From Nitrosospira sp. Nsp14 (GTDB taxonomy: Bacteria; Pseudomonadota; Gammaproteobacteria; Burkholderiales; Nitrosomonadaceae), in contig NZ_FOPV01000010.1 in assembly GCF_900113575.1 (NCBI RefSeq), positions 62,001 through 126,000 of the forward strand: DNA of 64,000 bases, in the 5' to 3' direction. Below the pieces are notes generated by a model. That model searched no databases. It was given only the letters and a program-made list of their open reading frames with translations, and had not been told where the DNA came from. The position numbers and the translations under genes were made by a program. Numbering within the stretch: the first letter of the stretch is position 1; each line of letters begins with the position of its first letter. Positions 1 through 64,000 of the stretch are shown here, piece after piece.

Positions 1-117
1 AGGGATGGGCTGGAAGCCTTCGACGTCTTCTCGTCTATGCGGTCACTGCATCCCGCGTCATGTAAACTAGGCTAAATATACCCGCTTGTAAAGTATCATC
101 TAATTACGAATAAGCGC

Positions 118-894
118 ATGCGTTCAGGACGAGGATTTCCCGCAAGACAGGCCCGGTGGGGCGCGAACAAGTTTCCCGCTATCGAGTTGAGCGAGGAGGG
201 TGGCGTGCGCTGCCTTCATCTGGGCAGCAGCATGGTGCAAAGCGCGATGCTGCTGAAAGCGCCCAATGACCTGCAACTGGTATACACCCAGTACATGATG
301 GGTTTTTTGCTGTTTCATCCTCATCCCCGAGACATTTTGATGATCGGCCTCGGCGGCGGCTCGCTGGCCAAATTCGTATACCACAGCCTGCCGCTGACCC
401 GGACCGTCGTGGTCGAAATCAACCCGGAAGTGGTTGCGGTGGCTCGCAGTTACTTTTTTGTGCCGGGTGATGACGACCGTCTGCAGGTACGGATCGCCGA
501 AGGAAGCGAATACCTCGCGGGCCATCCAGAGACCGCAGATGTCGTGATGGTGGACGGTTTCGACGAAGGCTGTCAGGTGTCGGCGCTGTGTACCACGGAT
601 TTCTATGACTCCGCTCGCGTCGCGCTGAAACGAAACGGTGTACTGGTGGTCAATCTGCTCAGCAGAGACAAGAGGTTCCACGATTACATGAGCCGCATCG
701 AGAACAGTTTCAATGGACGCGTCGCGTCGGTAATGGTTGAGCCGCATGGAAATGTGATCGTCTTTGCTTTCAAGCACAGCCCCGGCAAACGGGTTTGGGA
801 AAATCTGGCGTCGCGCGCGTGCGATCTCGAAACAGAACTCGCTTTGCCCTTCACCCGGTTTGTCACCAAGCTACAGCGGAGCAGTCCCGTATGA
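118..894 (+). CDS. spermidine synthase-like SAM-fold protein
   Basis: The 258-residue protein resembles the catalytic half of the polyamine aminopropyltransferase (SpeE) family. A glycine-rich nucleotide-binding segment (IGLGGGSLAKF, about residues 77-87) is followed by the acidic end of the next strand (VVVEINPEVV, about 97-106) and a VMVDGFDEG segment near residue 142. Classical SpeE proteins have an extra N-terminal beta domain and GGGDGG-type motifs; here the motif is GGGS and the N-terminal domain is short. It may therefore be a methyltransferase-like paralogue rather than a true spermidine synthase. The ATG at 118 has no clear Shine-Dalgarno site, so the start is uncertain. It precedes the DUF3460 gene by about 90 nt. 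Confidence 0.75.
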   Translation: MRSGRGFPARQARWGANKFPAIELSEEGGVRCLHLGSSMVQSAMLLKAPNDLQLVYTQYMMGFLLFHPHPRDILMIGLGGGSLAKFVYHSLPLTRTVVVEINPEVVAVARSYFFVPGDDDRLQVRIAEGSEYLAGHPETADVVMVDGFDEGCQVSALCTTDFYDSARVALKRNGVLVVNLLSRDKRFHDYMSRIENSFNGRVASVMVEPHGNVIVFAFKHSPGKRVWENLASRACDLETELALPFTRFVTKLQRSSPV

Positions 895-987
895 ATTTCG
901 CACCCGAGCTCAGCCATGCCGCTGTGGGCTGTGGTAAAGTTTTGGGTTGGTGTAAAATGGAAAAAAGGCAACGAAAGGAGACAAGAG

Positions 988-1176
988 ATGCCACAACTGT
1001 ACGAATCCGAGCACACAAAATTCATGCGCGAATTATTTGAGAAAAACCCGCGACTGCCGCAAGCTCAGAAAGAGGCGCGAGCGATCTGGTGGGATAAAAA
1101 ACTCGACCTCGATGAGCGCAAGCGCTTCAAGGAGGCGGGTGTTCCACAGAAAGCCTACGTCTATTTCGGCAAATAA
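988..1176 (+). CDS. DUF3460 family small protein
   Basis: This 62-residue protein begins MPQLYESEHTKFMRELFEKN and has a central RAIWWDK segment and a C-terminal VPQKAYVYFGK. That is the pattern I associate with DUF3460, a short conserved betaproteobacterial family of unknown function. The ATG at 988 is preceded by AAAGGAG at 974-980, which decides this start over an upstream in-frame ATG at 916. The protein is charged and soluble, with no signal peptide or membrane segment. It lies downstream of the spermidine-synthase-like gene on the same strand and could be co-transcribed with it. Confidence 0.8.
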   Translation: MPQLYESEHTKFMRELFEKNPRLPQAQKEARAIWWDKKLDLDERKRFKEAGVPQKAYVYFGK

Positions 1177-1288
1177 TTAGGGAAATAAGCGGAGGGTTTG
1201 ACGTATTCATACGCGAGGTCCCGCGCTTCCGCACTCCTCGCGATCCCGCACACGTCGATAAACCGCATTAAGGGGGGGTGGGCGGGGA

Positions 1289-1308
1289 TGAGCGCTTGCA
1301 AGCGCTCA
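1289..1308. repeat. 20-bp perfect palindrome
   Basis: TGAGCGCTTG is followed immediately by its reverse complement, a perfect 20-bp palindrome. It lies in the 156-nt gap between the converging DUF3460 and thiolase genes. There is no T-run after it on either strand, so it is a poor Rho-independent terminator. A transcript hairpin or a protein-binding site are both possible. A CTAAAGCGC direct repeat follows at about 1317-1342, running into the end of the thiolase gene. Confidence 0.5.
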
Positions 1309-1332
1309 CCAAGGTACTAAAGCGCCAAAGAA

Positions 1333-2535
1333 CTAAAGCGCTTCGAATACACCAGCGGCGCCCATGCCGGTGCCCACGCACATCGTGACCATACCGTATT
1401 TCTGATTATGCCGTCGCAGCCCATGCAGCAATGTCGCGACACGGATGGCGCCGGTCGCGCCCAGCGGATGACCAAGCGCAATTGCACCACCCAATGGGTT
1501 CACCTTGTTACGATCCAGTCTCAGATCGTTGATGACTGCCAAGCTCTGCGCCGCAAAGGCTTCGTTCAATTCGATCCAGTCGAGATCCTCCTGTTTCAGT
1601 CCAACCTGCTTCAGTGCTTTCGGTATCGCCTTGATCGGGCCAATGCCCATGATTTCCGGCGGCACACCCGCTACTGAGTAACCAAGGAAGCGTGCGATAG
1701 GGGTGAGATTGAAACGTTTTAGCGCGGCCTCGCTCGCCACGATGACCGCGCCCGCGCCGTCCGACGTCTGCGAGCTGTTGCCTGCCGTCACCGAGCCGTT
1801 GGCGGCGAACACCGGTTTTAACTTCGAAAGCACCTCGGGCGTCGTACCGGGGCGCGGTCCTTCGTCCGTCTCCCGCACCACCGATACCTCGCGAATATCA
1901 TGGGAGGCCAGATCAGGGCGCTTCTCCTCCACCGTATAGGGTGCGATTTCCTGCTTGAATTCCCCTGTTGCGGTAGCCTTGAGCGCTTTTTCATGGCTGG
2001 CTACGGCAAATTCATCCTGAGACTCCCGGCTGACGTGCCATCGCTGCGCAACTTTTTCCCCTGTTATACCCATTCCATAGGCAATCGCGACGTTCTCGTC
2101 ATGCTGGAATATCGCTGGGTCAAATGATACCTTGTTGCCCATCATGGGTACCATGCTCATGCTTTCCGTCCCGGCGCCGATGATTACGTCCGCGTGGCCC
2201 AGGCGGATGCGGTCCGCGGCCAGCGCCACCGCTTGCAGTCCGGATGCACAAAAGCGATTGATGGTCATCCCCGGCACGCTATCCGGCAGCCCCGCCAACA
2301 GGAGCGCAATGCGCGCGACATTCATGCCCTGTTCCGCCTCAGGCATGGCGCAGCCCGCAATCACGTCGTCGATTGCCGCCCGATCAAGCCCCGGGCACTG
2401 ATGCACTGCTGCTTTCAATACATGTGCCAACATGTCGTCCGGGCGCACGGTTTTGAACATGCCTCGCGGCGCCTTGCCAACCGGTGTTCGCACGGCAGCA
2501 ACGATATAGGCATCCTGAATTTTATCGGTAGCCAT
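1333..2535 (-). CDS. fadA: acetyl-CoA C-acyltransferase (3-ketoacyl-CoA thiolase)
   Basis: This 400-residue thiolase catalyses the last beta-oxidation step, CoA-dependent cleavage of 3-ketoacyl-CoA to acetyl-CoA and a shortened acyl-CoA. The nucleophilic cysteine is in [12 protein letters not shown] (about residues 87-98). The C-terminal signatures are NEAFAAQ, the histidine in [15 protein letters not shown], and the final cysteine in [10 protein letters not shown]. Length is normal for the family. The ATG at 2535 has an AAGGAGA Shine-Dalgarno site 5 nt upstream. It is the last gene of a minus-strand fatty-acid degradation cluster, 163 nt after the fadB-type gene. The symbol reflects role; fadI-type or phaA-type assignments cannot be fully excluded. 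Confidence 0.93.
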
Positions 2536-2698
2536 CGAATCTCCTTGGGAATCCCCTTAGCGTTTAACTTGTGTTCATCATCGCTGCCGCAGCCCCCTGC
2601 CCTGCGTGACGTTACCCTTTCCAAGGGCATGAGGAGGCATTCATGCATGACAGGAAACGATACATCCTGGTTTTTGGCTTAGTGCTTTTCAACCCTCG

Positions 2699-5248
2699 CT
2701 AGTTCCGCAACGGCTTTCCTGTCTTCAGCGTATGCTCGACGCGCGCCTGAGTTTTCTCGGTCGCCAGCAGTTCTATAAAGGCGGACCGCTCCAGCTCTAA
2801 AAACCATTCTTCATCGACCAGGCTGCCGGGCGTCAGCTCGCCTCCGCACATGACGTGGGCGATTTTGGTGCCGATCAGGTAGTCATGCTCTGAAATGAAG
2901 TTGCCTTCGCGCATGTTCACAAGCAAGCCTTTAATGGTGGCGATCCCGGTAGAGCCTGCCACCGGGATATTGCGCGCCCGTAACGGTGGTCGGTAGCCTG
3001 CCTCGGCCAGTGCCGCCGCCTGGGCCTTGGCGACGTAAAGTAGCTCGAAGCGGTTCATTACAATGGGGTCCGCCGGGCGGAGATAACCCAATTCCTTCGC
3101 ATGCTCCGCGCTTTTGCCCAACTGAGCGGTGGCGACATTCTGGAAGTAGTTTCTCAGCCGGGGGAAGGGGTCGCCATCCTTTGCGTCCTGCGCTGCTCTC
3201 AAGGCCAGCTCCTTGCAGCCTCCACCGGCCGGCAGCAGCCCCACCCCCGCCTCGACCAGTCCGATGTAGCTTTCCATGGTGGCAACCACGCGGTCGCAGT
3301 GCATCACGAACTCGCAGCCGCCGCCCAGCGCGAGCCCATCCACTGCCGCGACCGTCGGGATCATCGAATACCTGAGGTCTTGCGATGTCTGCTGGAATTG
3401 GGCCACCATTGCCTCCACCTCCGCCAGCTTTCCCGCCATCAGGGCGTCGGCAAGATGAAGACTTCGGGCGGCCTTAAGCGCGGCGGACTGGGCCGATTTC
3501 CTGAGCTTTCTGGCCAGCAGGCTGAAGGCTGAGGGCGGCTCACTGCTTTTAAGGCGCTCGGTGGCTTTTTGAAGATTCGCGCCAGCTGAGAATGGTGGTT
3601 CCGTTTGCCAGATAACCAGTGCACGCCAGCTGCGTTCGGCTTCCTCTACCGCCTGCTGCACGCCATCCAGCACGTCACTGCCGATCGTATGCATCTTGCT
3701 TTTGAAGCTGAGTATAGCGATACCGTCTTCGTTGATTCCTTCCCTGCCCGGCTCGCCAGAGGTATGCCACATACGCACCGCGTCCGTCTCGAATATGGTC
3801 ACGCCGTACTCCGCGCGCTCACTCAGCAGCCGGTCGGGAAACAGCTGGCGCCGATAGACAGGCAGCGTGGAGCGCGGCCGGAAATCATTAAAGGACGGAG
3901 AGTAGGAGCCGTGCGGCGTGTGTACGCCCCAGCTGATGTCCCTGTTTTCACCTTGATCGATACTTTGCCCTGCCTGCTTCACCCACTCCGGCAGCGGCAC
4001 GTCGCTCATGCTTGCGCCTGACACGATATCCTCGTTTATCCAGCGGGCAACTTCATTCCAGCCCGCCGCCTGCCAGATTTCAAAAGGTCCCTGAGTCCAG
4101 CCAAAGCCCCAGCGCATTGCGAAATCCAGATCGCGCGCGTTGTCGGCAATAGCTTCGAGATGCACGGCGCAATAATGAAATACATCGCGGAATATGGCCC
4201 ACAGGAATTGCGCTTGCGGATTCGAATTCTTCCGCAGGGCGGCGAGCTTCTCGGCCGGATTTTTGCGTTTAAGCAGTTCCTTTATGTCGTCGTCAGGCTT
4301 CGCCGTGGACGGCTGGTAGGTGTTTCGGGCAACATCCAGTTCATGTATCTCATCGCCGATTTTCTTGTAGACTCCGCGCCTGGTTTTCTGCCCGAGGGCG
4401 CCGCCGTCAATCAATGCTTTGTGCCAGCCGGGCACAACGAAGTATTTGTGCCATGGATCATGCGGAAGGGTGTCGCGCATGGTCTCGATCACATGCGCGA
4501 GGATGTCCAGTCCTACCACATCGGCGGTACGGAAAGTCGCGCTTTTTGGGCGGCCGATCAGGGGTCCGGTTAAAGCATCCACCACGCCGAATTGGAGACC
4601 AAACCTGCTCGCGTGATGCATGGTGGCGAGCATGGAAAATACACCGATCCGATTGGCGATGAAATTGGGCGTATCTTTTGCACGGATGACACCCTTGCCG
4701 AGGTAGGTAACCAGGAACGATTCCAGGTCGTCGAGCATGGCGTCGTCGCTATCCGTGCAGGCGATCAGTTCAGCCAAGTGCATGTATCGCGGCGGATTGA
4801 AAAAATGAATCCCGCAAAAGCGATGACGCAACGCTTCGGGAAGCGCTCGGGCCAGCTCATTGATCGAGAGGCCGGATGTGTTGCTGGCGAAAATGGTATG
4901 TTCGCCCAGGTGCAGCGCGACTTTTTTATACAATTCGCTTTTCCAGTCCATCCGTTCCGCGATGGCCTCGATCACGATATCGCACTCTTTAAGAAAATCG
5001 AGGTGCTCGGCATAATTTGCAGGCTGGATAGAGGCGGCTTTGGCTGCAACCGACAGTGGGGGAGGGTCCTGTTTTTTCAGGCTTTCGACCGCCTTGATGA
5101 CGTTTGCGTTCGACTCGCCCTGCTCGGCGGGAAGCTCGAATAACAGCGTCTCGATGTTTGCATTGACAAGATGGGCAGCAATCTGCGCACCCATCACACC
5201 TGCGCCGAGAACAGCGGCTTTGCGCACGATGAGTTTGGAATTATTCAT
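2699..5248 (-). CDS. fadB: 3-hydroxyacyl-CoA dehydrogenase / enoyl-CoA hydratase fusion
   Basis: This 849-residue multifunctional enzyme performs the hydration and NAD-dependent oxidation steps of beta-oxidation. The N-terminal Rossmann domain starts with AAVLGAGVMGAQIAAHLVN (about residues 12-30), followed by the dehydrogenase signature SNTSGLSINELA and HFFNPPRYMHLAELI. The enoyl-CoA hydratase/isomerase domain is C-terminal (about 480-760), with PTVAAVDGLALGGGCEF forming the oxyanion-hole region. This dehydrogenase-first order is the reverse of E. coli FadB and matches the longer FadB/FadN-type proteins of Gram-positives and many Proteobacteria. A GGGGG-containing Shine-Dalgarno-like site precedes the ATG at 5248. 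It is flanked by the thiolase and thioesterase genes on the same strand. Confidence 0.92.
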   Translation of the reverse strand: MNNSKLIVRKAAVLGAGVMGAQIAAHLVNANIETLLFELPAEQGESNANVIKAVESLKKQDPPPLSVAAKAASIQPANYAEHLDFLKECDIVIEAIAERMDWKSELYKKVALHLGEHTIFASNTSGLSINELARALPEALRHRFCGIHFFNPPRYMHLAELIACTDSDDAMLDDLESFLVTYLGKGVIRAKDTPNFIANRIGVFSMLATMHHASRFGLQFGVVDALTGPLIGRPKSATFRTADVVGLDILAHVIETMRDTLPHDPWHKYFVVPGWHKALIDGGALGQKTRRGVYKKIGDEIHELDVARNTYQPSTAKPDDDIKELLKRKNPAEKLAALRKNSNPQAQFLWAIFRDVFHYCAVHLEAIADNARDLDFAMRWGFGWTQGPFEIWQAAGWNEVARWINEDIVSGASMSDVPLPEWVKQAGQSIDQGENRDISWGVHTPHGSYSPSFNDFRPRSTLPVYRRQLFPDRLLSERAEYGVTIFETDAVRMWHTSGEPGREGINEDGIAILSFKSKMHTIGSDVLDGVQQAVEEAERSWRALVIWQTEPPFSAGANLQKATERLKSSEPPSAFSLLARKLRKSAQSAALKAARSLHLADALMAGKLAEVEAMVAQFQQTSQDLRYSMIPTVAAVDGLALGGGCEFVMHCDRVVATMESYIGLVEAGVGLLPAGGGCKELALRAAQDAKDGDPFPRLRNYFQNVATAQLGKSAEHAKELGYLRPADPIVMNRFELLYVAKAQAAALAEAGYRPPLRARNIPVAGSTGIATIKGLLVNMREGNFISEHDYLIGTKIAHVMCGGELTPGSLVDEEWFLELERSAFIELLATEKTQARVEHTLKTGKPLRN

Positions 5249-5283
5249 GTTACCCCCATTTGTTCACGTGTCACCCGTGTTGC

Positions 5284-5700
5284 TCAGTCCTGAGGAACGG
5301 CTCGCGGTTTGCGATTCTCGTCCACCGCCACATAAGTCAAGACCGCTTCCGTCACCCTGCTGCATATTTCGTGGTTTCCTTCACGCAGCCCCCGCTGGGC
5401 ATACACGGCCACATCCACCGTGATAGAGGTACGTCCGACCTTGACGATTTCCGCATAGAAACTTACGACGTCTCCAACAAATACCGGCTGTTTGAACACG
5501 AAGGAGTTCACCGCTACTGTAACCACACGTCCGCGTGCGCGCCGGATTGCGGGCAGACTGCCGGCAATATCCACCTGCGCCATGATCCAGCCGCCGAAGA
5601 CGTCGCCCGCGTAGTTGGTATCGGTGGGCATGGGCACCAACCGGAGGACCGGGTCGCGTCCGTCCGGCAGAGTCGCATCAGGTTCCGGGTATGCGTTCAT
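5284..5700 (-). CDS. acyl-CoA thioesterase, YciA/hotdog type
   Basis: The 138-residue product is a hotdog-fold acyl-CoA thioesterase, hydrolysing acyl-CoA to free acid and CoA. The signature is PMPTDTNYAGDVFGGWIMAQ (about residues 23-42), which contains the catalytic Asp/Asn region, followed by VVTVAVNSFVFKQPVFVGDVV. I chose the ATG at 5700, preceded by GAGGAGAC, because a further upstream in-frame start would overlap the acyl-CoA ligase by about 100 nt and add residues unlike the family. It sits between the ligase (32 nt) and the fadB-type gene (35 nt), so it is probably translated from the same polycistronic message and limits acyl-CoA build-up. Confidence 0.88.
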   Translation of the reverse strand: MNAYPEPDATLPDGRDPVLRLVPMPTDTNYAGDVFGGWIMAQVDIAGSLPAIRRARGRVVTVAVNSFVFKQPVFVGDVVSFYAEIVKVGRTSITVDVAVYAQRGLREGNHEICSRVTEAVLTYVAVDENRKPRAVPQD

Positions 5701-5732
5701 GTTTGCCTCGACGTCTCCTCGTGCGATTCTGC

Positions 5733-7574
5733 TCAGTGCCCTTCGTAAAGCCGGACTACCTCGGCTTTGTAATGTTCCATCACGTGCCCTCGCCGCAGCT
5801 TTAGGGTCGGAGTTAACATGCCATTTTCCACGGTCCATGGTTCCTGCGCCAAGGCCACGCGGTATAGCCTGGCATAGCCGGGGAATTCTTTTATCTGACG
5901 GCTGATGCGTTCCAGCAGGATTTCCTCAAGCTTCGGGTTGCGTAAAAGGTGATGCCAGTCCGGATGGAGACCGTACTGTCCCGCAACACTTTCCCAATTG
6001 CGTGAATTCAGGACTACAAGCGCGGCCAAATACGAACGGCCTTCACCGATCAGCATCACCTGTTCGAATAGCGGGTCGCGCAGGATTGCGGCTTCCATAT
6101 CCGCGGGCGGCACTTTCTCCCCTGTGGACATGACGATGATTTCCTTGAGGCGCCCGGTGATGGTTACGCGCCCATGTTGATCGATACGGGCAATATCGCC
6201 CGAATTCAACCAGCCATCCGGCGATAAGATTGCCCGGGTGGCCTCTGGGTTGTTCCAGTACCCCAGCATCACGTTCGGTCCGTGGATAAGCAAGGCGTTC
6301 TGCTCGCCCAATTTTACTTCCACCCCTGGAATAGGCCGCCCCACGCTGGTAGGAACGTTATCTTCGACGGTATTGGCGCACACAACCGGACTTGTTTCGG
6401 TCATGCCGTAGCCTTGCAATACCGGCAGCCCCAGGCCGATAAAGATCCTGGCAACTTCGCTCGACAGCGCTGCGCCCCCGCTCATCGCCCCGCGCAGCCG
6501 CCCGCCGAGTTTATCCATTACTTTTTTTGCTACCAGCAGTTTCAGTACCGGCCATAGCAGATGAGACATCCGCCTCGGGCCGCGCCCCTGCCGACACTCG
6601 AAACGGCTATAGCCGATCGCAACCGCGAGTTCGAACAGTTTTACACTCAACACCGAACTTTCCGCCAGCTTGACGCGAATTCCGGCGTAGATACGCTCAT
6701 AGATCCGCGGTACCGACACCAGAATAGTAGGGCGGATGGTCAGCAAATCCTCCTGCAATTGGTGAACTGAGCGGGCGTGGGCCACCGTCGCGCCACCCAT
6801 CATTGGGGCGTAATATCCCCCAGTGCGCTCAAAAGTATGGGATAGGGGAAGAAACGAAAGCAGAAGATCGTCCGGCCTGATATGCACAACCTGCAGGCAG
6901 CTGTGCGCATTGGTAAGGATATTATGGTGGCTCAGCATTACGCCCTTGGGTCGGCCGGAAGTGCCGGAGGTGTAGATGATCGTTGCCAACTGATGTGGAT
7001 CAAGTTGGGCAACCCCCCTTTGGCCAGCTTCGTCCGGCGCTCGTTCGACCAGTTCCCCCGGAAGCCAGTCATGCAGCGCAAGTACGAACCCGTCCTCGGC
7101 CTTTCTTTCACTTCCCTGTATGGTAATGACACGCACGAGACCAGTTATCTGGCGCCGTACCTCGGAAAACGCGTCCCATTGCGCGGGTTCCTCCAGCAAC
7201 AGTACCTTTACACCCGCATCGCACAGAATATGCGCGGCGTTCTCCGGCCTGTCAGCCGTGTAAAGCGGTACTACCACAAGCCCCAGTCGCAGCGCGGCAT
7301 GCTCGAAAGTGACCCATTCCGGGCAATTCCTCAACATTATCGCGACCCTGTCCCCGGGGGAAAGGTTTTCCCGCGCCAACGCCTGCTGCCAATGAGCTAT
7401 CCGTTCATCCATTTGCGACCAGGTGAGGTCGCGCCACTTTCCAGTTGAGCGATCGTAATCCCGATAGGCCACCTTCTGAGGCGAGCGCCGCACTCTTTCG
7501 CGAAAAAGCCCATCGAGCGTGACGGCGGTCTCAACTCGGATGATGTCCGATTGCTGGTGTTGAGTTGGCTGCAT
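5733..7574 (-). CDS. fadD: long-chain fatty acid-CoA ligase (AMP-forming)
   Basis: This 613-residue adenylate-forming enzyme activates fatty acids to acyl-CoA. The AMP-binding P-loop-like motif TIIYTSGTSGRPKGVMLSH is at about residues 195-213. YGMTETSPVV and the hinge region NSGDIARIDQHGRVTITGR follow, with the conserved lysine region near KEIIVMSTGEK. It is most like the FadD15/FAA-type ligases rather than E. coli FadD. The ATG at 7574 starts MQPTQHQQSDIIRVE, directly before the first conserved segment; longer in-frame starts would overlap fadE. The Shine-Dalgarno site is weak. It lies between fadE and the thioesterase gene in the beta-oxidation cluster. Confidence 0.92.
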   Translation of the reverse strand: MQPTQHQQSDIIRVETAVTLDGLFRERVRRSPQKVAYRDYDRSTGKWRDLTWSQMDERIAHWQQALARENLSPGDRVAIMLRNCPEWVTFEHAALRLGLVVVPLYTADRPENAAHILCDAGVKVLLLEEPAQWDAFSEVRRQITGLVRVITIQGSERKAEDGFVLALHDWLPGELVERAPDEAGQRGVAQLDPHQLATIIYTSGTSGRPKGVMLSHHNILTNAHSCLQVVHIRPDDLLLSFLPLSHTFERTGGYYAPMMGGATVAHARSVHQLQEDLLTIRPTILVSVPRIYERIYAGIRVKLAESSVLSVKLFELAVAIGYSRFECRQGRGPRRMSHLLWPVLKLLVAKKVMDKLGGRLRGAMSGGAALSSEVARIFIGLGLPVLQGYGMTETSPVVCANTVEDNVPTSVGRPIPGVEVKLGEQNALLIHGPNVMLGYWNNPEATRAILSPDGWLNSGDIARIDQHGRVTITGRLKEIIVMSTGEKVPPADMEAAILRDPLFEQVMLIGEGRSYLAALVVLNSRNWESVAGQYGLHPDWHHLLRNPKLEEILLERISRQIKEFPGYARLYRVALAQEPWTVENGMLTPTLKLRRGHVMEHYKAEVVRLYEGH

Positions 7575-7653
7575 AATCGTTCCGTCTATTGTTATTGTCG
7601 TTTCTCGTGTGGAAGACCTGCGCGGGGCTTCGCCGTTTGTCCTTGCATTGCTC

Positions 7654-10032
7654 TCACGCGTCTGCCGGCAGCGGTGCAACAGGAGCAGATTCGGTCGCAG
7701 TGGCTGATGCGATTGAATTGGTGCCAAAATCGGGGGGGAAATCATCAACCATGATGACCCGGCGTCGCAGAGATTTCATTCCCGCCATCAGCTCCAGTTC
7801 ATTGGAAGTGATGACGCGCTGCTTGAGCGCAGCGGAAATTTTTTCCTCGCCCTCGGCCGGGATGCGGCCTGTTTTGACCGCCGCCCGCAACTTTGCCTCC
7901 ACTGCATCGCACACCTCGGCGCACTGTAGCGCTTGTTCGAGGACGCTCAACGGCTCATCAGCGGAATCAGGTATAAAGATGCCCTCTGTCAGTCGATCGC
8001 GCGCTTCGCCTGCGGATAGCATCAGCTTTGCCACTTCATGGCTAACTTTATCCGATGGTGGTGAGAATGCGGTGCCCAGGGGAAAGACCATGAACCGCAG
8101 AAGGCTGGCGGTGGCCGCCTTGCCGGGGAAGTTATTCAATAAGCCCTCGAATGCGTGTTGCATGCGGTAGAGCGCATCCTGAACGGACCAGTGAAGCAAT
8201 GGCAGATCCGCTGTAGGGCGGCCGTCGTCTTCAAAGCGTTTCAGGGCAGCCGAGCATAAATAGAGCATACTGAGAATATCGCCGAGGCGGGCAGATATTC
8301 TCTCTTTGCGCTTGAGTGCGCCGCCTAGAGTCAGCAACGATATATCGGCGAGAAAAGCAAAAGCTGCTGAGAATCGGGTCAGCTGGCTGTAATAACGTTG
8401 GGTTTCAGGAGCGACGCTGCCGGGAGCGCTTGCGAGCGTTCCACCGGTCAGCCCATGAAGGAAAGTACGCGCACCATTGCTGAGCGTGTATGCTACGTGC
8501 CCTGCCAGTGCTTTGTCGAAATGCTGGGACGCGCGCTCCGCGTTTCTATCGTTCGCCGCGCTGATTTCCCTTAAAAGGTAGGGATGGCAGCGTATGGCGC
8601 CCTGGCCGAATATGATCATATTGCGAGTGAGGATATTCGCCCCCTCCACGGTGATGCTGACGGGGATTTGCTGATAGCCGCGCCCCAAGTAGTTGCTGGG
8701 TCCCAGGCAGATTCCTTTTCCCCCATGCACATCCATCGCGTCGTTTATCGCCTGGCGTCCACGTTCGGTAAGATGGTATTTGACGATGGCCGAAATCACC
8801 GAAGGTTTTTCACCCAGGTCCACTGCGCCTGCGGTCATGACCCGCGCGGCATTCATCATGTACGTGTTGCCGCCGATTCGGCTGAGCACCTCTTCCACCC
8901 CTTCAAAGCGGCCTATCGGCGTTTTGAACTGCACCCGTACTCTGCCATATGCGCCGCTGGTGCGGGTAGCAAGCTTGGCTGCACCGGTACTGGTCGCGGG
9001 CAAGGAGATCGACCGGCCCACCGCCAGGCAATTTACCAGCATGCGCCAGCCGTATCCCACTCCATCGCGTCCCCCGATCACCCAGTCCAGCGGGATGAAC
9101 ACATCCTTTCCGGAATTGGGACCATTCTGAAATGCGGCATCAAGTGGAAAGTGCCGGCGTCCGATGTTGACGCCAGGTGTATTCGTGGGGATGAGAGCCA
9201 GGGTTATGCCGAGATCTTCCTCGCCCCCCAGCAGCCCGTCCGGATCATGCAACTTGAATGCAAGCCCAAGAAGCGTTGCCACCGGCCCCAAGGTGATGTA
9301 ACGTTTCTCCCAGGTAAGACGTATGCCAAGCACATGCTCGTCGCCATTGTGTTGGCCATGACAGACAATTCCGGTATCCGGAATCGCGCCCGCGTCCGAA
9401 CCCGCCTCCGGCCCGGTGAGCGCAAAACAGGGGATTTCCACGCCTTTGGCAAGACGCGGCAGATAATGATCTTTTTGCTCCTCGGTTCCGTATTGCAGCA
9501 GCAACTCGGATGGACCCAGCGAGTTTGGCACCATCACCGAGACTGCGGCAGTGCCGCTGCGCGAGCTGATTTTCATGACCACTTCTGAATGCGCCAGCGC
9601 GGAAAAGCCAAGACCACCATATTTCTTCGGAATGATCATGCCGAAAAAACCGTTCGTCTTGATGAATTGCCACACCTGTGGCGGCAGATCATGCAGTTCA
9701 CGCGTAATGGTCCACTCGTCGAGCATGCGGCAGAGCTCTTCAACCGGTCCGCCAAGAAAAGCTTTTTCCTCGGTGCTGAGTTTAGGCTTGGGGTAAGCCA
9801 GCAGTTTGTACCAGTTCGGGGCTCCGCTGAACAACTCTCCTTCCCACCATATGGTTCCCGCATCCAGCGCTTCCTGCTCGGTTTGCGATACCTGAGGCAG
9901 GATTCTGCGAAAAATTTTGAGCAGCCGGTCAGAAATGAGCACACGTCGCACCGGGGGGGCGAAAAGAATGACGCTAACAATCAGACCCAGCGTCACAAAC
10001 AAAGAAGAACTCAAAATAATTTCCCTGCGCAA
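7654..10032 (-). CDS. fadE: acyl-CoA dehydrogenase FadE
   Basis: The product, about 792 residues, is a membrane-associated FadE-type acyl-CoA dehydrogenase catalysing the first oxidation of beta-oxidation. One N-terminal hydrophobic segment (about residues 7-26) is followed by the FadE hallmark DAGTIWWEGELF, then KKYGGLGFSALAHSEVV and the substrate/FAD region FALTGPEAGSDAGAIPDTG. Length fits E. coli FadE (814 residues). No ATG exists near the N-terminus. The start is a TTG, either at 10032 or, with a better GGGAA site, at 10014, so the first six residues are uncertain. It is the first gene of the minus-strand beta-oxidation cluster. Confidence 0.93.
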   Translation of the reverse strand: MRREIILSSSLFVTLGLIVSVILFAPPVRRVLISDRLLKIFRRILPQVSQTEQEALDAGTIWWEGELFSGAPNWYKLLAYPKPKLSTEEKAFLGGPVEELCRMLDEWTITRELHDLPPQVWQFIKTNGFFGMIIPKKYGGLGFSALAHSEVVMKISSRSGTAAVSVMVPNSLGPSELLLQYGTEEQKDHYLPRLAKGVEIPCFALTGPEAGSDAGAIPDTGIVCHGQHNGDEHVLGIRLTWEKRYITLGPVATLLGLAFKLHDPDGLLGGEEDLGITLALIPTNTPGVNIGRRHFPLDAAFQNGPNSGKDVFIPLDWVIGGRDGVGYGWRMLVNCLAVGRSISLPATSTGAAKLATRTSGAYGRVRVQFKTPIGRFEGVEEVLSRIGGNTYMMNAARVMTAGAVDLGEKPSVISAIVKYHLTERGRQAINDAMDVHGGKGICLGPSNYLGRGYQQIPVSITVEGANILTRNMIIFGQGAIRCHPYLLREISAANDRNAERASQHFDKALAGHVAYTLSNGARTFLHGLTGGTLASAPGSVAPETQRYYSQLTRFSAAFAFLADISLLTLGGALKRKERISARLGDILSMLYLCSAALKRFEDDGRPTADLPLLHWSVQDALYRMQHAFEGLLNNFPGKAATASLLRFMVFPLGTAFSPPSDKVSHEVAKLMLSAGEARDRLTEGIFIPDSADEPLSVLEQALQCAEVCDAVEAKLRAAVKTGRIPAEGEEKISAALKQRVITSNELELMAGMKSLRRRVIMVDDFPPDFGTNSIASATATESAPVAPLPADA

Positions 10033-10240
10033 GTTTGCGCGGCTAACACCGCATTACTTTCTGGAACCTCCGGACAAGTCCTCCGTGAAGCGGGCCTGAT
10101 GACAAAAAGTGCAAGGCAGTCAACGCCTAATTTTACCGCAACCAGTAAAGCGGCAGTCGCGGCACTCCTTATAGATCAGTTGTTCGCAGCAGCCGCGCTT
10201 GAAGGTAAATACGTAACGCGTGCGCCTTTCGCGAACTTGC

Positions 10241-10573
10241 TCAACTGGTACGCAGGCTCATCTTGTTGTCCACCTTCTTGATGCCTTCGACCATCCATGT
10301 CAGCATGTTTACCCGGTCCATCTGGGCCTGATTATCCACTACGCCGCTGAGCATTACAGTTCCATTCTCCGCGTCCACTCCGATATCCAGATGCCTTACT
10401 TCGGGGTCGGCCTTCAATGCGGATTTGATTGTGCTGACGAGCGTGCTGTCGTCTACTTCCGCCTTTGCTGGTGGCGTTTTCCACGACTCGTGCACCTTTT
10501 CCTCGTTTCCACAAGCCGCGACGGATAAGGCGGCGATAAGGATCAAAGTCACTAATCCGAGCTTATCGTTCAT
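10241..10573 (-). CDS. BON-domain lipoprotein
   Basis: This 110-residue protein has a lipoprotein signal peptide (MNDKLGLVTLILIAALSVAAC) with a lipobox cysteine at about residue 21. A single BON domain follows, containing STIKSALKADPEVRHLDIGV and GTVMLSGVVDNQAQMDRV. BON domains occur in OsmY-like periplasmic proteins and are thought to bind phospholipid or envelope surfaces. The ATG at 10573 has GGGAGAAAAG just upstream. An upstream in-frame start adds five residues and is less likely. It stands between miaA and the beta-oxidation cluster. The 207 nt between it and fadE holds nothing I can identify. Confidence 0.85.
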   Translation of the reverse strand: MNDKLGLVTLILIAALSVAACGNEEKVHESWKTPPAKAEVDDSTLVSTIKSALKADPEVRHLDIGVDAENGTVMLSGVVDNQAQMDRVNMLTWMVEGIKKVDNKMSLRTS

Positions 10574-10623
10574 CTTTTCTCCCATCACAATTGGTTAGAA
10601 CACAACCGGCTGAATCAGTGCAA

Positions 10624-11613
10624 TTATGAAACCACGGGGGGTTTTAGGCTAGCATTCAGCAGATAGTTGCACACCTGTTCCGGCAGATTTTCCGCCATGC
10701 AATCAAATTCGTGCACGTCCGTCATGGCGCGAAGCCAGGTGAGTTGGCGCTTCGCCAGTTGCCGCGTGGCCGCCACTGCCTTTTCCCGCGCCGTTACGGC
10801 ATCGACTTTTCTGTCGAGATACATCAACATTTGCCGGTAGCCGACGCAACGCATTGAAGGGCTTTCCTCGTTGAGAGAGAATTTATCACGGATTGCCCGT
10901 ACCTCATCAATCAATCCCAGCCTGAGCATTTCATCGAACCGCTGGGCGATGCGTTGGTGCAACGCCGTGCGATCGCCGGGGATAAGGGCTATCCGGATTG
11001 CGTGATAAGGGAAATGAACAGATTTGGATTGCCGAAGGATTTCAGACATGGGTTTGCCGGTAAGGTAGCACACCTCCAGCGCCCGCTGGATACGCTGGCT
11101 ATCGGTAGGTTTTATACGCTCCGCGCTGGCCGGGTCGAGCAAAACCAGGTCTGCATGCATCCCTGGCCAGCCTTTTTTTCGAGCTCTGGTTTCAATTGCT
11201 GCGCGTAAGCTGTCGTTAGCGGAAGGGAGTGGCGAAAGACCTTCCAGAAGTGTCCTGAAATAGAGCATGGTGCCGCCGGTAAGTAACGGAATATTGCCGC
11301 GTTGCGTAATTTCCCCCATTGCGCGCAGCGCATCATCGAGAAAGTGCGCAGCGGAATAGCGCTCATGCGGATCTATCAAGTCGATAAGATGGTGTGGGAC
11401 GCCGGCCTGCGACTCGGCGCCAGGCTTGGCTGTGCCGATATCCATGTACCGGTAGACCTGGGCTGAATCCACGCTTACGATTTCTACCGGCAGTCGCTGC
11501 GCGATTGCCAGCGCGCTGCGGCTTTTCCCGCTGGCGGTGGGCCCCATCAGAAAAATTGCGGGCGAACTGCCCGATGACTCGGGTCGCAGGATTTTCGGGC
11601 TTTGCGTTGTCAT
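10624..11613 (-). CDS. miaA: tRNA dimethylallyltransferase
   Basis: MiaA transfers a dimethylallyl group to N6 of A37 in tRNAs reading UNN codons. The Walker A motif FLMGPTASGKSRSALAIA lies near the N-terminus, followed by IVSVDSAQVYRYMDIGTAKP and PHHLIDLIDP. LTGGTMLYFRTLLEGLSPLP and the C-terminal RQLAKRQLTWLR, which contacts tRNA, complete the family pattern. The start MTTQSPKILRPESS at 11613 gives 329 residues, close to other MiaA proteins. No good Shine-Dalgarno site is seen, and a 32-residue longer product from 11709 is possible. It is divergent from the DAHP synthase gene. Confidence 0.95.
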   Translation of the reverse strand: MTTQSPKILRPESSGSSPAIFLMGPTASGKSRSALAIAQRLPVEIVSVDSAQVYRYMDIGTAKPGAESQAGVPHHLIDLIDPHERYSAAHFLDDALRAMGEITQRGNIPLLTGGTMLYFRTLLEGLSPLPSANDSLRAAIETRARKKGWPGMHADLVLLDPASAERIKPTDSQRIQRALEVCYLTGKPMSEILRQSKSVHFPYHAIRIALIPGDRTALHQRIAQRFDEMLRLGLIDEVRAIRDKFSLNEESPSMRCVGYRQMLMYLDRKVDAVTAREKAVAATRQLAKRQLTWLRAMTDVHEFDCMAENLPEQVCNYLLNASLKPPVVS

Positions 11614-11827
11614 GAGTAGGGCGTAGACACTTGTACCGGATTCGAGTGCCCGATTGTTTACTTCTTGAAACTTTGAACTGCAGGGGGGACACAGCGCGTA
11701 TGTCAGCAAGTCATTAAACGCGTTCAGTGATGAAATGGCAAGTGCCGGTTTTTTCGTTTAGAATCGCGTATCTCCGCCCCGCCGCGGCTTCCCGCGCCGG
11801 CTTATCAACATTTTCCACGCTCCTTCC

Positions 11828-12946
11828 ATGATCCTTGTTTTAAGTCCGGACATCCGGCCTGACAGTCCCGAATATAAGCAGTTGCTGACGCATCTCGCCA
11901 ACCTGCCGGGTATTTCTACGCGCGTGCACACTGAAGTGGGCAGTGAGCAGACGCTCACAGAGGTATATTTGATTGGAAATACCAAAGCGCTTCCTGTCGA
12001 GGATATGCAGAGCCTGCCCTGCGTTGATCGCGTCGTCAGGATTTCCGAGGAATATCGCGTTCTTGGCCGGCACAAGAACGATAACCGGGCCACATACTTC
12101 GACTATAACGGCGTGCGCTTTGGGCAGGATACCCTGAACGTTTTTGCCGGATTATGCGCCGTGGATACTCTGGAGCATGTCGAGTTGATGATGCGGGCCC
12201 TGCGCGACAACGGCCAGATATGCACCCGCATGGGCGCATATAAGCCGCGCACCAGCCCGTATTCGTTTCAAGGCCACGGCAAGGCTTGCCTGCCTTATGT
12301 ATTTGAGCTGGCCGGCAAGTACGGAATCAAGGTGATTGCCATGGAAATCACTCATGAATCCCATTTAGAGGAGATCTGCGAGGCGCTTTACGTGACAGGC
12401 AACTCCACGGGTATCATGCTGCAGATCGGTACGCGCAACACGCAAAATTTCGAGCTGCTCAAAATCGTGGGCCGCCAACAGGAGTTGCCTGTATTGATCA
12501 AGCGCGGTTTCGGCATCACGCTGGATGAGTCGCTCAACGCCGCTGAATACCTGGCTTCCGAAGGAAACCGCAAAGTCGTCTTCGGGCTGCGGGGCATGAA
12601 AACCAACATGGGCGATCCTCATCGCAATTTCGTGGACTTTGCCCATGTGCCCGTGGTCAAGCGCCTGACGCGCATGCCGGTTTGCATTGATCCCTCCCAC
12701 TCGGTGGGGCTGCGTGCGACATCTCCTGATGGCATCCTCGATATCATGCATGCAACCGCCCAAGGCATCATCGCTGGCGCCAATATGGTACTGGTGGATT
12801 TCCACCCAGTGCCGAGCAAGGCGCTTGTGGATGGACCGCAAGCGCTGCTAATCAAGGAGCTGCCGTTTTTTCTGGAAGATGTTCGCATCGCTCGCCAGGC
12901 TTACCAGCAGCGTGTAGTACTGGCTGAACGCTATGCCGACGCATAG
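11828..12946 (+). CDS. 3-deoxy-7-phosphoheptulonate synthase, divergent I-beta type
   Basis: This protein of 372 residues resembles type I-beta DAHP synthase, which condenses phosphoenolpyruvate and erythrose-4-phosphate at the entry of the shikimate pathway. An N-terminal ferredoxin-like domain (about residues 1-70) precedes the barrel. KPRTSPYSFQGHG, LQIGTRNTQNFELLK, VLIKRGFGIT and CIDPSHSVG are clear. Compared with the canonical pattern as I know it, AGPCSVE is FAGLCAVDT (cysteine kept), CERGIRTF is GLRGMKTN, and the metal-ligand Glu of VEVHP is Asp in VDFHPVPSKALVDG. The four presumed metal ligands are thus chemically retained. Whether it is the main DAHP synthase cannot be told here. Confidence 0.85.
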   Translation: MILVLSPDIRPDSPEYKQLLTHLANLPGISTRVHTEVGSEQTLTEVYLIGNTKALPVEDMQSLPCVDRVVRISEEYRVLGRHKNDNRATYFDYNGVRFGQDTLNVFAGLCAVDTLEHVELMMRALRDNGQICTRMGAYKPRTSPYSFQGHGKACLPYVFELAGKYGIKVIAMEITHESHLEEICEALYVTGNSTGIMLQIGTRNTQNFELLKIVGRQQELPVLIKRGFGITLDESLNAAEYLASEGNRKVVFGLRGMKTNMGDPHRNFVDFAHVPVVKRLTRMPVCIDPSHSVGLRATSPDGILDIMHATAQGIIAGANMVLVDFHPVPSKALVDGPQALLIKELPFFLEDVRIARQAYQQRVVLAERYADA

Positions 12947-13021
12947 TCCCACTCTGTTTGGTCCGTAACCGGGGTAGAGCTATAATCTTGGGATTATCTG
13001 CTCTAAAACATCTGCGCCTCC

Positions 13022-14017
13022 ATGCATCGCGATAAAATACGGTACAGTATTTTATTGTTTCCGTTTTTACTTTCGGGAGCGGTGCCGGCTTCGACCGAAA
13101 GCGGCCACGCTGACGCCCCAGACGAGGTCTTCAGGCCGGATGTGCTGTCAGTGGCTCCACTCAGCTTGATCGATGATCGCGGGCGTCGCATCCGTCTGGA
13201 CCATTTCGCCGATCGCATCGTATCGCTCTCCCCGAGTATTACGGAACTGGTTTTCTCCGCCGGGGCCGGCAGCAAATTGGTTGGTGCGAGCCGTTACAGC
13301 GATTACCCCGATGGCGCGAAATCAGTGCCTGAAGTCGGGGACGCCTCCGGCCTGGATTTTGAAAGAATTCTCGCGCTAAAGCCTGATCTGGTGATTGCAT
13401 GGCATAGCGGCAATAGCGGCGCGGATATTGGAAAGCTTGAAAAACTGGGTGTGACCGTCTTTGCCTCAGAGGCGGCTCAGCTTGAGGATATTCCGCGCCT
13501 GCTGCGCATAGTCGGAATACTCGCGGGCACATCCGCGCAAGCGGAATCAGCAGCCAGGGCGTATGAAGAGGAGTTGCAGCAGATCAAACGCCGCTATGGG
13601 AGGCGTAATAAAATAAGCGTGTTCCAGTTGATCTGGGATCAACCGCTAATGACCATAAATGGCCATCATATGGCAAGCGGTATCATAAACATATGCGGCG
13701 GCATCAATGTGTTTGCGTCCACGCCCTCCCTGACGCTAGTCGTATCCGAGGAAGATCTGCTGACGGCCGACCCTGACGCCATCATTAGCAGTGTCTCGCT
13801 TGAACTCGACGAATCCGGATCGCGCGCTCGATCGCGACGCTTCTCTCAAATGAGTGCGGTTCGAAACAATCATATATTTTTTGTGCAGCCTGATCTCATC
13901 AATCGTCAGACCGTTCGCACGCTCGCGGCGGCAAGCGCCGTTTGCGCGCACTTGGAAAGTGTCCGCGCAGTTGGGGAAAAAAACGGGTCCGATCTGTTCC
14001 CGGAACTGACTAGTTAA
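13022..14017 (+). CDS. periplasmic substrate-binding protein, BtuF-like
   Basis: This 331-residue exported protein belongs to the helical-backbone metal-receptor family that includes BtuF (cobalamin) and FecB/FepB (siderophores). An N-terminal signal peptide (about residues 1-22) precedes DRIVSLSPSITELVFSAGAG. GASRYSDYPDGAKSVPEVGDASGLDFERILALKPDLVIAW and later VSEEDLLTADPDAIISS are characteristic of the family. LSPSITELVFSAG is closest to BtuF. No permease or ATPase gene is adjacent, so the ligand is unproven; a vitamin B12 role would fit the cobalamin-dependent metH elsewhere in the window. The start at 13022 has no clear Shine-Dalgarno site. Confidence 0.8.
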   Translation: MHRDKIRYSILLFPFLLSGAVPASTESGHADAPDEVFRPDVLSVAPLSLIDDRGRRIRLDHFADRIVSLSPSITELVFSAGAGSKLVGASRYSDYPDGAKSVPEVGDASGLDFERILALKPDLVIAWHSGNSGADIGKLEKLGVTVFASEAAQLEDIPRLLRIVGILAGTSAQAESAARAYEEELQQIKRRYGRRNKISVFQLIWDQPLMTINGHHMASGIINICGGINVFASTPSLTLVVSEEDLLTADPDAIISSVSLELDESGSRARSRRFSQMSAVRNNHIFFVQPDLINRQTVRTLAAASAVCAHLESVRAVGEKNGSDLFPELTS

Positions 14018-14084
14018 GCCTGTGTTATTGCCGGACCTGCCAATTTTCGAATGTAGAGGATAATGGAAAAGGGCAAGAGTTTAC

Positions 14085-14112
14085 TTGAGTAAATATATGA
14101 ATAGTCTAGAAT
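14085..14112 (+). promoter_or_regulatory. candidate sigma-70 promoter for ispH
   Basis: TTGAGT (14085-14090) and TAGAAT (14107-14112) are separated by 16 nt in an AT-rich stretch of the 207-nt gap before ispH. The -10 element differs from consensus at one position and the -35 at two. The predicted start would leave a leader of about 105 nt. Confidence 0.45.
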
Positions 14113-14224
14113 AACGGTCCAGCGTTTTTTGCAACGCGTCAGTCTTCCACGCGGGCTACGGATCGCCGCCATGCTGAGCGCCGAACGGCGCCAGAACTGA
14201 ATGGTTTTTATGGAGAATGAACAA

Positions 14225-15169
14225 ATGATCAAGGTATTGCTTGCGAACCCTCGCGGTTTCTGCGCCGGAGTGGACCGCGCGATTGAAATCGTAGAACGCG
14301 CGCTGAGTATGCATGGCGCGCCGATCTACGTGCGCCACGAAGTGGTGCATAACCGTTTCGTCGTGGAGAATCTGGAAAAAAAAGGGGCGGTGTTCGTAGA
14401 AAACCTCGATGAAGTGCCGGTGGGCAGCATACTGATCTTCAGTGCGCACGGCGTATCGCACGAGGTGCGGCGGGAAGCGGAGGCGCAACAGTTCAAGGTA
14501 TTCGACGCCACGTGCCCGCTGGTGACAAAAGTTCACATCGAAGTTGCGAAAATGCGCGAGCAGGGACGGGAAATCATCATGATCGGGCACGCCGGGCATC
14601 CGGAGGTGGAAGGCACAATGGGGCAGGCTGAAGGAGACGGGCCGTATATGTACCTGGTGGAAACAGAAGAAGATGTCGAAAATTTGCAGGTGAAGGACCC
14701 GAATCACTTGGCTTACGTTACCCAGACCACATTGTCGGTGGATGACGCGACGCGGGTCATCAGGGCGCTGAAGAGGCGATTTCCGAACATCACCGGGCCG
14801 AAAAAGGACGATATTTGCTACGCTACGCAAAATCGGCAGGATGCCGTAAAGATGATGGTAAAGCAGTGTGACCTGGTTATCGTGGTGGGGTCGCCTAACA
14901 GTTCCAACTCGAACCGCTTGTGCGAAGTTGCAAGAAATGCGGGGGTTGATGCCTATATGATAGATAGGGCCGAGCAACTGCTGGAGACATGGCTGGAAGG
15001 AAAGGATCGCATCGGCATTACCGCTGGCGCTTCGGCACCTGAAGTGCTCGTGCAGGAGGTGATCTCGCGCCTCAGGCAGATCGGCGCGGGTCAGGCTGGA
15101 AGGGAAGTGGTGGTGGAAGAATTGAGCGGCGTGGTCGAGTCGGTAGTCTTTCCGTTGCCGAAGAATTGA
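14225..15169 (+). CDS. ispH: 4-hydroxy-3-methylbut-2-enyl diphosphate reductase
   Basis: IspH is the [4Fe-4S] enzyme of the last non-mevalonate step, reducing HMBPP to IPP and DMAPP. The cluster cysteines are in [13 protein letters not shown] near the N-terminus, in [10 protein letters not shown], and in the later region [32 protein letters not shown] and [16 protein letters not shown] also match. The ATG at 14225 (314 residues, starting [12 protein letters not shown]) has GGAG nine nt upstream and matches the E. coli length. In-frame ATGs at 14201 and 14210 would add up to eight residues. Confidence 0.96.
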
Positions 15170-15467
15170 CTGAATGATTTCTAGTACGTTACCCCGATAG
15201 AGTGCGCCCACAAGCCGCCAAGGTTGAGACGCCGCTTTGGAAGCAACTGCACGCCATTAACTTGATCGCGCACCTCCTTGATTTGGCTGCCTGATTGCAG
15301 GCAAGAAGTTCCCATTAGATTCCTCCGCCGCTGGTCCTCCGCAAGAGGGGGAACGTGTTATCTCAGCGGGGACGGGTCCAGTTGTTCGCGTGGCTATTAC
15401 GCGACCTGGTTCGAATTCGAAATTTAATCTTTATTCAACCGTACCTGGCAGTTAGCCGTTGTAATCG
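15170..15467. other. 298-nt intergenic region before kdsC
   Basis: No convincing gene lies here. It holds a possible stem pairing CCGCTG near 15328 with CAGCGG near 15365, and a perfect 12-bp palindrome, TTCGAATTCGAA, at 15410-15421. In many betaproteobacteria the arabinose-5-phosphate isomerase gene kdsD occupies this position. I see no trace of it in any frame. Confidence 0.4.
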
Positions 15468-15992
15468 ATGCAGCACATACTGGAAAAGGCTAAAAATATC
15501 CGTCTGGTCATCTTCGACGTGGATGGAGTGCTTACCGACGGCACTCTGTACCTTACGGACAGCGGCGAGGAGATAAAGGCATTTAACAGCCAGGATGGCC
15601 ACGGCCTTAAAATGCTCAAGGCAAGCGGAGTGGGCATCGCGCTCATAACCGGGAGGCAATCGCGCTGCGTCGATCTGAAGGCCAAGGATTGGGGCGTGAC
15701 CATCGTCTACCAGGGCGCGAAGAGCAAGCTGCCCGCGTTTGAGGCGATGCTGAAGGAGCAGCAAATGGATGCCGCCAGCTGCGCCTACGTGGGAGACGAT
15801 CTAATAGATTTGCCAGTAATGTTGCGCTGCGGTCTTGCCATCACAGTGCCCGCCGCGCCGGCTTTTGTGAAAAGGCATGCACATCATGTCACCCGTCTTG
15901 AAGGCGGCCGGGGTGCCGTGCGCGAGATCTGTGAGTTGATCATGCACGCCCAGGAAACCCTTGATGCTCAGTTGGCCGCCTATCTTAAATGA
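15468..15992 (+). CDS. kdsC: 3-deoxy-D-manno-octulosonate 8-phosphate phosphatase
   Basis: KdsC is a small HAD-superfamily phosphatase (174 residues, type C0 without a cap domain) that releases Kdo from Kdo-8-phosphate for lipid A core synthesis. HAD motif I is IFDVDGVLTDGTLYL (Asp nucleophile at about residue 17). ALITGRQSRCVDLKAKDWG is the motif II region, K is in YQGAKSKLPAF, and motif IV is YVGDDLIDLPVM. The stop overlaps the lptC start by 4 nt, showing translational coupling. It is the first gene of the LPS block here. Confidence 0.95.
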   Translation: MQHILEKAKNIRLVIFDVDGVLTDGTLYLTDSGEEIKAFNSQDGHGLKMLKASGVGIALITGRQSRCVDLKAKDWGVTIVYQGAKSKLPAFEAMLKEQQMDAASCAYVGDDLIDLPVMLRCGLAITVPAAPAFVKRHAHHVTRLEGGRGAVREICELIMHAQETLDAQLAAYLK

Positions 15993-16561
15993 TCAATCGG
16001 CTGCCTTCCTGGGTTCTTGCCGTTATTCTTGTCTTGCTCCTGGCGTTGCCGTTCTGGCTGAATCAACCGCGACGTGCAGTTTCCCCGTCTACGGACAGTC
16101 AGTTAAGCAGAACGCCCGATTATGTGGTGGAAAACTTTTCCGCCATTCGAATGGATGAGGGTGGCGTTGGGCGTCATATTCTGCTGGCACAGAAAATGGT
16201 GCATTACCCGGACGACGATTCCACCGACCTGGAGCAGCCGCGCTTAATCAATACCGACCCGGGGAAACCGGCCATGCAAGTGAAGGCGGACGAGGCGAAG
16301 ATGACAAGTAGTGGCGAAGATATTTATTTAAGCGGCAATGTCATGGTCGTGCGAAATGCGGGCAAGGGCCGCGGCGAGACAAGCATGACGACCAGCTTTT
16401 TGCACGTTATACCGGATGATGATATCGCGAGAACCGACAAGCCAGTGGTCATTACGGAAACGAACGCGGTGATCAAGGCGGTTGGCATGGAGACGAGTAG
16501 CCGGACCGGCATCACCCAGCTATTGTCCCAAGTAAAGGTTGTTCATGGAAAACGACGATAA
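15989..16561 (+). CDS. lptC: LPS export ABC transporter periplasmic protein LptC
   Basis: The protein has 190 residues and one N-terminal membrane anchor (about residues 7-26), followed by a periplasmic beta-jellyroll. PDYVVENFSAIRMDEGGVGRH and DIYLSGNVMVVRNAG fit the LptC/DUF1239 family. It links the LptB2FG transporter to the periplasmic LptA bridge that carries LPS to the outer membrane. ATGA overlap with kdsC and a 17-nt overlap with lptA place it inside a tightly packed operon. Sequence conservation in this family is low, so order in the operon carries much of the weight. Confidence 0.92.
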   Translation: MINRLPSWVLAVILVLLLALPFWLNQPRRAVSPSTDSQLSRTPDYVVENFSAIRMDEGGVGRHILLAQKMVHYPDDDSTDLEQPRLINTDPGKPAMQVKADEAKMTSSGEDIYLSGNVMVVRNAGKGRGETSMTTSFLHVIPDDDIARTDKPVVITETNAVIKAVGMETSSRTGITQLLSQVKVVHGKRR

Positions 16562-17168
16562 GAAACTCTATGCAAGCACTCCAGCTCGCTGCCGAGGACT
16601 TACCGGGACGTTGCCAAGGTTTATGAGCTGCCGCGAACGCATGAGATCAGGTTCGGTCTGGGTTTTGCTCGGCATGATGCTCACCAGTACCGTTCTGGCT
16701 GAGCGAGCTGACCGCGATCAACCCGTTCATCTGGAAGCCGACCGGGCTACTGTGCAGGATGCGAACAAACTTGCGACCTTCACCGGCCACGTAGTGCTCA
16801 CTCAAGGAACATTGGTGATTCGCGCTGACAAGATGACAGTGAAAGAGGATGCCAACGGATTCCAATACGCCACCGCTTTCGGCAATCTTGTCAGCTTTCG
16901 CCAAAAGCGCGATGGCAGGGATGAGTATGTGGAGGGTTGGAGTGAACGCATGGAATATGACGGCAAGGCGGACAAGGTGCAGCTATTCAAGAAAGCGAGA
17001 TTGCGACGCGGGCAGGATGAGGTGCATGGGGATTACATTTCCTACGACGCAGTCAATGAATTCTTTCAGGTAAACGGTAGTGGCGAAGCAAGTACTCAAA
17101 CTCATTCCGAGGGAAGGGTGAGGGCGGTTATTCAGCCGAAGAAAAAACCGGGGCCCGAGAGCCGATGA
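16545..17168 (+). CDS. lptA: LPS transport periplasmic protein LptA
   Basis: LptA forms the periplasmic bridge for LPS. After a signal peptide (SVWVLLGMMLTSTVLAERA) the OstA-like domain runs from QPVHLEADRATVQDANKLAT through GTLVIRADKMTVKED to the end. The ATG at 16545 has AAAGG six nt upstream and gives 207 residues. This leaves an unusually long N-terminal stretch before the hydrophobic core. An internal ATG at 16641 would give about 175 residues with a normal signal peptide but has no Shine-Dalgarno site. The gene overlaps lptC and is followed 24 nt later by lptB. Confidence 0.92.
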   Translation: MENDDKKLYASTPARCRGLTGTLPRFMSCRERMRSGSVWVLLGMMLTSTVLAERADRDQPVHLEADRATVQDANKLATFTGHVVLTQGTLVIRADKMTVKEDANGFQYATAFGNLVSFRQKRDGRDEYVEGWSERMEYDGKADKVQLFKKARLRRGQDEVHGDYISYDAVNEFFQVNGSGEASTQTHSEGRVRAVIQPKKKPGPESR

Positions 17169-17192
17169 AGTAGAACGTCGAAATACCCGGAA

Positions 17193-17915
17193 ATGAGCCA
17201 ATTCAGAGCGGATAATCTAAAAAAAAGCTACAAGTCGCGTACGGTGGTGCAGGACGTTTCGATTACCGTCAACAGCGGCGAAGTCGTGGGCCTGCTGGGA
17301 CCCAACGGTGCCGGCAAAACCACATGTTTTTATATGATGGTCGGTCTGGTTCCGCTCGATGGAGGCACCATCCATCTCGACGAACTCGATCTTAGCCAGA
17401 TGCCGATGCATTTGCGCGCGCGTCTGGGGCTTAGTTATCTTCCTCAGGAAGCATCAATATTCAGGCGTCTTTCAGTGGCCGATAATATTCGCGCCGTGCT
17501 GGAATTGAAGAATTACCCGCCGGCCGAAATGCACGAGCATCTTGACGGGCTGTTGCATGATCTTCACATCACTCACATAAGGACCAACCCGGCCATCAGT
17601 TTGTCGGGGGGGGAGCGCCGCCGGGTCGAAATTGCCCGGGCGCTCGCAACCGAGCCGCGTTTCATTTTGCTGGATGAGCCGTTTGCAGGGGTCGATCCCA
17701 TTGCCGTAATTGATATTCAGAAAATTATCCAATTTCTCAAGGAACGTGACATTGGCATTCTGGTAACCGACCATAACGTTCGGGAAACGTTGGGTATTTG
17801 CGACCGCGCTTACATCATCAGCGAAGGTCGGGTGCTGGCGAGCGGCAGCCCCGATGAAATCATCTATAATGAAAGCGTAAGGAAAGTGTACTTGGGAGAG
17901 CACTTTCGGCTGTGA
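17193..17915 (+). CDS. lptB: LPS export ABC transporter ATP-binding protein LptB
   Basis: This 240-residue ABC ATPase powers LPS extraction from the inner membrane together with LptF/LptG. Walker A is [16 protein letters not shown] (about residues 34-49), the Q-loop is at [13 protein letters not shown], the ABC signature is [15 protein letters not shown], and Walker B is [13 protein letters not shown]. The H-loop follows in [12 protein letters not shown]. Length and sequence match LptB closely. It lies between lptA and rpoN, the standard betaproteobacterial order. Confidence 0.97.
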
Positions 17916-17966
17916 AATAGGAGTTATCAACACCTACCAACCCGGTTGAATCGGGTCTTGCCTATA

Positions 17967-19427
17967 ATGAAACCGACTCTCCAGCTTAAGACATCACAGC
18001 ACTTAACGCTTACTCCGCAATTGCAGGAATCTATCAGGTTGCTGCAGCTTTCAACGGTTGAGTTGAACCAAGAAATCGAACGCCTGGTCCAGGAAAATCC
18101 ACTTCTGGAGCTCGGTGACAGTGTGAGCAGCGGCGCCGAGTATTTGGGCACGCTGGAGGCCGGGGTTGAGCCGCTTTCGGTCGATCTGATGGAGATTCCG
18201 GAGGAAGGCGGCAAGTTGCTTTCCGAGGAGAGCCCTGACGCACAAAAAGCCGCAGGGGAAGCGGACTGGCTCGCGGATGACAGCGCCTCCCGTGGCATGC
18301 GCGACGATGACGATGAGCGCGACTATCCACAACATGCCGCTGAGCCTCAAAGTCTGCGCGAGCATCTCAACTCGCAGCTCAGCATCAGCCAGATTCCTGA
18401 ACGCGACAGGAAAATTGTCGGTTTACTGATCGACAGTCTGGATGACGACGGCTATCTTGTCCAGGACCTGGAAGAACTCGTTGATCTGTTGCCGCCCGAG
18501 CTCGAAATAGATATCGACGACCTCCACATCGCCCGCGAACTTTTGCAGCATCTCGACCCACCCGGCGTGGGTGCGCGCGACCTGAGAGAATGCCTCGTGA
18601 TGCAGCTGCAGGCCTTGCCGGAGGATACGCCCTATCGTGAACAGGCCTTGCTGCTGGTTGGCAATCATCTTGAAAGCCTGGCATCAAAAGACTTTTGCGC
18701 AATTAAAAAATTGCTGCACTGCGATGACAACTGCTTGCGCTCGATCCAAAGTTTGATTACGCGTTTGAATCCCCGGCCGGGTATGGCATTCAGTTCTGCC
18801 GTGGCGCGCTATATCATACCGGATGTGATTGTGACCAAAGTCGGCGGCGTCTGGGTCGCCAATCTCAATCCGGAAGCGATGCCTCGCCTCAAGATCAACC
18901 GGTTGTACGCGGACATCCTGAAACGCTACAGCGACGACTCCACCCGCCGCCTGGCCGGTCAACTGAATGAAGCAAAATGGCTCATCAAGAATGTTCTTCA
19001 GCGTTTCAGCACCATTTTGAAGGTATCTGCGGCAGTGGTCGAGCGGCAGCAACAATTCTTCGAGCATGGCCCAGTGGCCATGCGGCCAATGGTATTGCGT
19101 GAAATCGCCCAGACGCTTGACCTGCATGAATCCACCATTTCACGTGTGACGACGCAGAAATTCATGCGTACGCCGCGTGGTATATTCGAGCTCAAGTATT
19201 TTTTTGGCAGTCACGTGGCCACCGATACGGGCGGTGTTTGTTCCGCAACCGCCATTCGCGCCTTGATAAAACAACTGATTAGCGCCGAGGAGGGCAAGAA
19301 ACCGTTGAGCGACAGTCAAATCTCGGAAATTCTGGGGCAACAGGGTATTATGGTTGCTCGCCGCACTGTGGCAAAATATCGGGAGTCCATGCATATCCCT
19401 CCGGTTAATCTTCGCAAGTCAGTTTAA
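17967..19427 (+). CDS. rpoN: RNA polymerase sigma-54 factor
   Basis: RpoN is the alternative sigma factor that needs AAA+ enhancer-binding proteins. Region I is Q/L-rich (MKPTLQLKTSQHLTLTPQLQ and onward). An acidic region II follows at about residues 50-120, then the core-binding domain. The C-terminal helix-turn-helix (LREIAQTLDLHESTISRV) and the RpoN box ARRTVAKYRE read intact. The ATG at 17967 gives 486 residues; an upstream TTG would add seven. The next gene, hpf, starts 18 nt after it. Confidence 0.97.
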   Translation: MKPTLQLKTSQHLTLTPQLQESIRLLQLSTVELNQEIERLVQENPLLELGDSVSSGAEYLGTLEAGVEPLSVDLMEIPEEGGKLLSEESPDAQKAAGEADWLADDSASRGMRDDDDERDYPQHAAEPQSLREHLNSQLSISQIPERDRKIVGLLIDSLDDDGYLVQDLEELVDLLPPELEIDIDDLHIARELLQHLDPPGVGARDLRECLVMQLQALPEDTPYREQALLLVGNHLESLASKDFCAIKKLLHCDDNCLRSIQSLITRLNPRPGMAFSSAVARYIIPDVIVTKVGGVWVANLNPEAMPRLKINRLYADILKRYSDDSTRRLAGQLNEAKWLIKNVLQRFSTILKVSAAVVERQQQFFEHGPVAMRPMVLREIAQTLDLHESTISRVTTQKFMRTPRGIFELKYFFGSHVATDTGGVCSATAIRALIKQLISAEEGKKPLSDSQISEILGQQGIMVARRTVAKYRESMHIPPVNLRKSV

Positions 19428-19445
19428 TAACGCCAAGGAGCAATA

Positions 19446-19802
19446 ATGAATCTCAATCTTACCGGTCACCACGTTGAAATCACCCCTGCAATGCGGGATT
19501 ACGTGACATCAAAGCTGAGCAAGGTCACACGCCACTTTGATCACGTAATCGATGTCAGCGTGATTCTGTCGGTAGAAAAACTCAAACAAAAAGCCGAAGC
19601 CAACGTGCATGTGCGGGGCAAGGATATTTTTGTCGAGGCGGACGGTGCGGATATGTATGCGTCCATAGATAGCCTTGTTGACAAGCTTGACAGACAGGTA
19701 CTCAGGCACAAAGAAAAGAATGCCAACCACCGCAATAATGGCGGATTGAAAAATTTGGAAATGGAACAACCTGAGGCCAATCCGGCTGATCCGGGACTGT
19801 AG
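19446..19802 (+). CDS. hpf: ribosome hibernation promoting factor, short form
   Basis: This 118-residue protein of the HPF/YfiA family binds the 30S subunit and promotes ribosome hibernation. It starts MNLNLTGHHVEITPAMRDYV and contains VHVRGKDIFVEADGADMYASIDSLVDKLDRQV, the conserved basic RNA-binding helix region. It lacks the C-terminal dimerisation domain of long HPF, so it is the short type. AAGGAG lies 5 nt before the ATG. Its place directly after rpoN is conserved in Proteobacteria. Confidence 0.95.
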   Translation: MNLNLTGHHVEITPAMRDYVTSKLSKVTRHFDHVIDVSVILSVEKLKQKAEANVHVRGKDIFVEADGADMYASIDSLVDKLDRQVLRHKEKNANHRNNGGLKNLEMEQPEANPADPGL

Positions 19803-19809
19803 CTAAAAT

Positions 19810-19833
19810 AGGGAAGTATGGGAAGTATTCCCT
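19810..19833 (+). terminator. weak hairpin after hpf
   Basis: AGGGAA (19810-19815) and TTCCCT (19828-19833) can form a 6-bp stem, followed by GTTTT. It is too short and AU-rich to be a strong terminator. It may attenuate read-through from rpoN-hpf into hprK. It sits where ptsN is found in many relatives. Confidence 0.3.
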
Positions 19834-19865
19834 GTTTTCACTTCATCTCGGAAATGATCCATTAA

Positions 19866-20834
19866 ATGTCTCAGATTACCGGCAGGCAACTATTCGAGGA
19901 CAAGCGGCAAAAGCTGAATCTGGTGTGGGAGGCAGGCAGGGACGGTGGCGATCGAAGTCTCAGTGATGATGACATCGCCCGTTCCACGCAAGGGGTCATC
20001 GGTCACCTCAATTTCATCCATCCCAACTGGATACAAGTCCTGAGTCACACCGAGGCGGAATACCTGAACGGGCTTGATGCCGCTTCTCTGGAGCAAAATA
20101 TGCTGCGGCTGGCGCAAAGCAGCCTGTTTTGCATCATTGTCTCTGGCGATGCTCCTGTGCCCGGTTCAATTAGAGCCATGGCGGATGCCACTCATACGCC
20201 CCTATTCTGCTCCCCCCTTCCCAGCCTAGAGGTAGTGTGGTTGTTACGTCCATATCTGGGGCGGGCGCTCGCACCTTCGAGCAGTCGGCACGGTGTTCTC
20301 CTGGACGTTCTCGGTTTGGGCGTAATGATCACCGGTGAAAGCGGCGTCGGAAAAAGCGAACTGGCGCTGGAACTGGTGAGTCGGGGGCATGGCCTGGTCG
20401 CGGATGACGTAGTGGAGCTTTATCGCATTGCGCCGGAAACCCTGGAAGGCCGGTGTCCGCCCATGCTGCGTGATTTTCTCGAAGTGCGCGGCTTGGGAAT
20501 GCTGAATATTCGCACGATTTTTGGCGAGACCGCAGTGCGCCGGAAAAAAAATATGAAGCTCATTGTCCACCTGCAAAAACCCAGCACTGTCGATTTTAAT
20601 ACGATGGAACGTCTCCCGATCAACGACGTTACGGAAAATATCCTTGAGGTCAATATCCGCAAGGTTATTATTCCCGTGGCCGCCGGCCGGAACCTAGCCG
20701 TGCTGGTCGAGGCGGCGGTGCGCAATTACGTGCTGCAACTGCGAGGTATCGATAGCGCACAGGAATTTCTCACCCGCCATCAACAGGAAATGGAGGACGC
20801 ACAGGATCAGGAGCAGGCAAAAAATGAACCGTGA
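19866..20834 (+). CDS. hprK: HPr kinase/phosphorylase
   Basis: HprK phosphorylates and dephosphorylates a serine of the phosphocarrier HPr. In betaproteobacteria it acts with the regulatory PTS rather than with sugar transport. The Walker A motif is MITGESGVGKSELALELVSRGH (about residues 154-175), and the family signature EVRGLGMLNIRTIFGETAV follows. Length (322 residues) is typical. rapZ starts about 40 nt downstream. The usual partner gene ptsN (EIIA-Ntr) is not present between hpf and hprK. Confidence 0.96.
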   Translation: MSQITGRQLFEDKRQKLNLVWEAGRDGGDRSLSDDDIARSTQGVIGHLNFIHPNWIQVLSHTEAEYLNGLDAASLEQNMLRLAQSSLFCIIVSGDAPVPGSIRAMADATHTPLFCSPLPSLEVVWLLRPYLGRALAPSSSRHGVLLDVLGLGVMITGESGVGKSELALELVSRGHGLVADDVVELYRIAPETLEGRCPPMLRDFLEVRGLGMLNIRTIFGETAVRRKKNMKLIVHLQKPSTVDFNTMERLPINDVTENILEVNIRKVIIPVAAGRNLAVLVEAAVRNYVLQLRGIDSAQEFLTRHQQEMEDAQDQEQAKNEP

Positions 20835-20875
20835 GTTCTGGCAATGGATGATTGCCGTCTCCTGCATGTTGAACA

Positions 20876-21715
20876 ATGCAACTTATCGTTATTAGCGGTT
20901 TGTCCGGCTCGGGCAAGAGCATCGCGCTGACTGTTCTGGAGGATAGCGGTTACTACTGTGTGGATAATCTGCCGGCAAACCTGCTGCGGGAGGTTACGGT
21001 CTATTTAAGGGATTCCGGACACCCCCGCGTAGCGGTAAGTATCGACGCGCGCAGCCGCGATACATTACCGCTCTTGCCACAGCAATTGGCCGACTTGAGG
21101 CAGCAGGAAATGGAAGTGCATCTCCTGTTCCTTGAAGCCAAGACCGACACTCTGGTAAAGCGCTTTTCAGAAACACGCCGCCGCCATCCTCTCAGCGATA
21201 ATCGCTCTACCCTGCCCGAATGCATAGAATTGGAGCGCGAAATGCTTCGCGCGATTCGGGATCTTGCCAATCGGATCGATACGAGCGATTTGAGCGCCAG
21301 TTCATTACGCGCCTGGATCAGGGATTTTGTAGGGCTCGATCATGCGTGCCTGACTCTCTTGTTTCAGTCATTCGGATTCAAGCACGGCGTGCCCCTGGAT
21401 TCGGATATGGTATTCGACGTGCGATGTTTGCCCAACCCCCATTACGAGGCGGCGCTCCGCCCGCTCACTGGAAAAGATCCGGCTGTAATCGAATTCCTGA
21501 GCGCGATCCGGGAGGTCGATCGCATGTTTGAGGATATCCGGAAGTTTGTAAATGACTGGATGCCCTGCTTCATTCGCGACAACCGCAATTATCTGACGGT
21601 GGCCATTGGGTGTACCGGGGGGCGGCATCGTTCCGTATATTTTGCCGAGCGGCTCGCGCACCATTTCATGCCCACTAGCCAAGTACTGGTGCGCCACCGG
21701 GAATTGGACAGTTAG
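20876..21715 (+). CDS. rapZ: RNase adapter protein RapZ
   Basis: This 279-residue protein belongs to the RapZ (YvcJ/YhbJ) family of P-loop nucleotide-binding proteins. In E. coli RapZ guides RNase E to the small RNA GlmZ and so controls glucosamine-6-phosphate synthesis. Walker A is [18 protein letters not shown] (about residues 5-22). [33 protein letters not shown] and the C-terminal [19 protein letters not shown] are diagnostic. Whether GlmZ-like regulation exists in this organism cannot be seen. It is the last gene of the lpt-rpoN block. Confidence 0.96.
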
Positions 21716-21759
21716 AATCGGGTCTCAGGCCTGCTTTGGTTATAGATGTGCGAGATCAG

Positions 21760-22380
21760 ATGAGTCCTCCAAAAACTATCACGCTTGCCTTTACAGGCGC
21801 ATCCGGGATGCCCTACGGAGTGCGCCTGCTGGAATTACTGCTGGCTAGCGGTAACCGGGTGTATCTACTGTATTCCCAACCGGCACAGATGGTTGCCCAC
21901 CAGGAAATGCAATTTGTCCTGCCTTCTCGCGCAAAGGATGCGGAAGAGTTATTCAGCCGTCGCTTCAACGCCGCCGAGGGACAGTTGCGTGTATTTGGAC
22001 GAGAAGACTGGTTTGCTCCCGTGGCCTCAGGCTCAAACCCCCCCGATGCAATGGTGGTATGCCCTTGCACGATGGGAACGCTGGCCGCAATCGCCGGGGG
22101 ACTGAGTCAAAAGCTCATCGAGCGCGCCGCCGACGTCATGCTTAAAGAAAAGCGCAAGCTTATTCTGGTTCCGCGGGAAACACCTTTTTCCTCGATTCAC
22201 CTGGAAAACATGCTGAAGCTCGCACAAAACGGGACCGTCATTCTGCCTCCGAATCCCGGCTTTTATCATCATCCGCAAACTATAGAGGATATGGTGGATT
22301 TTGTTGTTGCGCGGATACTTGATCATCTTGAGGTGGCGCATACGCTTATGGCCCGTTGGGGCGAGAACGAGAACCCTTAA
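21760..22380 (+). CDS. ubiX: flavin prenyltransferase UbiX
   Basis: UbiX makes prenylated FMN, the cofactor for the UbiD decarboxylase in ubiquinone synthesis. TLAFTGASGMPYGVRLLELL at the N-terminus, CPCTMGTLAAIAGGLSQKLIERAADV and VPRETPFSSIHLENMLKL are diagnostic of this flavoprotein. The ATG at 21760 gives 206 residues. It lies 44 nt after rapZ on the same strand and converges on the folate cyclo-ligase gene. No clear terminator is seen in the 89-nt gap. Confidence 0.96.
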   Translation: MSPPKTITLAFTGASGMPYGVRLLELLLASGNRVYLLYSQPAQMVAHQEMQFVLPSRAKDAEELFSRRFNAAEGQLRVFGREDWFAPVASGSNPPDAMVVCPCTMGTLAAIAGGLSQKLIERAADVMLKEKRKLILVPRETPFSSIHLENMLKLAQNGTVILPPNPGFYHHPQTIEDMVDFVVARILDHLEVAHTLMARWGENENP

Positions 22381-22469
22381 GCGAATGCTACGGAAGCCTC
22401 AATCGGTATTCAGGTCTGCAATTCAATTAGGGCGATGAACAGGGCCGACTGGAACACCATGCCGGACGA

Positions 22470-23114
22470 TTACCGGCTGGAGCGTTTGTTGCCGAGCTCA
22501 CTTTCTGCAGCGCACGCCTCCGCCGGGATCAGTTTCAGGCCATCCATTGTCGTGCGGTAAATTCCCGCTTCGGTCACGATAAAATCCATGGCAACATCAT
22601 GTGGTTGGGGATGCATGCTATCCACACGCAGTATTTCAAACGCCACTCCAATCGCCAGCGGAGGGGGCGTGATTGCTGCAAGGGTACGATCAAAATATCC
22701 GCTGCCGTATCCCAGGCGGAAGCCCAGCTCGTCAAAGCCGATCATGGGTATGATTAGGGCCTGCACGGCTACCGGGTCGGTATTATCGGGCACCGGAATG
22801 TCGTAGGCGCCGATTTTCATTGGCGCACCGGGCCACCATTTACGAAAAAACAGAGGCGTGTGTTTATTCAAGACCTCCGGCAGCGCGACCGTCGCGCCGC
22901 ATTCATGCATGAACCCCATCAATGGACGTGGATCGTATTCCTGGCGATGAGGCCAGCAAAAGCCCACCATGCTTTTTTGCAAGGAGGGAAAGCCATTTTT
23001 GAGCAAGCTGGTGATAGCAGTGTTCCAGCCCTGGTATTCTTCCTCGGTAACCGAGGCCCTGCGCTTGATCAATTCCGCACGCTTTTCCTTGCGCCATTCC
23101 CTCCAGTTATCCAT
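22470..23114 (-). CDS. 5-formyltetrahydrofolate cyclo-ligase
   Basis: The enzyme converts 5-formyl-THF to 5,10-methenyl-THF with ATP. The C-terminal signature is IPMIGFDELGFRLGYGSGYFDRTLA, followed by IGVAFEILRVDSMHPQPHDVAMDFIVTE. I start it at 23114 (MDNWREWRKEKRAELIKRR, 214 residues). This is eight bases after the mutY stop and matches the family length. Longer in-frame extensions lie inside mutY in another frame. It is probably co-transcribed with mutY. Confidence 0.93.
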   Translation of the reverse strand: MDNWREWRKEKRAELIKRRASVTEEEYQGWNTAITSLLKNGFPSLQKSMVGFCWPHRQEYDPRPLMGFMHECGATVALPEVLNKHTPLFFRKWWPGAPMKIGAYDIPVPDNTDPVAVQALIIPMIGFDELGFRLGYGSGYFDRTLAAITPPPLAIGVAFEILRVDSMHPQPHDVAMDFIVTEAGIYRTTMDGLKLIPAEACAAESELGNKRSSR

Positions 23115-23122
23115 ATTTTTCT

Positions 23123-24220
23123 TCACGAACTCACCCGCATAGTCGTGAGCAGTTTTCTCACCGGCGCGGGAATCGCGGCTTGGAGCGCATCCTCCGGTGT
23201 TGTCCAGATACCGGTTCCTGGATCTCGTACTGGAGTAGAGGAAAGTAAACTGACCCGAAGCAGCTGGGGATAGATTCGTAGCCGGAAGTGTGTAAAGGTA
23301 TGATCGAACGGTTCCATCGGCACCTGCACCGGCGAATCGAGTTCCAGACCCAAGCGGCCTCTGCAATGTTCCATGGTGTTTCCGCCCACAGCCATTTCGG
23401 GCAGGCACCACAGGCCACCCCAGAGTCCTTCGAGCGGTCGTTTTTCCAGAAAAACTCTTCCTTCGTTCATTAGCATCATCAGAATTGTTTCTTTCATCGG
23501 CAGCAGCTTCCTCGGCCGCGGGGAGGGCAGCTTGTCAATCCGATCGTGGCGAAACGCAACGCAATCCTGCTGCAGAGGGCACAACGAGCACTTCGGCTTG
23601 CTGCGAGTGCAAACGGTTGCGCCTAGATCCATCAATGCCTGGGTGTAAGTTTCAACGAGTCCGTTGATGTCTTCGTTGCTGCCTTTCGTTGCTGCTGCCT
23701 GCGATGTTGGCAGCAGCTCCTCCGCCTTCCGCCAAAAAAGCGTTTCGTTTCTTTTGTCGCCGGGATATCCTTCCAAGCCGAAGCAGCGCGCTAGGACACG
23801 TTTCACATTGCCATCGAGTATTGCGCACCGTTCCCCATAAGCGAATACGGCGATGGCCGCGCCGGTCGAGCGTCCGATCCCTGGCAACTTGCGGATGATT
23901 TCAGCGCTTTCCGGAAATTTCCCCTGATAATTGCTAACGATCAGGCGCGCCGCCCTGTGTAAGTTTCTTCCACGCGAGTAATAGCCCAAGCCGCTCCACC
24001 GTGCCAAAACATCGTCCAGAGACGCCAGGGCAAGGCGCCGGATATCGGGAAAGCTTTGCAGAAACCGTTGGTAATAAGGGATCACCGTGTTGACCTGGGT
24101 CTGCTGCAACATGATTTCCGACAGCCAGATCGCATACGGGTCGCGCGTATGCTGCCAGGGAAGGTGGTGCCGACCGTGCTTTTCCTGCCAGCGGATGATT
24201 TTCGCCGCGAAGGAGTCCAT
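23123..24220 (-). CDS. mutY: A/G-specific adenine DNA glycosylase
   Basis: MutY removes adenine mispaired with 8-oxoguanine. It starts MDSFAAKIIRWQEKHGRHHL and then has WLSEIMLQQTQVNTVIPYYQRFL, the helix-hairpin-helix KLPGIGRSTGAAIAVFAYGE and the catalytic Asp region AILDGNVKRVLARCFG. The iron-sulfur cluster cysteines are in CTRSKPKCSLCPLQQDC. The C-terminal NUDIX-like domain (about residues 235-355) recognises 8-oxoG. At 365 residues it is full length. It begins 14 nt after the stop of the shortened AsmA gene. Confidence 0.96.
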   Translation of the reverse strand: MDSFAAKIIRWQEKHGRHHLPWQHTRDPYAIWLSEIMLQQTQVNTVIPYYQRFLQSFPDIRRLALASLDDVLARWSGLGYYSRGRNLHRAARLIVSNYQGKFPESAEIIRKLPGIGRSTGAAIAVFAYGERCAILDGNVKRVLARCFGLEGYPGDKRNETLFWRKAEELLPTSQAAATKGSNEDINGLVETYTQALMDLGATVCTRSKPKCSLCPLQQDCVAFRHDRIDKLPSPRPRKLLPMKETILMMLMNEGRVFLEKRPLEGLWGGLWCLPEMAVGGNTMEHCRGRLGLELDSPVQVPMEPFDHTFTHFRLRIYPQLLRVSLLSSTPVRDPGTGIWTTPEDALQAAIPAPVRKLLTTMRVSS

Positions 24221-24233
24221 TGGGGATGCCCGT

Positions 24234-25757
24234 CTAATTGGATTTGATCTCCAGAACCACCCTGGATGACTTGGTGTTGGCGGCTTTCAGCCGGCCGACC
24301 CGGACCGAACCTTGAACGCTCACGCTCTCGAGTGCGGAGAGATCGAGCCATTGTTCCGATGCAGATGAACTATGCGTTTTTTTCAAATTTTCTCCCGGCT
24401 CGCGTTGCCGCGGCAGAAGGCGGTCGAGATCCAACTGGTCGATGTTCACGTCAAAGTTAAGGCTGGGCTGGGCAAACGCCGACGCCGCCAGTTTTGCTTC
24501 AATATTGCTGTCCGCGAACTGCCCCGTGATATCAGCCTGGGCGTTTCGCGACATCGCATCGATCGAGACTCTTCCCCCAAACGTAGTGTCAATGCCGGTA
24601 TCAGCCAGGCTTGAACCGCGCGCGTGTACGACACCTTCGATATCCGGAAGGTTTATCTGCCCGGTCGAGAAGCTGGACACGAGGGGCGACGCCAGCCTCG
24701 CGCGAATCGTCCAGTCGTCTTTTACTGCTTCGAGCTCGACACGCACCGCGGGGCTCCGCAGGCCGCTTATATTGCCGTCTACACCTGATAACGAGAGCCT
24801 TCCGGTGACATCGCCTTGAGGGCCGGACGTCTTTGCCGCGACAGCGATTTTATCACCAGTCACTTTTCCAGGCGTAAGGCTTAATCGTGGCATGTGGAGT
24901 TCGATATCGAGGTTGTTCTGACCAGTTGTGCCTGCGACATTGATTGCTAGATTGCTTACACTAAACTCGGTGGCGGCAGATTCGGTTGCAATACCGGCGG
25001 AGAAATCGCCCGTGCAATTCAACACAAATTGATTTATTCCTGGAAGCTGTCCCTCGCTTTCGAGGCTTAAGCCCTGCACGGCGTAGTACTGCTTGTCGAC
25101 ATCAAGCATCAAATCAAACGCGAGCGCAGTTGCAAGATCGACCTCAGCTTGTTCTGATTCCCTTATCCTGAAGCGTGATCTGACTTTGCTGCGGACAACG
25201 TCAGCTGTCTGGCCGGGACTGGAAGCGAGCCGGTCTGCTTCAAGATTCACATCTCTGAAGACAAAACGTCTTCCACTCGCGTCGTCACGAAAAGTAAGTG
25301 TCGCCTTCTGCGCGGCCACATGCCCAATATCGAGTTTGAATTGTTCCGGTTGCTCACTTTTGGCGAGTAGATCCGCAATGTTGATGCGTCCATCCTCAAG
25401 CCGAATCACATTGGCGTTCAGTCCCGTGACGACGATCTGGTGGACTTCCAGTTTTTTTCTCAGCAGCGGCAACAGGGCAAGTGACACCTGAACGCGTTCG
25501 GCCGAAGCAAATTCGACGTGACTGGCATGTTCGCTGAGAGCAAGGGCACCAAGCTCAATGCCGAGGCTGGGGAAAAGCATGAGATGTATATCGCCATCGA
25601 GCCTGAGCTCGCGCTGCTTCTTTTCCCTCACGAGTTCGGTTATAAGAGGCTTGTATGCATTTGGATCGAAATTAATCGCGAAATAGATGATGAGACTAAG
25701 CAGGAGAACCGATACGAGGGCAATTACGGTCAGGCCGAACCTAAGGTAGCGGTTCAT
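24234..25757 (-). CDS. AsmA family protein, C-terminally short
   Basis: An N-terminal membrane anchor (about residues 6-28) is followed by the AsmA domain: INFDPNAYKPLITELVREK, LDGDIHLMLFPSLGIELG and ASAERVQVSLALLPLLRKKLEV. AsmA-like proteins are envelope proteins related to lipid-transfer proteins. The last segment, VRVGRLKAANTKSSRVVLEIK, is a block that in other members is followed by roughly 200 more residues. Here a TAG stops the protein at 507 residues, 14 nt before mutY. I see no continuation in another frame, so this looks like a deletion or a natural short form. The ATG at 25757 is preferred over a TTG four codons upstream. Confidence 0.8.
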   Translation of the reverse strand: MNRYLRFGLTVIALVSVLLLSLIIYFAINFDPNAYKPLITELVREKKQRELRLDGDIHLMLFPSLGIELGALALSEHASHVEFASAERVQVSLALLPLLRKKLEVHQIVVTGLNANVIRLEDGRINIADLLAKSEQPEQFKLDIGHVAAQKATLTFRDDASGRRFVFRDVNLEADRLASSPGQTADVVRSKVRSRFRIRESEQAEVDLATALAFDLMLDVDKQYYAVQGLSLESEGQLPGINQFVLNCTGDFSAGIATESAATEFSVSNLAINVAGTTGQNNLDIELHMPRLSLTPGKVTGDKIAVAAKTSGPQGDVTGRLSLSGVDGNISGLRSPAVRVELEAVKDDWTIRARLASPLVSSFSTGQINLPDIEGVVHARGSSLADTGIDTTFGGRVSIDAMSRNAQADITGQFADSNIEAKLAASAFAQPSLNFDVNIDQLDLDRLLPRQREPGENLKKTHSSSASEQWLDLSALESVSVQGSVRVGRLKAANTKSSRVVLEIKSN

Positions 25758-25771
25758 AGGTGGGAACAAGA

Positions 25772-25845
25772 TGGAGCGGGTGAAGGGAATCGAACCCTCG
25801 TCGTAAGCTTGGGAAGCTTCTGCTCTGCCATTGAGCTACACCCGC
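25772..25845 (-). tRNA. tRNA-Gly (CCC)
   Basis: The minus strand reads a 74-nt cloverleaf. The acceptor stem GCGGGTG pairs with CACCCGC, the D stem is GCTC/GAGC, and the anticodon loop TTCCCAA gives anticodon CCC, reading GGG. The T arm AGGGTTCGATTCCCT is followed by discriminator T and an encoded CCA at 25772-25774. The first anticodon-stem pair (G27-A43) is mismatched, but the rest of the fold is sound. It closely resembles E. coli tRNA-Gly(CCC). It lies 14 nt upstream of the asmA-like start on the same strand. Confidence 0.95.
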
Positions 25846-26052
25846 GAGTCGGACAGATTATACGACGAAACCACGGGCTAGCGCTGAGCCGTTACCGGAC
25901 ACAGCCGAAGCTACTGCATCGACCATAGTCGGAAAGAGTCCGCATTCTCGACTATTAGACCGGTGCCCGCGTATAATCGGTCTTCTAATCAAACCTGTTT
26001 TAAGCCGACTAGCTACTACCCCAGCACACATGCCGACCGGGTGGATTTTAAA

Positions 26053-26292
26053 ATGATACAGCTCATTGTCAACGGCCAGCCTCGACGTTTTCCTGTCCGC
26101 AATCATGGGAAAGCTCAGGATTCGGATGGAAGGGTTCTGAATATTACCGATTTACTTGAACACATGGGGTTGCAAGGCAAGCGCATTGCAATCGAACGCA
26201 ATGGAGAGATCGTCCCGCGCAGCAAGTTCGATCAGCCGATGCTCGCGGACGGGGATCGCCTCGAAATCGTGGTGGCGGTGGGTGGCGGATGA
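26053..26292 (+). CDS. thiS: sulfur carrier protein ThiS
   Basis: ThiS is a ubiquitin-fold protein whose C-terminal Gly-Gly carries thiocarboxylate sulfur for thiazole synthesis. It starts [15 protein letters not shown] and ends [10 protein letters not shown], with the conserved [15 protein letters not shown]. At 79 residues it is about 10-13 longer than usual. The extra residues (around [12 protein letters not shown]) fall between the first strands and the helix [10 protein letters not shown]. The ATG at 26053 is the natural start. The stop overlaps thiG by 4 nt. No thiamine-pyrophosphate riboswitch is recognisable upstream. Confidence 0.93.
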
Positions 26293-27125
26293 GGAAGCGG
26301 GAAACGGTATTGGACCACCTCAACATAGCGGACAAAGACTATTCCTCCAGGCTCCTGGTTGGAACCGGCAAGTATAAGGATTTTTCCGAAACCCGGGCTG
26401 CGGTTGATGCCAGCGGTGCGGAAATCATCACCGTTGCCATCCGCAGAACCAATCTGGGCCAAAACCCGGATGAACCCAACCTGCTGGATGTGCTGCCATC
26501 CTCGCAATATACCTTGTTACCGAATACGGCCGGATGTTATACGGTGGAGGATGCGGTGCGCACTCTGCGCCTCGCGCGCGAGTTGCTGGATGGCCATACG
26601 CTCGTGAAGCTGGAAGTTCTGGGGGACCCCAAGACGCTCTATCCCAACATGGTCGAAACCATCAAGGCGGCAGAAATTTTGATCAAGGAAGGTTTTCAGG
26701 TGATGGTTTATACCTCGGACGATCCTATTGCCGCGAAACAATTGGAAGAAATCGGCTGCGTGGCCATCATGCCGCTCGCTTCCCTGATCGGTTCCGGAAT
26801 GGGTATTTTGAACCCTTGGAACTTGCAAATCATCATTGAAAATGCCTCCGTCCCGGTTATCGTTGATGCTGGTGTCGGCACCGCTTCCGATGCCGCTATC
26901 GCAATGGAACTGGGTTGCGACGGCGTGCTGATGAATACCGCTATTGCCGCGGCGCAAAATCCGATACTGATGGCTTCTGCCATGAAGAAAGCGGTTGAGG
27001 CAGGGCGGGAAGCCTATCTGGCGGGCCGAATGCCAAAAAAGCTATACAGCGCCAGTCCGAGTTCGCCAGTCGAGGGAACGATCGCCAGCAGCAGCGCTCC
27101 CGCAAGCAAAGACAAATCCATTTAG
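26289..27125 (+). CDS. thiG: thiazole synthase ThiG
   Basis: ThiG assembles the thiazole phosphate of thiamine from 1-deoxyxylulose-5-phosphate, dehydroglycine/iminoglycine and ThiS thiocarboxylate. [21 protein letters not shown] opens the barrel. The Schiff-base lysine is in [49 protein letters not shown] forms the phosphate-binding end. The 278-residue length includes a Ser/Ala-rich C-terminal tail (about 20 residues) beyond the conserved fold. It is coupled to thiS and followed by trmB after 25 nt. Confidence 0.96.
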
Positions 27126-27150
27126 TGATTGAGGTTCGGCAGTACCCGAG

Positions 27151-27822
27151 ATGACAGAGCATCGCCCTATCCGCAGCTTTGTCCTTCGCCAGGGGCGTGT
27201 CTCGAATGCGCAGCGCCAGGCACTGGAAAAGTTGATGCCGGAATATGGCATTTCACTCGGGACAGGGCTGCTCGATCTTGAGCATATTTTTGGCAGAAGC
27301 GCTCCGGTGTTTCTGGAAATCGGTTTTGGAATGGGTGAAACGACGGCCGCTATCGCCAATGCCCATCCACAGAATGACTACCTTGCCGTTGAAGTCCACA
27401 CTCCGGGCGTAGGCAGCCTGCTCAAGCAGATCAAGGAACTCGGCTTAACCAATATTCGCGTTCTCCAGCATGACATAGTGGAATTACTCCGGCAAGGGTT
27501 GCCGCCGGAATGCCTGGGGGGGGTGCATATTTTTTTTCCCGATCCCTGGCCCAAGGCGCGCCACCATAAACGCCGGCTGCTGCAAACGGCGTTCGTCGCC
27601 TTGCTGTGCCGCCATCTGAAGTCGGGCGGTTATATTCATGCGGCGACCGATTGGCAGGATTATGCCGAGCAGATACTGTGGGTTTTTTCCGGTGAGCCTC
27701 AGCTCGTCAACACTGCTGTCGATTACGCTCCTCGGCCGTTATACAGGCCTTTAACCAAGTTCGAGCAGCGTGGTTTGCGGTTGGGGCACGGCGTATGGGA
27801 TCTGGTATTCAGAAAAAAATGA
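27151..27822 (+). CDS. trmB: tRNA (guanine-N7)-methyltransferase
   Basis: TrmB methylates G46 of tRNA using SAM. The SAM-binding motif [18 protein letters not shown] (about residues 50-67), [17 protein letters not shown] and the catalytic region [18 protein letters not shown] identify it. Length (223 residues) is normal. It lies 25 nt downstream of thiG. That placement is common in Proteobacteria and does not imply a shared pathway. Confidence 0.96.
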
Positions 27823-27849
27823 AAGAGTGAAAGAAGAAGCGGAACGTCC

Positions 27850-29079
27850 TTATCCAATTCTTTTTTCAGGCAGGAAGATCTGCAGCAGGTCATTCAGGAA
27901 GCGCCTGCCGAGGAGCGTGGGTGCGACGTGCTGAAAATCGCGCGTAATCAGCACCCTTTGTTCCGCCTCGTCGAGCTGGCGTTGAATGCTCGTGATGGGA
28001 AGCCCGGTGCGCTCCAAGAATGTTTCTATCGCAAAGCCTCGTGTGAGACGCAGCGCATTCATCATGAACTCAAACGCCCTGTCGTTGCGCCCGACTTCAC
28101 GTTGTTCCAGGAGAGCGGGCCCTGCATCCATTGTGCTCGCACGCGTTTTCTCAACATATGCCTTTGGTTGTCTATAACGTACCTGGCGCAGGATCTTGTC
28201 GCGGAAGCTTATTTTGCTGTGCGCCCCCGCACCTATCCCCAGATAGTCGCCGAATAGCCAATAATTCATATTATGGCGGGCTTCCCGTCCCGGCTGAGCG
28301 AAGGCGGAAGTCTCGTAATTCTCGTATCCATTGTTGGCCAGCGTTTGCTCGATCATGAGCTGCATCTCAGCCGTCAGATCGTCATCAGGCAATGGTGGCG
28401 GATAGCGATGAAACAAGGTATTGGGCTCCAGCGTCAGATGGTAGGCGGAAATATGGGAAGCACCACTTGCCGCTGCGGTCTCTATGTCCGTCTGCGCCTG
28501 CTCCAGCGTTTGATCCGGCAATCCATACATCAGATCGAGATTCAAATTGTCAAAATTTCTTAGAGCGATCTCGATTGCGCGAAGAGCATCGTCGCCATTA
28601 TGTATTCGGCCCAGCGCCTTCAAATGCCGGGGATTGAAACTCTGGATTCCAACGGATAAGCGGTTGATCCCGGCAGCGCGGAAATCCGTAAACTTCTGCA
28701 TCTCGAACGTGCCCGGATTGGCTTCGAGCGTGATCTCGGCGAAAAGCTCAAGCGGCAGCAGGGCCCTGACTGTGGACAGGATGGTTTCGATGGATTGGGC
28801 ACTAAACAAACTGGGCGTGCCACCGCCAAAGAATACACTGACGACAGGGCGCCCCCAGACTTGCGGCACCGCTGTTTCAAGGTCGCGAATAAGCGCCGCG
28901 ACATACTCCGCCTCTGGCATGTCCCCACGCTCGGTACGCACTTCATGCGAGTTGAAATCGCAATAGGGACATTTTTTCATACACCAGGGAATGTGTATGT
29001 AGAGACTCAGTGGTGGCAAGGACGTTAGCCTCGGCGCTTGCGAACCTATCATGAGCTCGGGAGAAATAGTGGTCGTCAT
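27850..29079 (-). CDS. hemW: HemW family radical SAM heme chaperone
   Basis: The protein is HemW-like (formerly annotated as coproporphyrinogen III oxidase-like, YggW). The radical-SAM cluster cysteines are in YIHIPWCMKKCPYCDFNSH, followed by SVFFGGGTPSLF and EANPGTFE. RLSVGIQSFNPRHLKALGRIH and ISAYHLTLEPNTLFHRYPPP also match the HemW family. The C-terminal HemN-type domain (about residues 320-405) is present. I start it at the ATG at 29079 (409 residues); a TTG upstream would add seven residues. It is downstream of rdgB and rph on the same strand. Confidence 0.94.
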   Translation of the reverse strand: MTTTISPELMIGSQAPRLTSLPPLSLYIHIPWCMKKCPYCDFNSHEVRTERGDMPEAEYVAALIRDLETAVPQVWGRPVVSVFFGGGTPSLFSAQSIETILSTVRALLPLELFAEITLEANPGTFEMQKFTDFRAAGINRLSVGIQSFNPRHLKALGRIHNGDDALRAIEIALRNFDNLNLDLMYGLPDQTLEQAQTDIETAAASGASHISAYHLTLEPNTLFHRYPPPLPDDDLTAEMQLMIEQTLANNGYENYETSAFAQPGREARHNMNYWLFGDYLGIGAGAHSKISFRDKILRQVRYRQPKAYVEKTRASTMDAGPALLEQREVGRNDRAFEFMMNALRLTRGFAIETFLERTGLPITSIQRQLDEAEQRVLITRDFQHVAPTLLGRRFLNDLLQIFLPEKRIG

Positions 29080-29151
29080 GGTGAATCCGGGAGACAACAA
29101 GAGATAAAAGGAACGACCTAACCAGAACCGATCGCCTCCTCGTTCTATCGC

Positions 29152-29745
29152 TCAACAAACGTTTGCCGTGAGCCTTGAGAGGAGCCGTGCCAGTGCCTGT
29201 CCTCGATGACTGATTCGATTTTTCTGCTCCATCGGAAGTTCCGCTGCGGTTTTGCCGAGGTCCGGCAGATAAAAATGGGGATCGTAACCGAATCCACCAT
29301 CTCCGCGCTTATCAGGCAAGATTTCACCGTGCCAGCTGGCATCCGCAATAATCGGTTGAGGGTCTTCCGGGTGACGCAGCAGCACCATGACGCAATAATA
29401 GTGTGCCCTACGGTCTGCCTGGCTTCTCAGCGCACCAATTAGTTTGAGGTTGTTGCGCTCATCCGATTTCGGTTCCCCGGAATAGCGCGCCGACAGGACC
29501 CCGGGCTGGCCGTTCAGGGCGTTTACGCAGATGCCGGAATCATCGGCCAGCGAAGGTAATCCCGTCTGTTTACACGCATGGCGGGCTTTGACGATAGCGT
29601 TTTCGATAAAAGTACGATGGGGTTCGTCAACTTCACTAACCTTGAATTGGGATTGAGGTAATACCTCAATTCCGAGAGGCTCGAGCAAATGTCGGATTTC
29701 GCGAAGTTTTCCAGCGTTGCTGCTGGCAATGACAAGTTTCTCCAT
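29152..29745 (-). CDS. rdgB: XTP/dITP diphosphohydrolase
   Basis: RdgB hydrolyses non-canonical purine triphosphates (dITP, XTP) to keep them out of DNA. KLVIASSNAGKLREIRHLL is the substrate/phosphate-binding N-terminus. GLPSLADDSGICVNALNGQPGVLSARYSG contains the catalytic Asp pair. GDGGFGYDPHFYLPDLGKTAAEL and NRISHRGQALARL close the fold. The ATG at 29745 gives 197 residues, the family norm. It starts 11 nt after the rph stop. Confidence 0.96.
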   Translation of the reverse strand: MEKLVIASSNAGKLREIRHLLEPLGIEVLPQSQFKVSEVDEPHRTFIENAIVKARHACKQTGLPSLADDSGICVNALNGQPGVLSARYSGEPKSDERNNLKLIGALRSQADRRAHYYCVMVLLRHPEDPQPIIADASWHGEILPDKRGDGGFGYDPHFYLPDLGKTAAELPMEQKNRISHRGQALARLLSRLTANVC

Positions 29746-29756
29746 ATGACCGGTTC

Positions 29757-30473
29757 TTATCTCGCCAGGGACGTTTTCTGAATCTGGATCAGTTCCCGTA
29801 TTCCCTGCTGTGCCAAGTCCACCATCGCATCCAAGTCTACCCGGCTGAACGGTACGCCCTCGGCCGTTCCCTGCATCTCCACCAGGCCGAAGTCCCCGTT
29901 CATCACCACATTCATGTCCGTATCGCAACGCGAATCCTCGATATAGTCTAGGTCCAGCACAGGTATGCCTTCATATATGCCCACCGATATGGCGGCCACG
30001 TGCGTGCGTATCGGCGTCGTTTCGATTATTTGCCGCTGCAACAGTGTCTCCACCGCGTCATGAACAGCAACAAACGCACCGGTAATGCTCGCGGTACGAG
30101 TACCCCCGTCGGCCTGGATCACATCGCAATCGACCTGGATAGTGCGCTCTCCCAGCTTGCTCAGGTCCATCACGGAGCGCAATGATCGTCCAATGAGGCG
30201 CTGGATCTCCATGGTACGGCCCGACTGCTTGCCCTTGGCCGCCTCGCGCTGCATCCGTTCACCGGTGGAACGAGGTAACATGCCGTATTCCGCAGTAAGC
30301 CAACCCTGCTCTTTGCCGCGGAGAAACGGCGGAACCTTTTCATCGACGCTGGCCGTACAGAGTATTCTGGTATCGCCGCACTCGATCAGTACGGAGCCTT
30401 CGGCATGTTTCGTGTAGCGCCGCGTGATTTTGATCGAGCGGAGCTCGGCTGGAGCACGATTGCTTGGGCGCAT
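29757..30473 (-). CDS. rph: ribonuclease PH
   Basis: RNase PH is the phosphorolytic 3' exonuclease that trims tRNA precursors. It starts [20 protein letters not shown], followed by [27 protein letters not shown] and [35 protein letters not shown], the phosphate/RNA-binding part. [19 protein letters not shown] also matches. The ATG at 30473 gives 238 residues as expected. It is divergent from yicC with 189 nt between, which must hold promoters for both directions; none is obvious. Confidence 0.96.
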
Positions 30474-30662
30474 GATATCGATAATCCTGGAGAATGAAAA
30501 CCTGGGGCTGCTGGCCCTGCGGAGACGTTGCAAATCCGGTGTTGTCGATGCCGATAGCGCCAGAAGTATGCACCGTCACGATAAGAATTCGTTTTGGCAT
30601 ACCCGGGGCGTCGATATGCGATAATTCCCCCGCTATTATTTTACCGCATTAAGGACTTGACA

Positions 30663-31544
30663 GTGGATGAGTTAGGCGCGATCTACAGCATGACTGGCTA
30701 TGCCGCGGTCAGTCGGGATTTACCGCAAGGCTCACTGAATCTGGAGCTGCGCTCGCTCAACAACCGTTATCTCGACATCCAGTTCCGCCTCCCGGACGAA
30801 CTCCGAGCGCTGGAAGGGTCGATGCGAGAATTGCTGTCCGCGCGGTTGAACCGGGGGAAGATCGAGTGCCGGGTAAACTTCTTACCGTCTTTGGGCGCTG
30901 AAAATCTCGAGCATATCAATCCCGATTTATTGCATAAGCTGTTGAACCTGAACCAGGCTGTCCGGGCAGCCTTGCCTGATGCGCGCGGCCTCGACGTGGC
31001 AGACATTCTACGCTGGCCCGGAATGCTGAGCTCTGCGGCGGTGCCCGTTGCGGACTTGTGCGTGCCGTGCGTTGAGTTGCTAAGCGCCGCTTTGGATGAG
31101 CTGGCGGCGGCGCGAGCCCGAGAAGGCGAAAAACTCAAACTCATACTGCTTGAGCGTCTAGCGAGAATACGTCGGCTTATAGCCGAAGCGGTTCCGCGCA
31201 TTCCCGCGCTGCTTATCGCGTTTCAGGAAAAGCTCAAGGCCCGCTTGTGTGAGGCCATGATAAATTGCGATGACGATCGCATGCGACAGGAGCTGACCTT
31301 GTTTGCCAGCAAGATTGACGTGGATGAGGAACTGTCCCGCCTCCAGACTCACCTGGACGAAGTGGAACGTGTCTTGTATAAAGGAGGTGCAATCGGCAAG
31401 CGGCTGGATTTCTTGATGCAGGAACTCAACCGCGAAGCCAACACCATCGGATCAAAGTCAGTGGACGCAGAAATGTCGAAAATGTGCGTTGAGCTGAAAG
31501 TGCTGATCGAACAGATGCGGGAGCAGGTGCAGAATCTTGAGTGA
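30663..31544 (+). CDS. YicC family endoribonuclease
   Basis: The protein (about 293 residues) matches the YicC/YloC family, recently described as endoribonucleases. SMTGYAAVSRDLPQGSLNLELRSLNNRYLDIQFRLP is the N-terminal signature and LDFLMQELNREANTIGSKSVDAEMSKMCVELK the C-terminal one. I chose the GTG at 30663, which has AAGGA seven nt upstream. An ATG at 30690 lacks a ribosome site but would give a more usual 284 residues. In most betaproteobacteria gmk follows directly; here about 4.3 kb of accessory DNA intervenes. Confidence 0.92.
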   Translation: MDELGAIYSMTGYAAVSRDLPQGSLNLELRSLNNRYLDIQFRLPDELRALEGSMRELLSARLNRGKIECRVNFLPSLGAENLEHINPDLLHKLLNLNQAVRAALPDARGLDVADILRWPGMLSSAAVPVADLCVPCVELLSAALDELAAARAREGEKLKLILLERLARIRRLIAEAVPRIPALLIAFQEKLKARLCEAMINCDDDRMRQELTLFASKIDVDEELSRLQTHLDEVERVLYKGGAIGKRLDFLMQELNREANTIGSKSVDAEMSKMCVELKVLIEQMREQVQNLE

Positions 31545-31555
31545 CATTTCACTCA
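31538..31555 (+). repeat. inverted repeat at the yicC stop
   Basis: TGAGTGA and TCACTCA form a perfect 7-bp stem with a 4-nt loop, overlapping the yicC stop codon. No T-run follows, so it is not a classical terminator. It marks the left edge of the accessory DNA between yicC and gmk. The 189 nt from here to 31744 contains nothing I can identify. Confidence 0.4.
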
Positions 31556-31744
31556 GAATCAGAACCTTCAGCGCCTTATTGGTAAGCAATACACTACGTC
31601 TCACCTCCAGACGTCGTTCTCCAGTTAACTCGCAACGTACCAAATTCAATAATGCGCCAACTCATTAGATACGACTCCCATCGCCTTCCTCTCTTTCTGG
31701 TTTTAGACGGAATACTTTTCCTTCCTGTACCGCGAATTTCCTCA

Positions 31745-34474
31745 TCACCGAAGTCCTCCGGCTGCGATGCCTTTAGTTGCTGGATTGTTATCCAGTCGTT
31801 GCCAGCTTTGGCATAACTCGCCGTTGCATGGTGTTCCGGTATAGCGCCAAATCCACCCGTCGTTATGCAACTGATAAAGATTCTTTCCCGCTGCCGCGAT
31901 GGCAACCGTTTTTGGATTTCTATCCAGTCGTTGCCAACCAGGACATGATCCGCCGTCGCATGGCATTCCAGTGTAGCGCCAGATCCACCCGTCATGATGC
32001 AACTGATAAAGCTCCTTTCCCGCCGCCGCGATAGCGACAGTTTTACGATTGTCATCTAATTGCTGCCATCCGGGGCATGACTCGCCGTTGCACGGAGCTC
32101 CACTATAGCGCCAGACCCCTCCGTCGTCGTGCAACTGATAAAGATCCTTTCCTGCTGCCGCGATGGCAACGGTTTTTGAATTCCTATCCAGTCGTTGCCA
32201 GCTTGGGCATGACTCGCCGTTGCATGGTGTTCCGGTATAACGCCAAATCCACCCGTCGTTATGCAACTGATAAAGATCCTTTCCCGCTGCCGCGATGACA
32301 ACCGTTTTTGGATTTCTATCCAGACGTTGCCAGCTTGGGCACGACTCGCCGTTGCATGGTGTTCCGGTGTAGCGCCAAATCCATCCGTCATTATGCAACT
32401 GATAAAGATCCTTTCCCGCTGCCGCGATGGCGACGGTTTTTGGATTTCTATCCAGACGTTGCCAGCTTGGGCATGACTCGCCGTCGCATGGTATTCCAGT
32501 GTAGCGCCAGATCCATCCGTCGTTATGCAACTGATAAAGCTCCTTGCCGCCCGCAGCGATGGCAGTCGTCTTTGAATTTCTATCCAATCGTTGCCACCCC
32601 GGGCACGAGTCTCCATTGCAGGGCGGGCCGGTGTAACGCCAAATCCACCCACTATCATGGAGTTGGTACACGAAGTCCGTATGCAATTGAAATAGGCGAC
32701 TACCAGCTGCGCTAATCATCGCCGTATTAGTATTGTTGTCCAAACGTTGCCAGCCGGGGCAGCTTTCTCCGTCACATGGTGTGCCCGTGTAGCGCCAGAT
32801 CCAGCCGTCATTGTGTAGCTGGTAAAGATTGCTCCCGCTGGCCGTGATAGCGACCGTTTTCTGATTACGATCGAGCCGTTGCCAGCCGGGGCAGCTTTCT
32901 CCGTCACATGGTGTTCCCGTGTAGCGCCAGATCCAGCCGTCATTGTGAAGCTGGTAGAGATTGTTTCCGCTTGCCGCGATAGCGACCGTTTTCTCATTAC
33001 GATCGAGCCGTTGCCAGCCGGGGCAGCTTTCTCCGTCACATGGTGTTCCCGTGTAGCGCCAGATCCAGCCGTCATTGTGAAGCTGGTAGAGATTGTTTCC
33101 GCTTGCCGCGATAGCGACCGTTTTCTCATTACGATCGAGCCGTTGCCAGCCCGGGCAGTTTTCTCCATTACACGGTGTTCCCGTGTAGCGCCAGATCCAG
33201 CCATCATTGTGAAGCTGGTAGAGATTGTTTCCACTTGCCGCGATAGCGACCGTTTTCTCATTACGATCGAGCCGTTGCCAGCCCGGGCAGCTTTCTCCGT
33301 CACATGGTGTTCCCGTGTAGCGCCAGATCCAGCCGTCATTGTGAAGCTGGTAGAGATTGTTTCCACTTGCCGCGATAGCGACCGTTTTCTCATTACGATC
33401 GAGCCGTTGCCAGCCCGGGCAGTTTTCTCCATTACACGGTGTTCCCGTGTAGCGCCAGATCCAGCCATCATTGTGAAGCTGGTAGAGATTGTTTCCACTT
33501 GCCGCGATAGCGACCGTTTTCTCATTACGATCGAGCCGTTGCCAGCCCGGGCAGCTTTCTCCGTCACATGGTGTTCCCGTGTAGCGCCAGATCCAGCCGT
33601 CATTGTGAAGCTGGTAGAGATTGTTTCCACTTGCCGCGATAGCGACCGTTTTCTGATTACGATCGAGCCGTTGCCAGCCGGGGCAGCTTTCTCCGTCACA
33701 TGGTGTTCCCGTGTAGCGCCAGATCCAGCCGTCATTGTGAAGCTGGTAGAGATTGTTTCCACTTGCCGCGATAGCGACCGTTTTCTGATTACGATCGAGC
33801 CGTTGCCAGCCGGGGCAGCTTTCTCCGTCACATGGTGTTCCCGTGTAGCGCCAGATCCAGCCGTCATTGTGAAGCTGGTAGAGATTGTTTCCACTTGCCG
33901 CGATAGCGACCGTTTTCTCATTACGATCGAGCCGTTGCCAGCCCGGGCAGTTTTCTCCATTACACGGTGTTCCCGTGTAGCGCCAGATCCAGCCATCATT
34001 GTGAAGCTGGTAGAGATTGTTTCCACTTGCCGCGATAGCGACCGTTTTCTCATTACGATCGAGCCGTTGCCAGCCCGGGCAGCTTTCTCCGTCACATGGT
34101 GTTCCCGTGTAGCGCCAGATCCAGCCGTCATTGTGAAGCTGGTAGAGATTGTTTCCACTTGCCGCGATAGCGACCGTTTTCTGATTACGATCGAGCCGTT
34201 GCCAGCCGGGGCAGCTTTCTCCGTCACATGGTGTTCCCGTGTAGCGCCAGATCCAGCCGTCATTGTGGAGTTGGTAGAGCGTATGATCATCGTTAACTAT
34301 ACTAACTGTCTTACTATTGTTATCGAGCTTACGCCAGCCGGGACATGAATCGCCACTACAGGGCGTTCCGGTAAACTCCCAAATTGCTCCAATTCCACTT
34401 GCTGCATTGAGGTGGGCAGTAAGGGTAAACAGCAGCCAATACGCAGCAATATTAGTAACTCTTCGAATCAACAT
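31745..34474 (-). CDS. exported tandem-repeat protein, 20 W-rich 44-residue repeats
   Basis: This 909-residue protein starts with a likely signal peptide (MLIRRVTNIAAYWLLFTLTA, cleaved near residue 25). It then consists almost wholly of twenty repeats of 44 residues. Each repeat has the pattern GWIWRYTGTPC-x-GExCPGWQRLD-x-N-x-KTVAIAA-x-G-x-LYQLHND. Every repeat has two cysteines (C-x-G-x-x-C), which could form a disulfide outside the cytoplasm. Repeat 13 carries an 8-residue insertion and repeat 20 is partial. The pattern resembles tectonin-type beta-propeller blades, suggesting ligand or glycan binding; this is inference. The ATG at 34474 has GAGGAGGG four nt upstream. It lies alone between yicC and trxC. 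No cell-wall anchor or transmembrane domain is visible. Confidence 0.85.
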   Translation of the reverse strand: MLIRRVTNIAAYWLLFTLTAHLNAASGIGAIWEFTGTPCSGDSCPGWRKLDNNSKTVSIVNDDHTLYQLHNDGWIWRYTGTPCDGESCPGWQRLDRNQKTVAIAASGNNLYQLHNDGWIWRYTGTPCDGESCPGWQRLDRNEKTVAIAASGNNLYQLHNDGWIWRYTGTPCNGENCPGWQRLDRNEKTVAIAASGNNLYQLHNDGWIWRYTGTPCDGESCPGWQRLDRNQKTVAIAASGNNLYQLHNDGWIWRYTGTPCDGESCPGWQRLDRNQKTVAIAASGNNLYQLHNDGWIWRYTGTPCDGESCPGWQRLDRNEKTVAIAASGNNLYQLHNDGWIWRYTGTPCNGENCPGWQRLDRNEKTVAIAASGNNLYQLHNDGWIWRYTGTPCDGESCPGWQRLDRNEKTVAIAASGNNLYQLHNDGWIWRYTGTPCNGENCPGWQRLDRNEKTVAIAASGNNLYQLHNDGWIWRYTGTPCDGESCPGWQRLDRNEKTVAIAASGNNLYQLHNDGWIWRYTGTPCDGESCPGWQRLDRNQKTVAITASGSNLYQLHNDGWIWRYTGTPCDGESCPGWQRLDNNTNTAMISAAGSRLFQLHTDFVYQLHDSGWIWRYTGPPCNGDSCPGWQRLDRNSKTTAIAAGGKELYQLHNDGWIWRYTGIPCDGESCPSWQRLDRNPKTVAIAAAGKDLYQLHNDGWIWRYTGTPCNGESCPSWQRLDRNPKTVVIAAAGKDLYQLHNDGWIWRYTGTPCNGESCPSWQRLDRNSKTVAIAAAGKDLYQLHDDGGVWRYSGAPCNGESCPGWQQLDDNRKTVAIAAAGKELYQLHHDGWIWRYTGMPCDGGSCPGWQRLDRNPKTVAIAAAGKNLYQLHNDGWIWRYTGTPCNGELCQSWQRLDNNPATKGIAAGGLR
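32807..34258 (-). repeat. eleven near-identical 132-bp coding repeats
   Basis: Repeats 2-12 of the exported protein are exactly 132 bp each and almost identical, including at silent positions. Three unit types recur, marked by the codons after the first cysteine and near the C-terminal half: CDGES with NQK, CDGES with NEK, and CNGEN with NEK. The order is DQ, DE, NE, DQ, DQ, DE, NE, DE, NE, DE, DQ. The DQ-DE-NE block appears twice and DE-NE three times, which indicates unequal crossing-over or slippage of multi-unit blocks. Repeats 13-20 outside this segment are more diverged. Confidence 0.9.
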
Positions 34475-34493
34475 ACGCCCTCCTCAACGGTTA

Positions 34494-34529
34494 GGTGCTA
34501 GAACAGCTATCACTGGAATAACTAGCACC
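34494..34529 (-). promoter_or_regulatory. leader hairpin upstream of the repeat-protein gene
   Basis: On the minus strand GGTGCTAG and CTAGCACC form a perfect 8-bp stem enclosing 20 nt. The stem ends about nine nt before the Shine-Dalgarno site of the repeat-protein gene. Its position in the presumed 5' leader suggests an effect on translation or message stability. No known riboswitch pattern is recognised. Confidence 0.4.
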
Positions 34530-34996
34530 AAGAAAGCCGGCCCCTTCTTTTCGACTACTTGCGCTCATTTTCTGTTTTCGCTTTTTAGTCCTGCGCCGCT
34601 CGAACCTAAGAGATTATTAGATGGAAGATTTATCGAAGCGATTGGAAAGGCTATGTCGTTAAAAAGATCGCCCAACCGGGGAGTTGGAAATGGGCTATCA
34701 AAACTTATAAGTTCAAAACACGTTATCTTGGCCATTTCGTTCTTCTTCCAACCCGGAGGTACCTAGGCTCCGATTAGCCAAGAACGACATTTTCCTTTTC
34801 GCCAGGATCCTGAAGAAATCAATTTCTAGATCAATTTCCCCTCATCGCTTTTTTGGAGCGGACTCAGTCATGACAGTAATACGGATCAAGCGCCGAAGAT
34901 GTGATAAATCTCACACTCGGCGTTTTCTTCCTGGGAGAAGTGCGGCTTGCGGGACTACCATCTCTGAATATGGAGCGCAAATATGCCTGGCTGTCG

Positions 34997-35016
34997 TGTA
35001 CCCAAATGTACCCAAA
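34997..35016. repeat. tandem 10-bp direct repeat
   Basis: TGTACCCAAA occurs twice in direct succession (34997-35006 and 35007-35016). Short paired arm-type sites like this can flank integrase targets, but no integrase gene or attachment core is visible nearby. A chance repeat is equally possible. Confidence 0.35.
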
Positions 35017-35256
35017 TTAAATGGTAAATGCGGTAGACCGGGGATTCATACGGGATGAGAACTCTTACTAAGGAATTAGCCTGCGAATCTTGAGGAGCCT
35101 TTAGGCCCCGCATAACAAGGCTCATTCTCTGCATGTCGAAAACAGGGGCTTGGGGAAGTTGGACATAGTCTTGGCATGCCTACCCGCATGATTAAGCTTG
35201 AAGAGACGTACACCGTCCCCATCTGTTTGTTGATTACATCCAGATCAGGAACTCTC

Positions 35257-35688
35257 ATGAACGATTCGTTGCACTATGTTTGTCCTCATTGCGAAGCGGT
35301 CAACCGCGTGCCTGCGGCCAGGCTCGGCCAGCACCCGAACTGCGGCCAATGTCATCAGCCATTATTCACCGGCCAGCCCGTAGAGCTGACCACAAGCAAT
35401 TTCTCGAAGTACCTTGAACGCCACAACATTCCTGTCCTAATCGATTTCTGGGCGCCGTGGTGCGGCCCGTGCAAGATGATGGCGTCGGCATATGCACATG
35501 CCACTGCCACGCTGGAGCCACGTGTGCGACTGGCCAAGGTGAACACGGACAACGAACAAGCTCTGGGCGCGCAATATAACATTCGCAGCATTCCAACCCT
35601 GATCCTGTTCAAAGGTGGGCGAGAGGTGGCGCGACAGGCTGGCGCAATGACGGCGCAGGATATCGTTCGCTGGGTAAATTCTCGTTAA
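35257..35688 (+). CDS. trxC: thioredoxin 2 (TrxC) with N-terminal zinc finger
   Basis: This 143-residue thioredoxin reduces protein disulfides. An N-terminal zinc-binding domain has two CxxC pairs, YVCPHCEAVNRVP and PNCGQCHQPLF, as in E. coli TrxC. The active site is FWAPWCGPCKMMA. The cis-proline region RSIPTLILFKGGREVARQAG follows. The ATG at 35257 has AGGA six nt upstream; a longer form from 35176 would add 27 unrelated residues. In E. coli trxC is part of the oxidative-stress response; here no regulator site is seen. It sits between the repeat-protein insert and gmk. Confidence 0.95.
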   Translation: MNDSLHYVCPHCEAVNRVPAARLGQHPNCGQCHQPLFTGQPVELTTSNFSKYLERHNIPVLIDFWAPWCGPCKMMASAYAHATATLEPRVRLAKVNTDNEQALGAQYNIRSIPTLILFKGGREVARQAGAMTAQDIVRWVNSR

Positions 35689-35817
35689 GCGGGGTTAGTC
35701 CGACGCAGCGGAAGCTGTTACACTTCGCTCATCCCAGCCGCATGCGCTATAAGCAGGCAAAGCTGAAAGACAAAGACTTGCGCTGGCGCTGCGCGGCGAC
35801 CTTGGGCGAATTTCACT

Positions 35818-36435
35818 ATGATCGCGACGCCGGGTAACTTATATATCGTCAGCGCGCCGTCCGGCGCGGGGAAAACCAGTCTGGTCAAGGCACTGCTTCA
35901 AAGCGGGGTTGATCTGAGCCTCTCGGTTTCATACACCACGCGCCCGGCCCGCCCCGAAGAAGTCGATGGACGTGACTACCACTTTGTCAGCCGCGAAGGC
36001 TTTGAGCAGAGGCTGAAGCAAGGGGAGTTTCTGGAAAGCGCACAGGTTTACGGGAACTTCTACGGCACCTCAAAAAAATGGATCAACGAAGCCTTGGACG
36101 CGGGCCGGGACATCCTGTTGGAAATAGACAGTCAGGGTGCCCGGCAGGTGCGTGAGGTTTTTCCCGCATCGGTGGCAATCTTTGTCTTGCCGCCATCGCT
36201 TGAGGTATTGGAAGCGCGTTTAAGAAACCGGGCTCAGGACAGCCTCGAAGTTATCAGTCAGCGTCTGGCTTCGGCCCGAGGCGAGATCAGCCATGTGGGG
36301 GACTACGATTATGTTATCCTCAATGACAGGCTCGATCGAGCCCTGGAAGATTTGAAATGCATCGTTCAAGCCGAACGCTTGAGAGTCGAGAAACAACTGG
36401 TTCGCCATCATTCTCTTCTTGCTCAGCTGGGCTAA
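35818..36435 (+). CDS. gmk: guanylate kinase
   Basis: Gmk phosphorylates GMP to GDP. The P-loop is YIVSAPSGAGKTSLVKALL (about residues 8-26). SVSYTTRPARPEEVDGRDYHFVS forms the GMP-binding part and LLEIDSQGARQVREVFP the Walker B region. Length (205 residues) is standard. It precedes rpoZ and spoT, an order conserved from E. coli to betaproteobacteria and relevant to guanine nucleotide and (p)ppGpp metabolism. Confidence 0.97.
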   Translation: MIATPGNLYIVSAPSGAGKTSLVKALLQSGVDLSLSVSYTTRPARPEEVDGRDYHFVSREGFEQRLKQGEFLESAQVYGNFYGTSKKWINEALDAGRDILLEIDSQGARQVREVFPASVAIFVLPPSLEVLEARLRNRAQDSLEVISQRLASARGEISHVGDYDYVILNDRLDRALEDLKCIVQAERLRVEKQLVRHHSLLAQLG

Positions 36436-36576
36436 CGGACTGTTCCATGAGGTCCTACCCAGGGGAATCCGTCGGACTCATCCTGCCCGTCTGGCAGGTA
36501 AGTGCAGCCAAGGGTTGCCGTTTTTCGCGCACACATTCTATACTTCTTATTCTGATATATAAGTAGGGGCAAATTC

Positions 36577-36783
36577 ATGGCACGTATTACCGTTGACGAT
36601 TGTTTGAAAAGAATTCCCAACCGTTTCGACATGACGCTGGTTGCAACCCTTCGAGCGAGGCAACTCTCGGTTGGAGGCACCCCCATGGTGGAGCCCGCGC
36701 GCGACAAGCCTACAGTGATAGCGTTACGCGAGGTTGCCCAAGGGAAGATCGGAGTGGATATTCTGGCAGCGGGGCCCATTTGA
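36577..36783 (+). CDS. rpoZ: RNA polymerase omega subunit
   Basis: The 68-residue omega subunit helps assemble RNA polymerase and forms part of the ppGpp site 1 in Proteobacteria. It starts [20 protein letters not shown] and contains the conserved [15 protein letters not shown]. The C-terminus is shorter than the 91-residue E. coli protein, as in many betaproteobacteria. It lies between gmk and spoT. Confidence 0.95.
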
Positions 36784-36914
36784 TCCGGGCTCAGGCAAAC
36801 GCGGTTGACGTGCCCGGTGGGACTGATATGAATCAGTGGAATATCGGTTATCTCGACTCATGAGGATGCCTACATTCTAGGAACTATACCCGGGTAAGAT
36901 TGAAGGAAATCACG

Positions 36915-39059
36915 ATGCGAACACCAGGTTTGCCGAGTTCCTCCGTTACCTTGCCCGAGGCCAGCTACCTTTTTAGCGAACTGTCCAGCTATCTCAAGCG
37001 TGAGGACGTTTCCGAGCTTCAAAACGCCTATCTCTTCAGCCAAAGCGCCCATTCCGGACAATTCCGCAAGTCCGGCGAACCTTACATCTCCCACCCGGTG
37101 GCCGTCGCCAGCATACTTGGCAAACTGCGTCTTGACACCCAGACACTAGCCGCAGCGCTGCTCCATGACGTAATGGAGGATACGCACGTCTCCAAGGCCG
37201 AGATCAGCGATCGATTTGGCAAGCCGGTCGCTGAACTGGTCGATGGCGTGTCGAAGCTCGACAAGATCGAATTCCAGACCCACGCGGACGCGCAGGCGGA
37301 GAACTTCCGCAAAATGCTTCTTGCAATGGCCCGCGATGTGCGGGTCATCCTCATCAAACTCGCGGATCGGTTGCACAACATGCGTACTCTGGAGGCGATG
37401 CGTCCCGAAAAACGTCGCCGCATCGCACGTGAAACCATGGAAATCTACGCACCGATAGCGAACCGCCTGGGGCTCAACAATATTTACCACGAGTTGCAGG
37501 AGCTCAGCTTCCGCTATCTTTTTCCAACCCGCTACAGGGTCTTGGGCAACGCAACGAGGGCCGCCAGGGGCAACCGGCGCGAAATGGTCACCAAGATCCT
37601 TGACGCCATCAAGCAGCGTCTGAAGACGGCCGGGCTTGACGCCGAGGTGACCGGTCGCGAGAAACAGCTTTACAGCATCTACAAGAAGATGGCGGAGAAA
37701 CATCTCACATTCTCCGAAGTTCTCGACATTTATGGCTTCCGGGTGATCGTCAAAGACGTCCCCTCGTGTTACATCGCATTGGGCGCGCTGCACAGTCTTT
37801 ACAATCCCATACCCGGGAAATTCAAGGACTATATCGCTATTCCGAAGGCGAATGGCTACCAGTCATTGCACAGCACGCTATGGGGCCCTTACGGCACCCC
37901 CATCGAAGTGCAGATTCGTACGCCCGAAATGCATCGGATTGCAGAGGCGGGGGTTGCCTCTCACTGGCTATATAAGAGCACCGATGCCGATCTGAACGAT
38001 CTGCATATGAAGACCCATCAATGGCTGCAAAGCCTGCTGGAAACACTCAGCGACTCGACTGATTCGCTGGAGTTTCTGGAACATCTCAAGGTCGATCTGT
38101 TTCCGGGTGAGGTTTACGTGTTCACGCCCCAAGGCAAGATTCTGGCGTTGCCTAAGGGCTCCACTGCAGTGGATTTCGCTTACGCAGTCCATACCGATAT
38201 CGGCGACTGCTGCGTGGCCGCAAAAATAAATGGCGAGAGCGCGCCGCTGCGCACCGTTCTCAGGAGTGGGGACCGGGTGGAAATCGTAACCGCGTCCCAT
38301 GCCAAACCGAATCCCGCCTGGCTGAACTATGTCGTTACCGGAAAAGCCCGCTCGCACATCCGGCGTTTTCTTAAAACGATGCAATATGAAGAGTCCGCAA
38401 GACTGGGAGAACGTTTGCTAAATCAGGCGTTAAGTTCGCTCAAGGTCGATCCCCAAACCATCACCGCGGCACAATGGGAAAAACTGGCGCGCGACAGCGG
38501 GGCCAAATCGAAGAAAGACTTATTGGCGGACATGGGCTTGGGCAAGCACCTGCCGGCGGTCGTCGCGAGGCGGCTGGCCACACCGGGAGAGTCGTCCGAC
38601 GGTACGGGTGGGCCGGCCGACGTCATCACCATTCTCGGCACTGAAGGCATGGCAGTGCAATTCGCGAAATGTTGCCGGCCAATTCCCGAGGATCCAGTTG
38701 TCGGCTTCATCAAGAAGGATCAAGGGCTTATCATTCACACCCATGACTGTCCGGCTGTATCAAAAAACAGGGGTAATTCGGATAATTGGCTGGACGTAGG
38801 CTGGGGCAAGGAAATAAACAGGCAGTTCGAGGTCAGCATCAAGCTGATGGTTACCAATCAGCGCGGCGTATTGGCGAGGGTGGCAGCCGCGATCGCCGAG
38901 GCTGGCTCAAATATCGACAATGTTGGCATGGAAGGGGATGGCGCATACACCACCATGACCTTCATGTTACAGGTGCGCAATCGTCATCATCTGGCGCAAG
39001 TGATGCGAAACTTGCGACATACCCGTGAAGTAGCAAAAATCAGCCGGGTTAAAGGTTAA
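36915..39059 (+). CDS. spoT: bifunctional (p)ppGpp synthetase/hydrolase
   Basis: This 714-residue Rel/SpoT enzyme makes and degrades the alarmone (p)ppGpp. The HD hydrolase domain has YISHPVAVASIL and the metal-binding AALLHDVMEDT (HD at residues 84-85). The synthetase domain has YSIYKKM and the region from YGFRVIVKD to ANGYQSLHSTL. A TGS domain (VYVFTPQGKILALPKGSTAVD) and a C-terminal ACT domain (about residues 640-710) follow. The ATG at 36915 has AAGGAA six nt upstream. Its stop codon lies inside the second unit of a GGTTAAA microsatellite. Whether a separate RelA exists is not visible here. Confidence 0.95.
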   Translation: MRTPGLPSSSVTLPEASYLFSELSSYLKREDVSELQNAYLFSQSAHSGQFRKSGEPYISHPVAVASILGKLRLDTQTLAAALLHDVMEDTHVSKAEISDRFGKPVAELVDGVSKLDKIEFQTHADAQAENFRKMLLAMARDVRVILIKLADRLHNMRTLEAMRPEKRRRIARETMEIYAPIANRLGLNNIYHELQELSFRYLFPTRYRVLGNATRAARGNRREMVTKILDAIKQRLKTAGLDAEVTGREKQLYSIYKKMAEKHLTFSEVLDIYGFRVIVKDVPSCYIALGALHSLYNPIPGKFKDYIAIPKANGYQSLHSTLWGPYGTPIEVQIRTPEMHRIAEAGVASHWLYKSTDADLNDLHMKTHQWLQSLLETLSDSTDSLEFLEHLKVDLFPGEVYVFTPQGKILALPKGSTAVDFAYAVHTDIGDCCVAAKINGESAPLRTVLRSGDRVEIVTASHAKPNPAWLNYVVTGKARSHIRRFLKTMQYEESARLGERLLNQALSSLKVDPQTITAAQWEKLARDSGAKSKKDLLADMGLGKHLPAVVARRLATPGESSDGTGGPADVITILGTEGMAVQFAKCCRPIPEDPVVGFIKKDQGLIIHTHDCPAVSKNRGNSDNWLDVGWGKEINRQFEVSIKLMVTNQRGVLARVAAAIAEAGSNIDNVGMEGDGAYTTMTFMLQVRNRHHLAQVMRNLRHTREVAKISRVKG

Positions 39060-39116
39060 AGGTTAAAGGTTAAAGGTTAAAGGTTAAAGGTTAAAGGTTA
39101 AAGGTTAAAGGTTAAA
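39047..39116. repeat. (GGTTAAA)10 heptanucleotide microsatellite
   Basis: Ten perfect, uninterrupted copies of GGTTAAA run from the last codons of spoT into the spoT-metH gap. The TAA stop is supplied by the second unit, so changes in copy number after that unit would leave the SpoT protein unchanged. The array lies between two converging genes (spoT and metH), in the 3' region of both transcripts. Heptamer arrays of this length are prone to slippage. Confidence 0.97.
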
Positions 39117-39200
39117 GGCTGACGAGGCTGACTAATGCTCACCGGCTTGATCGATTCTGATCTGCGAGCGTTGCAGCTCAGCCGTGAGTTTCTCTTCCCA

Positions 39201-42200
39201 TTAGCTCCGTTCGTATGCCAGAACCGGGGCCAGCCATTTTTCGGTTTCCTCCACCGTCCAGCCCTTCCGCTTGGCGTAATCTTCCACCTGGTCCTTGCCT
39301 ATTTTCCCGATCGCGAAGTAATCCGCTTCCGGGTGAGAAAAATAAAAGCCCGATACTGCCGCCGTCGGCACCATGGCGTAGGACTCGGTGATGATGATGC
39401 CGGCGTTTTCCGGCGCCTTCAGCATTTCAAATAACGGGCCTTTTTCCGTGTGGTCGGGACAGGCGGGATAACCCGGCGCCGGGCGTATGCCGCGATACTC
39501 TTCCGCCACAAGCTGTTCCGTGCTCAGGTTTTCATCTTTGGCAAAACCCCAGAACTCCCGCCGTATCCGCCAGTGCATGTGCTCCGCGAACGACTCCGCC
39601 AGCCGGTCGGCGAGCGCTTTGAGGATAATTGCGCTGTAATCGTCGTGCAGCTCCTCAAATGCCTTTATCCGCGCATCGATGCCGAGACCGGCAGTAACGG
39701 CAAACGCGCCTATGGCATCCCGGATTCCAGTTTCCTTAGGAGCAACGAAGTCGGCAAGGCACAGATTCGGGCGCCCCGCTGGCTTCGTGGTTTGTTGCCG
39801 CAAGTTGTGGAAGGTCATCGCTACGCGCGCGCGCGCTTTATCCGCATAGATTTCAATGTCGTCGTTGTTGACCGTATTCGCGGGGAAAAGGCCGAACACG
39901 GCATTCGCCGAAAGCCATTTTTGTTCCACGATCTTCTTCAGCATGGCCTGGGCGTCCCGGTAGAGCGCGCTGGCGGCTTCGCCGACGACTTCGTCCTCTA
40001 AAATTGCGGGAAAACGCCCGGACAACTCCCAAGCCTGAAAGAATGGCGTCCAGTCAATGAACGGGACCAATTTCTCCAGAGGATAATTTCTCAAGGACCG
40101 GACCCCGATAAAATCGGGTTCGGGCGGGGTATAGGACGTCCAATCCGTCTTGAATGCGTTTGCACGTGCCTGCGCGATGGATAGCATCGGCGCCGGTCCT
40201 TTCTTGTTTTTATGCTGGGTGCGAACTCTCTCGTACTCAACCTGAATTTCCCGGACGTATTCAGTCCGTAAATCGTCTGACAGCAGGTTGCTGCATACGC
40301 TCACGGCCCGGCTTGCATCCGGCACCCACACCGTCACGCCGCTATAATGCGGCGCCACTTTCACTGCGGTATGTACGCGTGAAGTGGTGGCACCACCGAT
40401 CAGCAGTGGAATGGTGAAGCCCTCGCGCTCCATTTCCTTCGCTACGTGCGCCATTTCTTCCAGCGACGGCGTGATCAGGCCGGAAAGCCCGATCATATCC
40501 GCGTTCTCGCGTCTGGCCATATCCAGTATCTGGGCGGAAGGCACCATCACGCCCATGTTGACGACCTCATAATTGTTGCACTGGAGCACCACCGTAACGA
40601 TATTCTTGCCGATATCGTGGACATCGCCCTTAACCGTCGCGATCACGATTTTACCCTTGGGCCTCGAGTCGCCCGACAATTGCTTCTCCGCCTCGATGTA
40701 CGGCAGCAGGTGTGCTACCGCCTGTTTCATTACCCGGGCGGACTTGACTACCTGAGGCAGAAACATCTTGCCCGAGCCGAACAGGTCGCCCACTACATTC
40801 ATCCCGTTCATGAGCGGACCCTCGATCACCTGAATCGGCCGCCCGCCTTGCTCGGCTATTTCCAGCCTCGCCGCCTCGGTATCCTCCACAATATAGGTAG
40901 TGATGCCCCTTACCAGCGCATGCGTCAGGCGCTGCTGTACCGGCTCATTCCGCCATGAAAGATCTTCGATGTTCTCCTTGCTTTTTCCCTTGAAGCTTTC
41001 CGCGAATTCGACCAGTCGCTCCGTAGGTGTTGCATCTCCGCCTTCCTTGGGGGAGCGGTTGAGCAGCACGTCCTCTACCCGCTCCAGCAAATCTTTGGGA
41101 ATATCCGAGTAGACGCCCAGTTGCCCCGCGTTAACGATGCCCATGGTCATGCCCGCGCGCACCGCGTGATAGAGAAAGGCGGTATGGATCGCTTCCCGCA
41201 CCGGTTCATTGCCACGGAACGAGAATGACACATTGGATACACCGCCGCTCACCTTGGCGTATGGAAGCGTTTGCTTGATCAAGCGGGTGGCTTCGATGAA
41301 ATCCACACCATAATTGTTGTGTTCCTCGATCCCGGTGGCCACCGCGAAAATGTTCGGATCGAAAATGATGTCCTCAGGAGGGAAACCGACCTGATCGACC
41401 AGAAAGCGGTAGCAGCGCGTACAAATGTCCACCTTGCGTTGCAGCGTGTCGGCTTGGCCGGATTCGTCGAATGCCATCACAATGACTGCCGCGCCGTAGC
41501 GACGGGCGAGTTTTGCATGCTCCAGGAACTCCGCTTCGCCTTCTTTCAAGCTGATCGAGTTGATGATCGCCTTGCCCTGCACGCATTTCAATCCAGCGTC
41601 GATTACGGACCACTTGCTTGAATCGATCATCAAGGGTACGCGGCTGATGTCCGGTTCGGCGGCCAGCAGGTTCAGGAAGGTGACCATCGCCTTCTGTGAA
41701 TCGAGCATCGCCTCGTCCATATTGATATCGATGATCTGCGCGCCGTTTTCCACCTGATTGCGCGCGACGCTCAGCGCTTCCGCATAATTATTGTTCAGAA
41801 TCAATCGGGAAAACGCTTTCGACCCCGTGACGTTGGTTCGCTCACCCACGTTTACGAACAGCGAATCATCTCCGATGTTGACAGGCTCAAGGCCGGAAAG
41901 GCGCAACTTTTTTGGAATATCAGGCAGGGGACGAGGTGCAATACCGTTTATCGCATCCGCGATGGCCTTGATGTGCGCGGGCGTAGTGCCGCAGCAGCCG
42001 CCGACAATATTCACAAAGCCGGATTGCGCAAATTCCTTGATCAGGCTGGCGGTGTATTCCGGTGATTCATCATAGCCTGTCTCGGCGAGGGGGTTAGGCA
42101 GCCCGGCGTTAGGATGGGCGCTGACGTATATACCTGCAACACGCGAGAGTTCTTCGATATACGGACGCATTAATTCGGCGCCCAGCGCGCAGTTGAGTCC

Positions 42201-42935
42201 CACAGACAATGGACGCGCATGACTCACGGAGTTCCAGAATGCTTCCGGTGTTTGTCCAGACAGCGTACGTCCCGACGCATCGGTAATTGTGGCCGAGATC
42301 ATCACCGGTATTTGCACGCCGTGATCTTCGAAATACTGGTCTATCGCAAACAGCGCAGCCTTGGCATTCAGGGTATCGAATATCGTCTCGACGAGGAGGA
42401 TATCCGCTCCTCCATCCACTAGACCGCGGATGCTTTCCGTATAGTCCGTCACCAGTTGATCGAATGTAATGCCACGAAAGCCTGGATCGTTAACATCCGG
42501 CGAAATCGAGGCAGTCTTGGTAGTGGGCCCCAATACGCCGGCCACGAAACGCGGTCTCTCCGGCGTCCGCTCCTCCATGGCGTCGGCCACTTCCCGTGCA
42601 AGCCTAACCCCGGCAAAATTCAACTCATACACCAGGTCTTGCATATGGTAGTCCGCCATCGAGGCGGCGTTGGAGTTAAACGTGTTCGTCTCGACGATAT
42701 CTGCCCCGGCCTCGAGGTAAGCCTCATGAATGGAACGGATGACCTGAGGCTGGGTGAGCGTCAGAAGATCGTTATTTCCCCTGAGGTCGTGCGGAAAATC
42801 GGCGAAGCGCCCGCCGCGGTAATCGGCTTCGGTAAGCTTGTGGCTCTGGATCATGGTTCCCATCGCGCCATCCAGCAGCACGATGCGGCTTGCAAGAAGG
42901 CTTTTCAGCAATTCGGTACGGGAATTTTCGTTCAT
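39201..42935 (-). CDS. metH: cobalamin-dependent methionine synthase
   Basis: MetH transfers a methyl group from 5-methyl-THF to homocysteine through methylcobalamin. The homocysteine domain opens with [12 protein letters not shown] and carries zinc cysteines in [14 protein letters not shown] (Cys 314 and 315). The pterin domain has [11 protein letters not shown] and [11 protein letters not shown]. The cobalamin domain has the DxHxxG ligand in [12 protein letters not shown]. The C-terminal activation domain contains [15 protein letters not shown]. At 1244 residues it is full length. No cobalamin or SAH riboswitch is recognisable upstream. It converges on spoT. Confidence 0.97.
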
Positions 42936-43528
42936 GGCAAATGCTAGGTTTCAGGTGGAGGCTGATTCTATCACGGCCCTATCCGTCTTTTCCCCCCATG
43001 CACCGGGCACTGGGAATAGAGCCTCCGGAGGCTTGTTTAATTTGATGGGCAAAAGGGGGGGCAAGTTCTCTCCCACTACGGATAATCACTGCAGTTCCTT
43101 CAGCGAGCAGCGGTAACCGGAATCAAGCGCGAGAGCGGTCCGTGAAGTAGTGCGCGTGCCTCCGACACTCTTTCCAGGTGTTGCAGCAGACGTCCTTGTT
43201 ATGATGCAACGCGCCCCGGCTATGATTGATTGCGAGCGACCTGTCATACACCCGCCGCGTTTCCTCATACCGGCCAGCAGCGAATAACACATTGCCCACT
43301 CCCTGAGCGCTGCGGATGTTCGGGATCAAAATGCGGGCGCTACAGAAAGATGGAGGAAGCGACCTTGATTCCGGCGCAATGTTCACCTACAAAGTAGATA
43401 TAAACCTTAAGTGCCCTAGCCTTGGCTATTGCGGAATACAGCTGAGCTGCATCGTGCTGGACCAATTTTAATCGGCACAGCGCGCGCCGAACTGGTCACT
43501 TAACAGGGCGCCTTCTCCTATCACGACG
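42936..43528. other. intergenic region between metH and the P-type ATPase
   Basis: The 593 nt holds a 14-bp perfect palindrome (AGCCTCCGGAGGCT, 43020-43033) in the presumed metH leader and a decayed TPR fragment at 43086-43386. The remaining 140 nt before the ATPase shows no convincing promoter. This is the left boundary of the 43.5-51.6 kb accessory region. Confidence 0.4.
43086..43386 (-). pseudogene. probable remnant of a TPR-repeat protein
   Basis: One minus-strand frame reads GVGNVLFAAGRYEETRRVYDRSLAINHSRGALHHNKDVC, which fits a tetratricopeptide repeat (Gly8, Ala20 and Pro32-type spacing). A second frame supplies a plausible ending, TALALDSGYRCSLKELQ. The two overlap around 43130-43290, which suggests one or more frameshifts in a decayed gene. 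No start codon with a ribosome site is seen. An unrelated chance match remains possible. Confidence 0.35.
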
Positions 43529-46500
43529 ATGACTATTCTTTCCTATCCTTTGAAACATCGCGACACTGCCGAACCATCGCCGGGTGAGAGCAAGCTGATC
43601 GATCGGGTGCGTGTTGTTCACGCGCAGGTAAACGGCCGGGCCCGTCTTCAAATCGATGGTCTGTATCACTGCGAACCAATTCGACGCCGCGTCGAGTCGG
43701 CCCTGGCGCGGGAGGCCGGGATCAGGCAAGTTTCCGCGAATGTTCTCACAGGCAGGGTATTGGTTCTTTACGATCCTGCACGTACCGTTGACGAAATCAA
43801 AGGTCGGGTAGAGGAGCTATTGGCAAATCCGTCACCTCCGCCTTCCGAGCAGCGTCCGTCCTCAAATCTCTATCCCCTGCGGCCTGTGCAGCCGATGGTC
43901 TCTATGGATGGGAGCGCTGCTTCAGCGCAAGGACCAACCCAATGGCACACGTTATCCCGCACTGCGGTGCTGAAGGCGCTGGAAACGACGAAGGAAGGCG
44001 GACTTAGCCCAGCCTTCGCAGAGAAGAAACTTCGGCGTTTTGGCCCAAATAGCCTGCCTGAGACGCCACCGCGATCAGGATTGAGCATTTTCCTGGGGCA
44101 GTTCAAGAGCCTGCCGGTTGTATTACTAGGGGCATCAGCCGTGTTATCGGCCGCAACGGGCGGCCTTGCCGACGCCGTCGTGATCCTTGGGGTAGTGATA
44201 ATCAACGCGGGCACCGGCTACGTCACCGAGGCTCAGGCGGAGCGAACCATCAAGGCACTGGGCCATATCGGCCAGCAGCATGCCGCGGTGATTCGCGATG
44301 GCCAACTGGTTCAGGTGGAGGCTGAGGCCTTGGTGCCGGGCGATATCATGGTTCTGGTACCGGGAACTCGGGTAGGCGCGGATGGGCGAGTACTGGAATC
44401 GCGCAGCCTGATGGTAGACGAGTCCGCGCTTACTGGAGAAAGCCTGCCTGTCACCAAGCGCGTGGAGACCCTGGATACGCCGGAAGTGCCACTGGGCGAT
44501 CGGTTCAATATGGTCTACAAGGGCACGGCAATCACCGGCGGTAGTGGGCTGGCAGTGGTGGTGGGAACGGGTCGCTACACAGAAATTGGTGTCATCCAGG
44601 CGTTGGTAGGTGAAACGAGGCCGCCGGAAACCCCTATGCAGAAGCAGCTCGATGTTTTGGGTAACCAGATGGTGTTGTTATCCGGTGGTATTTGCGGGAT
44701 GATGTTTCTGATTGGGCTGGCAAGAGGATATGGCTGGCTCCAGATGCTGAAGACATCGATTTCCCTTGCCGTTGCGGCAGTGCCGGAAGGTCTGCCCACC
44801 GTTGCGACGACCACCTTGGCGCTCGGCATTCGCAATATGCGCCGGCGCCACGTGCTGGTGCGGCACCTGGACGCGGTGGAGACCTTGGGAGCGATGCAGG
44901 TGATCTGCCTGGACAAGACCGGCACCCTGACACTGAACCGAATGACAGTGCTTGCGGTTCACTGCGGAGGGCGCCACATCACGCTTGCCAACGATGTATT
45001 TCACGACCGCGGCATGAGGACGGACCCGGCTCAGAATGAGGAATTACTGCGTCTGGTGCAGGTGGGCGTGCTGTGCAACGAGACGGAAGTAAACGGTTCA
45101 GAAGGCGGCGGGTATGAGCTCAAGGGTTCGGCCACCGAAACCGCGTTGGTGCAACTGGCCATTGCCGCTGGCGTCGCCGTAGATTCGCTCCGCCGGCAGT
45201 ACCCTACCGTGCGGGTCGAATATCGTACCGAAAACCGCAACTTCATGCGCACTGTTCATACAGTGAAAGAAGGCGGGAAATTGGTCGCCGTAAAGGGCAG
45301 CCCGTCCGAGGTGCTGGAGATGTGCAAGTGGTGGATCAAGGACGGCATACGTCTGGCGCTCACGGAAACGGACCGCACCGCGATACGCATGGAAAACGAG
45401 CGCATGGCTGGGGAAGCGTTGCGCGTGCTCGGGTTCGCTTATGCGGAACAGGCGCAGGCCGATCAGCAACTGGCAGAGGAGTTCATCTGGCTTGGGATAA
45501 CCGGTATGGCGGACCCGGTGCGGCCGGGCGTTAAGGAGCTTATCGCGTTGTTCCATCAAGCGGGGATCGATACGATAATGATCACCGGTGATCAGAGTGC
45601 GACCGCCTATGCTATCGGCAAAGAGCTTGGGCTATCGCGCAGCGGGGAACTGGATATCCTCGATTCCACCAGACTGGAGCAACTCGATCCCGAGGTTCTT
45701 ACGGGATTGGCACAGAAGGTCAATATATTCTCCCGCGTCAGCCCTGCAAACAAACTTCAGATCATACAGGCGTTGCAGCGGAGCGGCAAAGTTGCCGCCA
45801 TGACGGGTGATGGAATAAACGATGGACCGGCGCTAAGGGCAGCCGATATCGGTGTCGCGATGGGCAAAACAGGCACGGATGTCGCACGGAGTGTATCGGA
45901 CGTGGTGCTGGAGGACGACGATCTCCGCACGATGATCATAGCGATCTCCGAAGGGCGGACGATCTACAATAATATTCGCAAGTCCGTCCATTTTCTCACC
46001 GCCACCAATCTCTCGGAAATCATGGTGATGGTGGGTTCCATCGGAAGCGGGCTCGGCACACCGCTTAGCACCATGCAGTTGCTATGGATCAATCTCGTGA
46101 CCGACATTTTTCCCGCCCTGGCGCTTGCCGTAGAGCCTCCCGAGCCGGACATTCTAAGCCGGCCGCCAAGAGATCCACGGGAACCCATCCTACGACCTGC
46201 TGATTTCAAGCGCTACGGATTTGAAGCATTTGCCATAACGGCAGGATCGATGTGCAGTTACGGCTACGCCGTGGCACGCTATGGCATCGGCCCGCAGGCC
46301 AACAGCGCCGCCTTCATGACCCTTACCGCCGCGCAACTGTTGCACGCTTATAGTTGCCGGTCCGACCGCCACAGCATTTTCAGCCGCACAGCACTTCAGC
46401 CTAATCCCTACCTCAAGCTGGCGCTGGCCGGAACGGGCGCATTGCAGTTAGCGTCCGTGGCGGTACCTGGGCTTCGAAGCCTGCTCGGAACCACTCTGCC

Positions 46501-46648
46501 GAGCCCGATGGATATGGCGGTGATAGCCGCAGGGTCAGGATTGCCGTTCCTTGTGAACGAAGCCACAAAAGCCGGGGCGCGTCAATTCGATCGCGAGGGG
46601 CGCGAGGAGCTTGCCTCTTCCGTCGGCGATACAGGGGGGACAGGATGA
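43529..46648 (+). CDS. P2-type cation-transporting ATPase with N-terminal HMA-like domain
   Basis: This 1039-residue P-type ATPase has the phosphorylation site ICLDKTGTLT (Asp 462), TGES at 302-305 and TGDGINDGPA at 759-768. The intramembrane motif is PEGLP (419-423), as in Ca2+/Mn2+-type P2 pumps, not the CPx motif of heavy-metal P1B pumps. The N-terminus (about residues 22-100) carries an HMA-like domain, VHAQVNGRARLQIDGLYHC, with no CxxC metal site. A cation_ATPase_N-type segment follows (about 140-190). The transported ion is unknown; Ca2+, Mn2+ or Mg2+ are the natural candidates. Its stop overlaps the start of a SAM synthetase paralogue (ATGA), so the two are translationally coupled. Confidence 0.88.
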   Translation: MTILSYPLKHRDTAEPSPGESKLIDRVRVVHAQVNGRARLQIDGLYHCEPIRRRVESALAREAGIRQVSANVLTGRVLVLYDPARTVDEIKGRVEELLANPSPPPSEQRPSSNLYPLRPVQPMVSMDGSAASAQGPTQWHTLSRTAVLKALETTKEGGLSPAFAEKKLRRFGPNSLPETPPRSGLSIFLGQFKSLPVVLLGASAVLSAATGGLADAVVILGVVIINAGTGYVTEAQAERTIKALGHIGQQHAAVIRDGQLVQVEAEALVPGDIMVLVPGTRVGADGRVLESRSLMVDESALTGESLPVTKRVETLDTPEVPLGDRFNMVYKGTAITGGSGLAVVVGTGRYTEIGVIQALVGETRPPETPMQKQLDVLGNQMVLLSGGICGMMFLIGLARGYGWLQMLKTSISLAVAAVPEGLPTVATTTLALGIRNMRRRHVLVRHLDAVETLGAMQVICLDKTGTLTLNRMTVLAVHCGGRHITLANDVFHDRGMRTDPAQNEELLRLVQVGVLCNETEVNGSEGGGYELKGSATETALVQLAIAAGVAVDSLRRQYPTVRVEYRTENRNFMRTVHTVKEGGKLVAVKGSPSEVLEMCKWWIKDGIRLALTETDRTAIRMENERMAGEALRVLGFAYAEQAQADQQLAEEFIWLGITGMADPVRPGVKELIALFHQAGIDTIMITGDQSATAYAIGKELGLSRSGELDILDSTRLEQLDPEVLTGLAQKVNIFSRVSPANKLQIIQALQRSGKVAAMTGDGINDGPALRAADIGVAMGKTGTDVARSVSDVVLEDDDLRTMIIAISEGRTIYNNIRKSVHFLTATNLSEIMVMVGSIGSGLGTPLSTMQLLWINLVTDIFPALALAVEPPEPDILSRPPRDPREPILRPADFKRYGFEAFAITAGSMCSYGYAVARYGIGPQANSAAFMTLTAAQLLHAYSCRSDRHSIFSRTALQPNPYLKLALAGTGALQLASVAVPGLRSLLGTTLPSPMDMAVIAAGSGLPFLVNEATKAGARQFDREGREELASSVGDTGGTG

Positions 46649-47835
46649 TGAAGCAGGATTTCATGTTTACCTCGGAATCCGTCACCGAAGGCCATCCGGA
46701 CAAGCTTTGCGATCAGGTGAGCGATGCGCTTCTCGATCGCTTTCTCCAGCAGGATCCGTTTTCAAGGGTTGTGGCCGAGTGCGCTGTCTCCAAGGGAATA
46801 CTATTTATTGCCGCACGCTTTGCCTCGGCGGGTTCGGTGGACATCCCCGAGGTAGCACGCCAAGTCATTGCGCAGATCGGCTACGAGCATACCGATTTCA
46901 ATGCCCGGGACTGCACAGTCATGACGAGCTTGATGGAACTGCCGTCGCCGCCATACCCAAACCTGGATGAGCGTGAAATGGACGAGGAAGAGATCGATGC
47001 CGTTACCGCGAAGAACCAGGGCAACGTGTTCGGCTTTGCCTGCAACCAGACTGCGGCCCTGATGCCGCTCCCCATCTGGCTTTCGCACAAACTGGCGCGT
47101 CGGCTGGGCGCGGCGCGTCTCCAGAAACAGCTGAGCTACCTCGCGCCCGACGGCAAGACGCAGGTGGGAGTGGAATATCGCGATGGCAGGCCCAACCGCA
47201 TCCATTCGATCACACTCGTGGCCAGCCAGCAGAGCAATACGCCGCGGGGTGTTCGGTCGTTACGCGACGACCTGTACCAGCATGTGATCGAGCCGGTGTT
47301 CCTGAACGAGCAGTTGCGCCCAGATGCCCGCACTCGTATTTTCATTAATCCGGATGGACCTATTATCGACGGAGGACCCTCGCTGCACTCCGGATTGACT
47401 GGTCGCAAGAGCGCTGTGGATACTTACGGCGAATATTCCCGCCATGCCGAGTCCGCGCTGTCTGGCAAGGACCCCTCGCGGATAGATCGCGTGGGTGCTT
47501 ATGCTGCGCGCTATGCCGCGAAGAACGTAGTCGCCGCTGGCCTGGCGCAGGCCTGCGAGGTCCACCTTGCCTACTCGCTTGGGATGGCAAGGCCAGTAAG
47601 CGTGCAAGTCGACAGCTTTGGTACCGGGCGTGTTCCGGATGCCGATATCGCCGACCGTATTCAAGCTCATTTCGACTTCCGCCCGGCCGCAATCATTGGT
47701 GCATTCAATCTGCGCTATCAGCCGCAGGTGTTTCGCGGCGGCTTTTACCGCAGACTTGCGGCATACGGGCATGTGGGACGGATGGATGTCGGGTTGCCGT
47801 GGGAGGGGACAGACAAGGCGCCACTCTTGGGCTAG
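46645..47835 (+). CDS. divergent S-adenosylmethionine synthetase (MetK) paralogue
   Basis: The 396-residue protein is clearly of the bacterial MetK fold. It has SESVTEGHPDKLCDQVSDALL (GHPDK at 16-20), INPDGPIIDGGPSLHSGLTGRKSAVDTYG, and SGKDPSRIDRVGAYAARYAAKN. It differs from housekeeping MetK at hallmark loops. The bacterial GAGDQGxMFGYA is KNQGNVFGFA (123-132), and the glycine-rich GGGAFSGKD is ESALSGKD (269-276). It may still bind ATP and methionine, but normal activity is not assured. It overlaps the P-type ATPase gene by 4 nt, a strong hint that it serves that system rather than general methylation. A housekeeping metK would be expected elsewhere. Confidence 0.88.
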   Translation: MMKQDFMFTSESVTEGHPDKLCDQVSDALLDRFLQQDPFSRVVAECAVSKGILFIAARFASAGSVDIPEVARQVIAQIGYEHTDFNARDCTVMTSLMELPSPPYPNLDEREMDEEEIDAVTAKNQGNVFGFACNQTAALMPLPIWLSHKLARRLGAARLQKQLSYLAPDGKTQVGVEYRDGRPNRIHSITLVASQQSNTPRGVRSLRDDLYQHVIEPVFLNEQLRPDARTRIFINPDGPIIDGGPSLHSGLTGRKSAVDTYGEYSRHAESALSGKDPSRIDRVGAYAARYAAKNVVAAGLAQACEVHLAYSLGMARPVSVQVDSFGTGRVPDADIADRIQAHFDFRPAAIIGAFNLRYQPQVFRGGFYRRLAAYGHVGRMDVGLPWEGTDKAPLLG

Positions 47836-47929
47836 CCCTAAATTGGACCGCGCGGTGGGCAAGTGCGGCGATTCCATGGGTGGGTCGATGTTAATTCGCG
47901 GAGACCGGCTTCCCCTTAAAAAAACCTCG

Positions 47930-48289
47930 TTAGATCAACGCAGCGATCAACGCCATGGCCGACCGTTCCAAAGCGGCTTCAACCAGTTTTTCCACAAATG
48001 TATCTGCTACCTTTTGCGCCGGGTCGACTTTGTATGTCAATGGGCGGTTGGCGTGCACATTGCGGATAAAGCCTTCGTCACGCAGGCTGTTCAGGATGGT
48101 GGTGGAGTTCACCAGCCCGACGTCGTACTTGATTACAATGCTGCCGGTAACAATGCTGACCTCATACTTCAGAACGCCGTGCATCCCGTTCAGATAAAGC
48201 TCCAGCTGGCGGACTTTCGATACGTTCTTCTTCAGGGCCGGTATCTGCACGCGCAACCGGCCGGGTACGTGGTGAACGTAATGAGCCAT
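47930..48289 (-). CDS. small HMA-like domain protein, no CxxC
   Basis: This 119-residue protein starts MAHYVHHVPGRLRVQIPALK. It has the beta-alpha-beta-beta-alpha-beta character of heavy-metal-associated domains (residues 1-80), e.g. YLNGMHGVLKYEVSIVTGSIVIKYDVG. There is no cysteine pair, so classical metal binding is unlikely. It matches what I recall as the HMA_2 type. The C-terminal part (about 85-119) forms an Ala-rich helix. The ATG at 48289 has GGAGG nine nt upstream. It is the last gene of the minus-strand operon and shares VHxxxGRxR with the ATPase N-terminus and with the protein at 50758-51249. Confidence 0.75.
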   Translation of the reverse strand: MAHYVHHVPGRLRVQIPALKKNVSKVRQLELYLNGMHGVLKYEVSIVTGSIVIKYDVGLVNSTTILNSLRDEGFIRNVHANRPLTYKVDPAQKVADTFVEKLVEAALERSAMALIAALI

Positions 48290-48371
48290 GTAAATAACCT
48301 CCGTTGGGTTCCTTTGCTTACGCGGTTATTTAAGCAGTGCTTTGTTACACGTTGATGAACTGCGAGAGGAA

Positions 48372-49361
48372 TTATTGAACGATCAGACTGATAATGAAGA
48401 AGTAAACGATAAGGCTGAGTACATCCTGAACAACGGTTGCAAGCGGACCGCTGCCGAAGGCTGGGTCTTTGCCCAGGCGGGAGAGTATCCAGGGAAACAG
48501 AAAGCCAATGGTGGTAGCAGCCGATCCCGCCACCAGCAGCGCCAGTGAAACCGCCAGCGCGAGCTGGAAATTGTCGAATATGAGCCAGACCGCAGGAAAG
48601 GTGAGCCCTCCAAGGGCAAGGCCAATGATAATTCCGGTTCGTAATTCACCTGCGATCAACGCGCCAACCGGCCCACGGCTCAAGGACAGACCGCGCACGG
48701 TAATGGCCTCGGTCTGGGTTCCGATCGCATCAGCCATGTAAACGAGCCCCGGGACGAAGAACGCAATGGCCATTTGCGACTGCAGTGCGCTTTCGAACTG
48801 GGCCATTATATAAGTTGCCAGCACGCTTCCGGCAAGTCCTACCAACAGCCACGGCAGCCTATCGCGTGCGCGGCGGATCGGCGAGGCCTCGATGGCGGTG
48901 CGGGCCTGCAGATTATAGTGGCGAATGCCGGCAAAGCGGTGCAGGTCTTCCACGTGTTCGTGACGTAATACTTCCAGCAGCGCTTGCGGCGGAACCACGC
49001 CTAGCAGGCGTTGCTGACCGTCCACTACCGGCACAGCAGCAATACCGTTGACGATCGCGAGCGAGGCAACGGTTTCCTGATCGGCCCCTGTGTGTACCGC
49101 GGGGAAGGGTTTGCGCAGAATATCGTGCAAGTACTGGTGAGGCGCCGCTGCGAGCAACCGGGGCATGGGTATCATGCCGATCAGGGTGTTTATCTCGTCA
49201 ACTACATAAACCGTATCGGCATAATCAAAGACATTGCCCGGTAATCTCTCCAGAACCGAAGCGACGGTCTCATCCGGATTTCCGGTGGGTACCCGTTTAA
49301 CCAGATGGCGGGCAGCAGTTTCACGCTGGCTGTTTTGCAGGTGCGAGTGAGAGTTCTGCAT
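48372..49361 (-). CDS. MgtE-type divalent cation transporter, short form
   Basis: The 329-residue protein has a CBS-domain pair (about residues 20-150; DYADTVYVVDEINTLIGMIP and AAVPVVDGQQRLLGVVP). A C-terminal MgtE membrane domain of about five helices follows (168-329), with IAFFVPGLVYMADAIGTQTEAITVRGLSL as the conserved entry. The N-terminal MgtE superhelical domain that gates typical MgtE channels is largely missing, so regulation by cytosolic Mg2+ may differ. It lies between the AxxxG protein and the small HMA-like gene on the same strand, consistent with a divalent-cation role for the cluster. Confidence 0.85.
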   Translation of the reverse strand: MQNSHSHLQNSQRETAARHLVKRVPTGNPDETVASVLERLPGNVFDYADTVYVVDEINTLIGMIPMPRLLAAAPHQYLHDILRKPFPAVHTGADQETVASLAIVNGIAAVPVVDGQQRLLGVVPPQALLEVLRHEHVEDLHRFAGIRHYNLQARTAIEASPIRRARDRLPWLLVGLAGSVLATYIMAQFESALQSQMAIAFFVPGLVYMADAIGTQTEAITVRGLSLSRGPVGALIAGELRTGIIIGLALGGLTFPAVWLIFDNFQLALAVSLALLVAGSAATTIGFLFPWILSRLGKDPAFGSGPLATVVQDVLSLIVYFFIISLIVQ

Positions 49362-49530
49362 AGCCTTGGTCTGGCTGGTCTTGTTGTGCTCTTAAAGACG
49401 GCCCAGACCCGAACGCGGGCCCCCGACCGTCTTTCACCCAGCTACGCCTAAACAGCAGCCGGGGTCCTTGCCGTCGGGCAAGGACCCGGACGTGCTGGCG
49501 CAAGCGCGGTAGCGCCCCGCGCCAGCAACA

Positions 49531-50454
49531 TTACGCTGGAGGAGGGGTACGGCCCGAGACTGGGGCAGTGCGATCCGGCGGAGGCACGCGATCCCGCTCG
49601 TCCAGCCGCGCGGCCGTGCCGGGTAATGCGGCGCTTGCAACATCCTTGACGCCCGTAACGACACTCAGAAGGATATCCCGCACGCTGCTGACCGCCGTGG
49701 TGCCGAAGCCGCCTACCGCCTCCGCTGCCCCGCTGGCCACCGCTCTCGCCGTTTCCACAGCGTTTCCGCCGGTCTCGTTTGTTGCTTCGAGTACTCCGTC
49801 CAAGGTTCGCTTCGCCACCATCAGGGTGTCGCCGCCTACAGCAGCGGTACCATTCACCGCAGCTTTTGCGGTCTCGGTAGCCGCCGAGATGACGTCCCCG
49901 CCCACGTCGGATACGCCGAGGGCCACACCTTTGGCGACGCTCTTGGTGGTAACCACCAGTCCGGTTCCGAGATCCTCCGTCGCCGCAAGGGCACCTTTCA
50001 CCACGTCCCGGGTGATGTTGACCGCTTCCGTACCGACAGCACCGGTTGCCCGGATGGAATTGGATACGGTGTTTCGCACCAAACTGACAATTTCCGTTTC
50101 GATTTCGTCAATGCCTCTGAGACTGGCGGCAATCCCTGTCTTTACAGTCGTGCCCGCTGCCCCGATGCTCCGGGCGGCCGCGCGAGACTCTGGCGTTGAA
50201 CCGAGGCGCTCTTCCTCTGCCTCGCGAGCGTAAGTATCCCGCTCGGGATGCGCTTCGCCCCTGGGGCGTGTTTCACCCTTGCGATAGGCTTCTTCGCGGG
50301 CGCGTGCCTCTTCATGCGGGCGCTTCTCTCCAGGCTGTCCCCCTGGATAGCCCGGCTCATTGGGGGAAATTTCTTCGTCGGCAGGGATTTCTTCACCTGT
50401 GTCTGAACCGTGGTGGGACGCCCCACCGTGCTTTCCTGTCTGTGCTTTCGCCAT
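49531..50454 (-). CDS. AxxxG-rich helical protein with charged N-terminal tail
   Basis: I do not recognise a named family for this 307-residue protein. Residues 1-90 are hydrophilic and disordered-looking, rich in Glu, Arg, Gly and Pro. Residues 95-275 are a low-complexity run rich in Ala, Gly, Val and Thr with recurring small-x-x-x-small spacing, for example GALAATEDLGTGLVVTTKSVAKG, read here as short pieces AATEDLGTG and KSVAKGVALG. This suggests long amphipathic or packing helices as in phasins, LEA proteins or membrane-coating proteins. The tail is Pro/Arg-rich. There is no signal peptide. A strong AAGGAGGT lies eight nt before the ATG at 50454. It belongs to the minus-strand operon. Confidence 0.7.
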   Translation of the reverse strand: MAKAQTGKHGGASHHGSDTGEEIPADEEISPNEPGYPGGQPGEKRPHEEARAREEAYRKGETRPRGEAHPERDTYAREAEEERLGSTPESRAAARSIGAAGTTVKTGIAASLRGIDEIETEIVSLVRNTVSNSIRATGAVGTEAVNITRDVVKGALAATEDLGTGLVVTTKSVAKGVALGVSDVGGDVISAATETAKAAVNGTAAVGGDTLMVAKRTLDGVLEATNETGGNAVETARAVASGAAEAVGGFGTTAVSSVRDILLSVVTGVKDVASAALPGTAARLDERDRVPPPDRTAPVSGRTPPPA

Positions 50455-50757
50455 TTCGAGTACCTCCTTGGTTGTCCATGTTTCGTAAATTACCTTCGAC
50501 TATGATCAAGAGCACGCGTCTGGCGCGTTTCTTTATATTGTCCGATTAAAACGTGAGCCTTTATACCTTGTACCCCTACCTTGCTCCTCGCTCCTCCTCC
50601 GCGAGCAGTCACCCGATCACCGAGGGGCTGAAAATCAGAAGCGTGCCCCCGGATTTACCCTTTGGGAAGGTGTGTACGGGATCAATAAACGCTTCCCCCG
50701 CGTTCCTGACCGCCCAGCGTCTCCAGCATATCCAGCATCGGCAGGGGCCGTTTCGTT
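50455..50757. other. 303-nt gap inside the minus-strand operon
   Basis: No gene is seen. It contains the ribosome site of the AxxxG-protein gene and a short hairpin (ACGCG/CGCGT, near 50514-50528). A separate promoter for the AxxxG gene could lie here, but I find no good -35/-10 pair. Confidence 0.35.
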
Positions 50758-51249
50758 TCAACCAAGCTCCGTATTGCTTACGCCATTTTCCCGGGACACC
50801 AGGTATGCATACCAGAATGCCGCTGCAGCCGGAATGGCGATGTTGCCCTCAATAGCCTGGGCAATGCCCATGCCCACCCACGCCAGGAATAGCAGTGGAC
50901 GCCAATTCGTCCGGTTGGTTTGGGCCGCTTTCGGTTTAGGTCCGCGTGCTTTCCTGGCTGGGGTTGCTGTTGCGGAGATCGGTGGTGCCATCTTGCGCAT
51001 TTCCGCCTCATTCTCGGGGACATGGAACAATCCCTGCTCTTCAGCACGCTGCCAAGGGGATGGGTCGTTTGCTATGTGATGCACCAATACGCTGGCCGTC
51101 CGGCTGTTTGTTTCTACCGCTGAAATACCCGGATAGTCCCTCAATGCGTTCTCCACCGTCGTGAAGTAGGTTTCATCCCCACGCTTTTCGTCGATCCTGA
51201 GACGCGTTCTGCCGGGCAGGCCATGCACCTCTCGCGCCAGCGGAGCCAT
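50758..51249 (-). CDS. HMA-like domain protein with C-terminal membrane segments
   Basis: This 163-residue protein begins with a second HMA-like domain (residues 1-70; REVHGLPGRTRLRIDEKRG and DYPGISAVETNSRTASVLVHH), again with no CxxC. A basic Ala/Pro-rich linker (about 85-112) leads to a hydrophobic region (about 115-155; PLLFLAWVGMGIAQAIEG and IPAAAAFWYAYLV) that could form two short membrane helices. The ATG at 51249 shares its A with the TGA stop of the DUF5132-like gene, so the two are coupled. The GRTR motif corresponds to GRLR and GRAR in the two other HMA-like proteins of the cluster. Confidence 0.72.
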   Translation of the reverse strand: MAPLAREVHGLPGRTRLRIDEKRGDETYFTTVENALRDYPGISAVETNSRTASVLVHHIANDPSPWQRAEEQGLFHVPENEAEMRKMAPPISATATPARKARGPKPKAAQTNRTNWRPLLFLAWVGMGIAQAIEGNIAIPAAAAFWYAYLVSRENGVSNTELG

Positions 51250-51632
51250 CACGCACCCGGCCCACCTTTTTTGCCCGCATCAGCACCGGTTTCGCTGTGC
51301 TTGGCTGGGGGCGGCGCAGACGGCGCGGGTGGGGGCTCATTTTGGCTGGGCTGCGAAGTAGCTGCCGTTGCCGTAGCTGCTGTCGCAGCCGGCGCGGCGT
51401 CGGCCTCCAGTTCTACCTTAGCCTCCGCCACCAGGTCGTCCATCGTCTCGCTCAATTCTGCAAACGATTCGCGTCCCTTGTCGTAAACGGTCATGCCGGT
51501 CTTGATGACCGACTTGGTCAGGGGTTTGGCGATGCGTGCCAACATAGGCAGCAGCACCGGTGCCAGCAGCGTGGCTCCGATGCCAGCGGCCAGCCCGGTG
51601 ACGACATTGCTTTTGAAAAAGTCTGAGGCCAT
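51249..51632 (-). CDS. DUF5132-like membrane-associated protein
   Basis: This 127-residue protein starts MASDFFKSNVVTGLAAGIGA and continues through a hydrophobic stretch (about residues 9-35; LLAPVLLPMLARIAKPLTKS). A charged helix (KGRESFAELSETMDDLVAEAK) and an Ala/Pro-rich tail follow. I recall this pattern as DUF5132, a family of unknown function. The hydrophobic part has glycine-zipper-like spacing (GLAAGIGA). AAAGGAGGG precedes the ATG and a good promoter lies just upstream, making it the first gene of the operon. It is coupled to the next gene by a one-base overlap. Confidence 0.72.
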   Translation of the reverse strand: MASDFFKSNVVTGLAAGIGATLLAPVLLPMLARIAKPLTKSVIKTGMTVYDKGRESFAELSETMDDLVAEAKVELEADAAPAATAATATAATSQPSQNEPPPAPSAPPPAKHSETGADAGKKGGPGA

Positions 51633-51664
51633 GGCTCACCCTCCTTTCTTGCTCTTAAAACGTA

Positions 51665-51692
51665 TTTATAGTCATTGCCTGCGGAAATTCAA
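51665..51692 (-). promoter_or_regulatory. sigma-70-type promoter for the DUF5132-HMA-MgtE operon
   Basis: On the minus strand TTGAAT (51692-51687) and TATAAA (51670-51665) are separated by 16 nt. Initiation near 51658 would give a leader of about 27 nt containing the AAAGGAGGG ribosome site of the first gene. Confidence 0.6.
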
Positions 51693-52173
51693 GTCCTGTC
51701 ACAAAAAATTCATATTGGAAAGAAATAGCATATTCATAAGCTTAGAACAGTTAGAGCTTGAGCAAATATTGAGGTCGCATTACTACGCCCCCCCTACGGC
51801 GTCGAGCGTCTTATCTCCCTTCTTCCCTGTTCCCAAGTTCGTCAATAATTCGAGGAATAGCGTCGGGATCCGGCGCGCCGACTACGCCGGACCGGGTGCA
51901 GCGGACCAGGAGTGGCGTAAAACAGTCTTTTTCCCGTGCGCTTACGTGCCAAAAAATCAACACCCCAAAGAGGTAGCCATGCTGTAACGTGCTTGTAACA
52001 CCTGTTCGGAAACAGAAAACTCAAAACAAATGCTTGACGATGCCGTTTGCTAACGTGTAATTTCAACTTCGATAGATGAACAATCGCACTGGCAGCAACT
52101 GGTTTGGAAACTTTTCTGTCCCTCGACGGACATAGCTCCTCGGCCCCACTAACTTGAAGCACGACCCAAGCCC
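51693..52173. other. divergent intergenic region, right edge of the accessory cluster
   Basis: No gene is convincing between the minus-strand operon promoter and the DUF445 gene. The left part is AT-rich. The only clear signal is the plus-strand promoter candidate at 52034-52061. Confidence 0.4.
52034..52061 (+). promoter_or_regulatory. candidate promoter for the DUF445 gene
   Basis: TTGACG (52034-52039) and TGTAAT (52056-52061) are spaced by 16 nt. The -35 has five of six consensus bases. It would give a leader of roughly 105 nt to the ATG at 52174. Confidence 0.5.
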
Positions 52174-53406
52174 ATGGAGTCATCTCGTGCCGGAAACCGG
52201 ATGCGTCGGCTGGCGACCGGCATGCTCATCGCGATGCTGGGTGTTCTGGTTCTCGCCAATGTGTTTCTCTCAGTCCACCCTTTGGTTGGCTATCTGCGAG
52301 CTTTCGCCGAGGCGGCGGTGGTAGGCGCAATGGCCGACTGGTTCGCGGTGACCGCCTTGTTTCGCCAGCCGTTAGGTCTGCCGATCCCCCATACCGCGAT
52401 TGTTCCCCGCAACAAGGATCGCATCGGCGAGGCGTTGGGCCGGTTCGTCGAGCTTAATTTCGCCTCTCCGGAAGTGGTTTCCTCCAAATTGGCGGGGGCC
52501 GACATGTCCGGCAAGCTTGCCCGGTGGCTGTCCGACCCCCAGCGCACTGAAGCAATCGCCGCCCACGTAACCCGTCTGATCCCGCAGCTGCTGGATTCCG
52601 TTGACGACCGTGATGTGCGTCGTTTTGTGTCCGGCGGCCTCGCGCACGGGGCGCAGCGCATCGATCTTGGGCCCCTGCTCGGGGAAGTGGTTGCCATGCT
52701 TACGGCGGAGAGGCGGCACCAGGTATTGCTCGACAAGTTGTTACGCGAAGCTGACGAATACATTACCGCCAACGAACCCCGCATTCGCGCGCGGGTGCGC
52801 GAGAGTACCGCCTGGCTTTGGCAACGGCTTGCAATGGATGAGAAAGTGGCTGACGGCGTAGTAGCCGTGCTGCGGGAAGCCTTCGCCGAGATCGGGCGCG
52901 ATCCCTCGCATCCACTGCGCCTCAGGCTCGATCAGGCTATTGAAAAGCTGGCGTCCGAATTGGCCACTTCGCCAGAGTATCGGGAGGAAATTGTCATGCA
53001 TACGCGCAAGCTGCTGGATCACCCCGCTCTGCGCACCTATGCCGCGGGAGTATGGCGCGACATTCGGGACAACCTGCGTGAGGATGCCTTAAGTGAGGAC
53101 TCCGTGCTTAAATCGTGGCTGCGGGAGATGATCGAAGCTGCTACCCAGGCATTGCTCCGTAACGATGGACTGCGTGGCCGTCTCAACAACTGGCTGCATG
53201 AAGTCGTGGTGGAGGTGGTGCAGTCGCATCAACACGACGTGGGCGTGCTCATTGCGGATACGGTACGCGGTTGGGATACCGAAACGGTAACTGCCCGGGT
53301 CGAGCGGCAGGTGGGTGAAGACCTCCAGTATATCCGTATCAACGGGACGTTGATCGGTGGGTTGGTGGGCCTGGCTATCTATGCGGTTTCGCGCGCTTTC
53401 GGCTAG
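52174..53406 (+). CDS. DUF445 family membrane protein (YjiN-like)
   Basis: The 410-residue protein matches the DUF445/YjiN family. An N-terminal membrane segment (about residues 13-35) leads into FAEAAVVGAMADWFAVTALFRQPLGLPIPHTAIVPRNKDRIGEALG, the family signature. A long helical soluble region and a C-terminal membrane helix (GTLIGGLVGLAIYAVSRAF) follow. The function is unknown. It stands alone on the plus strand between two minus-strand groups. Confidence 0.88.
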   Translation: MESSRAGNRMRRLATGMLIAMLGVLVLANVFLSVHPLVGYLRAFAEAAVVGAMADWFAVTALFRQPLGLPIPHTAIVPRNKDRIGEALGRFVELNFASPEVVSSKLAGADMSGKLARWLSDPQRTEAIAAHVTRLIPQLLDSVDDRDVRRFVSGGLAHGAQRIDLGPLLGEVVAMLTAERRHQVLLDKLLREADEYITANEPRIRARVRESTAWLWQRLAMDEKVADGVVAVLREAFAEIGRDPSHPLRLRLDQAIEKLASELATSPEYREEIVMHTRKLLDHPALRTYAAGVWRDIRDNLREDALSEDSVLKSWLREMIEAATQALLRNDGLRGRLNNWLHEVVVEVVQSHQHDVGVLIADTVRGWDTETVTARVERQVGEDLQYIRINGTLIGGLVGLAIYAVSRAFG

Positions 53407-53463
53407 GCTTGCAACAACCAATGGTGGATTTCATCAATCATTCCGACCGATAACCCCGCTACA

Positions 53464-53570
53464 GTTGCGAAAGGCCTTTGCGCCTCATTCTAGCTTCGAT
53501 CCAGCTTGGGTATTGCAACACTTCCGCGATGTGCATACTCCTGATGCCGTACTTTCCTGCAGATCGGCAC
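53464..53570 (-). pseudogene. decayed second copy of the comM 3' end
   Basis: This 107-nt stretch aligns with the last part of the intact comM gene (54573-54680), with about three-quarters of bases identical by eye. On the minus strand it encodes GIRSMHIAEVLQY followed, after a 1-nt deletion, by KLDRS-stop. Intact comM has GIRRLHIAEAVQYRKLDKN-stop. The copy lies downstream of ppk2, so ppk2 is bracketed by an intact and a broken comM end in the same orientation. Confidence 0.75.
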
Positions 53571-53584
53571 CAAATGATTCCTGA

Positions 53585-54406
53585 TCAGCGAGCAGTTGGA
53601 ACCCAATGCCGCGCGAAGTCAGGTTCCTTATAATGATTTGCCTTCTGGCGCTTCGGCAGTTTGATCTTTTCCCGAGGGGGGGCCTCGTAGGGAATGGCAT
53701 CGAGCAGGTGGCTGATCACATCGAGCCGGGCTTGCTTCTTGTCGTCGGAGCGAACTGCAAACCACGGCGCCCAGTCGGTATCAGTGGCAGCGAACATTTC
53801 GTCTCGTGCGCGTGAATAATCGAACCAGCGACTGTAGGATTTGAGATCCATCGGCGACAGTTTCCAGATTTTGCGGAGGTCCGTGATACGTGCTTCGAGT
53901 CGACGCGTTTGCTCTTCTGGGCTGACCTCAAGCCAGTACTTAAGAAGGATGATGCCGGAATCGACGATGGCCTTCTCAACTGCCGGAACCATCTTCAGGA
54001 AGCGCTTGGCTTGTTCCTCGGAGCAAAAGCCCATTATCCGTTCGACCCCTGCTCGATTGTACCAACTCCGATCGAAGATCACGATTTCACCTGCTGCCGG
54101 GAGGTGAGGCAAGTAACGCTGGACGTACATCTGAGACTTTTCACGCTCGGTGGGCGGAGGTAATGCAATGACGCGAAACGTTCTCGGGCTCACACGCTCG
54201 GTGATGGCTTTGATGACACCACCCTTTCCGGCGCCATCCCGCCCCTCGAAGATGATGCATATCTTGGCGCCCGTACCTTTGGCCCACTCCTGAACCTTCA
54301 CCAGTTCGATGTGAAGATCCTGCAGTTTGCGAAGATACGCCTTACCCTTGAGGCGCTTATCGATCTCAGGCGCCATTTTCACGCTGTTCTCGTCTCCCAA
54401 TGCCAT
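53585..54406 (-). CDS. ppk2: polyphosphate kinase 2
   Basis: PPK2 transfers phosphate between polyphosphate and nucleotides. This is a single-domain protein of 273 residues. Walker A is IIFEGRDGAGKGGVIKAITE and Walker B is EIVIFDRSWYNRAGVERIMGF. The lid module YLEVSPEEQ-type segment is LLKYWLEVSPEEQTRRLEAR. The conserved C-terminal part is SPMDLKSYSRWFDYSRARD. The length suits the class I (NDP-phosphorylating) group, though class cannot be fixed by eye. The ATG at 54406 has GGAGG five nt upstream; an upstream GTG adds six residues. It is flanked by comM 3'-end copies. Confidence 0.92.
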   Translation of the reverse strand: MALGDENSVKMAPEIDKRLKGKAYLRKLQDLHIELVKVQEWAKGTGAKICIIFEGRDGAGKGGVIKAITERVSPRTFRVIALPPPTEREKSQMYVQRYLPHLPAAGEIVIFDRSWYNRAGVERIMGFCSEEQAKRFLKMVPAVEKAIVDSGIILLKYWLEVSPEEQTRRLEARITDLRKIWKLSPMDLKSYSRWFDYSRARDEMFAATDTDWAPWFAVRSDDKKQARLDVISHLLDAIPYEAPPREKIKLPKRQKANHYKEPDFARHWVPTAR

Positions 54407-54548
54407 TTCAACCTCCGTTGTCACCGGTCAGTCGACTTTAGCGGCCGCAGCGTCGGTATTTGCTCACGACCGGGTCCTCCTTGCTGGAATAACGCCTGAG
54501 CACCCCCCTGAGCCACGGACTGACGTTTGGAATATCAATAACAATTTA

Positions 54549-54579
54549 ATTATAGTCGATAGGCCCGGTATGGTTGCAA
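54549..54579 (-). promoter_or_regulatory. candidate ppk2 promoter
   Basis: The minus strand has a consensus -10, TATAAT (54554-54549), with TTGCAA (54579-54574) 19 nt upstream as a possible -35. The spacing is longer than ideal. It lies just downstream of the comM stop, within the segment duplicated at 53464-53570, and about 140 nt before the ppk2 start. Confidence 0.4.
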
Positions 54580-54597
54580 AAGGCTTTGCGTCTCAAG

Positions 54598-56118
54598 CTA
54601 GTTTTTATCCAGCTTGCGGTATTGCACCGCTTCGGCGATATGCAGCCGCCTGATGCCATCGCTTTCGCACAGGTCGGCAATGGTTCTTGCCACCTTCAGA
54701 ACGCGATGATAAGCTCGGGCGGAAAGATTCAGCCGGCTGATGGCTTGCTTGAGCAGGCTTTCCCCCGCATTGTCCGGCAGGCAATATTTATCGATATCCT
54801 TCACCGTCAGTCTGGCGTTGGTGGTCCCCTGCCGTGCCAGTTGGCGCTGGTGCGCCCTCTCGACCCGTTGCCTGATTACGGTGCTCGTTTCACCTTGGGC
54901 TTGGCGCATCAGCTCATCCTCGGATGGGGCGGGCACCTCGATCTGGATGTCGATGCGATCGAGCACGGGGCCGGATATCCTTCCCCGGTAACGTGCCACC
55001 TGGTCCGGGTTGCAACGGCATTTCCCGCTGTAATGCCCGAGGTAGCCGCAAGGGCATGGATTCATCGCCGCAATCAACTGAAACCGGGCCGGAAAGTCGG
55101 CCTGACGCGCGGCCCGCGATATCGTGATGCGCCCGGATTCCAGCGGCTCGCGCAACACTTCCAGCACTTTCCGGTCAAATTCGGGTAGTTCGTCCAGAAA
55201 CAATACGCCGTTCATTGCCAGAGAAATTTCCCCGGGACGCGGATTGCTACCGCCGCCCACGAGGGCAACGCCCGAGGCTGTGTGGTGCGGCGTCCGGTAA
55301 GGACGACGTTTCCAGTTGACCACATTGAAACCGCCGCTGCCGACGGATTGCATGGCGGCCGACTCAAGTGCTTCGTCTTCAGTCATGGGCGGCAGAATGC
55401 CGGGAAACCGCGCGGCTAGCATCGATTTACCTGTTCCTGGCGGCCCCATCATCAGCAAACTGTGGCCACCCGCCGCCGCTATCTCAAGAGCACGTTTTGC
55501 ATTGCTCTGACCTTTTACCTCTTCCATGCCGGGATAGAGCGATCCGCCGATGTCCATATTGCCATCCCGTTCAGTCTCATCCTGGCGCACATACCGTTGC
55601 AACGGCTCACGCCCCGCAAGATGCGCGCAAATCTGGAGCAACGACGTGGCGGCATAAACCGTGGCTTCCTTGACGAGCGCCGCCTCGGCGGCATTTTGCC
55701 TCGGCAGCACGAAACTGCGCCCCGAGCGTGCTGCGCCGTAAGTCATCGCCAACGCTCCGCGGATGGCGCGCAACTCCCCCGTCAGGGCGAGTTCGCCAGC
55801 CCATTCGTATTTGTCGAGTTTGTCTCCGGGGATTTGGCCGGTAGCAGCCAGGATGCCCAAGGCAATGGGCAGGTCGAAGCGTCCGCTCTCCTTGGGCAGG
55901 TCGGCTGGAGCAAGGTTGACCGTGATGCGGCGGGCGGGAAACTCAAACTGCGCATTCTGCAGCGCCGCCCGTACCCGATCCTTGCTTTCCTTCACTTCCG
56001 CTTCTGGCAGGCCAACTATGGTAAAGCTGGGCAGGCCGTTGGCAATATGAGCTTCCACCGTGACCAGCGGGGCATCCATGCCTGAAATGGCACGGCTATA
56101 CAGAATCGCTAGCGGCAC
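54598..56118 (-). CDS. comM: YifB/ComM family AAA ATPase (Mg chelatase-like)
   Basis: This 506-residue protein matches the YifB/ComM family; in Haemophilus and Vibrio ComM is a branch-migration helicase used in natural transformation. An N-terminal Lon-like fold (residues 1-170; ISGMDAPLVTVEAHIANGLPSFTIVGLPEAEVKESKDRVRAAL) precedes the AAA+ core. Walker A is LLMMGPPGTGKSMLAARFPG and Walker B is GVLFLDELPEF. A C-terminal helical domain follows. The zinc-like cysteines AAMNPCPCGYLGHYSGKCRCNP are present. The stop at 54598 is in the region repeated downstream of ppk2. Transformation ability is not shown by this gene alone. Confidence 0.94.
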   Translation of the reverse strand: MPLAILYSRAISGMDAPLVTVEAHIANGLPSFTIVGLPEAEVKESKDRVRAALQNAQFEFPARRITVNLAPADLPKESGRFDLPIALGILAATGQIPGDKLDKYEWAGELALTGELRAIRGALAMTYGAARSGRSFVLPRQNAAEAALVKEATVYAATSLLQICAHLAGREPLQRYVRQDETERDGNMDIGGSLYPGMEEVKGQSNAKRALEIAAAGGHSLLMMGPPGTGKSMLAARFPGILPPMTEDEALESAAMQSVGSGGFNVVNWKRRPYRTPHHTASGVALVGGGSNPRPGEISLAMNGVLFLDELPEFDRKVLEVLREPLESGRITISRAARQADFPARFQLIAAMNPCPCGYLGHYSGKCRCNPDQVARYRGRISGPVLDRIDIQIEVPAPSEDELMRQAQGETSTVIRQRVERAHQRQLARQGTTNARLTVKDIDKYCLPDNAGESLLKQAISRLNLSARAYHRVLKVARTIADLCESDGIRRLHIAEAVQYRKLDKN

Positions 56119-56223
56119 CGAAAATTCTCAGCCAGCCAGTGCCTACTCAACCGAAGCATATCCAAGAAACGTTTTTCCTCCGCGAGCCTAACTCCAATGC
56201 CGCGTGATTTTCCAAGATCAACC

Positions 56224-56526
56224 TTATTCCGTTTCAGACAGATCATCCAATGTTTCGGGGGGAACATCCAGTGTCTCACCCAGGCTATCGGATTTCGAAG
56301 CCGATTCCAAGGCGGCAATTCGTGCCTCCAGGCCTGTCAGCAACTCGCGCGTGCGCTTTAGTAGCTCGTGCTGAACTTCAAACTCTTCCCGCGTGACCAG
56401 GTCCAGGCGGCTAAATATTCCCCCCAGCATTACCCGAAGGTTCTTCTCCACGTCCTTCACCGGGCTCTGCGCCAGCAGTTCATTTACCTTGGTTACAACT
56501 TCATCTATCATTTTTGGGTTGAGCAT
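56224..56526 (-). CDS. ubiK: ubiquinone biosynthesis accessory factor UbiK
   Basis: The 100-residue product starts MLNPKMIDEVVTKVNELLAQSP and continues KDVEKNLRVMLGGIFSRLDLVTREEFEVQHELL, the UbiK/YqiC (BMFP) pattern. A coiled coil (about residues 45-75) drives trimerisation. UbiK interacts with UbiJ and supports aerobic ubiquinone synthesis. A Ser/Glu-rich tail follows. It lies 105 nt upstream of comM on the same strand. Confidence 0.92.
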   Translation of the reverse strand: MLNPKMIDEVVTKVNELLAQSPVKDVEKNLRVMLGGIFSRLDLVTREEFEVQHELLKRTRELLTGLEARIAALESASKSDSLGETLDVPPETLDDLSETE

Positions 56527-56630
56527 GATGTCCTCCGATCATTTTTCCTCCGTCACCCGGCCGGATGAGGAGTGATGCATGCATGTTAAAATCTCATACT
56601 TCGCCCAAATAGGCAATCAGCGGAAATATT

Positions 56631-57650
56631 ATGGAACGTTTACTCCTTCTGGAAAGCTGGCTCAGGGAGCGGTTTCGAGGTAAGGATTTCACTTTGTCGG
56701 CTGCTTCTACCGACGCGAGTTTTCGCCGCTATTTCCGGGTAACTTTCGACGATGGAACATTCATCGCCATGGATGCGCCGCCGGAGCAGGAAGATTGCGC
56801 TCCTTTCTTGCGCGTGGCCGGATTGTTCTCCGAGGCAGGTGCAAATGTCCCGGCAATCCTGGCCCAAGATATATCGCAGGGGTTTCTATTGCTGGCGGAC
56901 CTGGGAAGCACAACCTACCTTCAGGCGCTTAACGGGCAGCCCGATCACTCTGGTCACGAGGCCCATCAATTATATTCAGATGCGGTGGGTGCGCTGCTTA
57001 AGATCCAGCTTGCAAGCCGGCCCGGCATATTGCCAGATTACGATGAACCACTGCTATCCCGCGAGTTGCACCTGTTTCCTGACTGGTACCTGGACAGGCA
57101 TTTGCAAACCAGTCTCGGTGCAAGCCAGAAAGTGGAACTGCACGGGATATTCCAGTTGATTGTGCGGAACAGCCTGGCTCAACCCAAAGTGTTCGTGCAT
57201 CGCGATTACCACTCGCGCAACCTGATGGTGACGAGTCCCAATCCAGGCATTCTCGATTTTCAGGATGCGGTTTATGGCCCGATTACCTATGACCTCGTGT
57301 CACTGTTCAAGGATGCATATATACGTTGGGACGAGGAGCGGGTCCTGGACTGGCTAATCCGGTATTGGGAACAGGCGCGAAAACTGGGACTGCCGGTACC
57401 GGCCGACTTCTCGGATTTTTACCGTGACTTCGAATGGATGGGCGTGCAGCGCCATCTTAAGGTGCTGGGGATATTCGCTCGTCTCAACTACCGCGACGGA
57501 AAAAGCGCCTACCTCGGCAATATGCCGCTGGTGGAGGATTACCTGCGCAAGGCGTGTGAGCGCTACAAGGAACTTGGTCCGCTGCTGACGCTGCTGGATG
57601 AGTGGGAGGTTCGGAAGCCGCAGGAACCAAAAGTTGGCTACACGTTCTGA
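56631..57650 (+). CDS. amgK: N-acetylmuramate/N-acetylglucosamine anomeric kinase
   Basis: AmgK is an aminoglycoside-phosphotransferase-fold sugar kinase of peptidoglycan recycling, forming MurNAc-1-phosphate and bypassing de novo UDP-MurNAc synthesis. The N-terminus (LLESWLRERF; ASTDASFRRYFRV) and the catalytic loop KVFVHRDYHSRNLMV, followed by GILDFQDAVYGPITYDLVSLFKDAYI, match AmgK. Length (339 residues) is typical. Only one base separates it from murU, the next enzyme of the pathway, and this makes the assignment firm. Confidence 0.93.
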   Translation: MERLLLLESWLRERFRGKDFTLSAASTDASFRRYFRVTFDDGTFIAMDAPPEQEDCAPFLRVAGLFSEAGANVPAILAQDISQGFLLLADLGSTTYLQALNGQPDHSGHEAHQLYSDAVGALLKIQLASRPGILPDYDEPLLSRELHLFPDWYLDRHLQTSLGASQKVELHGIFQLIVRNSLAQPKVFVHRDYHSRNLMVTSPNPGILDFQDAVYGPITYDLVSLFKDAYIRWDEERVLDWLIRYWEQARKLGLPVPADFSDFYRDFEWMGVQRHLKVLGIFARLNYRDGKSAYLGNMPLVEDYLRKACERYKELGPLLTLLDEWEVRKPQEPKVGYTF

Positions 57651-57651
57651 C

Positions 57652-58413
57652 ATGATTCCGATCAGGTTTAAGGCCATGATTCTCGCGGCAGGCCGCGGCG
57701 AGCGCATGCGTCCGCTGACCGACGTGCTGCCCAAGCCGCTATTGCGTGCCGGCGGTAAGGCGCTGATCGAATATCATCTGGAAAATCTTGCGCGCGCCGG
57801 TTTTGCAGAGATCATCGTCAATCACGCACATCTCGGCCACTTGATCGAAGCCGCGTTGGACAACGGCGAACGGTATGGCGTGAATATCCGCTATTCGCAT
57901 GAGCCGGTTGCGCTCGAAACCGGTGGCGGAATCACCCAGGCGCTACCCATCATCGCCGGTCAACCCGCTAGTGGCACCGGGGAGCGCCCATTTCTGGTTA
58001 TCAATGCCGACATCTATTGCGAGATGGATTTTTCCACCTTGGTACCGAAGCTGGAGCAAATGAATGCCAGTCCTGATGGGGACCTGGCGCACCTGGTGCT
58101 CGTCGATAACCCGGCCCATCATCCTGGTGGCGATTTTGCCCTTGACCGCGGCCGGATCGTGCTTTCAGGAGAAAACATGCTCACCTTCAGCGGCATCGGC
58201 ATCTATCGCCCGAAACTGTTCGAGGTCATCGTGGCCGGGTCGGTGGCCAAGCTCGCACCGTTGCTGGGACAGGCGATAGACCTCGGAAAAGCAGGCGGGC
58301 AGCATTATCGGGGCACATGGGCGGACATCGGCACGCCGGAGCGCCTGCGTCAGATTGATCTCGAGCTAAGCACAGCAGGGGCGCCGGCTGATTCTCCAGC
58401 CGCGTCATCCTAG
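57652..58413 (+). CDS. murU: N-acetylmuramate alpha-1-phosphate uridylyltransferase
   Basis: MurU converts MurNAc-1-phosphate to UDP-MurNAc. The nucleotidyltransferase signature is AMILAAGRGERMRPLTDVLPKPLL (about residues 8-31). EIIVNHAHLGHLIEAAL, HEPVALETGGGI and VINADIYCEMDFSTL follow. The 253-residue length fits. An internal ATG at 57676 gives a form starting at the signature. AmgK and MurU together give this organism a fosfomycin-insensitive recycling route, by analogy with Pseudomonas. Confidence 0.93.
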   Translation: MIPIRFKAMILAAGRGERMRPLTDVLPKPLLRAGGKALIEYHLENLARAGFAEIIVNHAHLGHLIEAALDNGERYGVNIRYSHEPVALETGGGITQALPIIAGQPASGTGERPFLVINADIYCEMDFSTLVPKLEQMNASPDGDLAHLVLVDNPAHHPGGDFALDRGRIVLSGENMLTFSGIGIYRPKLFEVIVAGSVAKLAPLLGQAIDLGKAGGQHYRGTWADIGTPERLRQIDLELSTAGAPADSPAASS

Positions 58414-58530
58414 CCCCCGCCAGCAGACAAGTGGCGCCCGTTCGCCGGCGATGCCGACGGCTCTGGTTCCAACGCTCCTCGCATAACATTTGTTTTGCGT
58501 TATATTGCAAATACTGTAAAAATCTTTCCC

Positions 58531-59850
58531 ATGATCCCCATCAAGTCCTTCCGGGAGCGGCGTCTGGCTTTGGCATCCCAAATGCAATCGGGCGTCGCAA
58601 TCGTTCCAACCGCGCCGGAGCGGGTACGAAACCGGGACGCACATTTTCCATATCGCTTCGACAGCTATTTTTATTATCTGACGGGTTTTCGTGAGCCGGA
58701 GGCCGTGCTCGTGATCGTGGCGGATGCGGAGAAGAGCCAATCGACGCACATCCTGTTCTGTCGCGAGAAGGATACCGAACGCGAAATCTGGAATGGTTTC
58801 CGCCATGGCCCTGAGGCGGCGCGGGAAGCATTCGAATTCGATGAGGCGCATCCGATCTCCACGCTGGACGAGATTTTGCCCAAACTGCTGGCGGACCAGC
58901 CTGCCGTATACTGCGCTTTAGGCGAAGATGGCGGCTGGGATACGCGCGTGATCGGCTGGGTCAACCGGGTGCGGCAGCAGTCGCGCGGCGGGATTTCCGC
59001 CCCTGCGGTCATCCGCGATATCCGACTTTTGCTGGACGAGATGCGGCTTTTCAAAAGCGAGGACGAGCTGCAAGTGATGCGCCATGCCGCCCGCATATCC
59101 ACGGACGCGCATCGGCGGGCAATGCAGAGTGTCCGGCCGGGCATGAGAGAATACGAAGTAGAGGCCGAACTGTTGCACGAGTTCCGGCGTCACGGCGCAG
59201 AGGCTCCCGCCTATACGCCAATCGTCGCCGGCGGCGCCAACGCCTGCATACTTCACTATGTGGAGAACAGTGCCCGGCTCGCGTCAGGTGATCTGCTGCT
59301 GATAGATGCCGGTTGCGAATTGAACGGTTATGCCGCCGACATCACGCGCACGTTTCCGGTCGATGGTAAATTTGGTCCGGCGCAAAAGGATGTCTACCAA
59401 CTGGTGCTGGCGGCGCAAGCGGCTGCGATCAGCGAAGTGCGCCCCGGAAATCCGTGGGAGGCGCCTCATACAGCGGCGGTGCGGGTGCTGGCGCAAGGTT
59501 TCGTGGATCTTGGCCTCTGCCGCGGCTCGGTGGAGGAAGTCACGGAAACCGAGGACTACAAGCGGTTTTACATGCACCGCACTGGGCACTGGTTGGGACT
59601 GGATGTTCATGATGCGGGCGAATACAAGCAGGACGGCGCATGGCGGCCATTGCAACCGGGGATGACTTTGACAGTGGAGCCCGGGTGCTACATCCGTCCG
59701 GCGGAAAACGTTCCGCAGCATTTCTGGAATATCGGCGTGCGCATCGAGGACGATGTGGCAGTCACCGAGAGCGGATGCGAAGTGCTGACGTCAGCTGCCC
59801 CAAAAAGCGTGGCAGAGATCGAGGGCCTGATGCAGCACCGGCAAGCGTGA
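58531..59850 (+). CDS. pepP: Xaa-Pro aminopeptidase
   Basis: PepP removes N-terminal residues next to proline using two metal ions. Metal-binding Asp/His/Glu residues lie in LLIDAGCELNGYAADITRTFPVDG, HRTGHWLGLDVHDAGEY, GMTLTVEPGCYI and NIGVRIEDDVAVT. The N-terminal aminopeptidase-P domain has SYFYYLTGFREPEAVLVIV. The ATG at 58531 gives 439 residues, matching E. coli PepP; an upstream start at 58495 adds 12. Its stop overlaps the next start (TGATG). Confidence 0.95.
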   Translation: MIPIKSFRERRLALASQMQSGVAIVPTAPERVRNRDAHFPYRFDSYFYYLTGFREPEAVLVIVADAEKSQSTHILFCREKDTEREIWNGFRHGPEAAREAFEFDEAHPISTLDEILPKLLADQPAVYCALGEDGGWDTRVIGWVNRVRQQSRGGISAPAVIRDIRLLLDEMRLFKSEDELQVMRHAARISTDAHRRAMQSVRPGMREYEVEAELLHEFRRHGAEAPAYTPIVAGGANACILHYVENSARLASGDLLLIDAGCELNGYAADITRTFPVDGKFGPAQKDVYQLVLAAQAAAISEVRPGNPWEAPHTAAVRVLAQGFVDLGLCRGSVEEVTETEDYKRFYMHRTGHWLGLDVHDAGEYKQDGAWRPLQPGMTLTVEPGCYIRPAENVPQHFWNIGVRIEDDVAVTESGCEVLTSAAPKSVAEIEGLMQHRQA

Positions 59851-60230
59851 TGGACGACCCCAACAGCCACCCCAGCCACGGCAGCCGGATAATCGTAAGA
59901 CGAGTCATCCGGAACGAGGAGACGGGCGCGACGGAGGAAGAGATCTTCCGTGCTTCCCAGCCTGGTCCGGCGGCGCGTTGGCTCACATACCTGCTGCTTG
60001 TTCCGCTATTGATCATCATGGTGGTGCTGGGTATTTTCTTTTTTACCGCGTTTCTGGCACTGTTCGCGGTAGCCGCCGCTGGTCTTGCGTTCCGCGTGTG
60101 GTGGTTGCGTCGCAAATTGCGAGAATCCATGCAAACCCCGGAAGCGGAATACCGTGTCATTGAAGATGCGGAAATAGTCGAGGAAACAAAGGGCAAGGAA
60201 AAAGAAGCGAATAAACATGAGCGGCAATAA
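59850..60230 (+). CDS. hypothetical membrane protein between pepP and ubiH
   Basis: I do not recognise this 126-residue protein. A polar N-terminus (residues 1-44) leads to a hydrophobic region (about 45-80; YLLLVPLLIIMVVLGIFFF and AFLALFAVAAAGLAFRVWW), likely two membrane helices. A basic stretch and a Glu/Lys-rich tail follow. It overlaps pepP by one base and ubiH by 14 nt, so it is translated in series with them. Small membrane proteins between pepP and ubiH occur in related genomes as far as I recall, but no function is known. Confidence 0.75.
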   Translation: MDDPNSHPSHGSRIIVRRVIRNEETGATEEEIFRASQPGPAARWLTYLLLVPLLIIMVVLGIFFFTAFLALFAVAAAGLAFRVWWLRRKLRESMQTPEAEYRVIEDAEIVEETKGKEKEANKHERQ

Positions 60231-61566
60231 AATGACTACCGCAGGGAATCGGGAGCAGGGCGAGAGGCATACTGAAACGGGTATGACGGGCGACCATCAT
60301 TCCGAATACGACCTTATCATTATCGGTGGCGGGCCGGTAGGCATGGCGCTGGCGCTGGCTTTGCGCGACAGCGATATGTCCGTGCTCTTGCTGGAGGCAA
60401 GGGGACTGCCGGCTAAAACGGAAGATTCCCGCCCGCTGGCATTGTCGCACGGTAGCCGCCTCATTCTGCAACGCCTCGGCGTATGGAACGCACTGCACGA
60501 TATCACGCCTATCACGACCATTCACATTTCCAATCGCGGTGGGTTTGGCCGCGCTGTGTTAACTGCTGCCGAGATCGGGGTGCCGGCGTTGGGCTATGTG
60601 ATGAACCACCATGACGTGTTCCGCGCCATGCATGAGGCGCTGCAAGAGTGCGATATAGACTATTTGACCGGCGCGCAAGTGACCCATTTGGAAACCGGCG
60701 CTGTTCAGGGTAAGATCGAATTTCAGCATGACGGTGTGACGAAAAAAGCCACGGCGCGGCTGCTTGTGCTGGCCGATGGTGGGCGCCTTACCGCGCAAAT
60801 CGAGGGCGTGACGCAACACGCACACGACTACGAGCAATGGGCAGTCGTTGCGCGGGTCAGAACGGAGCGTTTCGCCTACTCCGCGATAACCTCGTCCGCG
60901 AGACCGATGCTGAGCGCGGTCCCCGGGTTGACTACCCGCTCACTGCGCAAGACGGGCTCTGGCCGCAAATCCGCTGCGCGGACTCAGCCCGGCGTGGCGT
61001 ACGAGCGTTTCACTCCCGAGGGTCCAGTGGCGCTGTTGCCTTCGGGAAAATATTTTTCCCTGGTATGGACTGTGCCGCCCTCAGCCGCCGAGGAAATCCT
61101 TGCGTTGGATGACGCCGCGTTTCTCGCTCGCTTACATAGCCACTTTGGTGATCGGCTCGGTAAATTTACCGAAGCGGGCAAACGGTCGGGTTTTCCTCTG
61201 TCGCTAAAATATGCTACCCCAATCACATCCCGGCGTGCCGTATTGGTTGGCAACGCCGCCCAGACCCTGCACCCGGTCGCCGGCCAAGGGTTCAACCTCG
61301 GCCTGAGGGATGCCTGGGAACTGGCTGAGGAAGTCCTCGATTCCCCCGCTCATATCGGCAGCTCCGCCATGCTGACGCGGTATCGCGACAAGCGCCGTCT
61401 CGATAGCAGTGGAGGGCGAATGTTCACCGATTCTCTGGTGAAGCTTTTTTCCAATGACGATCTTGTGCTGGATAGCATGCGTAGCATGGGATTAGGCGCG
61501 CTCGATTGCCTCCCGCCGGTAAAACGTTTTGTCGCGCGGCGCATGATGTTCGGTGCGAGGGGTTGA
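60217..61566 (+). CDS. ubiH: UbiH-type FAD monooxygenase of ubiquinone synthesis
   Basis: UbiH/UbiF/UbiI-family flavoproteins hydroxylate the ubiquinone ring. The FAD Rossmann motif DLIIIGGGPVGMALALALRD is at about residues 32-51. RPLALSHGSRLILQRLGVW, LVLADGG and the second FAD motif RRAVLVGNAAQTLHPVAGQGFNLGLRDAWELAE follow. The N-terminus carries about 30 extra polar residues before the FAD motif, and 449 residues is long for the family. A stretch of about 20 residues near 235-260 (TTRSLRKTGSGRKSAA) also looks inserted. The exact ring position hydroxylated cannot be assigned by eye. Confidence 0.9.
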   Translation: MSGNKMTTAGNREQGERHTETGMTGDHHSEYDLIIIGGGPVGMALALALRDSDMSVLLLEARGLPAKTEDSRPLALSHGSRLILQRLGVWNALHDITPITTIHISNRGGFGRAVLTAAEIGVPALGYVMNHHDVFRAMHEALQECDIDYLTGAQVTHLETGAVQGKIEFQHDGVTKKATARLLVLADGGRLTAQIEGVTQHAHDYEQWAVVARVRTERFAYSAITSSARPMLSAVPGLTTRSLRKTGSGRKSAARTQPGVAYERFTPEGPVALLPSGKYFSLVWTVPPSAAEEILALDDAAFLARLHSHFGDRLGKFTEAGKRSGFPLSLKYATPITSRRAVLVGNAAQTLHPVAGQGFNLGLRDAWELAEEVLDSPAHIGSSAMLTRYRDKRRLDSSGGRMFTDSLVKLFSNDDLVLDSMRSMGLGALDCLPPVKRFVARRMMFGARG

Positions 61567-61858
61567 ACCGTAGCAAGGCAATAGCGGAAGTCCTAAAGTA
61601 AACCTCAGTTATTGTCGAGCTGTAAAAAGTTACATCTATCCTTCGGCGTGCCGTAGAGATACGCTGCACGCTGGCAACTGTTTTTACGCGAAGAAAGTCT
61701 CCTGCACGCCCCCGAGTGGCCTGCCACCGGGGTAAGGCTATATGCTATTAGGCGGGCACAGAGGCTCGTTTCGGAAGCGTTCGCGGTTTCCTGTTAAAAT
61801 GGGGTTGTTTTATCCCCGCCCAGCTTGCCGCGGCTGGCGTTTCCGTTAAACTAAAATC
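61567..61858. other. 292-nt gap between ubiH and dusB
   Basis: No gene is seen. An imperfect hairpin (CCCC/GGGG plus GTGG/CCAC, about 61709-61732) and a GGGG-CCCC stem just before dusB are present, neither with a T-run. A possible TAAAAT -10 lies near 61795 without a good -35. Confidence 0.35.
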
Positions 61859-62872
61859 ATGCAGATCGGTTCCCACATTCTCAAAAACAATCTTATCGTG
61901 GCCCCTATGGCCGGGGTGACGGATCGCCCCTTCCGGCAGTTGTGCAAGAGCATGGGCGCCGGGATGGCGGTGTCCGAAATGGTATCGAGCAACTCGCTGC
62001 TGTGGGGCTCGGAAAAGACGCGTCGCCGCGCCAATCACGAAGGCGAAGTCGATCCGATCTCGGTACAGATCGCGGGCGCGGACCCGGCGATGATGGCTGA
62101 AGCGGCTCGCTACAACGTGGCGGAAGGCGCGCAGATCATCGACATCAACATGGGCTGTCCGGCCAAGAAAATCTGCAACGTGATGGCGGGTTCCGCGTTG
62201 TTGCAGGATCAGCCGCTGGTTGGCCGAATACTCGATGCCGTAGTCGGCGCGGTAGATGTTCCCGTCACGCTGAAGATACGCACCGGGTGGGACACGCAGC
62301 ATAAAAATGCACTTGCAGTCGCGCGCATCGCCGAGAGTGCGGGCATCCAGGTGTTGGCGATTCATGGCCGCACCCGCGCTTGCGCCTATGCGGGACATGC
62401 GGAGTACGACACCATTGCCGCGGTAAAAGCCTCGGTGAGAATTCCGGTCATTGCCAATGGCGATATCACCACGCCAGAGAAAGCCAAGCACGTGCTCGAA
62501 TACACCAAGGCCAATGCAATCATGATCGGTCGCGCTGCCCAAGGGCGACCGTGGATATTTCGCGAGATCAGCCATTATCTGGCAACGGGCGAGCACCTTC
62601 CGCTGCCCGAAGTGGCCGAGATTCACCGTGTGCTCATCAACCATCTGCATGAACTCTACTCTTTTTACGGCGAGTATTCCGGCGTGCGCATCGCGCGCAA
62701 GCACATCTCCTGGTACACCAAGGGGCTGGTGGGTTCCGCCTCATTCCGCCACGCAATGAATCAGTTGCAAAGCACCGACCAGCAATTGGCGGCCGTAAAT
62801 GAATTTTTCAGCCAGCTCGCAGGTTATGGTCGGCAACTGACTTATGTTGAGGCTGAGGAGCTGGCAGCATGA
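61859..62872 (+). CDS. dusB: tRNA-dihydrouridine synthase B
   Basis: DusB is an FMN enzyme that reduces specific uridines in the tRNA D-loop. LIVAPMAGVTDRPFRQLCKSMGA opens the barrel. QIIDINMGCPAKKICNVMAGSALL contains the catalytic cysteine. GRTRACAYAGHAEYD and IPVIANGDITTPEKAK bind FMN, followed by MIGRAAQGRPWIFREI. Length (337 residues) is normal. Its stop overlaps the fis start by 4 nt, the classical dusB-fis operon. Confidence 0.96.
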   Translation: MQIGSHILKNNLIVAPMAGVTDRPFRQLCKSMGAGMAVSEMVSSNSLLWGSEKTRRRANHEGEVDPISVQIAGADPAMMAEAARYNVAEGAQIIDINMGCPAKKICNVMAGSALLQDQPLVGRILDAVVGAVDVPVTLKIRTGWDTQHKNALAVARIAESAGIQVLAIHGRTRACAYAGHAEYDTIAAVKASVRIPVIANGDITTPEKAKHVLEYTKANAIMIGRAAQGRPWIFREISHYLATGEHLPLPEVAEIHRVLINHLHELYSFYGEYSGVRIARKHISWYTKGLVGSASFRHAMNQLQSTDQQLAAVNEFFSQLAGYGRQLTYVEAEELAA

Positions 62873-63111
62873 GTATAATTAACGAAAACGATATCGCCCG
62901 CTGCGTGCGTAAGGCGGTGGAAGATTATTTCAATGATCTGGACGGCGAAAAGCCTCATGCCATTCACGATATGGTCATACGCAGCGTGGAAAAACCCCTG
63001 ATTGAACTGGTGATGGATTACGCCGGGGGCAACCAGACGCGCGCAGCTGAATTGCTCGGGATCAATCGCAACACGCTCCGCAATAAAATGAAGCAGTATC
63101 AGATCAAGTAG
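62869..63111 (+). CDS. fis: Fis family DNA-binding protein
   Basis: This 80-residue nucleoid protein has a C-terminal helix-turn-helix, YAGGNQTRAAELLGINRNTLRNKMKQYQIK, nearly the same as in E. coli Fis. The N-terminal activation arm is short. Fis bends DNA, shapes the nucleoid and activates stable-RNA promoters. It overlaps dusB by 4 nt. purH begins 88 nt downstream. Confidence 0.95.
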   Translation: MSIINENDIARCVRKAVEDYFNDLDGEKPHAIHDMVIRSVEKPLIELVMDYAGGNQTRAAELLGINRNTLRNKMKQYQIK

Positions 63112-63199
63112 ACCAAATAGCCGATGCGCAAAACAATTGCGCAGGGTATAAATCCGAGCTTAAACACCGTACAGCCTACCAGCCGAGCACTCATCCCTG

Positions 63200-64000
63200 A
63201 TGTCCATAAAACAGGCCCTTATCAGCGTTTCCGACAAAATCGGCATTGTCGAATTTGCGCGCGAGCTCTCCCGCCTCGGCGTCGCCATTCTCTCCACCGG
63301 CGGCACCGCCAAACTGCTGAAGGATGCGGGCCTGTCCGTGACCGAAGTCGGCGACTATACCGGCTTTCCGGAAATGCTCGATGGGCGGGTCAAAACCCTG
63401 CATCCGAAAATACACGCGGGAATCCTGGCGCGACAAGACCTCCCGGAGCATATGGCCACGATGGAAAAGGCTGCTATTCCAACCATAGACCTGGTGGTCG
63501 TGAACCTCTATCCTTTCACCCAAACTGTCGCCCGCCCCGACTGCACATTTGAAGAAGCCATTGAGAACATCGACATCGGCGGCCCGGCTATGGTGCGGGC
63601 GGCGGCGAAGAACTACAAGAGCGTCACGGTTGTGACCGACCCGGCGGACTATGCGCCATTATTGCGGGAAATCAAATCGTCCGGCCGCACGGTTTCGCCT
63701 GAATTGCGATTTCATCTGGCCTGCAAGGCGTTCTCTCACACCGCCTCGTACGACAGCGCCGTCAGCAATTACCTCACTTCCGTGGAAGGCGAAGGCGGAG
63801 AGCGCCGCGTATTTCCCCAGCGTCTTAATCTCAATTTCAGAATCGCCCAGGATTTGCGCTACGGTGAAAATCCGCATCAGCAGGCGGCCTTCTATCGCGA
63901 ACCGGTCCCCGCGCCAGGCAGCCTTGCCAGTTATGTTCAACTCCAGGGCAAGGAACTGTCATACAACAATATCGCCGATGCGGATGCCGCGTGGGAGTGC
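63200..64000 (+). CDS. purH: bifunctional AICAR transformylase/IMP cyclohydrolase, 3' cut by window end
   Basis: The frame opens at the ATG at 63200 and stays open to the window edge (267 codons). It starts [20 protein letters not shown]. Further on, [38 protein letters not shown] and [18 protein letters not shown] form the IMP-cyclohydrolase domain. [16 protein letters not shown] begins the transformylase domain. PurH performs the last two steps of IMP synthesis. The fis-purH order is typical of betaproteobacteria. About half the protein lies beyond the window. Confidence 0.95.

What the first reader, a model, noticed from the sequence alone, without database searches (positions are those of the whole stretch)
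43529..51632. Two converging operons form an uncharacterised ATPase / SAM-synthetase-like / HMA-like / MgtE / AxxxG / DUF5132 system
Seen: a P2-type ATPase coupled (ATGA) to a divergent MetK faces a minus-strand operon of five genes: DUF5132-like, HMA-like with membrane helices, AxxxG-rich helical protein, short MgtE, small HMA-like. The region is bounded by a TPR remnant on the left and a gene-poor gap on the right, between housekeeping genes. Known: P2 pumps with PEGLP move Ca2+/Mn2+-like ions and MgtE moves Mg2+. Inference: the proteins work together on divalent cation handling at a membrane, perhaps with a coat or compartment made by the hydrophobic and AxxxG proteins. Ferrosome (fez) clusters, as I recall them, also pair a P-type ATPase with small HMA-like and hydrophobic proteins, but those pumps are P1B type, so this is only an analogy.
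Basis: partly seen in the sequence, partly recalled or inferred. Interest (0 to 1): 0.82.

Follow-up and report, generated by a model that had tools for sequence, protein, structure and literature searches.

The report
Calcium-pump cluster with rewired SAM synthetase
A set of neighbouring genes, kept together in very different bacteria, pairs a calcium-type membrane pump with membrane-binding partner proteins and with a relative of SAM synthetase whose methionine-binding residues are replaced; it may build or fill a cation store that has not been described.

Summary
All seven genes are real. Six occur together in 11 of 23 genus genomes (probably Nitrosospira). Across phyla the core is DUF5132, HMAtm, pump and MetK, one operon in Nitrospirota, often with AxxxG; MgtE is optional.

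New findings:
(1) The pump is a PMR1/SERCA-like P2A ATPase with an N-terminal HMA_2-like domain; no CxxC in 78 of 78.
(2) The MetK is a separate clade. Of three residues that bind methionine in MAT, two are replaced in 58 of 58 and the third in 55; most phosphate/metal residues stay.
(3) This paralogue lies by the pump in 30 of 30 cases, ordinary MetKs in 0 of 30.
(4) The AxxxG protein is an 11/3 amphipathic-helix repeat, as in synuclein (43 of 43 rows).

Best mechanism (inferred, 0.4): a calcium-type pump on a coated membrane patch or compartment that stores divalent cations, perhaps with phosphate (Pst-PhoU, CorA, MntP or Na/Ca exchangers adjoin some clusters). Rival (0.33): a plasma-membrane efflux complex. 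Ferrosome membership is not met: the pump is not P1B.

The parts
43529..46648 (+). P2A-type (PMR1/SERCA-like) cation ATPase with N-terminal HMA_2-like domain
   Evidence: site residues E420, N827, E830, N855, T858, D859
43616..43783 (+). HMA_2-like domain of the ATPase (residues 30-85), GRxR motif, no CxxC
46645..47835 (+). MetK-like paralogue with altered methionine site (R58, L99, N124, H248)
47930..48289 (-). small HMA_2 protein (HMAs)
48372..49361 (-). short MgtE (two CBS + MgtE membrane domain); accessory
49531..50454 (-). AxxxG protein: 22-residue (2 x 11) amphipathic helix repeats, low hydropathy, membrane span unlikely
49639..50166 (-). the repeat region of the AxxxG protein (residues 97-272)
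50758..51252 (-). HMAtm: HMA_2 domain followed by a hydrophobic hairpin
51249..51632 (-). DUF5132 protein: glycine-rich hydrophobic N-terminus, acidic helix

Best explanation
One membrane system. SHOWN: DUF5132, HMAtm, (AxxxG), an HMA-bearing P2A ATPase and a MetK-like paralogue occur together across phyla; the MetK-like protein belongs to its own clade with the methionine ligands replaced; the AxxxG protein is an 11/3 amphipathic repeat. INFERRED: the HMA_2 domains, basic and without CxxC, bind anionic lipid rather than metal and hold the pump, HMAtm and HMAs on one membrane patch; DUF5132 and HMAtm sit in that membrane; the AxxxG protein lies on its cytosolic face as a coat. The pump moves Ca2+ (or Mn2+/Mg2+) out of the cytosol, probably into a small internal compartment, and MgtE/CorA/MntP-type partners let divalent ions back or balance them. 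The MetK-like enzyme still binds ATP or triphosphate but takes another, probably anionic, substrate where methionine's amino group sat, so it would deliver PPi/Pi, or an adenosylated product, beside the pump. The result would be a cation (perhaps cation-phosphate) store comparable to an acidocalcisome or ferrosome.
For: Co-occurrence: 11 of 23 genus genomes; 17 of 24 DUF5132-bearing Nitrospirota (an 18th cut at a contig end) and 7 of 12 in the class sample. MetK paralogue beside the pump 30 of 30, ordinary MetK 0 of 30. Ion-site residues kept in 77-78 of 78. 11/3 helix in 43 of 43 rows, 0 of 200 shuffles each. In L125 a protein weakly matching Pfam Apolipoprotein (E 2e-5, 24.7 bits, cut-off 90) lies between HMAtm and MgtE. 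Accessory genes: Pst permease genes in 11 loci (10 genomes); CorA right behind MetK in 6; Na/Ca exchanger near 4 P2 loci and 4 P1B sister clusters; MntP in L122.
Against: No localisation or ion data. Six of 46 HMA-pump loci have none of MetK, DUF5132, HMAtm, AxxxG. AxxxG was detected in only 14 of 46. Pst genes lie mostly by Nitrospirota clusters, one gamma and (about 7 kb off) one Desulfobacteraceae locus, so common descent may inflate the link. PPK2 beside the window cluster (53585-54424) was not found beside the cluster in relatives. The diagnostic acidocalcisome H+-PPase is in 23 of 23 genus genomes, with or without the cluster. Ordinary P2 pumps of the comparison set keep the same ion-site residues. 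No structure prediction could be run.
Confidence: 0.4

Rival explanations
1. Plasma-membrane Ca2+/Mn2+ efflux complex: the pump exports the ion from the cell, HMA_2 domains and small partners are lipid- or partner-sensing regulators, and the MetK-like protein is an ATP-sensing regulatory subunit. No compartment.
For: Pump family and site residues as in exporters; six of 46 HMA-pumps stand without MetK, DUF5132, HMAtm or AxxxG, as a plain efflux pump might; Na/Ca exchangers and MntP near some clusters.
Against: Does not explain an amphipathic-helix coat protein or a strictly paired enzyme paralogue with a largely kept triphosphate site.
Confidence: 0.33
2. The MetK-like protein is still a SAM synthetase that feeds a local methylation (for example of lipids) at the pump's membrane.
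For: Pfam N/M/C domains, and TIGR01034 over its cut-off (364 v. 309.4 bits); most catalytic residues kept.
Against: Glu70 replaced in 58 of 58, Gln113 in 55 of 58, Asp258 by His in 58 of 58; these bind methionine in MAT (PMC6850014, PMC7271947, passages), though Gln113Ala alone kept about 76% activity (PMC6850014). A canonical metK was found in 18 of 19 genomes (not in G408, a MAG). Of 22 recurrent neighbour groups nine were identified by Pfam, none a methyltransferase; the other 13 were not identified.
Confidence: 0.12
3. Two unrelated operons that lie side by side; the MetK pairing is a frozen accident.
For: They converge in this genus; MgtE, HMAs and AxxxG come and go.
Against: Single operon in Nitrospirota, other layouts in gammas, same partners; 30 of 30 pairing.
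Confidence: 0.03
4. Ordinary metal-resistance (heavy-metal efflux) island with HMA metallochaperones.
For: HMA annotation; sister clusters have P1B pumps.
Against: No CxxC in 78 of 78 pump HMA regions and a P2A pump.
Confidence: 0.07

Closest known systems
Ferrosome (fez) operons
   Same: Small hydrophobic and HMA-like proteins grouped with a P-type ATPase (recalled); sister clusters found here pair the same DUF5132/HMA_2 families with P1B pumps
   Different: Pump here is P2A, not P1B; no DUF4405 (FezC-like) Pfam hit; MetK paralogue and 11/3 repeat protein. The make-up of fez operons and the P1B-6 type are recalled: the primary papers were not held
Acidocalcisomes / volutin granules
   Same: Ca2+-type ATPase; phosphate transport genes beside some clusters; H+-PPase in the genome
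   Different: No granule shown; H+-PPase not linked to the cluster; polyphosphate kinase not conserved beside it in the genus
PMR1/SPCA, bacterial lmo0841-type and SERCA Ca2+-ATPases
   Same: Nearest solved relatives (8iwp, 6zhf, 2dqs); ion-site residues
   Different: Own clade with N-terminal HMA_2-like domain; below TIGR01522/01116 cut-offs
S-adenosylmethionine synthetase (MetK/MAT)
   Same: Fold domains and most of the catalytic/triphosphate/metal residues
   Different: Separate clade; methionine ligands replaced
Calcyanin / CoBaHMA proteins of CaCO3-forming cyanobacteria
   Same: Basic HMA domain without CxxC plus a Gly-rich helical repeat (recalled resemblance)
   Different: Separate proteins here; primary papers not held, CoBaHMA not found in the library, no sequence compared
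Synuclein, perilipin and apolipoprotein 11-mer repeat proteins
   Same: 11/3 helix periodicity, membrane span unlikely, polar and apolar faces; that these proteins have 11-mer repeats is recalled
   Different: No sequence homology shown; different residue make-up

Membership tests
Ferrosome (fez) system | P1B(-6) ATPase | tested here: not met
   Best NCBIfam TIGR01522 PMR1-type, 615 bits, v. TIGR01525 heavy-metal type 239 bits
Ferrosome (fez) system | FezC / DUF4405-like cytochrome | tested here: not met
   No DUF4405 hit among the seven proteins or the two right-hand neighbours; FezC as DUF4405-like from PMC11334425 (passages)
Ferrosome (fez) system | Membrane-bounded iron granule | not testable with these tools
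   Needs microscopy
Acidocalcisome | V-type H+-PPase (PF03030) | tested here: inconclusive
   Present in 23 of 23 genus genomes, with and without the cluster; diagnostic per PMC3198990 (abstract)
Acidocalcisome | Ca/polyphosphate-rich membrane-bounded granule | not testable with these tools
   Needs EDX / cryo-EM
Acidocalcisome | Phosphate/polyphosphate genes linked | tested here: inconclusive
   Pst permease genes in 11 loci (10 genomes), in none of the 18 control pump loci; PPK2 of the window not found beside the cluster in relatives
SAM synthetase (MetK) | Methionine-binding Glu70, Gln113, Asp258 (human numbering) | tested here: not met
   E in 0 of 58, Q in 3 of 58 (column uncertain by one), D in 0 of 58 (all His); canonical rows 19 of 19 for each; roles from PMC6850014 and PMC7271947 (passages)
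SAM synthetase (MetK) | His29, Asp31, Glu57, Lys181, Arg264, Lys265, Lys285, Lys289, Asp291 | tested here: inconclusive
   58, 58, 57, 43, 57, 58, 58 of 58 for the first seven, Asp291 58 of 58 (columns for 285 and 291 are labelled K269 and DR there); Lys289 is Arg in 76 of 76 rows
P2A Ca2+-ATPase | Ca-site residues of TM4, TM5, TM6 | tested here: met
   E309 77, N768 78, E771 77, N796 78, T/S799 77, D800 78 of 78, SERCA numbering (recalled)
P2A Ca2+-ATPase | Transported ion | not testable with these tools
   Needs transport assay
Heavy-metal HMA domain | CxxC metal site | tested here: not met
   0 of 78 pump HMA regions
CoBaHMA | Conserved basic residues on the HMA fold | tested here: inconclusive
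   [GSNH]RxR in 76 of 78 pump regions; H10, R15, R17 invariant in 23 HMAtm; family definition recalled, not compared
11-mer amphipathic lipid-coat proteins | 11/3 helix (98.2 degrees) hydrophobic moment | tested here: met
   43 of 43 rows peak at 98.0-98.75 degrees
11-mer amphipathic lipid-coat proteins | Binds lipid surfaces | not testable with these tools
   Needs liposome assay

The most novel reading that the evidence does not exclude
A widespread, undescribed bacterial organelle-like system in which a lipid-tethered Ca2+-type pump, under a synuclein-like protein coat, is served by a neofunctionalised SAM synthetase that no longer uses methionine but turns ATP into PPi/Pi (or adenosylates an anion) at the pump, filling a cation-phosphate store.
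Probability: 0.3. Interest if true: 0.93.

Novelty: new variant of a known kind. Interest (0 to 1): 0.8.

Why it matters
If the MetK-like protein has stopped using methionine, it would be, as far as I recall, the first member of the SAM-synthetase fold with another job, and its strict pairing with a calcium-type pump says what to test it with. The cluster also gives a genetic handle, in relatives of Nitrosospira, Methylococcus and filamentous cyanobacteria, on how bacteria may store calcium, magnesium or manganese, an old open question behind volutin granules, acidocalcisomes and intracellular carbonates.

Tried and rejected
Pump-MetK fusion: L077 and L075 looked fused in one reading frame, but L077 runs through what reads like frame-shifted sequence at the pump's C-terminus and its HMA part lies in another frame, and L075 joins partial domains; the fusion claim was dropped. 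PPK2 as a member: rejected, not found beside the cluster in genus relatives. DUF445 as a member: follows the cluster within the genus but lies about 50 kb off in G008 and on another contig in G012, and is not independent of phylogeny. Riboswitch as ion clue: none at E <= 1 in window 43000-52400; six loci gave only a tRNA. Defence system: no PADLOC hit. Promoter-like sites no more than in shuffles; terminator-like 14 v. 9.1 +/- 3.4. Published description: searches for DUF5132 (0 papers), CoBaHMA (0), HMA2 domain/PF19991/P1B-6 (7 listed, none on this by title and abstract start) and MetK with P-type ATPase, neighbourhood and HMA terms (1 listed, a copper-delivery paper) found none; the library lacks most subscription journals and the ferrosome, calcyanin and CoBaHMA primary papers. 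The first pump tree had rows cut wrongly because my motif was too strict; redone, with 31 of 87 rows skipped because the new motif missed them.
Full report
OBSERVATION. Pfam and NCBIfam give: a P2A cation ATPase, best TIGR01522 (PMR1-type) at 615 bits, below its cut-off of 798; a MetK over the TIGR01034 cut-off (364 v. 309.4); MgtE with two CBS stretches, matching only model positions 162-446 of TIGR00400; HMA_2 in the small HMA protein, and below cut-off in HMAtm and at residues 30-85 of the ATPase; DUF5132; and nothing for the AxxxG protein. The genome has three HMA_2 hits (E <= 0.001) and all three are in this cluster. ATPase/MetK and HMAtm/DUF5132 overlap by four bases.

WHERE. The nearest named match is Nitrosospira sp. 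Nsp2 (L028, 81%). Its contig has the same length as one of G015, a same-genus genome, so the window is probably Nitrosospira. Of six genus genomes each has a canonical metK; the four with the cluster (G000, G002, G006, G010) have two MetK, the two without (G003, G021) one.

ONE SYSTEM, WITHIN THE GENUS. HMA_2 was found in 12 of 23 genus genomes. Eleven (own included) have ATPase, MetK, HMAs, AxxxG, HMAtm and DUF5132 together in the same arrangement; in G012 the HMAs gene is split over two frames. G016 has only a broken ATPase. MgtE is intact in 4 of the 11 and a remnant in G012. MetH and/or DUF445 (some as pieces at contig ends) lie on the flanks in 10 of the 11 fetched regions, not in G012.

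ONE SYSTEM, ACROSS PHYLA. Of 46 with an HMA-bearing P2 pump and at least 900 bases downstream, MetK is adjacent in 36, DUF5132 near in 28, HMAtm in 26, AxxxG in 14, HMAs in 11, MgtE in 1; six have none of MetK, DUF5132, HMAtm or AxxxG. Of 18 ordinary P2 pumps from the same scan none has any partner; 16 loci (truncated or divergent) were set aside. Because that scan was centred on the pump, others were centred elsewhere. (i) DUF5132 in the class sample: 12 of 369 genomes. Seven of the 12 (own included) have the HMA pump with MetK in the stretch read; four others (L120, L127, L128, L129) lie on short contigs or at a contig end; L124, on a complete chromosome, has DUF5132 and HMAtm but no such pump within about 9 kb. 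(ii) DUF5132 in Nitrospirota: 26 of 198. The 24 besides G408 and G409 were read: HMA-P2 pump in the cluster in 17, an 18th cut at the contig end; a P1B pump with HMA in five; no pump in one (L177). MetK follows the pump in 14 of the 15 whose contig runs on. HMAtm is next to DUF5132 in 20 of 24. There the order is one operon, DUF5132-HMAtm-(AxxxG)-ATPase-MetK. (iii) MetK itself: 19 of 198 Nitrospirota and 11 of 194 cyanobacteria have a copy that stands clear of the rest (541.8 bits or more v. 362.7 or less; 641.8 or more v. 449.1 or less); a truncated copy in G458 was left out. All 30 have the pump's C-terminal part beside them (L250 only weakly, 54 bits, about 1.25 kb away); none of the 30 ordinary MetKs fetched in the same calls has it.

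THE PUMP. Closest solved structures are the human secretory-pathway pump (8iwp), a bacterial Ca2+-ATPase (6zhf) and SERCA. In 78 system pumps (only identical copies removed) the ion-site residues, in SERCA numbering as I recall it, are kept: E309 77, N768 78, E771 77, N796 78, T/S799 77, D800 78; the TM8 position is Gln in 69. The 30 comparison pumps mostly keep them too (28-30 of 30), so these point to Ca2+-type transport without proving the ion. The HMA region has no CxxC in 78 of 78 and a [GSNH]RxR motif in 76. With the HMA part cut off, all 36 HMA-bearing rows fall into one clade of 40, apart from 16 others (SH-aLRT 100, quick method; 31 rows skipped because my motif missed them).

THE METK-LIKE PROTEIN. 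58 distinct system sequences form one clade against 19 canonical ones (100/100). In human MAT the methionine main chain is held by Glu70, Gln113 and Asp258 (PMC6850014 and PMC7271947, passages). Counted on 58 rows: Glu70 is Arg 51, His 6, Met 1; Gln113 is Gln in 3; Asp258 is His in 58. Canonical rows keep each in 19 of 19. Kept: His29 58, Asp31 58, Glu57 57, Arg264 57, Lys265 58, Lys285 58, Asp291 58; Lys181 only 43; Lys289 is Arg in 76 of 76 rows, copies included. Residues were matched through the E. coli alignment and by the spacings given in the papers; the exact partner of Gln113 is uncertain by one column, but no QSP motif is seen in the nine system rows shown. PMC6850014 reports that phosphatase activity persists in mutants with little SAM formation, Asp258Gly of MAT alpha-1 among them, and that Gln113Ala alone costs little. 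Two acidic ligands of an amine turned basic suggest an anionic substrate; this is inference.

THE AXXXG PROTEIN. Residues 97-272 read as eight 22-residue repeats (lag 22, z 6.9). In 43 of 43 rows matching the family model at E < 1e-40 (three are second reads of the same gene) the hydrophobic moment peaks at 98.0-98.75 degrees, the 11/3 helix angle, and none of 200 shuffles reaches it in any. Maximum 19-residue hydropathy is 0.98-1.73, so membrane spans are unlikely. In another gammaproteobacterial cluster (L125) the gene between HMAtm and MgtE codes for a protein weakly matching Pfam Apolipoprotein (E 2e-5, far below the cut-off).

NEIGHBOURS THAT HINT AT FUNCTION. Pst permease genes are found in 11 loci (10 genomes: eight Nitrospirota, gamma L121, Desulfobacteraceae L068), PhoU in 9 loci; identity was confirmed with NCBIfam for L179 and L121. 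None was seen in the 18 control pump loci. In L121, L174, L175 and L179 they run in the direction of the pump, in L030/L164, L032, L171, L172 and L176 divergently, and in L068 they lie about 7 kb away, convergent. CorA directly follows MetK in six Nitrospirota loci (Pfam for L032); MntP lies in L122; Na/Ca exchangers were grouped in eight loci, four with P2 pumps (L056, L059, L064, L065) and four sister clusters. Shared ancestry makes these counts less independent than they look.

SISTER CLUSTERS. Five Nitrospirota have DUF5132 and HMA proteins with a P1B-like pump; three of the five pumps were tested and all exceed the TIGR01525 cut-off (L185, L192, L194). Beside them lie Na/Ca exchangers (Pfam: L190, L194), a ParA/MipZ-like ATPase and TMEM175 (L190) and an LCIB-type carbonic anhydrase (L194). 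This suggests a wider family of HMA_2/DUF5132 pump clusters that may include ferrosome operons, but no fez sequence was compared.

VERDICT. A real, conserved system for which my searches found no description. Mechanism inferred: a lipid-tethered divalent-cation pump on a coated membrane, with a repurposed MetK, filling a store (0.4), against a plasma-membrane efflux complex (0.33). I rate it a new variant of a known kind (pump-centred storage or efflux clusters) because its function is not shown; its gene content matches no system I know or found in the searches.

Noticed in passing
52174-53406 (+): A DUF445 gene beside the cluster follows it within the genus: 12 of 12 genomes with the cluster or its remnant v. 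1 of 11 without, though it lies about 50 kb off in G008 and on another contig in G012; in two of the 12 only pieces at contig ends were seen.
   Followed up: partly
53585-54424 (-): PPK2 polyphosphate kinase next to the region; in L027 (same order) a PPK2 lies directly beside a P-type ATPase with an HMA match of the P1B-like kind.
   Followed up: partly
L190, L193, L194: P1B sister clusters with two or more DUF5132 genes beside Na/Ca exchanger genes; ParA/MipZ-like ATPase confirmed by Pfam in L190 (similar gene start in L193), TMEM175 in L190, LCIB-type carbonic anhydrase in L194.
   Followed up: partly
L048, L055, L061, L065, L073, L120, L123, L124, L126, L128, L129, L130: EcsC-family gene near the DUF5132 or pump cluster in 12 genomes, most or all of them gammaproteobacteria.
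   Followed up: no
L033:9324-9902: Cyanobacterial protein that joins DUF5132 with the C-terminal part of HMA_2.
   Followed up: no
L022:9462-11293: Genome G016 keeps only a two-piece ATPase between MetH and DUF445: a decaying cluster.
   Followed up: no
L161, L069 (both G417): One cyanobacterial genome (Fischerella) holds two copies of the pump-MetK pair.
   Followed up: no
   Followed up: no
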